From assembly GCF_020520425.1 (NCBI RefSeq), contig NC_079492.1, positions 146,537,861 through 146,601,860 on the forward strand: a stretch of 64,000 nucleotides of DNA, in the 5' to 3' direction. This document shows, one piece after another, positions 1 to 64,000 of the stretch (positions within the stretch are counted from its first letter, which is position 1; every line of letters starts with the position of its first letter). This stretch comes from Spinacia oleracea. Taxonomy: Eukaryota > Streptophyta > Magnoliopsida > Caryophyllales > Amaranthaceae. The position numbers and the translations under genes are program-made. Under the pieces are notes generated by a model. The model saw only the letters and a list, made by a program, of their open reading frames with translations, was not told the origin of the DNA and did no database searches.

Positions 1-711
1 GACTAGTAGAAACTAGATTAGGACGAGATTATCTCTGTCTTTAGGATAATATTAGCCCCCACTATAATTGCTGATGGGATTCAAAGCTAATCTACCCCCA
101 GGATTCCCTAATCATATGAACGGATTACAGCAATATCATCAATTCTCAAGAACATGTGTTTATCAGAAATATGAATGAAAAACGTAATTAACATTAACTT
201 TCTGCCTTAGGTTAAATAGGAAAATAATATGGCAGTTACAAAAGTAACCGCCTCTGATATTATCCTATTTAATTAAATAATTAATTAATATTTAAATTAA
301 TTAAAATATTTAATAACCGCAAAAAGATTAATCGTTAATTACATCCTTAAATATGCCGTGCCCGAAGTGCTAAGTCTTGATTAATAATATATAGCCATAT
401 TATTAACCCAACACTAGCAAACAAGCCCAATGCCCCACTTGGCCCAATGACTCAAGCCACGACATATTTAATAAGTCAAGCACATAGGTATATTTAAAGA
501 TATACATTTAAAAATGGCAACACAACTCATAATAAAAACAAATATCAAAACACGAGCTAAGATAGGAAGATTTCCCCAACCAAAACGATAAGAGGAAAAA
601 AAAAACAAATATCTAATTAACATGAATTGCCTGCCTCCGAATTCGAACCCCAGACATAATTGCAAGTTGTTTTACACCTTAGCTCTATAATCACTGAGTC
701 AGAAGCAATTA
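1..711. other. Gene-free AT-rich flank
   Basis: I see no coding gene. Open frames are short and have no recognisable motif. The only structured part is a tRNA-like block near 608-705, listed separately. Confidence 0.6.
608..705 (-). repeat. Possible tRNA-derived SINE remnant
   Basis: Read on the minus strand, this stretch holds an A-box-like 'gactcagtgattatagagc' followed by a B-box-like 'ggggttcgaattcgg'. The minus-strand copy then runs into a T-rich tract (complement of the A-run at about 597-606). The spacing and the missing cloverleaf argue against a functional tRNA. This is inference from box similarity only. Confidence 0.3.
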
Positions 712-988
712 CTCCCTCCTTATTTATTTAAGAGATACACTTGGCTGGGCACGGAAATTAAGAGAGAAAAATTGAATGAAATAAAGTAATAAAACAAGTA
801 GGGTTGGGTAGATATTTTAATAAGTAAAATAAGAGGGGACCATGTCATTTTAGGGGTATGGGGGTGGGAGTGAGAGTGGGGTGTAGATAGATTATTTAAT
901 TATATGGTGGGGTTGATACATTATTAAAAATGGCAAGTGTATCTCTTACATAAATACGGCCGTATCCCTTAAATAAATACAGATGGAG
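712..988. mobile_element. Stowaway-like MITE, 'tatttatttaag' family
   Basis: The left end reads 'ctccctccttatttattt' and the right end is its inverted counterpart ending 'aaataaatacagatggag'. Both are flanked by TA. Internal 'gatacactt' and 'aagtgtatc' also mirror each other. The copy at 5144-5425 belongs to the same family. Confidence 0.75.
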
Positions 989-1911
989 TACTTAATGAAC
1001 CCATCTATATAATTTGTTTAAGTTTTTTTGATCCCCTGTAAAATCAGTTTTTTTATGGATTCAGCTGAACCCAGTAAACCCATACTAGCACCGCCACTGA
1101 CCTAGTTACATGATGTAAATTTTTAAAAATTTATCGCATTCGGATAAAATTTTCCTTGATAAAATTATCAATCGACCAAACGCCATATTTAAAATTGGAT
1201 TGTTTAGTAAGCGAGTAAAATTTTCATAAATAATCTCAACTTAATTTGTCGTTGATATAACCTGTAATCGGAACTCATATAGCTTTACACAGTATATATT
1301 GCAAAAAGTTCAGCTGTAATACTTGACACTTTGACAATGTCGATTAATTTGACAATTGGCCTTTTTTCTTAACTACTACTACGTATAATTTGGAAAAATA
1401 CAAAAAGAAAGTCGTATTCATATCATGTTATTTATACAAATATTTACAAATAATGCCAATAGCCCAACTTCTATATGATATTGATGTATCATTTCCCGTG
1501 ATGATTTTTGATGTAATTGGTCATGTTTGTAACTTTATAAGCTCGGATCGATATTGAATGACAGTTGATTATTTGAATTAATAGTGGTTGACATTAATAT
1601 GTGATACAAATATATTCAAACTTCAACGTTGCAAGACCCACACTACAGAAAGTTCGTGTAATGTTGGACGTGGTTAATTGAGCTAGCTTAAGGACAAAGT
1701 CAACTCAAATAGCTTGCATATGGCTGACTTGGACCAAGTAAAGGGTTGAACCTATAGTTCGATTCGAAAATAAACCGATCTGTATTCAACCCTGAATAAC
1801 ATCGAAATTAAACCGATTTGTATTCAACCCTGAAAAACATCGGTCTACTAGAATATATTGACAGGCTAACATTGTTTCACCAAAAATAATACTCCGTATA
1901 AAGTTGCATTT

Positions 1912-2350
1912 AAGGTGTGTTCTTTCCATCTAATAAGACATGATCGAACTAATTGAATCTGATTAAACTTAATTGCCCTAATAGAATTGAACCTGACTAA
2001 ACTTGTTTGGAACTTATAATAACTCGTTGAAGCTTATTGATCAGTCTGGGTAGACTTAGTTTTAAAAAGGAGTGAACTTATATATTTGATTGAAACTTAA
2101 TGCCTAATATATGGAACCGGATTGCAATGTAACTAAATCTGATTGCAACTCGATCACCATATATATAGTCCATATCCCTGATTGAGAGGATTGGAAACTT
2201 ATTGAAACTTTACAATTGATCAGACCTGATTGCAAGATAGTAAACTTTAAAAATGATACTTATTGGATCAAATTAATTGATTCAATGTTATTGAACCTTA
2301 TGGACTTGAGTAATTGATTAAAACTTATTCGAACTTAAAAGCTTGGAGTA
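1912..2350. repeat. AT-rich TIR element with internal subrepeats
   Basis: The left edge 'aaggtgtgttctttcc' is nearly the reverse complement of the right edge of the block at about 43273-43583. The body is filled with variants of 'ttgaacttattga'. The right border is uncertain. Confidence 0.4.
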
Positions 2351-2479
2351 AGATTATTCTTGCGTGGACCTGTTCCACAATAATACAAGTGTGGACCCAA
2401 AATTCATAGTTTTCTCTAGCACCTTTTTTACATTCATAGGGACTTTTATTGTTCATATAATAACTATAATTAATTAAAC

Positions 2480-2730
2480 ACCAAAATTTGTAGACATAGT
2501 AACCATTTTTTGAAGCATGGTAACCCTATGTTTTTAAAAGCGAATTCTGACTTAAAATTACATTATTCAAGCACAACATGTATTAACAATGCTAATTTGA
2601 TATTTTTTCTCATAATAATCCTAATAAAATGCCAAAATAAATTAGGAACAAGTTGTTGACTTTATTTTAAGCCATGATCCATAATAAATTGCGCTATACC
2701 AATTCCATTTAAAAATTGGTGCTTGTCTGC
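2480..2730. repeat. Dispersed repeat, copy 1
   Basis: This block aligns by eye with 11030-11280. Shared segments include 'gtaaccctat', 'acattattcaagca', 'aatttgatattttttc' and 'ccataataaatt' (cacaataaatt in copy 2), in the same order and spacing. No coding content is visible. Confidence 0.55.
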
Positions 2731-3486
2731 TTGGGGTATAGTTTGTAAGATCGTGTTATAAGTTTCTAATTATTTATTTTTATCAAAAAAAAAGAGTTTG
2801 TAATCATTTATTGTATCGTAGATTGACCGTAGCATGCAGTCGATGGACTATTAAAAGAAACGTTATCACGTCCATTTGCACAATTGCACGGTTCGGTCAA
2901 AATAACGAGAAATATTTTAAGAAAAAAAAATTAAACGAACTGTTTTTTTGTTAGGTTTTGCATGGGAATGTAAATCATCGAAAGATTCTTAACGTATTAG
3001 GTTCCTATTTCAAAGTCAACAACATGTATCACTTTCTATAGGACTTATAGCTTACGTCTTTGTATAAAACTATATAATATTTTGGTTGTTGATTTCTTTT
3101 TAATGCAAATTAAATAATTGTTGATTGTTTCCAACATTTTTGTTCATACTTTGCAAGATATATCATAGTTATTAACTTATTATCCAGATTGTAATTGCAG
3201 AGTCAAAGGTGATGCAATCATAAATCAAACTTAAATATTTTGTGAGAGATTGTATGTTTAAAATGATCAAAATCCTCTAAAACAACTAGTTTAGGTTGCT
3301 TTAGTTTTTGGTTTGTTTTGTTAGTTAGACTAGTCAAAGATTACAATACTTAATTGTGCATTTGACTTGTGTTATTCTCATTCCATCACGCCTTGTAAAA
3401 CTAATCAATAAGTAAATCATACATCATCTACAATATATACGTATTATATCATTTCAAATTCTCAGATGTGCATAAATATACTTCGT

Positions 3487-3748
3487 ACTACCTCCGTTTC
3501 TAAAAAAAAAAAAAAATTACGCTTTGGAAAATGTGTCCAAATTATAAAAACTTTGACCGTAAATTCTCACCATTATATACATCGAAACGTTTCATATAAA
3601 ATATTGTTACATTGGTCTCGCGGTGTATTTTCATAATATCAAATTTTATAATTTTTTCACATACAAAGTTATATACATTAGTAGTTAAATATTGCATTGG
3701 AGTTCGTGCAAACAGTAACTGTAATTTTTTTTTTGAAACGAAAGTAGA
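3487..3748. mobile_element. MITE, 'ctacctccgtttc' family
   Basis: The left end reads 'gtactacctccgtttc' and the right end reads 'gaaacgaaagtag'. The interior 'gctttggaaaatgtgtcc' appears in inverted orientation in the copy at 11821-12080, which shows that both belong to one family. Confidence 0.65.
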
Positions 3749-3892
3749 ACACGATAGTGAATCATGTCGTGCACATTGAAATACGAGCAATTCAAAAATA
3801 TGTGTGAATTACTAACCAGTATAATAACCTTTCCTCTTGCATGAGTGCATAACCGGTACCTCAAACCCAAAAACAGACCTTCTAACAGCATC

Positions 3893-4217
3893 TTCAATAG
3901 TTGTAGTTAGGGACTAGCTTGTAATTTTTAGAAATTCCAAGCTACTAGCTTAACCATGGGAGTTTAAATGATAAATTAGCTTGGCCAAGCAAATTAGCTT
4001 AAACAAGCTAATTTGCTTGAAAAAAATTGGACAATGAAATAATATTAAATTTAATTAAATTTAAAATATTGATTGGCAAATATGATTACATTAATATCAA
4101 GCTAGTAGCCTAGTAGCTTGCCATTGGGGTACCAACTAGCTAGAAAGGGAAGTAGCTTGATATATTATGTGGCATAACAAGTTAATTTAGCAATTAGCTT
4201 ACCGTTGAAGATGCTCT
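3893..4217. mobile_element. MITE with 'agcatcttcaa' inverted ends
   Basis: 'agcatcttcaatag' at the left and 'ccgttgaagatgct' at the right form inverted termini. The body repeats the word 'agctaatt/aattagctt' many times. A TCTAA direct repeat may flank the element, but the exact ends are uncertain. Confidence 0.55.
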
Positions 4218-4308
4218 AAGAAAACCAGTGATATCCCTTTTGCGTTGTTGATCTTTCAAGTATTATCTCATTCATTCCACACCCGTCAAGTAGTCTTGTA
4301 TCATCATA

Positions 4309-4607
4309 CTCCCTCCGCATTTTATTAGAATTCACACTTATCATTTCCGACCGTATTTTATTAGGAGTCAGACTTATGTTTTTAGTAACTTTTCTACCCT
4401 ACCATCTAATTTAACCTACGACCCACTACCACATTAAACAATTAATCCTCCAACCCCATCCCTTCAAAATTGACTGGTTCCGCTTATTTTACTTGATTAA
4501 AATATTTACTTTAACCCACTTGTTTTATTATTTTATTTTATTCAACTATTCTTTCTTAATAACTGTGTCCGACTATATGTGACTCCTATTTAAATACGGA
4601 GAGAGAT
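4309..4607. mobile_element. Stowaway-like MITE
   Basis: It starts 'ctccctccgcattttatt' after a TA and ends near 'aaatacggagagag'. It is a diverged relative of the 'tatttatttaag' family; the right border is approximate. Confidence 0.6.
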
Positions 4608-4788
4608 CCATAACCACAAAGAAGATAATGCTAGTAGTAGACATGAGTTACATCTATCATTAACCTGGACAATTAAATCCGGGTACTTAAATCTATTAGG
4701 TTAACTGTTAATGTTAATTAGTCTATTTATTGTAAGATTTTTCAAATGATCAAAACCTATCAAATTACGAAGATTTTTATACGAAGTA

Positions 4789-5084
4789 CTTTCTTTGTCT
4801 CTTTTTGTTCTTTACATTTGGTATTTCACACGTGTTTTAACGACTGATTAACGTGCATTGAGATTCATATATTTTTTATTTAAACAAGGAAAATTGCGAT
4901 TATTGAGAAATTTTTCACTTTTATGAAAATTTTATGAAAATTTTGATATTGGAAGAAAGATTTAATTAATGTCCCAATAAATCTTAATAGAATATTAAGA
5001 CATTTACATGATAATATAAAAACAAAATGTAAAGAATATTATAAATCTTCCAAAAACGTGAAGAACAAAAAAAGACGGTGAGGG
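4789..5084. mobile_element. Stowaway-like MITE, 'ctctttttgttctttac' family
   Basis: It is flanked by TA on both sides. The left arm 'ctttctttgtctctttttg' is mirrored by the right arm 'aaaaaaagacggtgaggg'. A second copy lies at 57744-58098, just upstream of the UCH gene. Confidence 0.65.
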
Positions 5085-5143
5085 TACAAATTATACAGTA
5101 AACTTGAGATTTATCCAGAAACATAAGGAATTATCTTGTTATA

Positions 5144-5425
5144 CTCCCTCTGTATTTATTTAAGGGATACACTTGCCTTTTCCGCCCGTATTTATTTAAG
5201 AGATACACTTGTCATTTTTAGTAACTTATCAACCCCACCCTCTAATTAAATAATCTATCTACACCCCACTCCCACCCCCACCCCCTAAAATGACATGGTC
5301 CTCACTTGTTTTACTTATTAAAATATATACTTAACCCCACTTGTTTTATTTCTTTATTTCATTCAATTCTTTTTCTTAATACCCGTGCCCGGCTAAGTGT
5401 ATCTCTTAAATAAATACGGAGAAAG
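5144..5425. mobile_element. Stowaway-like MITE, 'tatttatttaag' family
   Basis: Flanking TA dinucleotides, left end 'ctccctctgtatttattt' and right end 'aaataaatacggagaaag'. This is the second copy of the family seen at 712-988. Confidence 0.75.
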
Positions 5426-5434
5426 TAGTTCATA

Positions 5435-5747
5435 CTCCATCCGTCCCTTAATACTTGCACCGCTTTCCTTTCCGGGCCGTCCTTTAATACTTGCACCGCT
5501 TCTATAAATGAAAAACTTTATCAATATTATATTATTTCTCACACTTACCTACTACCCCACCTACACCCCTATTCTTTACAAAAAATTATTTAAAAATTCA
5601 AATCCTCCCCTTACCACTCCCCACCTCTTTCACATTTTCCACTAATAATATTAAAAAAATACTCCACTATCAACTAACACCATTAAATTAATAAGTCAAT
5701 TGAAATATCTTAAACTCTGCACCGGTCAAACCGGTGCGAGTATTAAT
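5435..5747. mobile_element. Stowaway-like MITE, 'ccttaatacttgcaccg' family, eroded right end
   Basis: The left end 'ctccatccgtcccttaat' is intact, but the right end stops at 'ggtgcgagtattaa' and lacks the usual 'gggacggagggag'. Fuller relatives lie at 14209-14490, 30915-31241 and 35999-36325. Confidence 0.65.
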
Positions 5748-6085
5748 ATCTTGTTATTACAGCCATTTCCCTTATCCAGAAAACTTTGCGCACACTTCTC
5801 AAGCTAACGAAGAACCATCTAAGAAGCCGCCTCTAGTAAAAGCTAAAAACAGAAATGACTGCACCATATCCTAAAAATATAAATATAACAAATTACGTTA
5901 AAGGACAACGTGATAAACTTAATCAACGGCCAGATTTACACCCGCTGCCGCAATACAGGAACTTTCAAATCAAATATCAACGGCTCAGATCATATCCAAT
6001 ATATCCTCTCTCTAGAAACGACGACGTTGCACGATGCTTCCTCTTTAGAGCGTATGACCTCTCAAGCTCACTCTTTTCTCCCCTC

Positions 6086-6093
6086 TATATATA
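6086..6093 (+). promoter_or_regulatory. TATA box of the ERF5/6-like gene
   Basis: 'tatatata' lies about 130 bp before the start codon, in a pyrimidine-rich context that suits a plant core promoter with a leader of roughly 100 bases. Position and composition are the only evidence. Confidence 0.55.
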
Positions 6094-6222
6094 CCACATT
6101 TTTCCACACTTCTTTTCCACTCAAACCCATAATCCTTTCATATCTTCAAAATTATTTCAATTTTCAAATTATCTTTCATCATATAATCTTTCCTATAATC
6201 TTTTATTGTTTAAGCTTCAACA

Positions 6223-7272
6223 ATGGCGTCATGCGATGAATCATCGGCTCTCGACTTTATCAAGAGTCACCTCTTCAGTGAACTTTCACCTATTGGTGTT
6301 AATTTCAGTTTTAATAACAATAATTTTGTTAATAATGGTTTGAATTTCGATCTTAATCAGTCTAATATTGCTAAACCTGAATCATCGATCGGTAAATCGA
6401 ATTCTCTCTCCTCGCAAAATTCTCTTTCCTCACAGAATTCCTTTTCTACTTCGTACTTTACCGGACAACAGGAGATGGATTCTAGTTCTAACTTGATTAA
6501 GGAAGAGAAAGCTGCCGATTTCGATTTCGACTTCGATTTTGATGTCGATTTCTCAAAATTTGAGACGAAGGAGATGTCTACACCATCGCCGACGTTTTCC
6601 GGCGGATCGAAGTCGAAGTTTAGAGAGAGGAAGCCGGCGATGATGAAAATCGCGGTTCCGGCTCCGGCTAAGAAATTTGAGGTGGTCGAGTTTGTATCCG
6701 AGTTAACTCAAAAGGCGAGTAACGAGTTGGCTCAGAAGGTTGAGAAGCAGGAGGCCCAGAGGCACTACAGAGGAGTGAGGAGAAGGCCATGGGGAAAGTA
6801 CGCCGCTGAGATTCGTGACCCAAACAAGCGCGGTTCACGAGTTTGGCTCGGGACATACGACACCGCCATCGAAGCGGCCAGAGCCTACGACAGGGCTGCG
6901 TTCAGGCTCCGTGGCTCGAAGGCGATCCTCAACTTCCCTCTCGAAGTTGGAAAGCTGGTTGAGGAGGCCGCTGCCACTGCAGCCACCGCCGCCACTACCG
7001 GCGCTTCATCCGAAGGAGGTAACGGCGGAAGGAAAAGGAAAGCGGTGGAAGAGACTAAAAAAGAGGTGGTGGTTGTGACGAAAAAGGTTAAAAGTGAGGA
7101 GAGCTCTACGACGTCGTGTTTAGTTGATGAATCATTTCCGTTGACTCCGTCAAGTTGGACGGCGTTTTGGGATTTGGATGTGAAGTCAGGGAATGGGTTG
7201 TTTACTGTACCTCCTCTGTCACCGTTATCTCCACATCCATCGATAGGGTATTCACAGATGGCGGTCATGTGA
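6223..7272 (+). CDS. AP2/ERF transcription factor, group IXb (ERF5/ERF6-like)
   Basis: A 349-residue intronless gene for an ethylene-response factor that should bind GCC-box promoters in the nucleus. The single AP2/ERF domain spans residues 181-238 (starts [11 protein letters not shown], ends LNFPL) and keeps the Ala and Asp of the 'AAEIRD' stretch that mark the ERF rather than DREB class. The N-terminus '[12 protein letters not shown]' and the C-terminal '[11 protein letters not shown]' match the signature ends of ERF5/ERF6/ERF104. In Arabidopsis members the latter region is a MAP-kinase phosphorylation site; that it works so here is inferred. A GGRKRK stretch (268-273) and KKVK may be nuclear-localisation signals. 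Residues 98-110 are a low-complexity Asp-Phe run. The start was chosen because the family N-terminus begins there and a TATA box lies 130 bp upstream. A longer upstream frame (5855-6343) is in another frame and looks non-coding. Confidence 0.97.
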
Positions 7273-8225
7273 GAAAGTACTACGTATAATTATCAGGTTT
7301 TCGTGAATATTCAACCGTTTGATGAAAAAAAAGATGGTTTTCCGTATTAGTATTAGCTTGGATCTTGTAATAGTCTACTGTTTAAGGGGTGCTGTGTGTA
7401 AATACAAACTCGCAGCCTTGTAGTTTTGGAATTCCGAATTATTTTATTTGATTTATTATTAATCCTAATTAAACTTTCTTGGATTCTTTTATTTTAAGTA
7501 AAAGATTTTGATAGAGGTAGCTGGTAGGGAATGCCAAATTAATCAAATTAGAATTAATTAAGCAAAAAAATTCAAAGTGGTAGGTTCTACTTTTCTGGTA
7601 ATGCAAGTTGGGTGAAGGAGATGGGTTATCAAGTTGCATGGAAGAAAGATTAAACAAGTTGATGAAAGCAAAAGAGGAAGGACAATAATTCAGAAAACAA
7701 ATGTGATAAGAACGTACAATGTTTTACTCCATGATTAATGATTATTGTTTTTTACTTCAAGTTGATGCGCCTTTCCCTATTAATCAATTAATTATTTGTT
7801 ATTCGGATTTCGGAGTAATGTTCAATTCAATCAATTAATACAACATACTCCATGTATCAGAGTATTAGATGCATGTATGTTTTTGTTGGGTGCAATTTAG
7901 ATGCATGCATGCATGTGGTAGCTACTAGCTAGTCAGCCGAGATGCTATAGTATACATAGCGGTAACCGTATACATAGGCTAGTCTAATACGGAGTACAAG
8001 TACTTCTGGTGGATATATACTCCGTATTATATACGAGTACGAAGTATGATAAACAAATTTAACTATATAGAACTTCAAATTAGAGAGCACTCGTGTTCGG
8101 GTACAACTAAAACGCTTTATAACACGTACACTCCCTTTCACCTACAAATAATTAGCTAGAGAAAAGCCTAATTCGTCCGGCCATGGTCCATGGACAAATA
8201 TAAATGTTTGGAGGATTGCTAAACC
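7273..8225. other. 3' flank of the ERF gene, no gene seen
   Basis: The stretch holds the ERF 3' untranslated region and AT-rich sequence with scattered 'tactccgta' words. I see no further gene or RNA. Confidence 0.6.
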
Positions 8226-8441
8226 TCAAGTGACTTGTGTCCATGTGGACACAAGTGACTCAAATACAATTATTTTTAGTACCAACACAGCATATGTCAG
8301 TACCAATAACACAAATAATTTGTATTGGTACTTCTTAGCAATGTATTGGTATACCAATACCATACTAGTCTTAGTACCAATACCAAATTAACGGGTACCA
8401 ATTACAAGTTACTTGTGTCCATATGGACACAAGTCACTTGA
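8226..8441. mobile_element. Foldback-type element with palindromic termini
   Basis: The left terminus reads 'tcaagtgacttgtgtcc' followed by its own mirror 'ggacacaagtgact'; the right terminus repeats the design in inverse. Each end can therefore fold on itself as well as pair with the other end. The interior is built of 'accaatac' words. No clear target duplication was found. Confidence 0.6.
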
Positions 8442-8911
8442 AGCCAAGACTTCCTCTATATGTTTGTGTAATTAAAAAGCCGTTTGCATTGATCCAATTT
8501 CACATTAGCTCATTCGAGTTGGATTCTAAAATTAATTTCTTACCTGTGCATGTACGTTTTTTTTTTATTTTTGATTAATGTGCGTTACCAACTTATATTC
8601 GTTGATTAATGTCTTTCCAGCGGGTTCCAGGAATATAACTGTATTTTTATTTTTCTATTAGTAATATCTTCTGCCTTTTGCAATGTTAACGTTGGTCTCG
8701 CAGCAATGGCTTTGGTGGCTGGTATTATAATCAGTTATTAGCTATTTTCTGCTATTTTTGTACCAGACATTATGGTACCTTTTGCGGTTATCTCTAACCT
8801 AATGTAATATTTCGTATTCCTTTCTGCGTAAACAAAAATGTAGACTAGTTTATAGCAACTCCACTTAGTATAACTATACATATGAAAGTTCACCTTATAT
8901 ATGGCTAGCAC
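8442..8911. other. Intergenic, nothing recognised
   Basis: AT-rich sequence with no supported gene, RNA or element. It ends in the 8-bp GCTAGCAC target site of the next element. Confidence 0.5.
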
Positions 8912-10253
8912 TAGACCTGTCAAACGGGTCGGGTCGGGTCGGGTTAGAGTCGGTCAACTTCGGGTTCGGGTTTTATCGGGTCGGTCACTTTCGGGTTCGG
9001 GTTGACAAATGCTTGTTCAAGACCCAGAGTGTTCGGGTTCGGGTTGACCCAACGGGTTTAGAGCTTTTATTACGCCTTTTTTCTAATTTTTTTTTTATTG
9101 TTTGTTTTGGTATATAGACGTGTATTAACAAGTCATAACCAAAATATATGTATATATATACTTCGTATGTGACAATAAAACTACCACAAAACACCCACCT
9201 AAAAAAAACTCTACCATACCAAACACAAACTCGAGTATAAGTTTTGACTTGAGTAAAACTAAAGTGAATAGAACACTACCATTATTGTTTATTTCCAGTT
9301 CACTTAATTTATACGAAGTTGGCACCCAAAAGAAAAAAAATTATTCGAAGTAAAGTGACAATTTGACAGAACCAGAAGAAAATATATCAGAGAAGAAAAC
9401 TAAAGCTTTCTAAAGAAAATAAGAACTTGACAAGCCACCATTTTTCTAACACATTCACTTTACAACCCTCACAAAGTGACAAAACTATAAATAAAAGTTA
9501 AATAAATGAGAACAATTAAAACAAGTAGGAGTCCTTTCGTATACTCAAGAAGAAGACATCGCCTGAAATGTCTACCAAAACGGCACCGTCTCAAACTCTC
9601 AGTCTTCTCAAAATCGCCTTTCTTCACACATTATCCAGTGGGTTTCACCTCACTGTACTCCTACTGTGGGCTCAACGGCGTTGTTTATGTAACACCAAAC
9701 GCTACCTCCTCGTCGTCCAGTTAACCACCAGGAAAATGTTCAAAGTTGACACCGTTGACGGCGCCACAAGTTCGGCCGCAAATCCTTAGGAGTTAGGATC
9801 CTTGCCATCAAACAGTACACTAAACAGAAATACAAGTACCGAGAACCTTCTTCACAGTGCTCTTCAATTCCTTCTCCATAGATCTCGGCTTCATAATCTT
9901 AGAAATCTCGACGGTCGACCTATACCCGACTTCTCCGGTAAATCAGAAAGCTTGAGAGGATGAGAGAGAATAGAGTATTTGAGACTTGAGAGGAGGCGGC
10001 TAAACTGAATAACTGAATTTAGATTTAGGTTGGTATTTTCCAATTTTTAAAAATAAAAATTAAATTTCTTTAATTTTATCACTGAACCCGACGGGTCGGA
10101 CCCGACCCGACCGACCCGATTTTGACCCGGAAAGTTCGGGTTCATCGGGTTCGGATAAAAACGGGTTACGGGTTGGAAAATCTTGTTCAAGACCCGTTTT
10201 TTCGGGTCGGGTTCGAGTCGGTTTTCGGGTCGGGTCCATTTTTGACAGGTCTA
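8912..10253. mobile_element. hAT-like non-autonomous transposon, 1342 bp
   Basis: The ends are perfect inverted repeats, 'tagacctgtcaaa' at the left and 'tttgacaggtcta' at the right. They are bracketed by an exact 8-bp direct repeat GCTAGCAC (8904-8911 and 10254-10261). An 8-bp duplication is the hallmark of hAT insertions. Subterminal regions are arrays of 'cgggtcgggt' and 'ttcgggttcggg' words in opposite orientation. No transposase is visible. The interior carries a ribosomal-protein-like fragment, listed separately. Confidence 0.85.
9780..9915 (-). pseudogene. Captured ribosomal protein L12-like gene fragment
   Basis: Read on the minus strand, this segment encodes a peptide containing 'IMKPRSMEKELKSTVKK' and 'LGTC'. 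This resembles the conserved C-terminal helix region of cytosolic ribosomal protein L12 (60S subunit, stalk base). After 'LGTCISV' comes an in-frame stop; then a shifted frame gives 'DGKDP', which again matches the family's next block, followed by an insertion and loss of similarity. The fragment is too short and too broken to make a functional protein. It lies wholly inside the hAT-like element, so capture (transduplication) of a host exon is the simplest reading. Identification is from remembered family sequence and needs an alignment. Confidence 0.6.
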
Positions 10254-10328
10254 GCTAGCACTGATTTTAAGCAATTGAAACTTCAAATTATGCTAAGAGC
10301 TTGATCATGTTCTAAATTTAGTTAGGGG

Positions 10329-10764
10329 TAGGGGTGAAAGTTCGGTTTTCGGTTTGGATTAAGGCCAAAACCGATTCCAAACCGAACTAATTCAGTTTTC
10401 ATTTTTTGAAACCCAATCCAAACCAAATAACTCTTTAATCCAAAGCAAACCAAACCAAATCGGATTTTTAATTTTCAATCAATCCAAACCATAAAATCGA
10501 ATTTAATTTCATGGCCGGGCCTTTCATTTGGGCTTGTTTTTTGGCCTATATTATACATGTTTTTAGCCATTTTTCGGGCCCTTATTATACTTTTTAGCCA
10601 AGTTTGATTTATTCGGTTTTAGTTCGGTTTATTCGGTTTCTGACTTTTCAGTCCAATCCAAACCATAAAACCAATTTTTTTAAAAATCTCAGTCCAAACC
10701 GAACCGAATTTCTTATTCGGTTCGGTTTGATTTTCGATTTTTTGCTACCAAACTTTCACCCCTA
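10329..10764. mobile_element. hAT-like non-autonomous element, 436 bp
   Basis: The left end 'taggggtgaaagttcgg' and the right end 'ccaaactttcaccccta' are inverted repeats. They are flanked by an exact 8-bp direct repeat GTTAGGGG (10321-10328, 10765-10772). The interior consists of 'ccaaaccga' and 'tcggtttgg' words. There is no coding potential. Confidence 0.8.
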
Positions 10765-10772
10765 GTTAGGGG

Positions 10773-11820
10773 TAGTGGGGTGGTGGGGTGGAGGTATTTT
10801 TCCACGTGTTCCTGTAGGATTTGTAGAAATGGGTCTAAGAAAACTGAACACGGTCTTCTATGGACAAGATGTACAATAAAATTTTGACCAACCTTTTGTA
10901 ATTTTTACCTATTTTTTTTTGTAATTTTTAATATATTTTGATTAACTTTTACCTAATTTTATTTTAACTTTTAATATATTTTGATTAATTTGCAATATCT
11001 CCTTAATCTCCGTCATATGTTGTAACATTAATTTTATGAGATATATTAAACATTTTTAGAATCAAAGTAACCCTATATGGTTTAAAGAGACATGTGACTT
11101 TAAATGACATTATTCAAGCATACGTACATATACTAACGACACCAATTTGATATTTTTTCATAATAATTCTAAAAACACGTCAAAAAAATAGAATCAAACA
11201 ATTACCTTTTTTTTATGTATGGTCCACAATAAATTTAATGCGTACCAGATCCATTTAAGAATTACTGTTATTTAGAAACCAAAGTTATGCCCTTTTGGAT
11301 TAAATGAACCAAATTTGAACCAAACTTAAATTATATTATTAGATTTGAATTGAACCCAATAAATATAAATTTATTGGGTCTGAATTGATCTGAATAAACG
11401 TTCTAAAAATAAAAAGTTGAAAGAACATGATGCAAGACCCAAACGGTTAGGATGAAGTGGAGGTGATCGATCATTTGCGGGGTTGGACGGGTAGCGGGCT
11501 GGGCTTAAAGTTACTTTTGTGTCCAACGAGCATAGAGTGGAATAATCAAGCCCTTTTTGCGGGCTTGACTTCTTGTCGATATCTGCTTATTAAACGGGCC
11601 GGTTTGCCAGTTGGCTGATGGGCCTAACAATATTTTATTTTTATTTTTCCTCAAATTATCTCTATTATTTTCGAGTTCCGTCCTAAGAAATAAGTGAGTG
11701 GGATACTCTTGTACGAATGTGAGAAAGAAACACGTTATTTGTCTTGAATATATAGGTTAATAATGAAAGTGAAAATGTTTACCCAATACAAAATCAATAA
11801 TTAAATGTTTTTCTATTACT
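10773..11820. other. Intergenic with dispersed repeat copy 2
   Basis: No gene is seen. About 11030-11280 is a second copy of the repeat at 2480-2730. The rest is AT-rich sequence without recognisable structure. Confidence 0.55.
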
Positions 11821-12080
11821 TACTACCTCCGTTTCAAAAAGATCTTTACAGTTACTATTTATACGGACTCCAATGCAATATTTAACTACTAATATATCCA
11901 ATTTCGTATGTGAAAAAATTATAAAAATTTGATATTCTGAAAATACATCCCGAGATCAATCTAACAAGATCTTACATGTAACGTTTTGATGTATATAATG
12001 GTGAGAACTTACTGTCAAAGTTTTTATACTTTGGACACATTTTCCAAAGCGTAAAGAACTTTCTGAAACGGAGGTAGTAC
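11821..12080. mobile_element. MITE, 'ctacctccgtttc' family
   Basis: The left end 'tactacctccgtttc' and right end 'gaaacggaggtagtac' are inverted repeats. The interior matches the 3487-3748 copy in reverse orientation. Confidence 0.75.
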
Positions 12081-13931
12081 AAAATAAGAGGTCAAAAATA
12101 CAAATATAACCGACTAATCAAAAAAATTATACTCTTTTTATAGACGAGCTAGGAGAAATATTATCTCGTCCATATCCGCCCGTTTGCATTAACGGGTCGG
12201 GCTTAGCTCGCCAAATTTTTGTTTTTTACAAATTTGTTTAAGGCCGTTATTTAAAAAGATCGGATGGATGGGCTACCCACCCATGGTCAGCTCTAGATGA
12301 ATGAAATCTTTACCAAAAAAATGGCAATGGAGTTCTCCGTAATAAAGAGCTTCATATTTTAATAGAGCAACTTTTATTTATTTATTTTTTAATATTGAGA
12401 TACTCCGTATTAGGTTTAAAATCGGTCCGAAAAGCAAAAGGGAACTCCTCGTGCATGAATTACTATTTCGAATTAAAATTGTAATTTTGGACTTTGAAAA
12501 ATATTCGTAGTGTTCTTTTTGACATTTGCGTCAATCATTTTGTTTCTCGTAGATGGCACTTGGCAGCCCTAAGAAATTAGTTAGGTTAATTATTAATCTT
12601 ATTATTAATATTATTATAGGACTCACTAATCATTTCTGTTTATGGCCTACGCTAGTCTCATTTCTACATAGTTGTAACTTGTTAGACTTATTCCATGCGT
12701 TACACAATAATGTTCTAATCTAGAATTTTAACATTGTGAAAAGAATTTTTAAAATTCTTTCCAACACATAAAAAAACTCATTTATGCGTGGAACTTATTG
12801 AATTCGTTTCAATTATCACTTTGATAATATCAAAATTTTGTAATTTTTGTTAATGTATAATTGGTGATAAATATGATAAAAAAATGTGTATTGACAAACA
12901 TAAAAATAGAAATTAAAACATTATTATGAAACGAAGAGAGTATATCATACTACTCCTTCACACGTGACAGCTAAATTGTCTGTTTTGGTGCGATTGAACA
13001 AGGGCAAATTAGAAATAAATAAATAAAGAGATTTAAACTTCTGAATATGTAAATTATCCGCCGCAAAGAGATTTGAGCTTCTGAATATGTAAATTATCGG
13101 CCACAAACCACAATAAAAAAAAGAGATTTGAACAAGGGCAAATTACAAATAAATAAATAAAAAGAGAAAAGCATGGTGTACATGTAGTAAGATCCGCCGC
13201 AAATTGATAGCTAATCCAGAAGTTGAGCAAAGCACAAAGTCCATCTTGTACATCATGCTTTTCTATGACATATTTATTGTCTTCCATTCTCATTTTTTAG
13301 TGGGTTTGATGATGTGTCAACAAATTAATGGCGTTATACAAGAGAATCTTGTACACTATGTGTGCATGTTGCATTTTCCATTTGCGGCTGAATTTGCTTC
13401 CCTATGACAATAAGTAAAGGAAACTTCGGGTAGCTTGATCATCCTCTTGCAATGTTACACCATATGCATACAGTCACCCACTCTCCTAATTGTTTCCCTT
13501 GATAGTAAGAGGAAGTATTTTCGAATATCACATATGTGCTTGTAAATGTATATCATATATAGCAAAAGAATAAATAGGAAAAAGATAAAAAAGAAATTGA
13601 TAGTAATGCATGATAATGATATTTCCTCTTGATAGTGATGTATAATATTGATATTTCCTCCAATTTTCAATACACGTATCACGTATATTTTACAACGTAC
13701 TTCACTTTTTGCATTATTCATATACTAAGTATTAGTAACTAATACAAGTTGATGAATTGAAGTTGGTGGGTAACTCACCTTATAAACTACATCGTATCTG
13801 TTGTCGAGAAATCTCGAGGTAATTTGCAAGAGTGAAAGTATAGTTGCTTGGATAATAATGAACACGGAGCAAGGATGGATAAAGTTTAGCTAATAATGAA
13901 AAAATGAACCGAAAGTTATAAGTTTGGAGTT
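12081..13931. other. Intergenic with local duplications
   Basis: No gene is seen. Between 12995 and 13180 two words recur as direct repeats: 'cttctgaatatgtaaatta' and 'aacaagggcaaatta', the second followed by 'aaataaataaata'. This indicates a local tandem duplication. Confidence 0.55.
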
Positions 13932-14540
13932 TACTACCTCTGTTTCAAAAATATATTTATACTTTAAGTTTTAATTTGTTTCATAATATTTTTAAAATTG
14001 TGTTTTATACTTTTTGACATAAAAATGTATCATCTTACCAGTCTTATCTCACAAAATTTACATATTTATTCCAATGAATTTCTTTATATTTTACTTTATC
14101 CATTTTTATTTTACACTCACCCACCTTTTTATGCTATCTCCTTCACTTTATGTAATTTATTATAATTAAATAAGCCACATTTTTACACACTTGATCACAT
14201 TTATCTTACTCCCTCCGTCCCTTAATACTTGCACCGCTTCTATAAATGGAGATTTATACCAATATTATATTATTTCTCACACTTACTTACTAACCCCACC
14301 TACAGCCATATTCCCTACAAAAAATCATTTAAAAATTCACACCCCCACTCACCACCTCTTACACATTTTCCACTAACTATATTAAAAAATACCCCACTAT
14401 CAACTAACATTCATTAAATTAATAAGTCAATTCAAATGTATTAAACTCCGCACCGGTTTGACCGGTGCGAGTATTAAGGGACGGAGGGAGTAATATTTAT
14501 GATAGTTACTGTAAAGATCATTATGAAACGGAGGTAGTAC
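13932..14540. mobile_element. MITE of the 'ctacctccgtttc' family, split by another MITE
   Basis: The left end 'tactacctctgtttc' and right end 'gaaacggaggtagtac' bracket about 600 bp. Removing the nested Stowaway at 14209-14490 leaves about 330 bp, close to other family members. Confidence 0.65.
14209..14490. mobile_element. Stowaway-like MITE, 'ccttaatacttgcaccg' family, intact
   Basis: The left end 'ctccctccgtcccttaat' and right end 'attaagggacggagggag' are perfect inverted repeats flanked by TA. This is the best-preserved copy of the family in the window, and it is nested in another MITE. Confidence 0.85.
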
Positions 14541-14616
14541 GACCTAAGTCAGTTCCCGATAAGGTAAGTGTCGTAAAACAGGATTTAGAAATGAACTAGG
14601 CTAGTGAAGAATATGT

Positions 14617-15042
14617 TGTTCCGGTGTTGTAAAGATGGAAACAATGGGCTTCGAATGAAGGCCCTTTTGTATGTGTTGAAGATCTTGCTTGTTTGAATGA
14701 GTGGAGTCCGTATTCACCTGCACAGGAGCAAAGTCACTAGCCTCGGGGGTGTTTCCGAGGAAAGCCCCTCCGATGCCTAAGTAAGAATGATGCTCGGATT
14801 CTAGAGAGAAGTTCTCTAGAAGAGTAGTCTTAAGGCGGTAAATTGGACGTACCTTGAGGTGTGAGCCTTGGCGGCCTATTTATAGTGTTTGCATAATAAA
14901 TGCCCATAGGTCATTTATTGCTTTTGGGCCTTGGGCCTTGATGGATGGCTGACTAGCCATTGGTGGGTTTGATGCTGTTTGTTTAGAGCCATTGGGCTTT
15001 GGACTTAGTGGCCCAAGTGAGAATCAATTGGGAGCCCAAACA
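14617..15042 (-). repeat. 3' LTR of the Tat-like element
   Basis: A 426-bp repeat that reads identical to 25824-26249. On the + strand it begins 'tgttccggtgttg' and ends 'gggagcccaaaca'. For the antisense gene this LTR is the upstream flank. Confidence 0.95.
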
Positions 15043-15053
15043 ACATGCCCCCC
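15043..15053 (-). other. Polypurine tract of the Tat-like element
   Basis: On the minus strand the six Gs of 'ggggggcatgt' directly precede the 3' LTR. This is the expected place for the second-strand primer. Confidence 0.65.
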
Positions 15054-15219
15054 AGACCCGGTCCATTTAGAATTAAATGGGTGGGTTTCCAGCTGTCAGA
15101 AGTCCGAAAGTTCCCTCTCTTTTTTGAAAAGAGATGATTTGCATTGATGACAAGTGTTGGGAGTTGTATCGTGTCGTGGAGATCGTGGGTTGAGGAAGTT
15201 GATGCGCCCTTTTCTTTTC

Positions 15220-15227
15220 TATAAATA
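15220..15227 (+). promoter_or_regulatory. Candidate TATA box of the antisense gene
   Basis: 'tataaata' lies 178 bp downstream of the LTR edge and 263 bp before the first good ATG at 15483. A possible leader intron (GT at 15400, AG at 15464-15465) would fall between them. It is oriented opposite to gag-pol. Confidence 0.45.
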
Positions 15228-15482
15228 CTGGGTGCTTTGCTCTCTTTGAACTTTTTATTCCCTCTTTCAAACCCATTCTCTCTCTAAATTCCGGCGATCG
15301 CAGTGCAATTTGCTTCTTCAGATCTACGAAATTCGGCCAACTTTAGACTTCGGGAACTTGTGTTGCTCGTTTTATCGGCGAATTCCGCTTCGGAAAAAGG
15401 TAATTTGTTTCTGAATTCTCCTTTTTTTCTTCGTTTTTCCTTCTACCCCTCAATCTCAAACCTAGACCGAGAATTCGCGGCC

Positions 15483-18400
15483 ATGGCAAAGAATAGGGGC
15501 AAGAGCAAGTTCGTCGTTGATTCCTCTAGTGAGAGGGAGAACGTGCCTTCGGGAAGGTTACCGAAAACTTCGAGGGGTCGGCCTTCGGAGAGGCCGGTGG
15601 AGAGGCGTTCGACTGGTTGGGATGCTTCAAAAGATGACGTTGTTGGCGGGTCTAGCGTGTCTGAACGCGCAACTTCTGGTAAGAAAGCTGGCTCTTCGGG
15701 TGTGCGCCGCTCTTACCCTGAGTTTCCAGTTCATTGGACTGAAGCTGATCCGCAGGGCAAGTATGCCCCGATTCTGCATGAGACCACTAAGATCGATGGT
15801 CCCTTGGAAAAATCGGTCAGTGGTGACTGGTTGGTGGAGGCGAAGCTGGGGAACTACCATCGGAGAGCCGAAGAGTTATACGGAATCCAGCACGCCTTGG
15901 GGTACTGGTGCGAGCTTCCCGACCAGGAGCGTCCTCGGGTGACTCATCCGCCGAGGGGGTTCATCTCTGTGTATACTCATCATTTGGAGAACGGTCTCCG
16001 CTTTCCTTTGGATCCCTTCGTTTCCGAGCTCCTGGTGTCGTACAACATCAGTTTGGCCCAGCTTACCCCCAAATCTATGAGGCACATCATCGGATTTAGA
16101 TGGGTGTGCGATTTTATTAACTTTCCATGCTCTGTTGCCGTGTTTCGGGATCTGCACGATCTGTCTTTCAACCATGCCTCCAAGGGAGATGGGTATGGTT
16201 GGTGGACCATCATCAACAAAAGATCCCGAAGGAAGGGGGAGCCGAACTACATTACGGCCTACCCTTACCTCAGCTCTGATCATAATTGGAAGACGGAGTG
16301 GTTGTTTGTTCGTGTGCCGACAGATCCGAAGCATCCACATTTTTACCGCCCTCCGAAGTGGTTTGTGACTCCTGATCCTGATATGCGAAGCGTGGCTGCT
16401 CCGGATCGGAACCATCACCACTACGTGGATCTCCTCCAGTGGTTTTTGGCTCGGGAGGACAACTACAAACTGCCGTCCAACTGGCTCCCGAACCTCAACT
16501 ATATTTTGCGGGAGGACATTCTTGCTGTTGCCGGTCTCAGTAGGATTTTTGACAGGGGTAGGTGTCTTTCGGCTGGGACCGTGCTTTAGTAAGTTTGTCC
16601 TCCTCCTTTTTGTTTCGTTTTATTGACTTTGCTTTGTGCTTTGTTTCTGCAGAGTACGGCTTTAGCTGCGTTGATCCTGTGGTCTTGGGCATTTCTTTGG
16701 ATCTGAAGACCATTCACGACTCGGCCCCTGATTACAAGTTCGGGAAGGAAAATCCTCGTAATCCTCGTTTGAAGGATTACGTGCTGTCTCCGTCGGGTGT
16801 CGCTCGGATATCTGAAGTTCGAGCTGATCCGTGGGATTCTGCCTCTTCTCCCGAAGCTGTTCCGGTGAAAGTCGTGCTCCCTGATTTGAGGACAACCTCG
16901 GATCCGGTGAGTGTTTCTATATCTCGAAGTCTTTTGTTTGTCTTTCTTTCTGGTTGGCCGTCGGCTAACGTCTTGGTCCTGGACCATCTTTTTAGGGTCC
17001 TGGGACTGACGCTGTGCCGCGTGCCGTTCCTTCGGTTTCATCTCCGGCTCGGATAGATATCTCTTTATCTAGGAACCGGGTACTTCGCGTTTTTTCTTTA
17101 CTCCTTCCTTTGTCTTCTTTTACATTTATTGACCCTTGGTCTCCTCTGTTTAGGATCAGCGCAAAAGGAAGGGCAGCACTCTTTTGAGGCCTTCTGCGCA
17201 TCCGAAGAAAGCGAAAGCTTCTCAGTCTTCGGAGAAGGTATTTGTTCTGACTTGGAGCCTTTGTGATCCGTTCTCTCTTTTTCTGAAACTGACCTTTGAG
17301 CGTTTGCCCTGTAGGAAGAAGTTTCGGAAGTCATGCCTCCTCCAAAAAATCTCCTTCACTTCATGCCCTTGCCAGGGCAGAAGTTGAAGAGTGTGGTGGT
17401 TGCGGAACCGCCGCCCGTGGACCAACCGTTGGCCGAGGAAGATACCATCCCCTCTCCGCTGAAGCCGTCTGCTGCTTTGGGGATCGAGATCCAGGATATA
17501 ACCAAGGTGATGGAGGCAATTGAAGCCGACCTTGTTCCTGGCTCGGATGTCCCTACTGTGGCCGAGCGGAAGGAAGAATCTGCTGACGTTTCTCTCGCAA
17601 GGGAGAGAAGTCCAGATAAGGAGATGGTGGATCTCACCGAGGCTCACATGGAGGTTCCCGAAGCTGAGAAGGAGGTCCCTTCTGCTGAGAAGGAGCAACC
17701 CGAGCAAGGTCTGACGAGGAAGAGGCGCCACTCGACCTTGGGCTCTACTTCGACCTCGGCCCTGGATAGACTGATCCACGCTGACCCTTGCTCGGATGTT
17801 CCGCTGAAACGGATCCCCGAGGAGGTAAGGGAGGCGATGGCTCGCTATGCTAGGGCTCCGGTTTTGGGGGAGAACCCCATGGCTCACGTGGGATCTTTGG
17901 TGGGTCCCGAAGCTGCAAGGGAGAATCTTCTTCGGGCCAACCCGCAGTGGAGGGTTCCTGGAGCTGAGGAGAGGAACCCAGCTATGATGGCTCAGTATTA
18001 TCTGAATGAGGTAAGTGTTGGAAATTTTGTTTTGAGTTCCGTTTTTGGTTTGTTGTTTTCTTCTTTCCTCATCTTTTCTTGTCTTTTCTTCTTTCCCAGG
18101 CTGTTTTCTGGTCCTCGTTCACTTCCGAGTGTAGCTCGGTTGAGGAGAGGCAGTTGAGGAGGTATCAGGAGGCTTATGCTCGTGATATCCCTGTCTTGGA
18201 CCAGAAGGCTGGGCAGCTCATGGCCGAGATGGTGGACCTCAAGCTACTGTACCTTCAGTACAGTCGTGAGGCTAGGGAATCGGCTGAGCAGATCGGGGCC
18301 GAAGTTGGGAAGCTTACTTTCCGAGTCGAGGAGGATGCTGAAAAGATAGCTTCCTTCGACAAGGAGAGGAAAGAAATGGCTGCCAAGTTTGCGAGCGAAC

Positions 18401-18900
18401 TTGAAGAAAAAGACAGTCTTCTCAAGGAGATGACGTCTAAATTTGAGGCGGCCATTAAGCAGAGCCAGGAAGCGGAGGCGAGGCTTGTTCAGTTTGTTAA
18501 GAATCGGGAGATTGTTCAGAACCAAGCTGACAAGGTGCCCGTTCTCCAGCTGAAGATCCGAGAGAAGGATGCTGCCATTCGGAAACTGGAGCAAGAGAGA
18601 GTTGACCTCTACACTGCTGATCAGTGTAGGGAGCAATACTGGAATGGCATCCTGGGCGCTCGGCGGATGTTCGCGAAGCATATGCCTCATTTCCCTTGGA
18701 ATGAGAAGGTTCCGCTCTGGATGAGGGCCCAGGATCACTTGGTGGAGTGCCAGGCCGATCGGGACGAAGCTGAAGCTGAACGCCAAGCTGCTCTTGCAGA
18801 GGCTCGGGCCCAGAAGGCGACTTCCGAAGGTGATACTACTGCTGGGGGTTCTTCGAAGGATGCTCCTCTGGGGGATGCTCCTGAGACTCCCAAGAGTTAG
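15483..18900 (+). CDS. Antisense spliced gene carried by the retrotransposon, putative gypsy-type transposon domain protein
   Basis: Six exons join without any stop into 997 codons: 15483-16557, 16653-16906, 16996-17079, 17154-17237, 17315-18010, 18100-18900. Every intron is GT-AG with a pyrimidine-rich acceptor. Residues of about 155-290 ('THHLENGLRFPLDPF', then 'HNWKTEWLFVR') resemble the plant 'putative gypsy type transposon' domain (Pfam Transposase_28). Its biochemical role is unknown to me. The middle (exon 5) is acidic and proline-rich. Exon 6 is a long Glu/Lys/Ala-rich region that should form a coiled coil ('EEDAEKIASFDKERKEMAAK'). It is transcribed against gag-pol from near the 3' LTR. 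Extra genes in this position are known in Tat-lineage elements such as Grande and Retand. No frameshift or early stop is seen, so selection or great youth has kept it open. Exon borders are read by eye. Confidence 0.8.
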
Positions 18901-19189
18901 GGATTCGGGCAGTCGTCTTCTTCAGAGTCGGTCGGTTCCAGTTGAGGACTTCCGAACATGTGCTTGCCTTTCCCCCTTTTGCCTCGGCGCTGCGTTGTAC
19001 TCATTTCTTTTTGCTTTCTTAGTACTTCGGTAGGCCGGTATTGTCTGTTGATGGCTGCCGATTTTAACTGTTTCATTTTGTTTTCAATTTTTGAGGTTTT
19101 CAATGTATTTGTACTTCCCCCAAATATTGAATAAAAAATGAATGTTTGTTACTTGGCTGCTTCTTTTCAACTTGTTCTTTCGCAATTTT

Positions 19190-19605
19190 AGGTCTTTAAA
19201 TCCGTAGATTTCTCGAGCTCCTCTTTCTGTAGACTTGCTGAAAACCTTTTGATCTTGCGAGCTCTTTAAATCCGTAGATCGGTTAAGAGACTTTTTAACT
19301 TTTGCGAGTTCTTCAAATCCGTAGATCTGCTAAGAGACTCTTTGACTTTGTGAGTTCTTCAAATCCGTAGATCTGCTAAGAGACTCTTTAGTTTTGCGAG
19401 TTCTTCAAATCCGTAGATCTGCTAAGAGACTCTTTAGTTTTGCGAGTTCTTCAAATCCGTAGATCTGCTAAGAGACTCTTTAGTTTTGCGAGTTCTTCAA
19501 ATCCGTAGATCTGCTAAGAGATTCTTTAATTTTGCGAGTTCTTCAAATCCGTAGATCTGCTAAGAGACTCTTTAGTTTCCAGACTCTTCAAATCCGTCGA
19601 TCTGC
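19190..19605. repeat. 46-bp tandem repeat array in the retrotransposon
   Basis: The word 'aaatccgtagatc' (variants at the ends) recurs at 19198, 19268, 19315, 19361, 19407, 19453, 19499, 19545 and 19590. The inner spacing is exactly 46 bp (one 47, one 45). The five central units are almost identical ('ttcttcaaatccgtag', 'ctgctaagagactcttta'), while the outer ones are diverged. This is typical of an array growing by unequal exchange. It lies between the end of pol and the antisense gene. Confidence 0.92.
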
Positions 19606-19999
19606 TCAGAGGTTTGGATTGTTCTTCCGATCTCTTGTGGTTCGGAAACCTGGGCAAGAGATCGCTAGTCTGCCTCTTTAGTTATGCCTTCGGCGATCCG
19701 TGGATCTGAGCCGGAGTTTTATAACTTGATTCGAGCGACTGTTTGTTGCGAACAAATTTTATTAGGGTACCGCGAATCCGAGGATTCTGGACGATTCCCT
19801 GAAGTGTATGATTTGTTCATTTCTTGCATTTTATCAAGGAATGGGCAAAGTCAGCCTGTTTTTAGTCTCGGATTGATCAGATCCGAGGCTGCATATATAT
19901 ATAAAGGGACAATAATTATAGAGATAAGTTTAATGAAACACATGGTGCCAATGGATTTCCTCTTCTCATTAAACAACTTACTTGGTTTACAGACAGAGA
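19606..19999. other. Untranslated part of the Tat-like element
   Basis: The stretch lies between the tandem array and the end of gag-pol. A 111-codon + strand frame (19684-20019) has no recognisable motif and overlaps the pol end, so I do not call it a gene. Confidence 0.5.
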
Positions 20000-22900
20000 T
20001 CATACAAAATATTTCTTGAGAACATCGGTACTCCAATGGTTCTTCAGAATTGTTCCATCTAACTGTTTCAGCATATACGTGCCTGGCCTTTTTTCGGAAT
20101 GGATGATGTATGGTCCTTCCCAAGTGGCCGAGAGTTTGCCATGGATCCGTCCTTTCTGAACCGAGGCGGCGTTTCTGAGTACTAGATCACCGACTTTTAG
20201 GGGTCTGGCGTTGACTCTTCGGTTGTAATGCTTGTTGACCCTCTGCAAATAGGCTGCGTTGAGTGTCCTTGCATCGTTCCGAGCCTCGTCCAGTAGATCG
20301 AGAGCTTCGGATAGAAGTTGATTGTTGCTTTCTCCTTGGATCCCATCATACCTGTTGTATGCCTGGATCCTCAGGCTTTCTGTTCCGATTTCCACAGGAA
20401 TTACAGCTTCGGATCCGTATACAAGGTGGAACGGTGTTTGTCCGGTAGCTTCTTTTTCAGTGGTCCGAAGGGACCATAGCGTTCCGGGTAGCTCTTCTAA
20501 CCATTTGTTTTTGTCATCCTCGACTCTTTTCTTGAGTGCGTTGAGGATGAGTTTGTTAGCAGCTTCGGCTTGCCCGTTGCTTTGTGGGTGACAGACTGCC
20601 GAGTACGCTAGGTGTATGCCGAACTGTTTGCACCACTTTTGCAACGGGGTGTTGTCGAACTGTTTCCCGTGGTCGAAGACCATCAGTCTTGGTATGCCGA
20701 ACCTTGTGATGATGTTCTGCCATATGAACTTGCGGACCTGAGGTTCGGTGATGGAGGAGACAGCTTCGGCTTCGATCCATTTGCTAAAATAGTCGACTCC
20801 TACAATCAACCACTTCTTCTGGTTCGTCGCTGAGGGGAAGGGACCAATGATGTCTAACCCCCACTGTGCGAATGGTAAGGGATACAGTGTTGATTGTAGG
20901 GTTTGAGCTGGTTGATGGATGGCTGGTGCGAACTTTTGGCATTTCTCGCATTTCCTTGCCATCTGCTTTGCCTCGGAAACCATAGTGGGCCACCAGTACC
21001 CAGCCCGAAGGGCTTTATGTGCTAATGTCCTACCTCCAATGTGGTTTCCGCATATCCCGAGGTGGATTTCCCTTAGGATGTAGTCAGCGTCTGTTGGACC
21101 CACGCATTTTAGCAGCGGAGCAGAGAATGATTTCCTCATGAGCTCTCCTTCGGCGCTGATGATGAACCATCTGTTGAATCTTTTCAGTTTTCTCGCTTGC
21201 AGCTTATCTTCGGGAAGTTCTCCCCTTTCTTTGTATGCAACTACTGCGTCCATCCAGCTAGGTTCGGAACGTAAGCTGCATACTGTGGTGGGTAGCAAGT
21301 CGATGCTTCTCTCTTGGTGAACTTCCACGTGGACCGACCTGTTTAGGTCGATGAGTGTTGAGCTTGCGAGTTTTGACAGTGCGTCTGCTTGCGTGTTCTG
21401 TCCTCGGGGAATGAGGATGACTTCAAAGGATCTTAACTTTGATGTTAAGGATTTAATTTTTGCTAAATAGGCTGTCATGCTGGGCCATTTGGCCTCATAC
21501 TCCCCTCGGATCTGGTTGGCTACAAGCTGGGAATCAGTTTTGAGGCGAACATGTTCGGCCTCCAGGGATAAACAAAGCTCTATCCCTGCGATTGCGGCCT
21601 CGTATTCGGCCTCGTTGTTGGTTGCTTTGAAGCCGAACTTCAATGCATACTCTATGCTTTTCCCCGTCGGGGGGATCAGTACAACTCCCGCCCCTGAGCC
21701 GTTTATTGTGGAAGATCCGTCAGTGAAGACCTCCCAAGTGCTTTTCGTATCATCCAACATTTCCTGGTATGAGCACTCGGCCAAGAAGTCTGCCAATGCT
21801 TGTGCTTTGATTGCTGTCCTCGGCTGATATTTGATGCCGAACTCTGATAGTTCGAAGGCCCAGGCAGCCAATCTTCCTGACCTCTCTATTTTGTCGAGTA
21901 CTTTTTCGAGCGGTTGGTCAGTTAGCACTGTGATCTGGTGGGAGTCGAAGTATGGCCTCAGTTTTCGTGCAGCTACCACTACTGCATATGCGACTTTCTC
22001 GATGAGTGGGTACCGGGTTTCGGCCCCTGTGAGTGTTCGGCTGGTGAAGTAGATTGGCTGTTGCTTCTTTTCTTCTTCCCGAAGAAGCACTGCGCTGACG
22101 GTTCCAGGGCTAACTGCGACATATAGGTACAGGGTTTCCCCCTCCTTTGGTCTGGCCAGTGTCGGCAGTTGAGCTAGGTGGGCTCTGAGTTGCTGAAAAG
22201 CTTCTTTTTGCTCCTGTTCCCATATCAGTTCGGGATCCACTTTCCTCGGGACCCCTTTTTTCTTGACTGGTTCTGCTTCTCCTCCGGGGAGGTTCTTTGG
22301 TTTCAGTGCTTTGAAGAAGGGGGCTCCCTTATCCGAGGCCTTTGATATGAACCTTGTTAGTGCGGCTAACCTGCCGGTTAGCCTCTGCACATCTCTCTTG
22401 GTCTTCGGCTCGGGTAAATCCAATGCCGCTTGGACTTTGTCCAGGTTCGCATCAATTCCTCTTTCGCTCACCATGAATCCGAGGAATTTACCTGACTTCA
22501 CCCCGAAGACGCATTTTTTTGGGTTCAGCTTCATGCTGTATTTCCTCAGATTTCCGAAGGTCTCTGCCAGGTCTTTGACGTGGTCTTCCTCCTTGATGCT
22601 TTTTACGATGGAGTCATCCACATAGACCTCCACATTCCTCCCTTTCTGGTCGGCGAAGACGTGATCAACTAGCCTCTGGTAGGTGGCTCCGGCATTTTTC
22701 AAGCCGAAAGGCATCATTTTGTAGTTGAACACTCCTGCGCTTGTGATGAACGCTGTCTTTGCTCTGTCATCGGGGTGCATGAATACTTGGTGGTAGCCTG
22801 AAAAGGCATCCATGAAGCTGAGCAGTGCATGGCCGCTGGTGGAGTCAACCAATTGATCTATCCTTGGCAGGGGATAGCAGTCTTTGGGGCAGGCTCGGTT

Positions 22901-25753
22901 CAGGTCTGTGAAATCTACGCACATTCGCCAGGAGCCGTTCGCTTTTTTGACCATCACCACGTTGGCCAGCCATTTCGGATACATGCATGGTTCAATGAAT
23001 CCGGCCTCCTGCAACTTTTTCACCTCCTCGGCGATGGCTTTGTTTTTCTCCGAGGAGTAGTTCCTCTTTTTTTGCTTGACTGGCCGAGCTTCAGCGTTGA
23101 CGTCCAGCTTGTGACAAATCAGCTTCGGATTTATCCCTGGCATATCTGCTGCTGACCATGCAAAGATGTCTTTATGATCCCTGAGTAATCGGACCAAATC
23201 GATTCGGAGCCCCGAGCTTAGGCCCTTGCCTATTCGGACGCTCCTGTCTGAATCCTCTTCGAGGAAGATATCCTCCATTTCTTGATCTGGTTCGGGAGAT
23301 AGGGTTTCGGGGCGGGCATCAACTTCTGCGGGAGACAAGCTGCTCGTGCTTGCTCTTCTCCTTTTTGCCTCGCTTTCCTCTCCCTTAGCTCCTTTTTCTT
23401 CCTCGGGGCCGTCTTCTAGTTTGGGCTTTCGGACAGCAGTGTGGCAGGTTCTTCTCGCCACTTCTTGATCACCTCTGATTCGTTCGGCGAATCCTGCATC
23501 CGAGACGTATATCATCAGCTGGTGGTATGTGGAGGGGATTGCTTGCATCTTGTGAATCATGGTTCTCCCCATGATTACGTTGTATACGGAGTCGCAGTCC
23601 ATCACCAAAAATTCGTCCCGAAGGGTTTTTGCTGCCTGGCCTTCGCCCACTGTGACTGGCAGGGTGATCTTTCCTCGAGGGATAGCTGCGGATCCGTTGA
23701 ATCCGATCAGAGGATAACTGACTTTCGTCAGTGCTTCCTCTGGCTCTTCGAGGATCAGCTGCTCGAAGCAGTTTCTGAAGATGATATTGACGGCACTTCC
23801 TCCGTCGACTAACACTCGATGTACGTTGTGGTTATTGAGGTCCATGGAGATGACCAGAGGATCATCATGTTTGTACTGGACTCCGAAGCAATCATCAGCA
23901 GTGAAGGTCATGTTCGGGGGGTGTGGCTGGTTGTCTCCCACCGCGCTGAAGTTGACCCGATGGGAGAGGGCTCTCAGGTGTTTTTTGCTGGCCTGGCCAG
24001 ACTTCTGTCCCCCGAACACCACTAGGATGTCATTTTTCTTGTGCCCTGTTGCTTCGTAGACCCTTTTCTGGGGTTGCTCGTGTTGTTTGCCGCTTGCGGC
24101 CTTTTCTTTCTCCTCCCTTCGGTCTAACAAGTACTGTTTCAGGTAGCCTCGGCGAACGAGGTCCTCAATGTTGTCTTTCAGCGAGTTGCATTCTTCGGTA
24201 TGGTGACCGAAGTCATCATGGAACTCGCACCATTTGTTCTTGTTTCTCCGAGCTGGGTTGGACTTGAGCTTCCCAGGTAGTTTCCACTTTTCGTCATTTC
24301 TATTGAGGCTGAATATCTCCTTTCGGGGCAGAGCTAGTGGAGTGTAGTTGGTGTACTTGGGTTGAAGTTCACCCCTTCTCCCGTCTTTCTTCGGGCTCAT
24401 CTCTCTAGCTCCTACTTTCTCTTTCCCCTTCCTTGAGCCGCCCTCGGGCTTGCTCTGGGTATTCTTTGTGTCTCTCGGATCCGACGATCCTTTCAGTCTT
24501 GCAGCGGCCTTGTTGAACTCTTCGGTTCTGATGAACGCATCAGCCATTTGGAGCACGTCAGCTATTCTGGAGGGGTTCTTCATTGAGAGTTCGTCACGGA
24601 ACTTCCCTTCCTGGAGCGCGTGCTTCAAGGCGAAGATGGCCACGTCTGGCTGCAAGTTTGGTATGTTTGTTGATTCCTTCATGAATCTGGCCATGAATTC
24701 TCTCAGACTTTCGTCTCTTTCTTGTTGGATTGAGGTCAGTTCTGCTGTGGTTCGCTCGGGGCGATTGTTGCTCACGAACTGTGTGCAGAATCTCTTTTTC
24801 AGCTTTTTCCAGCTCTTGATCGATCCCTTCGGCAGCGATCTAAACCACTCTCCCGCCACTCCGGTTAGCGTGGTTGGGAAGTATTTACACCAGCATGCTT
24901 CGGAGTAGGGACTCAAGAACATTTGCTGCTCGTAGGAGATGACGTGATCCCTCGGATCTGTGATTCCGCTGTAGGTTAGGTGAGCTGGCAGTCTTACCTT
25001 CGGTATTTCTTCCATGATCAGCTCGTCCGAGAAAGGGGATGACGTAGGAGTCATGATTCTTTTCCCGAGTCTAGCCCTGATGCCTTCGTTTGCCGAGGTT
25101 CTGTGATTAGAACGTTCGGGCGTACGATGGGGGCTAGGGGACAGTCCATGCCTCCTGTCTCTTCTTCTTTCTCGGCTACTGACCTCGGGTCGTTCGCCAG
25201 ATCTGCTCGAGTCACCTACCCCGAGTCTCGTATGGATCGAAGGTCTTAACCTTGAGTGGACCGAGGGCCTCAACCTGCTAAGTACCGAGCTTCGGACCCG
25301 AGGGTTACGAGTAGTTGATTCGCTTTGGAGAGCTGTTGGAGTAGGCGATGGTCTCGCAAACCAATCTGGTTGCTGTTGTGCCCTTTTTTGGGTGTCCCAC
25401 GTGCTTTCCATCCACCTCGACGTCAAGTGTGTACCTGTCAAGGGAAGGAGTTCTCGTTCGGGTCTGGACACTTCCGCACTGGGTGACTCGCTCAGCCTTC
25501 GCCTGGTCCTCCTCTCTTCTCTGCGGTCATTTGCCAGTCCTTGCTGCTTCTCATTGAAGAGGAAGTTTTGCATGATGGTCATGGCCGCAGTGAGCTCTTC
25601 CCTAGTTGGAATCGGAGGTCCTGCATTTGTGGCGGTCGTAGCTCTGCTTGGCTGTGACCTCGCCATCGATTGAGGGTGCCCCTCTTGGTCAGATTCTGAA
25701 TCTGACCGCACCATCATATCGTCGTCATTGTTGTTAACAACATCGTTCACCAT
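20000..25753 (-). CDS. Gag-pol polyprotein of the Tat-like Ty3/gypsy element
   Basis: A single uninterrupted frame of 1917 residues, starting at the ATG at 25751-25753, the first in-frame ATG after the primer site. Order of domains by residue: Gag core near 300 ('WFRSLPKGSIKSWKKLKKRF'); a CX2HX4HX4C zinc-knuckle variant near 507-520; aspartic protease near 647 ('LVDGGSAVNII'); reverse transcriptase with the active-site YVDD near 1042; a Ty3-type RNase H near 1210-1290; a second RNase H near 1340-1460 ('FTDGSS', 'NNEAEYEA', 'LKTDSQ', 'QADALS' giving D-E-D-D); and integrase, with HHCC zinc finger 1563-1608 and DDE residues near 1630 ('GLDIIGPF'), 1690 ('VFDHG') and 1726 ('GQAEAANK'). The protein copies the element's RNA into DNA and inserts it. 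The second RNase H is of the archaeal-like kind known from the Tat lineage. The protease reads D-G-G where D-T/S-G is usual. The open frame suggests the element may be competent. Confidence 0.95.
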   Translation of the reverse strand: MVNDVVNNNDDDMMVRSDSESDQEGHPQSMARSQPSRATTATNAGPPIPTREELTAAMTIMQNFLFNEKQQGLANDRREERRTRRRLSESPSAEVSRPERELLPLTGTHLTSRWMESTWDTQKRAQQQPDWFARPSPTPTALQSESTTRNPRVRSSVLSRLRPSVHSRLRPSIHTRLGVGDSSRSGERPEVSSRERRRDRRHGLSPSPHRTPERSNHRTSANEGIRARLGKRIMTPTSSPFSDELIMEEIPKVRLPAHLTYSGITDPRDHVISYEQQMFLSPYSEACWCKYFPTTLTGVAGEWFRSLPKGSIKSWKKLKKRFCTQFVSNNRPERTTAELTSIQQERDESLREFMARFMKESTNIPNLQPDVAIFALKHALQEGKFRDELSMKNPSRIADVLQMADAFIRTEEFNKAAARLKGSSDPRDTKNTQSKPEGGSRKGKEKVGAREMSPKKDGRRGELQPKYTNYTPLALPRKEIFSLNRNDEKWKLPGKLKSNPARRNKNKWCEFHDDFGHHTEECNSLKDNIEDLVRRGYLKQYLLDRREEKEKAASGKQHEQPQKRVYEATGHKKNDILVVFGGQKSGQASKKHLRALSHRVNFSAVGDNQPHPPNMTFTADDCFGVQYKHDDPLVISMDLNNHNVHRVLVDGGSAVNIIFRNCFEQLILEEPEEALTKVSYPLIGFNGSAAIPRGKITLPVTVGEGQAAKTLRDEFLVMDCDSVYNVIMGRTMIHKMQAIPSTYHQLMIYVSDAGFAERIRGDQEVARRTCHTAVRKPKLEDGPEEEKGAKGEESEAKRRRASTSSLSPAEVDARPETLSPEPDQEMEDIFLEEDSDRSVRIGKGLSSGLRIDLVRLLRDHKDIFAWSAADMPGINPKLICHKLDVNAEARPVKQKKRNYSSEKNKAIAEEVKKLQEAGFIEPCMYPKWLANVVMVKKANGSWRMCVDFTDLNRACPKDCYPLPRIDQLVDSTSGHALLSFMDAFSGYHQVFMHPDDRAKTAFITSAGVFNYKMMPFGLKNAGATYQRLVDHVFADQKGRNVEVYVDDSIVKSIKEEDHVKDLAETFGNLRKYSMKLNPKKCVFGVKSGKFLGFMVSERGIDANLDKVQAALDLPEPKTKRDVQRLTGRLAALTRFISKASDKGAPFFKALKPKNLPGGEAEPVKKKGVPRKVDPELIWEQEQKEAFQQLRAHLAQLPTLARPKEGETLYLYVAVSPGTVSAVLLREEEKKQQPIYFTSRTLTGAETRYPLIEKVAYAVVVAARKLRPYFDSHQITVLTDQPLEKVLDKIERSGRLAAWAFELSEFGIKYQPRTAIKAQALADFLAECSYQEMLDDTKSTWEVFTDGSSTINGSGAGVVLIPPTGKSIEYALKFGFKATNNEAEYEAAIAGIELCLSLEAEHVRLKTDSQLVANQIRGEYEAKWPSMTAYLAKIKSLTSKLRSFEVILIPRGQNTQADALSKLASSTLIDLNRSVHVEVHQERSIDLLPTTVCSLRSEPSWMDAVVAYKERGELPEDKLQARKLKRFNRWFIISAEGELMRKSFSAPLLKCVGPTDADYILREIHLGICGNHIGGRTLAHKALRAGYWWPTMVSEAKQMARKCEKCQKFAPAIHQPAQTLQSTLYPLPFAQWGLDIIGPFPSATNQKKWLIVGVDYFSKWIEAEAVSSITEPQVRKFIWQNIITRFGIPRLMVFDHGKQFDNTPLQKWCKQFGIHLAYSAVCHPQSNGQAEAANKLILNALKKRVEDDKNKWLEELPGTLWSLRTTEKEATGQTPFHLVYGSEAVIPVEIGTESLRIQAYNRYDGIQGESNNQLLSEALDLLDEARNDARTLNAAYLQRVNKHYNRRVNARPLKVGDLVLRNAASVQKGRIHGKLSATWEGPYIIHSEKRPGTYMLKQLDGTILKNHWSTDVLKKYFV

Positions 25754-25802
25754 TTTCGCGGAAAGAGGTGATTGATGTCTTTCAAAGGCTTTGAAGTGTT
25801 CT

Positions 25803-25820
25803 TCCCCACAGACGGCGCCA
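25803..25820 (-). other. Primer-binding site of the Tat-like element
   Basis: On the minus strand 'tggcgccgtctgtgggga' starts 3 bases inside the 5' LTR. The first ten bases match the tRNA 3' end used by Tat/Athila elements (usually described as tRNA-Asp); the rest matches less well. Confidence 0.75.
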
Positions 25821-25823
25821 AAT

Positions 25824-26249
25824 TGTTCCGGTGTTGTAAAGATGGAAACAATGGGCTTCGAATGAAGGCCCTTTTGTATGTGTTGAAGATCTTGCTTGTT
25901 TGAATGAGTGGAGTCCGTATTCACCTGCACAGGAGCAAAGTCACTAGCCTCGGGGGTGTTTCCGAGGAAAGCCCCTCCGATGCCTAAGTAAGAATGATGC
26001 TCGGATTCTAGAGAGAAGTTCTCTAGAAGAGTAGTCTTAAGGCGGTAAATTGGACGTACCTTGAGGTGTGAGCCTTGGCGGCCTATTTATAGTGTTTGCA
26101 TAATAAATGCCCATAGGTCATTTATTGCTTTTGGGCCTTGGGCCTTGATGGATGGCTGACTAGCCATTGGTGGGTTTGATGCTGTTTGTTTAGAGCCATT
26201 GGGCTTTGGACTTAGTGGCCCAAGTGAGAATCAATTGGGAGCCCAAACA
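25824..26249 (-). repeat. 5' LTR of the Tat-like element
   Basis: A 426-bp repeat that reads identical to 14617-15042. It contains the element promoter and a near-perfect palindrome 'ttctagagagaagttctctagaa' in two halves of about ten bases. Confidence 0.95.
26083..26091 (-). promoter_or_regulatory. TATA box in the 5' LTR
   Basis: On the minus strand 'ctataaata' lies about 160 bp inside the LTR start, upstream of the gag-pol frame. It is the best candidate for the genomic RNA promoter. Confidence 0.5.
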
Positions 26250-26254
26250 TATGT

Positions 26255-26991
26255 TAATCATTATTACAACTTAAAGAAAGTGGGATTAAATTAGTGATGA
26301 CCAGAAAACAAGTTGGTGCAAGTTACTTTGAATTAGCAATCTTAATTTAATCGTTAGCCCACAACTTGCATTCTGGTTCATTTCACCACGTGTGTATTTT
26401 TTTAAATAGTAATTAAAATAATTTGCAGGACTTAAAAGTTAAAATTGCTGCATTCATTTGAACCGGACTATTTTACTAAATTTAATTAGAAACGGATATA
26501 TTCAATTTTATGATTAAAATAATAAAAAAAAAAATCAAGAAATAAAAAGATCGGCGGGCACGAATGAGCATACGCACGAACGGTCTGGTCTTCTGAAGGG
26601 CATATGGTTTTCCTTAATTAGAAAGAAGGCTAATAAAAGGTCAAAGTCAAAAGTATGACTCTTGTAGTCAAAACTTCGATTTATTCAAACTTTGTTTACA
26701 TGGGCAATGGATCACATTAGGTAACTACTTTTACAAAAAAAAAAAGTATGATTTTAGGGATAAATATACTCAAATACTTGGATTCGTTTTTCAATTCCAT
26801 AAAAGCTAAGCTAGTTCCTTTGTAGGATCCATTTACTATTTTCTAGACAAGATTTTCGGGGGCAGAATAAAAATTATACATTGGGGTCAAAACCTAACAT
26901 ACTACGTACACTTTTATGACAATGCAAAACAAAAAGAAAATCGTACCGTTATTCGACGCCCGCGTACGCTAAAATCACCTGTATTATTTAT
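26255..26991. other. Intergenic, nothing recognised
   Basis: AT-rich sequence to the right of the retrotransposon with no supported gene, RNA or repeat. Confidence 0.5.
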
Positions 26992-27387
26992 GTGAAAGGA
27001 CAATTCTACCCCCCTTCTATCTTCACCTCAAACTGCCGCCCCTTCGGCATCCCTCTTACTTTCCGACGAGAAGCATCTTCTACGATCACCATATTTTTCC
27101 GGCGAGCCTCCTTTCCATCTTCTTCCATATCCCCCCTCCTTCACCACTATCTCTATCCACCTTCACCACCATCTTCCTGCCATCTCTATCTCCATCTCTC
27201 TTCGACCTTCACCTTCACCTTCACATCAACCTGAAGGGTCTACCGCACGGAAAATAGAACCGTTGGCGGTTATCCGCGCAGGGTCTTTGCTTGGTGGCCA
27301 TGGCATCCAAACAATTCCCGTGCACGGCTGACATGGTCGCCAAGCAATGATCGTGCACGAATAACCAAAATAATGGCTGCCATGGCT

Positions 27388-27535
27388 TGCGCACAACTTT
27401 TGCGGGGGGTTCTATGGCCGCCACGCAAAGGTTGTGCGTCGGTGACACGACAGTCGTGCCACCAAATCTGCACGACCCTCGTGTCGTCGGCGCACAACCT
27501 TTGCGCGGCGACCATGGAACCCCCCGCAAAACCTT
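27388..27535. repeat. GC-rich long inverted repeat (hairpin)
   Basis: The left arm contains 'gcggggggttctatgg' and 'cgcaaaggttgtgcg'. The right arm carries the reverse complements 'ccatggaaccccccgc' and 'cgcacaacctttgcg'. The arms are about 65 bp, match at roughly nine of ten positions, and are separated by a short loop near 27458-27468. A transcript would fold into a long near-perfect stem. Confidence 0.8.
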
Positions 27536-27771
27536 AAATTCAAAAAAAAAAATCAACATACCTACTGCAACAACGCTAATGGAAGAGGAGGTAGAGGCGT
27601 CGATGCTTCCAAAACCCGGCAAGAACGAGAGAAGGGAGCGAAGGGGAGTGTGGCCTAGAAACTATGAACTCAGTTACACTCTTCTCCGATCTGGTTTGCG
27701 GCACAGATTATCTGAACAGCAAATAGAGGTGCATAGGGGAGCACGACGAGGGGGGGGGGGCGCAAAGAAAG

Positions 27772-27945
27772 CACAGGTGTGAAGGGACTGGTTGGCCGGA
27801 ATAAGTGGTCGCCGTGAAGGATGGAGGGAAGGGAAGAGCAGAGGTGAAGGGTAAGGTATGAAGGGATTGGTTGGCCGGAATAAGTGGCAGGCGTGAAGGA
27901 TGGAGGGAGGAGAAGAGCAGAGGTGAAGGGTGAAGAGGGAGGGTA
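27772..27945. repeat. Tandem duplication, unit about 84 bp
   Basis: 'ggttggccggaataagtgg' followed by 'cgtgaaggatggaggga' and 'agagcagaggtgaagggt' occurs twice head to tail with few differences. Confidence 0.8.
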
Positions 27946-27961
27946 ATTTCATACTTTCACG

Positions 27962-28917
27962 CAATAAATGAGGGCGTTTTTAACCGAATAGCGACTCGAA
28001 TGAAAATCCCCAAAGAAAATTGAGAAAAAAAGAGTACTACGTATAAAGTAAGGTAGGCAAGATTAAAACCTAGATTTCATCTATAAAGACTTATAATTTT
28101 CAAGGTAAAATTATCCTTAGCTATCTTGGACAATTGTTTTATAATGCATATTTAATTTTTAAACACATTATGAGTAGGTCATGTTCCCGCCAACCTCCCT
28201 AATTCCACCCTGAGGATTGTCGTATCTTTTCCAGGAGAACTGATGTACCTCTTTCCATTTCTTTTTTCCAATGAAGTTAGTTACTCATATCCTGTGCATT
28301 AAGCAACTTGGTTGATCAAACCATAGTTAATTGAAACACAAACATAAATTAATGACGTTTTGATAAGAGGGAAAGCTCATACTAGACACTAGCTAGAGTT
28401 CCAACCTTAGGTTGTCCTTAGCCCAAAAACATAACATCAATAGAAATGGTTTCCATTTTGTAGGGCCAAAAACTTGCATATAATATATGATTATTTGATG
28501 AATGATTATCAAGTATCCTCAACCAACCAATTACATGACAACTTACATCAAATTCATGGGTGTTCAACTTTATGCCCACATCCAATCCCACCCTCAAATG
28601 TGAAATCTTATTGCTTGTTTTGAGCTCTTCGCTACCTTCTAATCACTTGGCGGCTTTGATAATGAAAGCTAGGCATCCCAACCGAGAAGAGTTATCTATT
28701 GTATTTATTTGATCACCGATAAATTCAAATATTTAATGTTGTACGATATTTATAATAAATAATGGACATGAAAGAATGAATAAGTAAATTTACTTCGTTT
28801 CAAATTACATATGTGACCTATTTATTTATATATTGATAGACATCTAAATTAGGTCTCTAGCTTACCTATCCATAATCCATCGACCTATTATCCCTTACTC
28901 TAGGCAAATAAATGATA
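27962..28917. other. Intergenic, nothing recognised
   Basis: AT-rich sequence without a supported gene. Short frames lack motifs. Confidence 0.5.
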
Positions 28918-29203
28918 CACATTGCAAAATAATCATTTTATTAATTTATAGAGACTAGGAATTTCGTCTCTATATAGTCCAAATCTGTCTCAAAATGATG
29001 CTTAGAGACGGATTTGAGACATAAATAGGGCGTCTTTATAGAGGGTGTCTCAAAAAAGTTTGAGACGGAATTTTTGAAACACTATGTACAATTTCATCTC
29101 AATTTTAATTTAGAGACCAAGTTTTAGTAACTCGTCTCAAGTTTGAGACGTTTATTGTATCCGTCTCAAAATCCAACTCTAATTGATGCATGATTTTGTA
29201 GTG
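28918..29203. mobile_element. Degenerate CACTA-like element
   Basis: The right end reads '...atgattttgtagtg', the usual CACTA terminus in reverse. The left end 'cacattgcaaaataatcat' resembles it with mutations. The body is full of 'gagac/gtctc' words in both orientations. The left border is tentative. Confidence 0.45.
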
Positions 29204-29386
29204 TTTGCAACTCTACGAATGAAACAATAGGCAAATTAAACTTCTCCTTCTAATAGTTTTTAGTTTTATTTTGTTATCAGTTTTCAAAATTTATTGAAAT
29301 AAATAATTAACTTTAGTTTCATAATCCTACTAAATTATATGGCTTTTAAATTTGTAAAACTAAAAAGTGAAACCTATGGCATGTTG

Positions 29387-29609
29387 GGTATCGTTTTTTG
29401 TTTTCATTTTTTTGTTTTTTTACAAAATTAAAAACCAAAATATGAAAAACATAAAAAGTAGTTTTCATTTTTTTTTTGGTTACTTTTCAAAATTAACATG
29501 ATTAATATAAGTATGAAATTTGTTTAGTTCATGATTCAATATAAATCATATGACTTATAAAACCAAAAAAACCAAAAGCTAAAAACTAAAAATGATACCG
29601 AACGAGCCC
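29387..29609. mobile_element. Tourist-like MITE, tentative
   Basis: 'ggcatgttgggtatcg' at the left and 'gataccgaacgagccc' at the right are inverted, and the AT-rich body is self-complementary in composition. The target duplication is not clear. Confidence 0.45.
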
Positions 29610-30174
29610 TAACAGCAAACATGCTCTTATACGAGTACAAAAGTTAATAACATTTGTATTAAAAACATGAAATAAAGGAAAACACAAAAAAAACAAAAGA
29701 CAATGCTTAAAAGTAAAAACTACAAGTTGTGAAAGCAAGGCCCCCGCCATGGATTGTCTTGTTTAAAACTTATCCAAAGTTCCAAAGACAAATTGTGTAG
29801 AATGACTAGAAACTATGAATCCCAATTGCTAAATGCCTAAATGAAAAGATATGTCAAACATGTCCTTTTCCTTTGTTTTCTAGTCTCCCCAATTGCATTT
29901 GCAATCAATTTATGTCTTGCGTAGCCAGATTCTTTCCCATTTCCCTTTCCCTTGTACAGTTACTTCTACCTTTCTACTTAAAAATTTCATCTATGTTTAT
30001 GGATTTCTTTTGTCAATTTTGTCCTATAAGATCGTCGTCCATAGGCATAAGACTGTCTGATGTCAAACTATATTGTATAAATATACGATGATAAAGTGTA
30101 AGTATTTGATTTATTGTAACTGATTAAGCTTAACCATTTCAATAAAATGTGCATTTAGGTAAACTTCACGTACA
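29610..30174. other. Intergenic, nothing recognised
   Basis: AT-rich sequence. A 72-codon + strand frame at 29873-30091 has no motif and is probably chance. Confidence 0.5.
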
Positions 30175-30182
30175 AGCGTATT

Positions 30183-30811
30183 CAGCCCCGACCCTGAGGG
30201 TAGGTGGGGACTGCAGCCACCTAGGATTCAAGGCGAAAAGGGGCCCAAAATAGAAATCTGTATAGTATACTAGTATAATGATAAATAAACGCGCTAATAC
30301 ACAACAAAAATATCCTTGGCTCAGTGGTAAGGCGGCGAAATGATTGTATGTTTGACCGGGGGGAGGGACGCGAGTTAGATCTTCCCCACCCGCATTAGTT
30401 TATTATTTTTGCTCTTAACAACTTTCCATCCTCTTCTTTACTCGTTTTACTCTTTTTCCCATTCTTATACTACGAAAAATCAAATTTCGAACTTTAATGA
30501 AACAAATGCAAAGAACTACTAATATAAAAATAATGATACTATAATAAATCTTATTTTTTTGGATAGAATAAATAAACCTATTTATTCATATTGACTACCC
30601 AATACCGTAATTAAGTGATTATCTATTCTACTAATATTTTGCGAGTGTTTAGAGCAGGCCAATAAAATTTTAGAAGGGGATAAAATAATTCTTTATTGAT
30701 TTGAATTTGAATATGTAGCAGATTGGACGAAAATTTTGATGCGTCTTTTTTTCGAAAGGGGCCCTAATCCCTTCTCTCGCCTAGGGCCCCAAAAACTCAG
30801 GAACGGGCCTG
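30183..30811. mobile_element. hAT-like non-autonomous element, 629 bp
   Basis: The ends are 'cagccccgaccctgag' and 'ctcaggaacgggcctg', which are imperfect inverted repeats. The flanks AGCGTATT (30175-30182) and AGCATATT (30812-30819) are an 8-bp duplication with one mismatch. Inner ends are GC-rich ('ggggccc') and the middle is AT-rich. Confidence 0.7.
30305..30400 (+). repeat. tRNA-like segment inside the hAT-like element
   Basis: 'ggctcagtggtaaggcgg' resembles a pol III A box and is followed at a tRNA-like distance by a weak B-box-like 'gcgagttagatcttcc'. It may be a SINE head; no cloverleaf can be drawn. Confidence 0.3.
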
Positions 30812-30914
30812 AGCATATTTAAGTACACAATTCAAGTACTCCGTACCTCATTAATAGTTCTGTGTACATAGTACGGAGTAGTTAGGTACTAAGTAATTAC
30901 AAGCGTTCTACCTA

Positions 30915-31241
30915 CTCCCTTTGTCCCTTAATACTCTCATCGGTTTGATCGGTGCGAGTTTAAGACACTTGAATTGATTTGTTAATTTAATGGATATTAG
31001 TTGATTGTGGAGTATTTTTTTAATATAGTTAGTAGGAAATGTGTAAGGGGTGGGAGTGGTGAGTGGGGAGTGTGAATTTTTAAATGATTTTTTTAGGGAG
31101 TAGGGTTGTAGGCAGTAAGTACGTAAGTGTGAGAAATAATATAATATTCGTAAAAAAAATCATTTATAGAAGTGGTGCAAATATTAAGGGACGACCCGAA
31201 AAAAAAAAAGTGATCTTACGAGTATTAAGGGGCGGAGGGAG
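30915..31241. mobile_element. Stowaway-like MITE, 'ccttaatact' family
   Basis: The left end 'ctccctttgtcccttaat' and right end 'attaaggggcggagggag' are flanked by TA. It carries the extra inner repeat 'attaagggacgacccgaaaa', also present in the 35999-36325 copy. Confidence 0.8.
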
Positions 31242-31338
31242 TATATTAATACAGAATTACGGATTTAGGTACGTTGTTTACAATGAACCCGTAAATGGTC
31301 AAATTCTAGATAGCTAAACTAAAGCCCATGCTGTGGTC

Positions 31339-31472
31339 CATGTGGAGAGTAAATTTAGAGAGGGGGGAAGACCTAACATACCATGAACATTTAGAAAACA
31401 TGGAATAAACTTACAAAAGACTGCATGTTCATGGTATGTTTATCCACCTTTAGATTGATCACTCTCTACAGA
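31339..31472. repeat. Inverted repeat with a perfect 16-bp core
   Basis: 'aacataccatgaacat' (31375-31390) is the exact reverse complement of 31425-31440. Outside the core the arms continue imperfectly through 'gtggagagtaaattta' and its counterpart near 31460. It could be a small foldback element or a hairpin source. Confidence 0.6.
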
Positions 31473-31592
31473 GTATTTATGAAGGGTGAACCTTTAGGTA
31501 AAGAAGGTTATGGGTCATGATTATTATCGAGGCCGTTTGTTACGGAATTAGATTCATGTTGTGTCGTGTCATTTTTTTAAAAGGAGGTCTAA

Positions 31593-32417
31593 TTAAGGTC
31601 ATGTTCTGTTCACCTTATTTTCACTTATTTCAGGAAAAATAAGTTCAGTTAAGTTTAGATAATTTCAGGTAAGTTCAGATAAAACTCTGTTCTGTTCACC
31701 TTATTTCCACTTATTGCAGGAAAAATAAGTTCAGATAAGATAAGGGTTGACCAAGTACAATTTATAACTAAAATAAGTTTTGATAAGTTCTACTCCCTCC
31801 GTCCCAAATTAGTTGTTACACTTACCTTTGCACAAAGTTTTAGGTGATAAATGGTTATTTGGTTATCAATTGTTATTTTATTGAAAAAGTAGATGTGATA
31901 GGAGTTAGTGGGGTATTTTTTTTAATTGAATGAGAGAGGGTGTGGGGACAAAAAAAAGTTAGTGGGAAGAGTGAGATAATATAATAATTGTGGGTCATTC
32001 ATAATTTAGAAGTGTAACAACTAATCTGAGACAGACGGAAAAGGAAAAGGAAAGTGTAACAACTAATATGGGACGGAGGGAGTAATAAGTTCAGTTAAGT
32101 TCAGATAAGATAAGTTCAGAAAAAATAAGGGTTGACCAAGTACAATTTATAACTAAAATAAGTTTTGATAAGTTTTAATAAGTTCAGTTAAGTTCAGATA
32201 AGTTCATATAAGATAAGTTCAGGAAAAATAAGTGAAAATCAGGTGAATAGAACGCATCCTAAGGTAAGTTCAGAAAAAATAAGGGTTGACCAAGTATAAT
32301 TTATAACTAAAATAAGTTTTAATAAATTTAAATATGTTCAGTTAAGTTCAGATAAGTTCAGATAAGATAAGTTCAGAAAAAATAAGTAAAAATCAGGTGA
32401 ATAGAACACGAGCTAAG
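31593..32417. repeat. 'taagttcagataag' repeat cluster with inverted ends
   Basis: The left edge reads 'catgttctgttcacctta'. Two right edges read 'caggtgaatagaacgcatc' and 'caggtgaatagaacacg', so two overlapping copies are likely. The body repeats 'aagttcagataag'. Relatives lie at about 44787-44967, 47452-47548 and 48018-48180. A Stowaway at 31793-32082 interrupts the cluster. Confidence 0.6.
31793..32082. mobile_element. Stowaway-like MITE, 'tagttgttacactt' family
   Basis: The left end 'ctccctccgtcccaaatt' and right end 'aatatgggacggagggag' are inverted and flanked by TA. It is nested in the repeat cluster. The 3' part holds a partial second copy of 'gtgtaacaactaat'. Confidence 0.85.
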
Positions 32418-33630
32418 CACGGCTCAAACCCACGTGGCACCACACCGCGCATGTGTGCTCAAACCCACGTGGCACCACACCGTTTTACCATGCAATGTTT
32501 TTTTTAAAATTAGGCCGTGTTGTGTCATAGGCTAACCCAACCTAAAACCATCGATCTTTACAAGGTGGCAAGCCACTTAGCCACCGCAAAAGGCAATAGC
32601 CGCAATACCATACATGCATATAAATAAAAACATTTGGTAGAAGATATCTTTATACAGTTAAGTTTAAACTTTATAACCATTGCATTGACAAATAATATAA
32701 TAGAGGGCGAAGCTGTCACAAGTTTGACGGGTGAGATGGATTGGGACACTTTACACATTGGTTAACTTTACAAGTTACATTTATCGTCGATCTACAAGAC
32801 CTTCATAGTTCATACTTTAGTACTAGCTTGTTTTACAGATTGTCGATTTGTGTCTAAAGTCATCACATACTATTATTTAATTACCTACAAGGCTACAAGG
32901 ATAGAGATAGCTAGGTACATAATATGGAGTATGTCACGTAATATTATATAAGAGGACAAATAATTAAGTTAGGCATATATAACGCATCACCATATCTCTG
33001 GCTATGCTTATAGCATGATCTTAACCTTTAATTATTTAACCAACGTAACGATGCAAATTATTAATTCATCGGCACGGTATATTAGATATCGACATAACAA
33101 AACAAAAAAATACGGGCTAGTAAGAAAATGATCTAATTAGATCGAAACTATTATATTTTATTACGTATATAATTAAATTAATTTCAGCTTCGCAAAGACT
33201 TACCTAGATCTATTTGGAGTTGGTGATAGTGAAGGTGAAGGTGAGGTGGGTGGTGGAGGACAAAGAAAAAGATGCGGAGTAATGCTACAAGAACAACAAC
33301 TGATAGGAGTTAAAACTGCTAGACAATACTTCAAAATCACAAAGTGAAATCCCTATCAATAATATCGACAAAAACCCTTTTCCGAATATAAAAAGCTACC
33401 AAGCGTGCAACATAAAGTTTCCTAAGTATGATTTGAAAGAGGATTAAGTAAAGAGTGATGACAATTGGGGGTTAAAGTCTAATTCTTCTTGAAAGTTAAG
33501 CACCAAATATTGGCTCTGTTGTGGAAAGAATAATCCTAAATTCCATAAGGAAGGTGAGGTGGTAGTTGCCCTATAAAATGACAAATTAATCTTCAACAAT
33601 ATTTCTTTCGTCAATAGCAAATACCACCTC

Positions 33631-33638
33631 TGACGTCA
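33631..33638. promoter_or_regulatory. TGACGTCA palindrome upstream of the second ERF gene
   Basis: A perfect TGACGTCA, the core bound by TGA/C-box bZIP factors, about 320 bp before the TATA box. Binding is inferred from the motif only. Confidence 0.4.
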
Positions 33639-33657
33639 TCCCATTCCTCATTTTTCC

Positions 33658-33665
33658 ACCACGTG
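33658..33665. promoter_or_regulatory. G-box upstream of the second ERF gene
   Basis: CCACGTGC contains the CACGTG core recognised by bZIP and bHLH factors. It lies 20 bp downstream of the TGACGTCA site. Confidence 0.4.
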
Positions 33666-33958
33666 CTTTTTTATTTTATTTTATTTATTATAATTTTAAA
33701 AAAAAAGTTAAATTCATTTTTCCACTTGTTCTAGTAAGAACTTTCATTGTCCACATTACAAAACATAAATAAAATTCTTGCAAAAGCAAACAAAAATAAA
33801 GCTGAAAATATTAAATTACCCACTATAGATATTTATATAATTTATTACACTGTTAAATTATTTAAAATATTTATGATAATCCTAGTTTTTGAAAAATCTA
33901 ACATTTTTTGTGGACCTACAATTGCCAAGTTGCACAAGGTTCATGCATCTTATGCTCT

Positions 33959-33968
33959 ATATATATAC
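33959..33968 (+). promoter_or_regulatory. TATA box of the ERF1/2-like gene
   Basis: 'tatatatata' lies about 155 bp before the start codon in a pyrimidine-rich context. The leader that follows contains a duplicated 19-bp segment, 34049-34067 and 34090-34108. Confidence 0.55.
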
Positions 33969-34120
33969 CTCTTTGATTCTATTCCCTCCAAAAATTGAAG
34001 TTTCAACATTCTCTCTAAATCACCTGAAAAACATTTACTAAAGATCAGATTTTCAATACCCAGTTCAAATTTCAATAATTTAAGCTCAAATTTTCAATAC
34101 CCAGTTCATAATTAAGAAGG

Positions 34121-34942
34121 ATGAGTACAATCAGTTATTTGGAAACTGATTTAGCAGTTCTTGATTCGATTAGGCGACACTTATTGGAAGATTGGGACCC
34201 GAGAGTAATCGGAGCTTCGACGATTAGCAACGGATCAGGCCCAGTTTACCGCCGGAATTCCAGTTTTAGCAGGTTGTATCCTTGTTTAACTGAGAATTGG
34301 GGTCAGTTACCGTTGAAAGAAGATGATTCTGAAGATATGGTACTATTTGGGGTTCTCCGGGATGCTGTCCATACCGGTTGGTCGCCGGAATCCATGTCGG
34401 AAATTGATTCGGGTTCGCCGACAACAGTGATTGTCAAGTCTGAGCCGGTTGAGTCTCCGGTAAGTGTTACCGTCGGTGAGGCCCCGGTAGCGGTGGTTCC
34501 GATGGCGGCTCCGTCGAGAGGGAAGCATTACCGTGGTGTCCGAAGACGGCCGTGGGGCAAATACGCGGCTGAGATCCGAGACCCGGCAAAAAATGGGGCT
34601 CGGGTTTGGTTGGGGACATTTGAAACCGCCGAGGACGCGGCGTTAGCTTACGATCGGGCCGCCTTCCGGATGCGGGGCTCCAAGGCGATGCTAAACTTCC
34701 CGCTTCGAGTCAACTCGGGTGAACCCGACCCGGTTAGGATCACTTCAAAGCGGTCTTCACCTGAAAGATCTACGTCATCATTATCAACGTCATCGATTTC
34801 GTCATCAGATAGTGGGTCCCCTACTAAGAGAAGAAAGAAGGTTGTGGTTGGGCAAGTGGGAAAGGGAGTGGAAGGACTACAAGTGGGATGCCAATTGGGT
34901 GTGGGCCCATTGCCACTTGGCGATCAGCTATTAGTTAGTTAA
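34121..34942 (+). CDS. AP2/ERF transcription factor, group IXa (ERF1/ERF2-like)
   Basis: A 273-residue intronless ethylene-response factor expected to bind GCC-box promoters in the nucleus. The AP2/ERF domain covers residues 136-197 ([20 protein letters not shown] to FPLRV) with the ERF-type Ala and Asp. The N-terminus '[16 protein letters not shown]' is the conserved opening of the AtERF1/ERF2/ERF13 subgroup. An acidic region (67-73) may activate transcription. A Ser-rich stretch (212-234) is followed by KRRKK (237-240 area), a likely nuclear-localisation signal. The start ATG opens the family motif. Its AP2 domain differs from the gene at 6223-7272 at many positions ('[20 protein letters not shown]'), so the two are old paralogs, not a recent duplication. 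TGACGTCA and G-box motifs upstream fit stress or hormone control, which is inference. Confidence 0.97.
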
Positions 34943-34962
34943 AATATTGTTAAAATGTCTTA

Positions 34963-34987
34963 TTAAGATTAAGATTAAGATTAAGAT
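34963..34987 (+). repeat. (ttaaga)n microsatellite
   Basis: About four head-to-tail 'ttaaga' units lie just after the stop codon of the ERF1/2-like gene. Confidence 0.85.
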
Positions 34988-35825
34988 GGTGAGTTTGTAT
35001 CATTATCTTCTTAATTATAGATTAGGATGGCCAGGCTGTCAATGGCTTTGGAGGGTTTTAGACTTTTAGGGGTTGTAGTATTATGATGGGGGGTTTTGGT
35101 GAAATGTGAATAGAGTTGATTTGTTTGTTTATTGGATTTTATATATCTAAAAATGGTTGTCAAATCTAATACTTCGTACAATGTCATCATCGATCAATAT
35201 CATCTTTGCTAACCATTATATTGACAATTCCATTAAACAAAACAGTAAAGTTAACCTTTTTTGCGTAGTACGGGAAAATATATATTCTTATGGAGTATGT
35301 TTGAAGGTGTATAAGTAAATACCATCGACATCACACATTATGTTAAACCCTGAAAACATAGTTTCAAGTCTTGATTAATGCATGGAAATCAGAGAAATGA
35401 TAGTTAGAAAAGTCTACATTCTAACAAACATTATGCCACAACTTGGATAGTTGGATTTCCCCATTACAATTTACAACCCATGCAAGAAGTTGATGGGTTG
35501 AAACTTGAAACCAATATAGTACGGAGTAGTGTTATTGTAGAGGTACACAAATTGCTAACGTCTTCAAGATATTTCCCCCTAAAGCATTACACAACGACAA
35601 GGGAGTTGTGATACAAATCTACAACTATTGAACATATTTTGACATACAAGTCACATAGTTCAAGACATCTGTTATTTGATCGAAAGTAGTTGGATGAGAA
35701 AGAATATAACTAAATACTCCGTATAAAATATCTAAACTAATTTAGCAAGTACAAAGTATAAGAGAAGTGAATAGTATACTCTTTCTCTTCTTTAAGGTTT
35801 TACTTTATGTTTTGTCGATTTTCAT
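34988..35825. other. 3' flank of the second ERF gene, no gene seen
   Basis: AT-rich sequence without supported features, up to the 'agtgttatac' repeat that flanks the next element. Confidence 0.5.
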
Positions 35826-35998
35826 AGTGTTATACGTACTACTTCCTCCGTTCCACAATAGATGCATCATTTCTCATTGCATGTATACCAACGCGCTTAT
35901 TTGAACATTAATTCTCTAAATACGTATAAGTAAAAATTATAAAAAGTTGATATTTGAAATCCTTACATCAATACGAATTTAACAAGATTACTTGACTA

Positions 35999-36325
35999 CT
36001 CCCTCTGTCCCTTAATACTCGCACCGGATTGACCGATGCGGAGTTTAAGACACTTCAATTGACTTATTAATTTAATTGGGATTTGTTGATAGCGGGGTAT
36101 TTTTTTTAATATAGTTGGTGGAAAATGTGTAAGGGATGAGGAGTGGTGAGTGAGGGGTGTGAATTTTTAAATGATTTTTTGTAGAGAGTAGGGGTGTAGG
36201 TGGGTTAATAGGTAAGTGTGAGAAATAATATAATATTGGTAAACATTTCCATTTATAGAAGCGGTGTAAGTATTAAGGGACGGCCCGAAAAGGAAAGCAG
36301 TGCGTGTATTAAGGGACGGAGGGAG
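35999..36325. mobile_element. Stowaway-like MITE, 'ccttaatact' family, nested
   Basis: The left end 'ctccctctgtcccttaat' and right end 'attaagggacggagggag' are flanked by TA. It has the same 327-bp length as the copy at 30915-31241 and lies inside the element at 35836-42055. Confidence 0.85.
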
Positions 36326-36427
36326 TATGTTTTTTCTTACACAACAGTGAAAAAAAGATTGTCAAAGTTGATTGATCGATGAATAGTGCACAAATGAGAA
36401 ATGATGCATCTATTGTGAAACGGAGGA

Positions 36428-36810
36428 TGTTGGTGATCATGATCAGCCTACACAGCCAACAACCACACCAGTGCAAGTGCAGCATAACAAGGCAGGTCTA
36501 GCATACACAGGAATGCAGCTCTTGTAACTGATTCTGTTACTTGTCAGCTAGTTTGTCTGTTTGTGACAACTAGGATATTTATGATTGGCTAGTTGTTTTA
36601 TTTCCTGTAATATGATTGGTTGGTACAGCTGTGTACTAGCTTACTATATATATTAGGAGTAAGCCTCAATCAATGATTATCACAGAATATTTCCTAAAAG
36701 CTGTAATAAGAAAACTTCTCTTTAATACAAGCTTCTGTGCAGCTCCGTTTATGGCTGCTTAAGTTTACTTCCCTTCTTCTTAGCTTCTGCATTTATTGAA
36801 GATTTCAACA
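36428..36810 (+). repeat. 5' LTR of the copia element
   Basis: A 383-bp repeat that reads identical to 41668-42050, from 'tgttggtgatcatgatcag' to 'gaagatttcaaca'. It holds 'tatatatatta' near 36644 as a candidate TATA box. Confidence 0.95.
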
Positions 36811-36822
36811 TGGTATCAGAGC
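36811..36822 (+). other. Primer-binding site of the copia element
   Basis: 'tggtatcagagc' directly abuts the LTR and is the standard plant copia site complementary to initiator tRNA-Met. Confidence 0.92.
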
Positions 36823-37225
36823 AGTAAACACAGATCCTGAATCAGTAGTTCTTTCTAAACACAGTGATACAATTCAATCAGAATTCTAAGCATATCAAAT
36901 TTGAGGGTATGTTCTTCAACTGCTGGTATTTTTCTGATTTTCTATGAATCAGTAGTGCATTATGATCTTCTGATTAGTAGATAGATTCTCTGTATGTGAT
37001 TCTGTTGATATTCTTCTGTTTCTTGAATTTCTTCGTGGATTTTTTTTTTAGTTTGATTGCAAAATTCTGTTGATAATCTGCTGATATTTTCTTTCTCCAA
37101 TCAAATCCTAAAATCATCTCATCTCATCTAAATCTTCTTTTTCCTCAAATCAAATCCTTCATCAAACACTTTTAGTTTTATTTCTTTTATTCTAAGAAAA
37201 TCTCAATCTAAAAAAAAAATCAGTC

Positions 37226-38650
37226 ATGACAACTCTACAACCTAATCAAGATCCAGCTAGTCCATTTTATTTGCATCCAACAGATAACACTGCAAGTTAG
37301 TTAGTCTCAGTGAAATTTAAAGGAGAAGGCTATGGTGATTGGAGGAGAAGTATGATGATCTCTATGTCATCAAAGAACAAGCTAGGTTTTGTGAATGGAA
37401 CACTAGCTAAACCTGATGTAACAGCTGACACTTATCAGGCTTGGATGAGATGCAATGACATGATGATTTCATGGATACTGTTTAATCTGGACACAAACAT
37501 TGCCAAAAGTGTGTTATACTTTAACACAGCTAGAGAGATTTGGCTAGACCTGGAAGAAAGATTTGGATACGTTTCTGGTCCACAGTTGTTTTCTCTTGAA
37601 CAACAAGCTGCAGAAATCACACAAGGAGGACAGAACATTGCTGAATTTTTCACAGAGATTAAGTCTATTTGGGACAAGATAAGTGCTGCTAATCCTCTGC
37701 CATCATGTACTTGCAACCAATGTACATGTAACTTGACTCAAAAGATCTTCAAGATGCAGCAAGACCAAAGGCTGATGCAATTCTTAATGAAATTAGGGGA
37801 ACATTTAAGCACTGCAAGGGGAAATTTGTTGATGATGCAACCTTTGCCCACCATCACTCATGCTTATAGGATGTTGGCTCAAGAAGAAAGACAAAGAGAG
37901 ATCAGTGCTCCCATGCAACATACAGAGAATCATGATTTCATAGCAGATAGAAGGAGGTATAATGACTTACAAGGAAGAAACAATCCTTACAAAACTGGAT
38001 ACAAGAACACTTATCAGTATGGTGGAAACAGAACTGGATACAAGAAACCATTTACATATTATTGTGATCATTGCAAGGTCAATGGACATAGTACAGAAAG
38101 GTGTTTTAAGTTGCATGGATATCCTCCAGGTTTCACTGGTTTTAAGAGTGACAAAAGAACAGCAGCAGCAGCTTACTTTGATGAACCATATGGGGATGAT
38201 ATGACAGAGTATCAACCACAGTTCCAAGAAACTGACAGGGAACAACAACCAGGATTTCTTACAGCTGATCAGTGCACTCAGTTGTTAAGTTTGTTAACCA
38301 AACAACAGAATGAGAAGAGTTCCACAGATACACAGAATGATGAAGGAGAGGCTTCTGGCCATGCATTTATGGCAGGTAATACTTTTTGCTTTCTCACTTG
38401 TGCTCATTCTAGCTGGTTGTTAGACAGTGGTGCATCAGATCACATGTGTGCAAATATCAACATGTTTAAAAGCTATGAACCTGTCACTGGAACTGATGAA
38501 TACATAACTATACCTGATGGAAGGAAAGTGGCCATTCTACACAGAGGGACAGTCATTTTAAATGAAAATATACAGCTAAAGGGTGTCCTACATGTGCCAG
38601 ATTTTCAATATAATTTATTATCTGTGAATAAGTTGTGCTTGGATCATTAG
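37226..38650 (+). pseudogene. Copia gag-protease part, broken by two TAG codons
   Basis: The frame opens at ATG 37226, is interrupted by TAG at 37298-37300 after 24 codons, and is then open to a second TAG at 38648-38650. Visible parts by residue from 37226: a Gag region ('GDWRRSMM...KNKLGF'), a CX2CX4HX4C zinc knuckle near 279 ('CDHCKVNGHSTERC'), and an aspartic protease near 400 ('LLDSGASDHM'). Gag packages the element RNA and the protease cuts the polyprotein. If the first TAG is not read through, translation could only start at the ATG at 37310 or later, which still keeps most of Gag. Both stops could have arisen from CAG by one C-to-T change; that is inference. Confidence 0.85.
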
Positions 38651-41600
38651 TGTACAATCTCATTTACTGCTGACAAATGCTATCTTCAGGGCCATTTAAT
38701 GAAAAGGCCACAGGTTCTTGGTAGTGTGAGATCAGGTCTGTACAGTGTGGACACAAGCAAAGAAGATCCAGTTGTAACAAGTTCAACACAATGTCTTTCA
38801 GCCACTGCAGAGTCAACAGATGTGAAGATATGGCACCTTAGACTTGGTCATATGCCATTTCTTAAGATGAAACTTGTAGTGGATAATCTAGCTACTACCT
38901 GTAATAATGACAGTATATGTCAGATATGTCCAGCTGCAAAGCAACCTAGAAATTCTTTTCCTGTAAGCAGTATTAAGACTAAGAGAAGGTTTCAGATGAT
39001 ACATCTGGACACTTGGGGTCCATATAAGAATAAAACTCACAATGGTTGTACTATGTTTCTCACTATAGTGGATGATTTTACTAGAACTACATGGACACAC
39101 CTTCTGAAATCAAAGAATGATGCTGTAACTGTGATTGATTCGTTTCTAAAAATGGTTGAAACACAGTTTGATAGCAAGGTACTTTGTGTCAGATCTGATA
39201 ATGCTTTAGAATTGTGTGAAGGAGAGATGAAAAATTTATTGCTCAGTAAGGGAATTCTTCATCAGACTAGCTGTAGTGGCACTCCACAGCAGAATGGAGT
39301 TGTGGAAAGAAAACACAGGCATTTGCTAGAAACAGCTAGGGCATTGCACTTTCAGTCAAAGCTACCAATACAGTACTGGGGAGAATGCATACTATGTGCC
39401 ACTTATTTGATTAACAGAATGCCTTTGAAGAGTATTGACAATATGACACCCTATGAAAAATTGCATGGACACAAACCTTCTTATGCACACTTGAGAGCAT
39501 TTGGATGTCTCTGCTATGCATCTACTTCTAAAGTCAACAGAACCAAATTTGATAAAAGAGCAACTGCATGTGTGTTCATTGGATATTCACCTTCACAGAA
39601 GGGATACAAGATTCTTGATCCACAGTCCAAGAAAATAAGCATTTCCAGAGATGTTACTTTTTCTGAAACACATTTTCCCTTTCACCATCTTCCAGATTCT
39701 CATTCTGGAACCAACTCTTTACCTCCATATATTTTTCTTCCCAAACACACACCACTTCTTCCTGATCCAGACCTAAATTCACCTTTTCTTCCCCACTTAC
39801 CACATTCATCTTCTTCTTCCTCTACTCACCATAGTGATTCACCATCTTCTGCTACTCCCTCTACTTCTACTACTTCTTCTGCTCCTCATCAAAATTCACC
39901 ATCTTCCACTCCTCTTCACTCATCTACTTCTTCTTCTTCTTTCCATTCTCCAAACTTCACACAGGATCTTACAGATCCTCCTCCTAGAAAGTCTACAAGG
40001 ATTCACAAACCTCCCACTTATCTTGCTGATTATCAATGTCATACAGCTACACACTGGTGTAACCTGGTGACTTACACTAGCTTGCCCAAGAGCTATCATG
40101 CCATGGTAGCAAAGATTGACAGTTTGATAGAGCCTAAGAATTACAAAGAAGCAGTAAAAAGTCCTGAATGGATAAAAGCTATGGAAAAAGAGATAGAAGC
40201 TTTACTTGAGAATCAAAGTTGGGAGGTGGTCACTTTGCCACATGGAAAGAAACCCATTGGATGCAAATGGGTGTTTAAAGTGAAACTAAAGGCTGATGGT
40301 ACTCTTGAAAGATGCAAAGCAAGATTGGTAGCACAGGGGTACACTCAGCAATATGGGATTGATTTTGAGGAAACTTTCTCCCCTGTAGTGAAGATGGCAA
40401 CAGTGAGATGCATAGTGGCTTTAGCAGCAAGCAAGAAATGGACCATTTACCAATTAGATGTTAATAATGCTTTTCTTCATGGGGATCTCCATGAAGAAGT
40501 ATATATGAAGATGCCAGAGGGGATTCCTAATCCTAACAACAAGGTTTGCAGGCTTACAAAGTCACTATATGGACTGAAACAGGCATCAAGGCAATGGTTT
40601 GCCAAGCTACACACTGAATTGCAGACACAAGGTTTCCTACAATCTAAGAATGATTATTCTCTTTTTATCAAAAGGGATGAACATCACATTACTCTTGCTG
40701 CAGTTTATGTGGATGACATTTTGTTAACTGGGAATCATCTTCCTACCATTGAAACATTAAAGAAGCATCTGGATGATGTTTTCAGTATCAAGGATTTAGG
40801 AATGATGAACTATTTCTTGGGTATTGAGGTTGGATATTTGGAGAATGGTGTGATCTTAACTCATAAGAAGTTCACTAAATCTTTGCTTGCAGACAGTGGT
40901 TTTGACCTTCACAAAACTGCACCTACACCTCTACCTATCAATACAAAGCTTCTAGCTGATACAGGAGATTTGTTTGATAAACCTGAGCTTTACAGAACTC
41001 TGGTGGGAAAGTTAAACTTTCTAACACACACCAGACCAGACCTGTGTTTTGCAGTACAACTTTTGAGCCAATTCATGCATCAACCTAGACTTCCACATGT
41101 TGCTGCTCTCCAACATGTTCTTAGGTATGTGGCAGGTTCCGAAGGTCAAGGCATTCTTCTTCATGCCTCAGATACATTAACTTTACAAGCTTTCTCTGAT
41201 AGTGATTGGGCAGCATGTCCTAATTCCAGGAAATCTATCACTGGTTATATCCTATTGTTTGGTAACTCACCAATTTCTTGGAAATCTAAGAAGCAAAGTA
41301 CTATTTCCAGAAGCTCTTCAGAAGCTGAGTATAGAGCTATGGCAGCTGCTTCTGCTGAATTAACTTGGTTGGTCAGATTGTTGGAAGAAATTGGGGTTAC
41401 ACACTTGAAGCCTGTCACCCTTCACTGTGATAACCAATCTGCCATTTACATAGCAAAGAATCCAGTGTTTCATGAGCGCACAAAACACATTGAAATTGAC
41501 TGTCACTTTACAAGAGATAAAGTGTTGGAAGGTCTTATTCAACTCACCTATTTGCCTACTCAGTCACAACTTGCAGACATCTTTACTAAGGCTTTGCCTT

Positions 41601-41767
41601 CACCTCATTTTTATGAGCTTCTTTCCAAGCTTGGTGTTTCTCATGCCACCCCAAGCTTGAGGGGGGGTGTTGGTGATCATGATCAGCCTACACAGCCAAC
41701 AACCACACCAGTGCAAGTGCAGCATAACAAGGCAGGTCTAGCATACACAGGAATGCAGCTCTTGTAA
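38651..41767 (+). pseudogene. Copia integrase-reverse transcriptase-RNase H part
   Basis: Same frame as the gag part, downstream of the TAG at 38648-38650. The first ATG after that stop is at 38699. By eye: HHCC zinc finger ('WHLRLGH', then 'CQICPAAK'), integrase D, D and E in 'HLDTWGPY', 'VRSDNALE' and 'QQNGVVERKHR', a Ser/Pro-rich linker, reverse transcriptase with 'YVDDILLTGN', and copia RNase H with 'SDSDWAACP', 'SEAEYRAM' and 'HCDNQSAIYIAK'. All catalytic residues are present. The last 33 or so codons lie within the 3' LTR and the polypurine tract is itself coding. The upstream stop should prevent normal polyprotein production. Confidence 0.9.
41653..41667 (+). other. Polypurine tract of the copia element
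   Basis: The purine-rich tail 'gcttgaggggggg' directly precedes the 3' LTR and is also part of the pol reading frame. Confidence 0.8.
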
Positions 41768-42050
41768 CTGATTCTGTTACTTGTCAGCTAGTTTGTCTGT
41801 TTGTGACAACTAGGATATTTATGATTGGCTAGTTGTTTTATTTCCTGTAATATGATTGGTTGGTACAGCTGTGTACTAGCTTACTATATATATTAGGAGT
41901 AAGCCTCAATCAATGATTATCACAGAATATTTCCTAAAAGCTGTAATAAGAAAACTTCTCTTTAATACAAGCTTCTGTGCAGCTCCGTTTATGGCTGCTT
42001 AAGTTTACTTCCCTTCTTCTTAGCTTCTGCATTTATTGAAGATTTCAACA
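41668..42050 (+). repeat. 3' LTR of the copia element
   Basis: A 383-bp repeat that reads identical to 36428-36810. The pol frame runs 100 bases into it. Confidence 0.95.
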
Positions 42051-42065
42051 GAGGAAGTGTTATAC

Positions 42066-43272
42066 ACAGAGAGTAATCAATTCCACACACTATATATTTT
42101 TTTGGTAAATTAACACCTTTTGCCATTCTAACATATTCCCCTTACAAAAATTTATATCTATTAAACTACTACGTATATAAACCTCTATTATTTATAGATT
42201 TTTTTTCATATACAAGTGCGCCAAAATAAATTTCTAATCGACAAAAACCATACTGTAGTTTATTTATAAACCTTTATCATTTAGTGAATCATTCTCCATA
42301 TACTTTTTTTTTTTTTTTTTTTCATTTTAAAAAGTTCAATAAGAAAGGGCAAGTTGAATATAAGAAAATTTGGATATATCTGTCGGCACATGCTGTCGAT
42401 ATTTGATTGCTTGCTTTTCTCATAGGAGTGGGTACAATATTTGTTTAATAAAACTAATGTGCCCACTTAATAAATAATTATAACTCACACAAGCAAAACA
42501 AATGAGTTCTTCTTTACTTTGCAAGTTGAATATAAAACTCTCGTCCTAAATTCTAATTTAACTACTACGGAGTACTAAATTATTTAGTGCCTTGCTAGTT
42601 GGTAACTACCATATAAATTTGTACTTTTGCTTTAATAAAAACGTGATTATGAATTTATGAATGTGTTCCTTTATTCAAATTTAGTTTGGTTTTCTAAGAA
42701 TTTTTCTCGTTGTTGAATTCCAAACCTAAGAATTTTAGCATTTAACTATTACATTCTTCGATTCATCAAGTTCCTCAGTTTGCATTATAGCCATGATTTT
42801 TTTTAACCATTAATATCTCTAGTTATGTACAAAATATTAGTAAAAATTATAAAAATAATTGATATTTGAAAATTATATTAAAGCAAATCTAATGATATTC
42901 AACTAGCTAATATTTTATCTAATATCTTGAGTCTTTGACCATCAAGCTCAAAGTCTAAAATCTCTTATCATTATAGAACGGATATAATATTTGATATAAA
43001 AAAACATTCAACTTTTGAGTTTATAATAATTGTTGGTAATAATATGTTCAAGTATATTGGTATGGTGTTATTATATATATATTTTTTTTTTTGAAATTTG
43101 GAAGTATATCTTTATTGATTTACACCATTGTAGTATTGGGTGTAATCGTGTGTATTAACGTCAATTACTTGGTTGAAAGTCACATTCCAAGTTCTTCAAT
43201 CTTTACTAGAGATTGGTGAATTTATTTTCAATATCTTGTTCCATTTGTTCTGCCGGGAAGGTAAGATTATAT
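42066..43272. other. Intergenic, nothing recognised
   Basis: AT-rich sequence including a run of 19 T at 42304-42322. No supported gene or element. Confidence 0.5.
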
Positions 43273-43583
43273 TAAGGTTAGTTGTTTTATGTTAAAGCTA
43301 GAAATAAGTTTTAGGTTCAATAAGTTCAGATATATTTAAAAAAAGTTATAATCAGTTTTGATAAAGTTTATAAGTTTCGATCAAGTTCAACAAGCATTTT
43401 ACTCTATTTACATAGTTTATTTTTTGTTTTATTTATTTATTTTGTTTATCATGTACGATCATATTCAATAAGTTTTAGTTAGGTTGCAATAAGTTAATTA
43501 CAATAAGATCAATCATGTTTATTTGTTTAAATAAGATTAATTTAAGTAAGCAAATGTATCATAGGGAAAGAAGAACACACCCT
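43273..43583. repeat. AT-rich terminal-repeat element, tentative
   Basis: The right edge 'gggaaagaagaacacaccc' is nearly the reverse complement of the left edge of the block at 1912. The body repeats 'ataagttt' and 'aagttcaa'. The left border is unclear. Confidence 0.4.
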
Positions 43584-43625
43584 TAGTAAGAATAACGATC
43601 CATCATGATGGAAAGTATGTATAAT

Positions 43626-44066
43626 CATCAAATACTTAATAAATTTTATCTTTCATTACTAACTTTCACTACAAGAATTTGTATCTTTAACGACAACCTA
43701 ATTACGACGGGTTAAAAATCCCGTCGCAAAAGCCTTTTGCGACGGGGCAAACAACCAAACAATGACGGGAATAACCGTCGCAAATGTCTTTTACGACGGG
43801 TTTACGATGGATTTACGACGGGATTTCTATTAACGACGGCCCCCTTTTATGACGGGTTCGCGACAGGAAATCCCGTCGTTAATCAATGATTATTGGCCTT
43901 TCGCGACGGGATTTCCCGTCGTTAATAGTACAATTTCTTGTAGTGTTTTCTGTAATATACATATGTCAAACTAGTATAGCTAGTTAAAATTTGAAGTCAT
44001 CAAATATTTAATAAATTTTATCTTTCATTATTAACATTCTGTTATATACATATGTCAAACTAGTTT
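43626..44066. repeat. Direct duplication interrupted by a CACTA-like element
   Basis: 'atcaaatacttaataaattttatctttcatta' (in pieces) occurs at 43626-43660 and 43998-44032. 'tatacatatgtcaaactagt' also occurs twice, near 43957 and 44044. The CACTA-like element sits in the first unit. Confidence 0.65.
43667..43945. mobile_element. CACTA-like non-autonomous element, 279 bp
   Basis: Ends 'cactacaagaa' and 'ttcttgtagtg' are perfect inverted repeats flanked by TTT (43664-43666, 43946-43948), the 3-bp duplication of CACTA elements. The interior is made of 'cccgtcg' and 'cgacggg' words in both orientations. Confidence 0.85.
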
Positions 44067-45207
44067 TACTGGTTTAAATTTTAGGGACTATGTCCAAAAC
44101 TCAAGTTCAAATTCCGTGTGTATCAATCATCTACCTTAACCCGGTTATCACAATAACGGCTATAATTTATAAATTATAATCAAATTACATTACTTTACAT
44201 ATTGCAAATTTACAATGGTATTAAAAACCGTTAGTTTACACCACTTGACCAGAATAAGTTAGTTGAAGTGTTGAACCAAATTCAGGATCCACGTGCGGGT
44301 TTAACTATTCAACGGGTCAAATATAAAGACTTGACCCATATATATAAATATCTAATGACGTAGATGTAGCTTGTATCTGAAACAAACTTAGATATTTTCT
44401 TACTACAATAATTTCATAATTTGATAATATGTCACGTATTTCGTCCCTATACTCAAAATGGACAATCATATTAATTACTTCGTATTATATTAAGGCTTTA
44501 GAGCTGTAACACCAACTGCTTAAGAATTGAATTTGGTTTCTCTTACGTAAAGGATTCTTCAACTATAATATATTTGTAATTTCATTTTCAAATGTTCTAG
44601 ATAACATTAATAAATAAATGCTATACCTATAATAAGCTTTGCTTTTATTCAATTTGGATCTCCATTAATATACACCCATTATTAACTCTTGAAGGACTTA
44701 ATTTGTCTTTATGCACGTACTCATTTACAACTCTTAAAGCCACTAATAAACAATTAGTAAATTTCCTAAATTTGGAATTGATAAAAGTGCGTTCTACTCA
44801 CCCGATTTTCACTTATTTTTTCTGAACTTATCTGAACTGAACTTATTAGAACTTATCAAAACTTTTTTTAGTTATAAGTTATATTTGGTCAACCCTTATT
44901 TTTCCTGAACTTATCTGAACTTTTTTTTCGTGAAATAAGTGGAAATAAGGTGAACAGAACATAGCCTTAATGCATGACAAAATCACAAACCGACCGATGT
45001 AATTAATGTTTATTATTAACAAAAAAAGATTCAATTTTAGCATTTTATATGGATTATTTGGGATTGCATGCATGTATCATTTCTCTAGTAGCTATCAAAT
45101 CTTATTAGATGTATACCGTTGAATTCAAAGGAAGTGCAAGTGGTCGAACCAATTAAGATGTCATTCCTATGTTTAAGGTCTTTTTCACTACACACTCTTA
45201 TCTATTA
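43949..45207. other. Intergenic with one repeat
   Basis: No gene is seen. The block at 44787-44967 is a member of the 'gttctattcacc' family. The rest is AT-rich. Confidence 0.5.
44787..44967. repeat. 'gttctattcacc' TIR element
   Basis: The left end reads 'gtgcgttctactcacc' and the right end 'aaggtgaacagaacatagcc', an imperfect inverted pair. The body is 'ctgaacttatctgaac', as in the cluster at 31593-32417. Confidence 0.6.
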
Positions 45208-45551
45208 CTCCCTTCATTCCTAAATGATCTTCCAATTTGGTGTTTGGGGTGGAAAATAAGAAAATGAAATCTTGTAATGATTGGGTGTAAGAGTAATGAT
45301 TGGGTGTAAGAGAAAATAATAAATAAATGAAGAAAAGTAATAAAGAAATGAAAGAGAGAGAAAATATTTTTATTAAAGTAATAAAAAATCATAAAAGTGG
45401 GGTTAGGTGGGTGAATAGGGAAATGTGAATGAATTAAATAAGGGGTGGTGGGAAAATTTATGGTAAAAAGTCATGTCCAAAAATAGAAACAGGAAGATCA
45501 AATAGAAATGACATTTATAGAAACAGGAAGATAAAAAATGAATGGAGGGAG
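45208..45551. mobile_element. Stowaway-like MITE, 'aatgatcttcc' family
   Basis: Left end 'ctcccttcattcctaaat', right end 'aaaaaatgaatggagggag', flanked by TA. No coding content. Confidence 0.8.
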
Positions 45552-46783
45552 TACGTAGTACCATACAAGTATAATTAATAAAATTTCCTAATTTAATATT
45601 TTTCCCTAATCGAAAAATTGAATGACATGCAAGGCAAATATATTGATCATAAAATGATCCTCTATTATACGATGAGTAGCATTATACAAATAATTCAAGC
45701 CTACCTAATAACCAAGAACTTCAATTATTTATTAGTCATATAATTTGTTAATCAACTCTAGTTGATTTTTGGTTTTATATCCACTTATTTGAATAAAAAT
45801 TGTACAATAAGTATAAAAAATTTGATACAATAATTATGCATTACGTAATTGATCATGAATGATTTGTGGTATACTTCCTTTTAAGTTTTAATCATGATTT
45901 CATGGTTTTGTTAGGAAATATTAATTAATGTGAAATCACTAAACATAACAACCACAAACTAAAAGAAAAAGTGGGACCCGAATCCCACCCGATCCTATAG
46001 GTGGGCCAAACATGTTGGAGCCCAGGCCCACATGGCCTTGGAGTTGGCAAGGCCTAGTCCAAAATTGATATATTCTTAAGGCTCAGATCTAATCTCTGGT
46101 ATGGGCTAATTAATGGCCCCACTTTGAACAAGTAAGTCAAACAAGTCAACTTGTCTTACTTGAATTATTCCAACTTCTAAGACTTGTTCGTTCATTTATG
46201 AGATCAAACCTGTTGTGAAAACATATCACAATTATGAAATTGCATTATTCGAATTTTCATCGTTATTATTATGGCATGTTCTTTTTCTTTTTCTCTTTTT
46301 TTTTTTTTAGCTTCTAACAAATACTTTTCTCATATCAAAATTATAGTCTTGTATTCTACATCCAGCGTCTCATAATTATAATCATGTTTCTCTATTTGGC
46401 CATAAAATACTTCCTATATTACTCTCATTTGGGACCACAAAAAGATTAAAAATACATTAAAAACCTCTCCATGTAATTTATTCATGTTTACATGTACTAT
46501 ATTATACTTTCTCATACAAATTAATCATCAATGTATTATATTTCTAATTTCCACGCACTATATTCCACTTTTCTTAAAATCCGTGTTTTCAGGTAAACAG
46601 AACTATAATTTTGGAACATAAAGAATATTACAACATGGTTGGCTACACAGCCTAATGTAACATGAATATGTAATGGTACAGAATTACGGCTCATTGCAAG
46701 AACATCATTAGTCAATCTGTTTTTCTCGAGCTATGCTTTTGTTTACACGCTTATGCGAAGCTTAAGGTAATCGGGTTAAATTA
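45552..46783. other. Intergenic, nothing recognised
   Basis: AT-rich sequence without a supported gene, RNA or element. Confidence 0.5.
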
Positions 46784-46791
46784 GCTACATT

Positions 46792-47385
46792 CTTAGTTTT
46801 AAAAGGCGCAAGGCGCACTAAGGCGCACAAGGGTCGTGGAGCCTAGGCGCAAGGCGCAAGGCTCGGGCGCGCGCCTTTTGGATACAAGGCGCACATAATT
46901 TTCTAATAAACCTTAAAGTTCGGTATAGAAAAAAAATTAACACAATTTATACTCAAAACAACATATTTGTATTGGAGTGTCATATTTTCTTGCCGGTTCA
47001 TAAGCATTGCGTGATCCCGTCGATGAAGTGTTAGAATTAGAACCTTCCATGGTAATTACAAGCTGGAAATATGAAAATTAACTCATATTATGCTACTTCC
47101 TCTACCCAAAAAGCTAAGGTTGTAGAGATATAACCGGTGATAGGTCACATGGAGTGTGTTTATATCATTGAAAAAGAAAAAAAAATGTAAATAAAACATC
47201 CACGTCATCCTACCGCGCCTGAAGACCGAAGGCGCACAAGGCGCTGCGCCTTGCGCCTTACCTAAGGCGCACGAAGGCGCGCGCCTGGTTGACATCAGTG
47301 AGCCTGGAGAGCTCAAGGCGCCGAAGGCTGAGCCTAGGTGAGCCTTGCGCCTAGGCGCACCTTGGGCGCGCTTTTTTAAACTAAG
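46792..47385. mobile_element. hAT-like non-autonomous element, 594 bp
   Basis: The ends 'cttagttttaaaaggcgc' and 'gcgcgcttttttaaactaag' are imperfect inverted repeats. They are bracketed by an exact 8-bp duplication GCTACATT (46784-46791, 47386-47393). Subterminal arrays of 'aaggcgca' and 'tgcgcctt' are strikingly GC-rich. A 37-codon minus-strand frame (46937-47050, starting MEGSNSN) in the middle may be a transposase remnant; that is a guess. Confidence 0.85.
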
Positions 47386-47451
47386 GCTACATTAACAAGG
47401 AAATCCAATAAAATATGCTTACTATCTTATATCTGCATCCAACACGTAAGC

Positions 47452-47548
47452 CCTGTTCTATTCGACTTATTTGACTGAACTTATATTATCTAAACATATT
47501 CTATCTGAACTTATTTTATCTGAAATAAGTCAAATAGATTAGAGCCTT
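47452..47548. repeat. Short 'gttctattc' TIR element
   Basis: 'gccctgttctattcgactta' at the left is mirrored by 'aagtcaaatagattagagcc' at the right. It is a short relative of the 44787-44967 element and lies just 3' of the UCH gene. Confidence 0.5.
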
Positions 47549-47834
47549 AATAGTAAAAATCTGCCAATCCCTCCAAGTTAAGACAAGGCTGCATCAACTT
47601 GTAGGGCTTGGAGTCATCCTTCCAAGTGATTTAACAAAATTTTCACAGAAAATCCAAGGATAATCAAGCAACTTGATGGCATGTGAGAACGACATTTCTT
47701 TAGGTGAAGTGTGATACAAAACTCTAGTACACTGGATGAAAATTTTCTCTAACAAGATTAAAAAAAAAACCGCTTTAATCACTAAACACCATTGTAGGAA
47801 GCACTGAAACTTGTATAAACAAACTTGCTAGTGC

Positions 47835-48833
47835 TTAAGCAGTCGCCTTTGATACAGCAATGACATTGAAGTTCATAGAATTAGGGTTTTTCTCAATCAT
47901 TCCCTTTATGACCTTTGCTGCATCCTGAAGTAATAATAAAGCAAAGGAAATTCAGAAATGGCAACAGTGAAAAAATAATAGACATTGTAAATCTTAAAAA
48001 AAAGGAGGCCAAAGTAAAACAGATTTTTTAAAAACTTATCTTATCTGAACTTATCAAAACTTATTTTAGTTATAAATTATATTTGATCAACCCTTATTTT
48101 TACTTATTTTTATTTATCTGAACTTATATAAACTTATTTTCCTGAAATAAGTGGAAATAAGGTGAACATAACGCACCTTAAGTTTGCAAGCCCTCTAAAC
48201 TAGACCTAATAGTTGAGATTGTAGAGAACATGGACAAAAAAGTAACAAATAATTACAGAAAAAATAATCACCTGAAGTAATGTACTTGGTGAGGATGGTC
48301 CATGTGATACTGGTCTTTCCCTTCTCCCATCAAGTTCATAAAGTTCACCTGAAATCACAGTTACATTAGACGAAGAGAAATGAGGTGATAGCTGAAATTT
48401 TCACAACACTGAGTACATTTTCTTGGTACAACGGACTTGTTGCGTGTTCAGCGCGCATTTGAGGTGGCGGGTAGCGTTTACACCTAATCAAGACGCTACT
48501 TGTAAAATTTGTAAGTGTTTGACATGATAGCGGTTTAGGTAGCGGATAGCGGTTGGGTAGCTTTTGTCAAACGTTAAAATATTAGCGTTCAAATGTAGCG
48601 GGTAGCGTTTGACAAATTTATAATAAAGTTTTAAACGATATACTAAAGTTTTTATTTTATTTTACAATATCAACCGCTACTTTTACCAAACACTAGTACT
48701 AGTTACCCACTACTTTGTTAGCTATCAGCTACCCGCTGGTATTCACCGCTAACCGCTACCGCTAATTTTGCCGAACATGGCTTTGGTGATTAAGGGTACA
48801 TAATATGGATGCATGCGCCAACACGTTTGTGCA

Positions 48834-48865
<32 letters not shown>

Positions 48866-51800
48866 AATGGAATATGGACGTGGGTGTAAATATGTATTTG
48901 CATGCCAACGAGAGAGGGGAAAAGGTGCAGAGAGAGGGGCAAGTACCATCAACACATGAGAAGCAGATAAAATGAGTGTCCACATCATCTGAGGCCTGTG
49001 AGAAAAAAAGTTGTCAGAGTACGTACGAAAGGCAAAAAGGATAATGATGTTCGACCTAAACGTATTGTCAAACACAAATACAAGTGTGCACACTCTCACA
49101 CACATTCATTTAACAGTAAATCCATATTCATATTCAACAGCTCAGGTTACAGAGTACAACTTTAATAGCTAGGATTGTAGGAAACCCAGATCCCCTTCTA
49201 GAAGCAATGCAGCTTAATCTAAAACCCCTTACAAGGCTATAGTCATGAAGTTTGCGTATGATTTGGAATAAAACTATCCTTGTGGAAAGGCCAAATTAAA
49301 TGCATATAGGCATATCCACCATTCAAAAATATTTCTTTTCATAAAGTTTTTATGTGATGTTGCCTTAGCAGCTTAGCTTATGTCAAACGGGCTGTATTCG
49401 AAAAAGTTCAGTGACCAGATAATGCATGAGCTCACAATTCACAAGTAACAAGAAAATTTATCATCACAAAGCATAGATAAAAGTATTTGAAAGAAGTTCA
49501 CCTCAGTATCACCAGCACTAGCTGCTACACAGTGAGCAACTTCCATTTCTGTATCTTTCTCAAGAAATACAGCACGCTGAAAGATGTAATATAAACTTTT
49601 TTAAGATATTTAGAAAATAAACATAGGAGTATACTTCAGAGTAAGATCTAGATATAACCTCTGACGGATCCATGTTCGCTGTGGATTTGTAAAATCTATC
49701 CAGGAAGGAATCTTCTTCTGAAGAAAGAAGTAAAAAGAACAAGCCACAAAAAATCAGAATCTTGCCTTTAACACCATTCAAAACTGTTACGGAGTAAAAT
49801 TTTTGAAACCAGCTTCACTGCACAAAACCAAACAATAGTTTCTTGACCCACACATCTGGCATTTTAATTTAATAAATCTAAAGTCATAACCTTTAGCAAC
49901 TCTTCAACACCTCAATGAGAAACTGCTTGCAATTATGTAGAAAACAAGTAGAGAATATTAGCTCGATGCAATACACACTTTCACAGCAGAAAAAGGAAAT
50001 CCCTTGTGAAGTGTTCCTCTGTCCTTTGATCATAAACTATATCGCTTATCCAAAAAAATGCTATTGTTTGGCTGTTCATTGATAAGGTTTTACTTCATAA
50101 AAAAAATCATTTAAGTATTCGCATTAATTCCTCTAAAGCTTCTTCTTAAACCACTCTTTGGGAGGTGAAACTTGTTAAACATTGAGTTCTATCTAAGTAC
50201 TACATAACAGAGTTACATGATAGCTAAAATTTGGTGGCAGATCCATTTATTAATTTGATTTTCACTACATAGCATCCTTTTGCAATAAGACTTGGACCAA
50301 ATAGGCAGAAGTGCTAACATTATCACCATTATGTGCTTCCTTAGAATATGCTAAAAGTAAGATGAAATCATTAAAAGGAGCTCGACTGCACTAGAAGGCA
50401 CTACCTATATGACTAAGGTACTCTCTTCTGAGAAAATTATATTTGCCATAGAAATTCTAAAGCCTGTCTAATTTTAGGAGGCAGGATGGGTTACCTCCCT
50501 GGAGTCCTGGACAGGGAACACACCAGTAAGGACAAAGACACATAGCACAAAAAAGAGCCCGATGGATAATTACTCAAATCATCTTAGAGGATATGAAGTG
50601 GTCAGAACTCAGAAGTACGGCTAAGCAAAAAATGATCTGCGAACCCTGAAAATATATATACTCTGAAAAAGTAGGGCATAGATTCCATCTGAAATTTGGA
50701 GCACCAGGTTTAGGAATAGTCTAGACACCTAATCAAATACATAGTATATAATCAAAATGTATTTTGAGCATCAACAAAAGATTTTGTCATGGGGTAATCA
50801 ACAGTAAAACCGAAAATAGTAGCTAGTAAGCGAATATAAGTCTTCAAAATACTTTGTTTCTTTCTTGCTTTCCTTTCTAAACATGCCCCAGCCTAATTTC
50901 TATATATTTAGAATTTACAGACTTTAAAATTTTAACCCTTAGCTGAGACACTCATGCTCCCTCCTCTCTTCCTTCTTTTCCATTCCGAGGCTCTGTCTAT
51001 CATGATCCACATTCTTTGACCTACACATGTGAATTCTCGTGTGGGTCTGTTTTAGGTTTCATATTGGTTTCTCTTCCAAATTAGAGAAACTCTTATACTT
51101 CATCTGGAATTACATGCTAATACCTGATAGAATGGCATAAAGATAACAAATGAGACAATCGATGCTGAACTCTACTTCAATCACGAGCTACAAATACATT
51201 TTCACAAACCAAATTGAACTAGATTATATACCCCAAATAATAGGTGCCCAGACTGTTGGGTAACTGAGCTTTGCAAGAACCAAAGTCCCAGACTGATTCA
51301 GGTTGGTTATAAATAGGGATGTTGAATATTTAGGTCTTGGCTACCTGACATGAAATTAGTTTTAGACCGGGTACTAAACCCAAGCGCAAGCTGCACAAAC
51401 AGCGTCCAGCGTTCCGTGTATAAGTGAACAGCAGCTCAATCAGTTGCCCGATTATCTTATGCTATAATGGAAGGGAGGAATCAAAGAGTCTTCAAACCCT
51501 GTCCTTGAAAACAGAATACCCTATTACCCTGAGAGACCAAAAGGTCTTCCATAAAACAAAAGCTATAAAGGTTTTCACAAAAGAGTTAAGGCCCCTGCAG
51601 CATAATTAACATTCCCTGAACTGGATGGACAGGTCTTGTCAAGATTAAGTTCACGTAGAGCAAACACCAGTAAATGAGGGCAAAAATGATCCTCAAGATA
51701 ACCAAACCAAACAATCTGATGGTACTGCATAGCTATGTTACTCGGATTTAGGTAACCGTATCGGATGTCAGAGGACCAACTCAACCAAAAGCTTAAGCTG

Positions 51801-54800
51801 ATGGTTGAAGCCCCAAGATTAGTTTTATACTCTATCACGCCCCCTCACATGAAAGCCCTTTGGGCTTGAAGTGTGGATGCAGCTAGGCCTCTTCATACCT
51901 AGCGCGAAATATTCCACTTTGAAAGGAGGGGTGGATGAGATTCGAACCCGTGACCTTTGCGTCACGTTGGCTCTGATACCATGTCAGAGGACCAACTCAA
52001 CCAAAAGCTTAAGCTGATGGTTGAAGCCCCAAGATTAGTTTTATACTCTATCATCGGACACGGTCACTCGGGTACATGTCCGGGTGTCTGACTCGACTAT
52101 TTTGTGATAAATTTAATGATTTTGGTCCAAAATGAAGTGTCAGGTGTCCATACTCATGTCTGGGTGTCGAGGATCCGACACGGGTATTTGAGGTAAAATG
52201 AAGAGTCCAAGTAACATAACTACAAAGGAACCCAGTCGCGACCTCATTTGGACCTGGTATCCTTGGATATTATAAATTATAACTCATAGTACAGCCCATA
52301 TAGAACCCAAAAAAAGGATCAAGAAGACTTTTGCTTAAAAGGGCGGGTAGAAGAAGAAGAAAGGTGAGCCTAAGTACCTTGACCAGGAATAGCAGAACAA
52401 TAAGAAACATGACCAAGGGAGAAAATGAAAAATAGAAAGGCAAAGCAGCTCAAGCATGTGTTATCAATATAGTTTCTCTTCATGCAAGATATTAGTTGGT
52501 TAGGAATCCACCAAGACAATTCTTGCAGCTCTCAAATCCCATTTAGGATTTTAGGGCATGCTTGGATTGGGTGTAATGGATTAAGGGTAATTAAGTCAAA
52601 CCACCTTAATAAAAGGAAAACGAAGGTGGATTGAGGTGGTAGCAAGGAGGGTGATGTGGTGGTTTTGTGATTAGAAGTGGTTGTTGTGAGGAGGAGGAAG
52701 GGAGAAGCTATTACTCCCGAATGAGGGTAATAATCACCCTAGTGGAATGGTGGAAACAATTAACCACATAATGAGGATAACTATTTCCCTTTTCCTTTTC
52801 TTCTTATCAACACTAGCTAATATTCTTCGCCACCGCTTCATCCCCTTATGATGACCTCCAATTACCTTATTTTTTTCATAGTTCTGTTTGACCTTGATTA
52901 TCCCCCTTAATGCATTACCCTCAGTCCAAGCATGCCCTTAGAAGATATCACTTACGGTGTAGGTTAACCTTTACCACCGACACATTCCACAAGGTAAACC
53001 GTCCCTTCCCTCTTACATTCACTAAAAATGAAAAAAAACCTGCCAAGTTTCTGCCATTTACGGATTAGAGATTTTACGACACAGTGCTATTTGAAACAAA
53101 ACAAGCTGATATGACCTTGCTTTGCAGGCTGATGACTCAAGAACTAAGCATACGTGAATAAGGTTCAAGCCTAGATTGGACTGGTCAAGATCCAGTTCAA
53201 TCAAATAGCAGCAGTTGTTAAAGCAAACAATCACCACAGGACTCAACTGTAGGAAACCACGCTCACAAGTGAGTTTTCCTGGTACTAGAAATTATCTTGT
53301 CAACTGCATTTCCAAGTTATAAAGCTCGAGTTCAATTATATTATAGCTTGCCCAACAAACCTGGATTTAGATTCTCTACAAAGAAGGTGGTTGAACGAGC
53401 CAAATAACCAGAACAGTAATCCAGCAACCATAATTTTCCAGAAAAGCCCCATCCTCCTATCCTCTGTTGGTCTGCTAGCCAGAGACCAACCGAAAACATC
53501 TAGTTTTTCTTTTCCCTCTCAAACTGTTCAATTTTCAGAGCATGCACGGACAAATGCAAGATGCAACACAAAGCTTGCTAAATTATGATCTACTCAAATA
53601 ATAACACATTTTCCAACTTTAACTCTGAAATGACTACGCTTATGAAGTTAGTGCTTCACACCTTCACGCACAAAGAAAAAAAAGGTCTTTTAGAAAGTGC
53701 ATCAAGCATGGAGAGAAGTGCTACAAAGATATAGTGTTGGTGATATTGTGCATCACAAAAATAAAGGGAGGTGCTTCATGATCATCACAAACTTTGAAGC
53801 AAGGGGGTGAGATGAAGTTAGTGCTCAAGTTAGTGGTTAAGCTTCCTTAATTTTAGGGACTACCTTAAGTTTTTAACCGTGAGTCAAAATCATGTGTTTA
53901 ATTGTTGTTAGTGGTGGATGTAGTACGTGGGTCACTAATACCACTTTCTTAGTTTGATTCCTATTTTTCAGCTTTTGTTAGTTTGATGTATGCCTATATA
54001 ATAGGCTCCTATCAATTTTCCAGTCGAATGAGAATGCATCAGCATTTTAGCATCTAAATCTTCAATCTTTTGTCTTCATATTTCCAACATTAGTCCTATA
54101 TGCACTTGGGGCGTGCTTAATTATTCATTGACAATTGTAATTAGTGTAATTTGTACGGAGTAATAAACATAAGCGTTATAGACTATTAATAAGGGGGACA
54201 CCAAAAGGTCAAGAGTTCCCTTATACAATAGAGATACACAACACTGACGCATTGCACATGAAACTAACAGACATAGTCTTATATCACCATTTCAGAAAGC
54301 ATCACTCATAAATCTTAACAAATACTATGTTCTGCAAGAAGCTGTCCTTAAGAAGGAAAAAATATATCATCATCCATCATAGTCTAACATTGCCCCTTTA
54401 GAGAGCACTACAAGTAACTTTTTGGTTGCAAAGTAAAAAAGTTCCAGAAAGAAAGTAATTATGAATGATTATGTTCTTGTACTCAAGGATGTTAATTTAC
54501 CATAAGTTACTCCAAGAAACCAGACTTAAAGCTAGAAATAATCCTTTTCAACTAGAGCTATAAGCAAAGAAACTCACCAAGCTTGATTTCCGATGTAACA
54601 TTCCCAAGAGCATGTAGAAGCCCGACAGTTCCACAAGCATTTCCCACAGTCTGCTTCATGAAGTAAACATTTTTGTTGTAGTCCTGAAGCATAAACAACC
54701 ATGACTCTCAGTGAGTGCAGAGAAAAAATAAAAGAACTTCCAAACCTTCTACTTCTAACTTTTAAGAACTCATTAACCAGCAACAGTAACTTTTGGCTTA

Positions 54801-57520
54801 TTTCACTTGTGGTTATGAAAAAACACTTTCATGTGAGAACATTTTTATTGATCATGAAATTTGAGTTTTAACGTCTATATAATTCATACAGCAAAATCTA
54901 ATTCTTCACTCCACAAATATGAAGTTGTATTGCTGATTTTGTTTTTACCTATCGAACTGGAATAATAATATAACTTACAAGGTCAGGAATCATAAATTCA
55001 TAACCAAATATTGTGTTGATGCAAAGTTACAAACTGATAGTCAAGGAACTTCTCATCTAGTCAGCATCTTCAAGAAAACCCCCGTAAATGTAAATGTTTC
55101 GCAAATGGAGAACATGGATTACAAGAATACACACATATATGCATTCACGGCATATAATTTCTCCTCATTTTTACAAGTAAATTATGGATCCAAAGTACCA
55201 CAAACATATATCATTCACAAAAGTAATCATGTTCTGAGTAGCAGCAAGCTCTACAAAATAAGCAACAATAACAGGAAGTGAGAACAAAGACATTCAACTT
55301 CTGCTAATGTCCTTAATCTTCCATTCCATGCAATCCAAACAACAACCATTGCAATCAGATATTGTAATGAGATATCTATCAGGGTGTTATTTTCATGTAA
55401 TCTCCTTCAATAAAGACTCCAACTTTAGTCAAATCACTCTTCACAAGAGGTAGACATTCTTCTGCTATTAACTTCAGTAGAGCAGTATTCATTTATTTAG
55501 GAAGCCACAGATTTAAGAAAGAAGTCCGTAGAGGCATGCAATGTGAAAAATAAAAAGCTCAAGGTGTACTGAGGCGATACGAACCCTTTTGTGGCTAGGT
55601 GCGCCTCACTTCATAGTGAATGTAAAATTTTGGTGCATAAAGACAGATGTGCATCATAGTGAGCCTCCCCTACGCCTCTTTGAAATCCCCTTTCCTAACT
55701 ATGAAAGCAATTGATCCCCATCTCTTTGCAATTCGCACCTAGGCGCTCCTTTTAATAAAAGCTCACAGAACTCCCAAGCTCATAATACAATTAGTGAACA
55801 AGCCAAAACCATTAACCTATATATTTTCAAGTGGAGAATTATTGTACACCTATTAGCTATCCAAGAGGTAATTCAAGTATAACATTACAGTCACCCATCA
55901 AAATCAATTCATACACCAATCTTCAAACTTTTCATTCTTTACAAGAATTTGGTCAGATAGTAAATACAAATTCCTTGAACTCACCTTTTCAACACTATCC
56001 TCCTTCACTCTCTCCGCTTCACTCTGCAACAAACAACGGTTTAATTAGTTTAAAAGCATTTCAATAAAAGATACAAGCATGGAAATGAAAACATTGCCTA
56101 AAAATAAAAACAGTCCTCTTGCAGTTAACTGCATCGGCTATAAGGTTAAACCTAGGCGAGTTAGTCCTGGAATGGGCTAACGGACAAGTCAGGGGAGGCC
56201 AACAGGTAGCCATAACAATTTTGCATCATAATACCCACCCAACCCAACCAAAGACAACCTTATTACATAATTAAGATTCAAATTTGGGTTTATCAATCGG
56301 AAATCAGGAAAAAAGGGCCACTACAGTGAAGTGTGAAAACACCCATCCCATTTCAGTTTACTACTTCCATTTCTGAAATTTCTAACTACAAGTCCTAAAA
56401 TTAGTAATTCGTTAACCGCTCAATGTAGGTCATGAGCTACAAAATCAACTACGGAGTACAAATAACGCGTAAATCTCAGAAGCAAGAACGTAGGAAACAT
56501 GGAAATGACAACATTGCCTAATGTGAAGTTCTTATACCTGAGAAGTAAGGGGGTAAAGGAAAAGTACGGCAAGAACCGGCTTTGGAACCATTTCGAGCAA
56601 TTCTTCATCCAAACCATAAACATCATTGCACTCAGCTTCTTCTACAGGCAAACCCAGACCCGAAAGAAACTGCATTCATAACAACATAAACAAAACAAAC
56701 CCTCTAAGAATCATAATCCCACATGAAATTCTTCTGTCTTACAGCTAAAACTTCAACAAATAAAGCCAACATAGAATCAAAGGCCCTATTTGGTTCATTA
56801 TTAGTAAAGGAAAGGAAGGGAAAAGAAAGGAAGGGAAAAGAAAGGAAAAGAAAGGAAGGGAAATAGATTTTATTTTCCTGTGTTTGGTTTAAGGGAAAGA
56901 AACGTTGGGAATAGAAAGGAAATCTAAATGACAGCTTTTAATTTTCTCTTTCCTTCCAAATTCCTCCAATTTTGAGAGGAAAGGAAAGTGAAAATTTTAT
57001 AAAGGAGCTTTCATTCCAATTCCCTTCCTTTCCTTCCAATTCCCTTCCTTTCCTTCCACTTCCCATATAATTATTTGTACCAAATACAGGAAACTTTATT
57101 TGACCTTTCCTTTCTTTTCTTTTTCTTCCAATTCCTCCCAACCAAATAAGGCCAAAAGGGTGAAATAAGAGCATGTTGAATGAAAAATTGAAAACCATAT
57201 GTTAATTCAACAAATTAAGCAAATCCAGAATAAAAAGCATGAAATTAGAACATTTTCAATGAAAAATCCAGGGAAAATCTAGCAAATTAAGCCTACCCAG
57301 ATGCGAAAACAAGAATTCTAACATAATTTGACGTCAAATTCTATAGTTTCAACAGTTCATCTGAAATCCCAAAACACCAATCGCGAAAAAGAAAAGAACA
57401 TAATGATAAAAAAAAATAAAAGATTAAAAAAAAGAGATTAAAGAGAAGAGAAACCTGATTCATGACATCGGGATTAGCTTCAAGGGGAAGCCATCTTTTC
57501 TTAGCACGGGTTTCAGCCAT
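47835..57520 (-). CDS. UCH3: Ubiquitin carboxyl-terminal hydrolase, UCH-L3/UCH3 type
   Basis: A cysteine protease of peptidase family C12 that frees ubiquitin from small C-terminal adducts in cytosol and nucleus. Nine exons, in gene order: 57455-57520, 56538-56669, 55985-56023, 54578-54683, 49659-49717, 49502-49576, 48947-48995, 48272-48348, 47835-47924. They total 693 bases, 230 residues plus stop, the usual family length; all introns are GT-AG and phases agree. The protein opens [20 protein letters not shown]. The oxyanion Gln90 and catalytic Cys96 lie in '[11 protein letters not shown]', His167 in 'VDTHFICF' and Asp182 in 'LYELDGRR'. It ends '[10 protein letters not shown]'. Introns are swollen by mobile elements, the largest being 4.9 kb (49718-54577). 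The start was chosen over an ATG four codons upstream because the family sequence begins at MAETR. Confidence 0.95.
48018..48180. repeat. 'gttctattcacc' family element in UCH intron 8
   Basis: 'cttatctgaacttatcaaaa' and the right end 'aaggtgaacataacgcacc' match the family at 44787-44967. The left end looks truncated. Confidence 0.55.
48440..48776. mobile_element. MITE-like repeat in UCH intron 7
   Basis: Imperfect inverted ends: 'tgttcagcgcgcatttgagg' at the left and 'gctaattttgccgaaca' at the right, with 'gcgggtagcg' and 'cgctaccgct' words inside. The target site is unclear. Confidence 0.5.
48834..48861 (+). repeat. (ga)14 microsatellite
   Basis: Fourteen uninterrupted GA dinucleotides in UCH intron 7, 86 bp from the donor-side exon end. 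A likely polymorphic marker. Confidence 0.97.
51733..52218. mobile_element. Older TIR element in UCH intron 4, hosting a TRIM
   Basis: 'ctatgttactcggatt' at the left and 'gagtccaagtaacata' at the right are inverted. 'acacggtcactcgggtac' and 'gacacgggtattt' fill the body. The TRIM at 51766-52053 splits it. Confidence 0.6.
51766..52053 (-). mobile_element. TRIM (miniature LTR retrotransposon), 288 bp
   Basis: Two 72-bp direct repeats (51766-51837, 51982-52053) read identical, begin TG, end CA, and are bracketed by TCGGA (51761-51765, 52054-52058). On the minus strand the right repeat is followed directly by the initiator-tRNA primer site 'tggtatcagagcc'. A purine-rich 'gtgagggggcg' precedes the left repeat. 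The 144-bp interior has no coding capacity, so it relies on proteins from other elements. The interior also holds 'gggttcgaatctc', which resembles a tRNA B box. Confidence 0.9.
52554..52937. mobile_element. Tourist/PIF-Harbinger-like MITE in UCH intron 4
   Basis: The ends 'gggcatgcttgga' and 'tccaagcatgccc' are perfect inverted repeats. The flanking TTA (52551-52553, 52938-52940) is the 3-bp target of this superfamily. Confidence 0.85.
55545..55765. repeat. Diverged 'aaggcgc'-type repeat in UCH intron 3
   Basis: 'aaaagctcaaggtgtactga' near the left and 'aggcgctccttttaataaa' near the right echo the ends of the hAT-like element at 46792-47385. It is strongly eroded. Confidence 0.35.
56782..57153. 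mobile_element. Tourist-like MITE in UCH intron 1
   Basis: 'ggccctatttggtt' and 'aaccaaataaggcc' are nearly perfect inverted ends flanked by AAA. The body consists of 'aaaggaagggaaa' words on the left and their complements on the right, so the whole element can fold into a hairpin. Confidence 0.75.
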
Positions 57521-57594
57521 TTTTATCACCAACGAAGATCACAAGGAACCGATTGTTTGTGCAATGAAATCTACTGGGAGCTATTCAACTACGC

Positions 57595-57602
57595 TATATA
57601 TA
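57595..57602 (-). promoter_or_regulatory. TATA box of the UCH gene
   Basis: 'tatatata' lies 75 bp upstream of the minus-strand start codon. It is the only TATA-like run close to the gene. Confidence 0.5.
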
Positions 57603-57743
57603 CTCATTTCTCATTACCAAGAATGGGCCTTTTCGTTTTAGCCCCAAATCTATATCTACGGAGTATACCAGTAGTGGATCCAAAAATTGTACTAAATGAA
57701 GTCATTATTTAAAAAATTCATAACAGTTTAACTAAATTAAATA

Positions 57744-58098
57744 TTCCCTTTGTCTCTTTTTGTTTTTTTACGTTTGGTATTTTTCACGTGTTTTAACGAT
57801 TAATTAATTTGCAATGAGATTACTCAAATTTTTTATTTAAACAAGATAAATTACGTTTATTTATAATGTTTTCACTTTTATCAAAATTCTGATATTGGGA
57901 AGTGAGAAACATTTAACATCCCAATGGAAAAGTGTGAAAAAATTAATGTCCTAATGAATTTAATTGGTTAAAATTATAATTGGACACAAATTTTGGTAGA
58001 ATAATAAATCATTTATGTGATAATATAAAAGGAAATGTAAAGAACATTTTGAAATAACCAAAAAGGAAAACGTAAAAAACAAAAAGAGACGGAGGGAG
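57744..58098. mobile_element. Stowaway-like MITE upstream of the UCH gene
   Basis: The left end 'ttccctttgtctctttttg' and right end 'aaaaagagacggagggag' are flanked by TA. This is a second copy of the 4789-5084 family, about 150 bp from the UCH TATA box. Confidence 0.75.
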
Positions 58099-59192
58099 TA
58101 GTTTTTAATAGAATTAATGAAAAATTAACAAAAATTATGCAACATTTTCGGCTAAGTGGGGTCAACTGGAGTGGTAATGTTGGCTCTGCAGATGATACTA
58201 CTCAGTAAAGCGTTTATAAGAAAGTATATGTGGTACGCCGTACGTGTCACCCTATTTTAGCACTATAGCCGTATCACGTTGCATATTGAACTTGTGACCA
58301 ACGAAGTATTAAATAATAAGTCTTACTATTTTAGCCAAGTATTTGTTGTTCTTCATTACTCCATATAAATAAAGGTTAAGTTTTTTTTTCTTTTTTTTTT
58401 ATTTAAATGGGAAAATTAAGCTAGTGCATTAATCTAAGGGACAAGTCCATTAGTACATATGGGGAAATTCCGTTGGGCAATGATTCTCCCATATACTTAA
58501 CTTAAAGTGATTAATTTTACTACTCTTATCACGATGTAATAATTATATAAGATACTTTAAATTTTATTAAAGAAATAACTTAATAACTTTAACTTTGTGG
58601 TTTTTAAATTATTATGTTCACCAGTTGCAACATAATAACAATTTTATTTTACCCAAGTTTTTTTCTTTTTAAAATCGAATATACCTATGGTATTCAAAGT
58701 AGCAAATCGCTCGGACAACATACTTGTTAGTATTCATTAATAGCATATTGATAGACCAATATTAACACACTAATCAATGTCAATACCCGAATGAATCGGT
58801 ACCAATACGAGTCATTTACATCCATTTTGAACACAAGCTACTTTTGACATAGACTTTCTCCTCCGTGATGCCATACAAATTATGGAGTATAACGAGAATT
58901 ATGATGCTACATTTCAAATCGTTATGCTTTCCTACTTCCGTACATGGAAGACAATATGGCAAAACCTGCTTCTTTTCTGTTAGCTCATCATTTTACATTA
59001 CAACAATGGAACGTAGCCTTTCAAGCAACATAGAAGAAGTGACATGCAAACTATGAAATTTACAGTAGTGAACATTGGAAGAACAACTAACATGTACAAC
59101 AATCTGCTTCTGCTTCATCTTCAGAAGGCATCAGAAATACAGAACAACAAACAGATCGATGAGAGTTCACAATCATAAGAAGCCAACAACAG
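58099..59192. other. Intergenic between the UCH and hydratase genes
   Basis: It holds the UCH upstream region and the 3' untranslated region of the hydratase gene. I see no further gene. Confidence 0.5.
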
Positions 59193-61574
<2,382 letters not shown>

Positions 61575-64000
61575 CTGAAAAACAAAACAATCATGTCACA
61601 ACACAAACCTTAGAACTCATAAAACAATGTCCAGAGAATTTACTTTTTTTTTTTTGAAGGACAGAGAATTTACTTTTGAGTATTAAGCAAACAAAACTTT
61701 CTGTTGTTATCATCATTACAATTATTTTGTTACTATATATCAAGTATTATACCTACCTTTATCATAGTAAGCAAAATGTTTGCATATTTCTACTTTCATA
61801 TCCTTGTCTCCCATGAATTAACTATTATTCCCACAAGTCTGTCGAAACAGTCTCTATATTTTCATAGATTAGAGGTAAGTTTGGGTACATCATTTAAACC
61901 TTCCTGGACCCTACTAATGGCAGAAACTACATTAGGTTAGTTGTAGTAGTTTGGAGGGTGGTGGGAGGGGGGGGGGGGGGGGGACAACACTCAAAGGCAA
62001 GATGATAGGAAAGGGGAAGTAGAAGAAGCAACATGAAATCTTCCCAACTTGCAGTCCTGCAAACACAAATTCATGCAACTACTAGAAGTGGGGATCATAT
62101 GGTTCTCATGAAATTGCCTCTTTTGGCTCAGGCAGACCTAGGTCCAATGCAGTAGGAAGCCGGTTGGCTTTTGGCTTCACTTTAACATAATAAAACAAAT
62201 GCCAAAAACGATGAATAAACGGACAAAGTTACTATAGTTAACCAACGGTTGATAGGAGATTCAACATAAACGGACAAAGTTACTTAGGAAATATAAGGCT
62301 CAATAAAATGATGAATAAAGAGTACACGGGTTCATTTGTAGCCTCAAAGAAAAAATTGTTGTGGTTGAGGTCACAACTGTCTAAATGATTGTGGAGATTC
62401 AGAAGCGTACAATGTGATGGAAAGATTAGAATCTACTTCATCAATTCAATTCAAGTGCTTTAAACCTTTTTTTAAAAGATATTATACAAGAAATCATACT
62501 CTTTAGTCTTTAACATCTTACGGCCTTACTGTAATGAACTAGGTTTGCGGGAGGTCTAGGTAGTGCTAAATGCTAGTATCCTTAGGAAGAAGACAAATTA
62601 GGTAGTTACAGTAGAGATGCTATATAGAAAAGGGAACACTAGGTTTAGAGAAAGCATGTTGAAAATTGTGTGATTTGTTAACGGGAGAGAATGAGACTCT
62701 CAAAAGCTCATACTGGGAGAGAATACACCTCTCAAAAGTGGAATTATCTTGTTTAACTTATGTATTTTCTGTTACCAATCAAAATAGCAATTTCGTCTTT
62801 CATTAGGTTTTGTTCAAAATATCAGTTTCGTTGCACTTACCCTAAAATTTTAAGCCTAATATAATACGAAGTACAAGTCTAAAAATTTATCAAACGGGAA
62901 TTCAATAAATATGAATACAACCGAGTGAGCCGACTGCTAAGACACAGGGTGGATCTTAGTATAATCTTAAAATACATGTCAGCATTTCATGGAACAGCAA
63001 GTTAATTATCCTCTACAGAATGGCAAGATAGGTAACAGCACAGACTATCTGTAATTCCATATTGTAGGATAAGCCTTATTTCTGTAATTATTATAATCCT
63101 GTACATGTAAAAGGTGCAAAAAGGCCTCTAAATCACTAAGGAGACAACATAGTCAAGGACTCAAGCCTCTAAACTTTTAAATTAATGGCTACACTGCCAG
63201 TCTGATTTAATCCATCACCAGCAGATTCATACTGAGATTATTGACACTGGTCATAATTCAAAGTGTCAGTGGTGAAATGGTGAGAAGAAATGGCGAAAAC
63301 AAGAGATGAAACTTCTTGCGGCAACTACAGCCGCTAATGGTGAGTTGGTGACTACATTTTTTGTGCTAGGAAAATCTTGTTCACAACAAAGGAACAGAAG
63401 GCTGGTTAACTAGGTGCTAGAGGTTACATTCAGATAGGGCCAGGATGCAGAACAAACAAAGTTAATGTGGACTAGAACAAACAAAATACTGGTTCATTTT
63501 GTGTAGATTACTTGATAGAACCAAATATGTTAAAAGGTTCCTTATTTAGTTTATCAGTACAAATTCCAACCCTGTTGCTTGCTTTCAGAGTTTCAGCTCA
63601 TAACTACAAAGTCATAAGATAGCCGTAAGCGATCAAGACCTACAAAGTCGAAACAGAATGAAGAAATCCATAGCTAAAGCAGCATCCGCGCTACTGAGAA
63701 ACTCTGGTACAGTATTTACAGCTACCATACAAACAATTATCAATTACAGCTACTATGGTAGTATCTAAAGGCCAAAGAAAACCTAATTGACTCAGCTACA
63801 ATAAACACCAGAGAAAACACATACTATGTCAGAATACACAAGCATTAAAATTTGAAACAATGTAAATAACATGTTAGTCAATATGCATACAATAGAACAC
63901 AGGAAAGAAATGTAATCATGATTCATGAATACTAGTTGATTTTCCATTCAATAAACACCTAAATTATCTCGTTTTCACAAAATTACTGCTATTTAGGGTT
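61575..64000. other. Upstream intron or flank of the hydratase gene, no exon identified
   Basis: There is a run of 17 G at 61967-61983. No minus-strand frame resembles a transit peptide or the family's N-terminal block, and no other gene is seen. It is probably a long first intron or the 5' flank. Confidence 0.5.

Follow-up and report, generated by a model that had tools for sequence, protein, structure and literature searches.

The window, a stretch of 64,000 nucleotides from the Spinacia oleracea genome, contains an LTR retrotransposon whose sense strand is the minus strand and which carries a gene on the plus strand (Table 1). The LTRs of this element are 426 bp each, 100% identical, with TG...CA ends, and they are bordered by the TSD TATGT; the lack of any difference between them points to a recent insertion, in agreement with the preliminary description, which called the host a young gypsy element. 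Pfam searches of the gag-pol frame (20003-26086) identified gag, RT, RNase H, a second RNase H-like domain and integrase, and the two LTRs with a TSD, together with the order RT-RNase H-integrase, place the element in Ty3/gypsy. A second RNase H-like domain before the integrase is a mark of the Tat clade, and in the window gag-pol RT_RNaseH (residues 1318-1416) is followed by RVT_3 (residues 1455-1573). The region from pol to the 3' LTR spans about 4,950 bp and includes antisense TRP28 coding sequence with a PF04195 match above the cut-off, as in Retand. By these sequence features the element is a Retand-type Ty3/gypsy retrotransposon.

Table 1. Features of the minus-strand element and its plus-strand gene, in window positions
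Feature	Position	Strand	Basis or remark
TSD TATGT, left copy	14612..14616		LTR edges
3' LTR	14617..15042	-	426 bp, identical to 25824-26249
TATA box candidate TATAAATA of antisense gene, outside LTR	15220..15227	+	kept in 28/29 copies
Exon 1	15483..16557	+	ends in phase 1; TRP28 / Transposase_28 domain at 15969-16157
Intron 1	16558..16652	+	phase 1; position common to families B and C
Exon 2	16653..16906	+	
Intron 2	16907..16995	+	phase 0
Exon 3	16996..17079	+	28 codons
Intron 3	17080..17153	+	phase 0
Exon 4	17154..17237	+	28 codons, lysine/arginine-rich
Intron 4	17238..17314	+	phase 0
Exon 5	17315..18010	+	linker
Intron 5	18011..18099	+	phase 0; directly 5' of coiled coil; families B and C have a counterpart
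Exon 6	18100..18900	+	long coiled coil and stop codon
AATAAA poly(A)-like signal, outside LTR	19130..19135	+	surrounding 15-mer in 29/29 copies
46-bp tandem array, 7.9 units, between antisense gene and pol	19248..19611		repeat search
gag-pol, one frame, stop to stop, 2028 codons, into 5' LTR	20003..26086	-	ORF and Pfam
Candidate primer binding site, adjoining 5' LTR	25803..25820	-	picked by eye
5' LTR	25824..26249	-	identical to 14617-15042
TSD TATGT, right copy	26250..26254		LTR edges

Several other features occur in the same window. A second young LTR element, of the Ty1/copia type, lies on the plus strand at 36422-42050, with LTRs of 389 bp that are 99.5% identical and a stop that splits its gag-pol into two open frames. 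The gypsy element is flanked on either side by an open frame with an AP2 domain, at 6214-7269 (352 codons) and 34112-34939 (276 codons), and a tandem pair of a 154-bp unit, 92% alike, is found at 32106-32413.

The plus-strand gene (15483-18900) is located between pol and the 3' LTR of the element. Its six exons add up to 2,994 nt (997 codons and a stop), and its five introns (95, 89, 74, 77 and 89 bp, phases 1,0,0,0,0) are all GT-AG. This six-exon model, proposed in the preliminary description on the strength of five GT-AG introns and fitting phases, was upheld by a chance control. In a spliced-ORF search allowing up to five introns of 60-120 bp, with simple splice-site rules fixed after the gene was known, the longest spliced ORF on the plus strand reached 998 codons including the stop with five introns, against 180 on the opposite strand, while 40 Markov resamplings of the gene sequence gave a mean of 116 and a maximum of only 184. 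The same region could be read as several independent unspliced antisense ORFs, in line with a survey that counts separate antisense ORFs (104 in 63 clusters; PMC11963269) and with the open frames of 433, 280 and 296 codons that exist here. However, the 164-codon frame with exon 2 has no methionine, exons 3 and 4 have none either, and all of them fit the joined frame. Every intron length is 2 mod 3, so that retention of any single intron would shift the frame. Codon constraint in the exons, as opposed to indels and substitutions piling up in the introns, and two splice positions common to different families, both described below, further argue against separate ORFs, which we regard as highly improbable.

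The accessory gene would be expressed as a separate spliced mRNA from the strand opposite gag-pol. RNA polymerase II would initiate at the TATA box found in the interval from the 3' LTR to exon 1, and the transcript would be spliced and polyadenylated near 19150, predictions that have good support. The TATA candidate at 15220 is present in 28 of 29 family A copies (family A being the window's own family), 22 of which have the exact surrounding 18-mer. The claim that the gene has a promoter of its own thus gains from promoter-like and terminator-like signals, both predicted and both kept in this family. A bacterial-type promoter scan was set aside as not applicable to plants.

In the predicted protein, a TRP28 domain is followed by a basic linker and then by a long coiled coil. 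Residues 163-225 match Pfam PF04195 at 39.5 bits, above the cut-off of 26.2, which confirms by profile search the 'putative gypsy type transposon' domain named earlier. AlphaFold on the TRP28 region (13 sequences) yielded a pLDDT of 34.5 and no fold, and a profile search of solved structures returned two matches, the best with E 0.65, neither usable. Exon 6 was predicted as a single helix over exon residues 2-194 (mean pLDDT 75.6), and heptad-like windows number 137 in this exon, compared with 46.5 on average after shuffling, none of 500 shuffles having reached that count; the predicted helix and the heptad excess agree with the long coiled coil of the preliminary description. A bipartite NLS in exon 4, although largely conserved, was set aside, because a similar motif appears in about half of shuffled sequences (497 of 1000).

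To look at selection on the gene, we compared copies within family A. The best 36 of 1343 candidates were scored and gave 36 places, of which 30 became loci including the window, hence 29 copies for comparison; picking the best matches favours intact copies. Among these 29, the CDS of 2,994 nt is open in 27, the frame being broken by one stop in L019 and by a 1-nt deletion in L021. Introns are GT-AG in 144 of 145 cases, the exception being a lost donor in L023. A single indel was found in the exons, whereas the 424 bp of introns had indel counts of 18, from about 7 distinct events. We then calculated omega, N/S relative to expectation and corrected for the mutation spectrum, for the window and its copies together (30 rows). 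The modelled frame gave 0.34 with all variants, 0.25 with variants in at least two copies and 0.18 with those in at least three. Four of the five other frames had omega of at least 1.6; the fifth, a minus-strand frame with the same wobble positions, gave 0.43, 0.33 and 0.23 and holds 36 stops. Exon by exon, the modelled frame had the lowest omega in exons 1, 2, 5 and 6, while exons 3 and 4 carry just 6 and 5 variants, too few to be decisive, those of exon 3 being 5 nonsynonymous versus 1 synonymous in the close copies. As a yardstick, uncorrected pN/pS was 0.14 over 200 codons at the pol end (29 rows including the window).

Six more copies (L050-L055) were taken from the list of unspliced intron-3 edges. 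Four of them (L050, L051, L053 and L055) form a diverged subfamily, with NG86 dS of 0.36-0.38 and dN/dS of 0.13-0.14 relative to the window, and dN/dS of 0.08-0.28 by exon block. In L051 and L053, exons are about 89.5% and introns about 80% identical to those of the window, all 10 introns are GT-AG, and the 2,994 nt of exons contain no indel versus 7 and 8 indels in the 424 bp of introns. L051 has three stops and L053 one; L050 and L055 have 1-nt exon deletions and have lost one and two splice dinucleotides, respectively, and L055 also has a 27-nt exon gap. Such stops, deletions and lost splice sites may be what is expected of dead genomic copies. L052 and L054, the other two, are less diverged from the window; both have a 21-nt exon gap, and their dN/dS is 0.10 and 0.14, respectively. 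Exons 3 and 4 of L052 taken together gave 1.05 on very few changes. The preliminary description had named neutral substitution patterns across related elements as one of the outcomes that would speak against the gene, and the result was the opposite, namely purifying selection. At the sequence level, the protein across its six exons and the splice sites are conserved by purifying selection as the element propagates.

We further searched the genome (894,210,420 bases in 242 contigs) for related genes and recovered, through PF04195, family B (L039-L042) and family C (L001-L008), which share 25-28% identity with the window in exon 1; all 13 aligned exon-1 rows match the PF04195 model. Three modelled copies of family B have intron phases 1,0,1,0, and L040 has all eight intron edges. 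In family C, L008 gave a full model with phases 1,0,0, the first-intron donor pattern is present at 7 of 8 loci and the last-intron edges at 6 of 8, L003 lacking both patterns and L006 that of the last intron. Throughout families A, B and C, the first intron is in phase 1 and lies behind a Gly-Leu pair and six further residues, the sixth being Arg or Lys, and the last intron, in phase 0, interrupts the gene just ahead of the coiled coil. The number of middle introns differs between families. Automatic alignment put the first introns of families A and B in one column; the first intron of family C and all last introns were matched by eye. Both end introns, which define the class proposed here, the spliced antisense TRP28 gene, are found in the window gene, by intron edges in four of four family B copies, and in L008 of family C. 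Because the end-intron positions are common to three TRP28 families, they are older than the families.

Constraint was also seen in family B, where the three copy pairs compared, of six possible ones, had a joint dN/dS of 0.20-0.27 (340 codons of exons 2-4 and the first 100 of exon 5) and introns that are 55-87% identical; exon 1, broken in L042, was left out of this comparison. In the L039 element of this family, the LTRs measure 475 bp and are 97.7% identical, and the gag and protease matches run antisense to the gene. Between these LTRs no RT, RNase H or integrase match was found, and the spliced gene is kept. In L041, gag and protease likewise come first and the gene after them; LTRs were looked for there and not found, and an RT match farther out on the other strand was taken as another element. 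On this sequence evidence, family B is non-autonomous: it lacks the enzymes that can be borrowed and has gag, protease and the spliced antisense gene. Loci L039, L041, L044, L048 and L049 represent this Retand-like family without RT, RNase H and integrase matches. In family C, the pol end lies on the strand opposite to the gene in L006.

Two further alternatives bear on whether the protein matters to the element. The antisense transcript might work as an RNA, as a double-stranded or non-coding regulator to which the protein is incidental; antisense RNA would pair with genomic RNA, and a review leaves this possibility standing in its text (PMC7264820). Yet selection acts on codons, with dN/dS of 0.13-0.27 in two families, which makes such a purely RNA-based function very improbable; an RNA role alongside the protein may exist. 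The intron-bearing structure also resembles a cellular gene, as expected of a recently captured host gene carried along with no use to the element. However, the constraint operates inside element lineages, the gene is present at hundreds of places and in three families, two of them highly diverged from the window in exon 1, and the survey's text reports no TRP28 similarity outside transposons (PMC11963269), so that a recent capture is the least credible of the readings considered. We consider it very likely that the locus is a selected accessory protein gene opposite gag-pol, with predicted splicing and introns shielded from loss.

How would such introns survive retrotransposition? The gene lies on the plus strand and gag-pol on the minus strand, so the introns are antisense to genomic RNA, as the preliminary description had it. 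In the genomic sense RNA the intron signals would be reversed, and the introns would remain unspliced and be copied intact, which would explain their persistence. Intron loss would require reverse transcription of the spliced antisense mRNA, and is made hard by that mRNA lacking the LTR ends and the primer site for reverse transcription. We searched for retrocopies with a pattern for a single junction in each family, out of five in family A and four in family B. The spliced exon 3/exon 4 junction of family A had no genome match at up to 3 mismatches, versus 465 places with the unspliced intron-3 edge of the window gene. The family B junction had 4 matches, all with 3 mismatches, versus 213 places with the unspliced last-intron donor edge; the two inspected proved unrelated to the gene, and the other two, identical to each other, may be candidates. 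A 328-nt spliced query, for which 40 of 532 candidates were scored, gave 158 matches, and those listed cross junctions by at most about 4 bases. For the one junction covered per family, the result fits introns that are locked in and rarely lost; spliced copies may exist at other junctions.

As to function, the protein would act in the nucleus on the element's own DNA or RNA, aiding expression or escape from silencing, a role of the kind that the preliminary description had suggested. Our tentative first choice is a family-specific nuclear factor that would promote expression or silencing escape of its own element; the survey predicts that TRP28 binds DNA (PMC11963269). The nearest alternative, which we rate as unlikely, is that the protein works together with Gag or with the integration complex in packaging, nuclear entry or targeting. 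The gene travels with gag, as in family B, where it accompanies gag and protease in elements with no RT, RNase H or integrase match, and coiled coils suit the assembly of a particle or complex. A separate promoter, on the other hand, would uncouple the dose of the protein from that of Gag, and the maize counterpart is reported as nuclear (PMC7264820).

Beyond a family-specific nuclear factor, a broader proposal is that antisense TRP28 genes of Retand in general derive from one ancient multi-intron gene, which entered unspliced and has been locked in since, its introns being invisible to genomic RNA and their retrotranspositional loss difficult, and that the protein is a VANC-like family-specific anti-silencing factor; taken as a whole, this is rather doubtful. 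VANC proteins of VANDAL transposons are anti-silencing factors whose targets are noncoding tandem repeats that expand and contract (PMC10398659). By analogy, the window protein is likewise encoded by the element and diverged between families, and the tandem-repeat targets may be compared with the 46-bp array, of which 29 family A copies have between 5 and 9 units. The two nevertheless belong to different kinds of transposon, and since no clear tandem array was found in family B, the comparison of the array with VANC targets serves as a lead only. HBZ of HTLV-1, named in PMC11963269, is another antisense retroelement gene with a nuclear protein, an analogue for which no homology is claimed.

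Parts of this picture are already known. In a published survey, 97% of Retand clusters are reported to have antisense TRP28 (Vicient 2025, PMC11963269). Table 1 of that survey lists a cluster 'Spinacia oleracea 1' with an LTR of 425, an internal region of 10,719 and a POL-3'LTR region of 4,850 bp and one tandem array. The window element, with 426, 10,781 and about 4,950 bp and one array, is within about 2% in size, and both have TRP28 antisense between pol and the 3' LTR; family A is, judging by sizes, probably this published cluster. The survey predicts ORFs by ORF Finder and its main text does not contain the word 'intron', whereas the window gene is a six-exon spliced unit by prediction. 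Its search demanded an RT hit, so the RT-less family B would escape it; its Table 1 includes clusters with TRP28 and without RNase H and integrase. In maize, gene23 of Grande is described in a review as antisense, with its own promoter and a nuclear protein (PMC7264820), and by this description the window gene resembles it in position, orientation and own promoter. ORF2 of the pvRetro13 type in common bean is described as ORFs, with neither 'intron' nor 'splic' in the main text (PMC4093653). According to a 2025 review, plant LTR retrotransposons generally have no introns, with Ogre and EVADE as exceptions (PMC12786077); these likewise have introns in an LTR element, but the window introns are instead antisense to gag-pol. 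No account of introns in antisense TRP28 genes was found in the literature searched, outside which lie the original papers on Grande gene23, RIRE2 and Retand and a 2011 extra-ORF survey. Thus, the antisense TRP28 ORFs of Retand were already known, probably in this very family, and the intron structure is new with respect to the literature searched.

A five-intron gene kept through retrotransposition, two of whose intron positions predate the families, would be a further route by which a retroelement can possess spliced genes. Our results also suggest that ORF-finder surveys have fragmented a single protein, making its function harder to find, and the full-length protein model opens the way to tests of expression, localisation and DNA binding.
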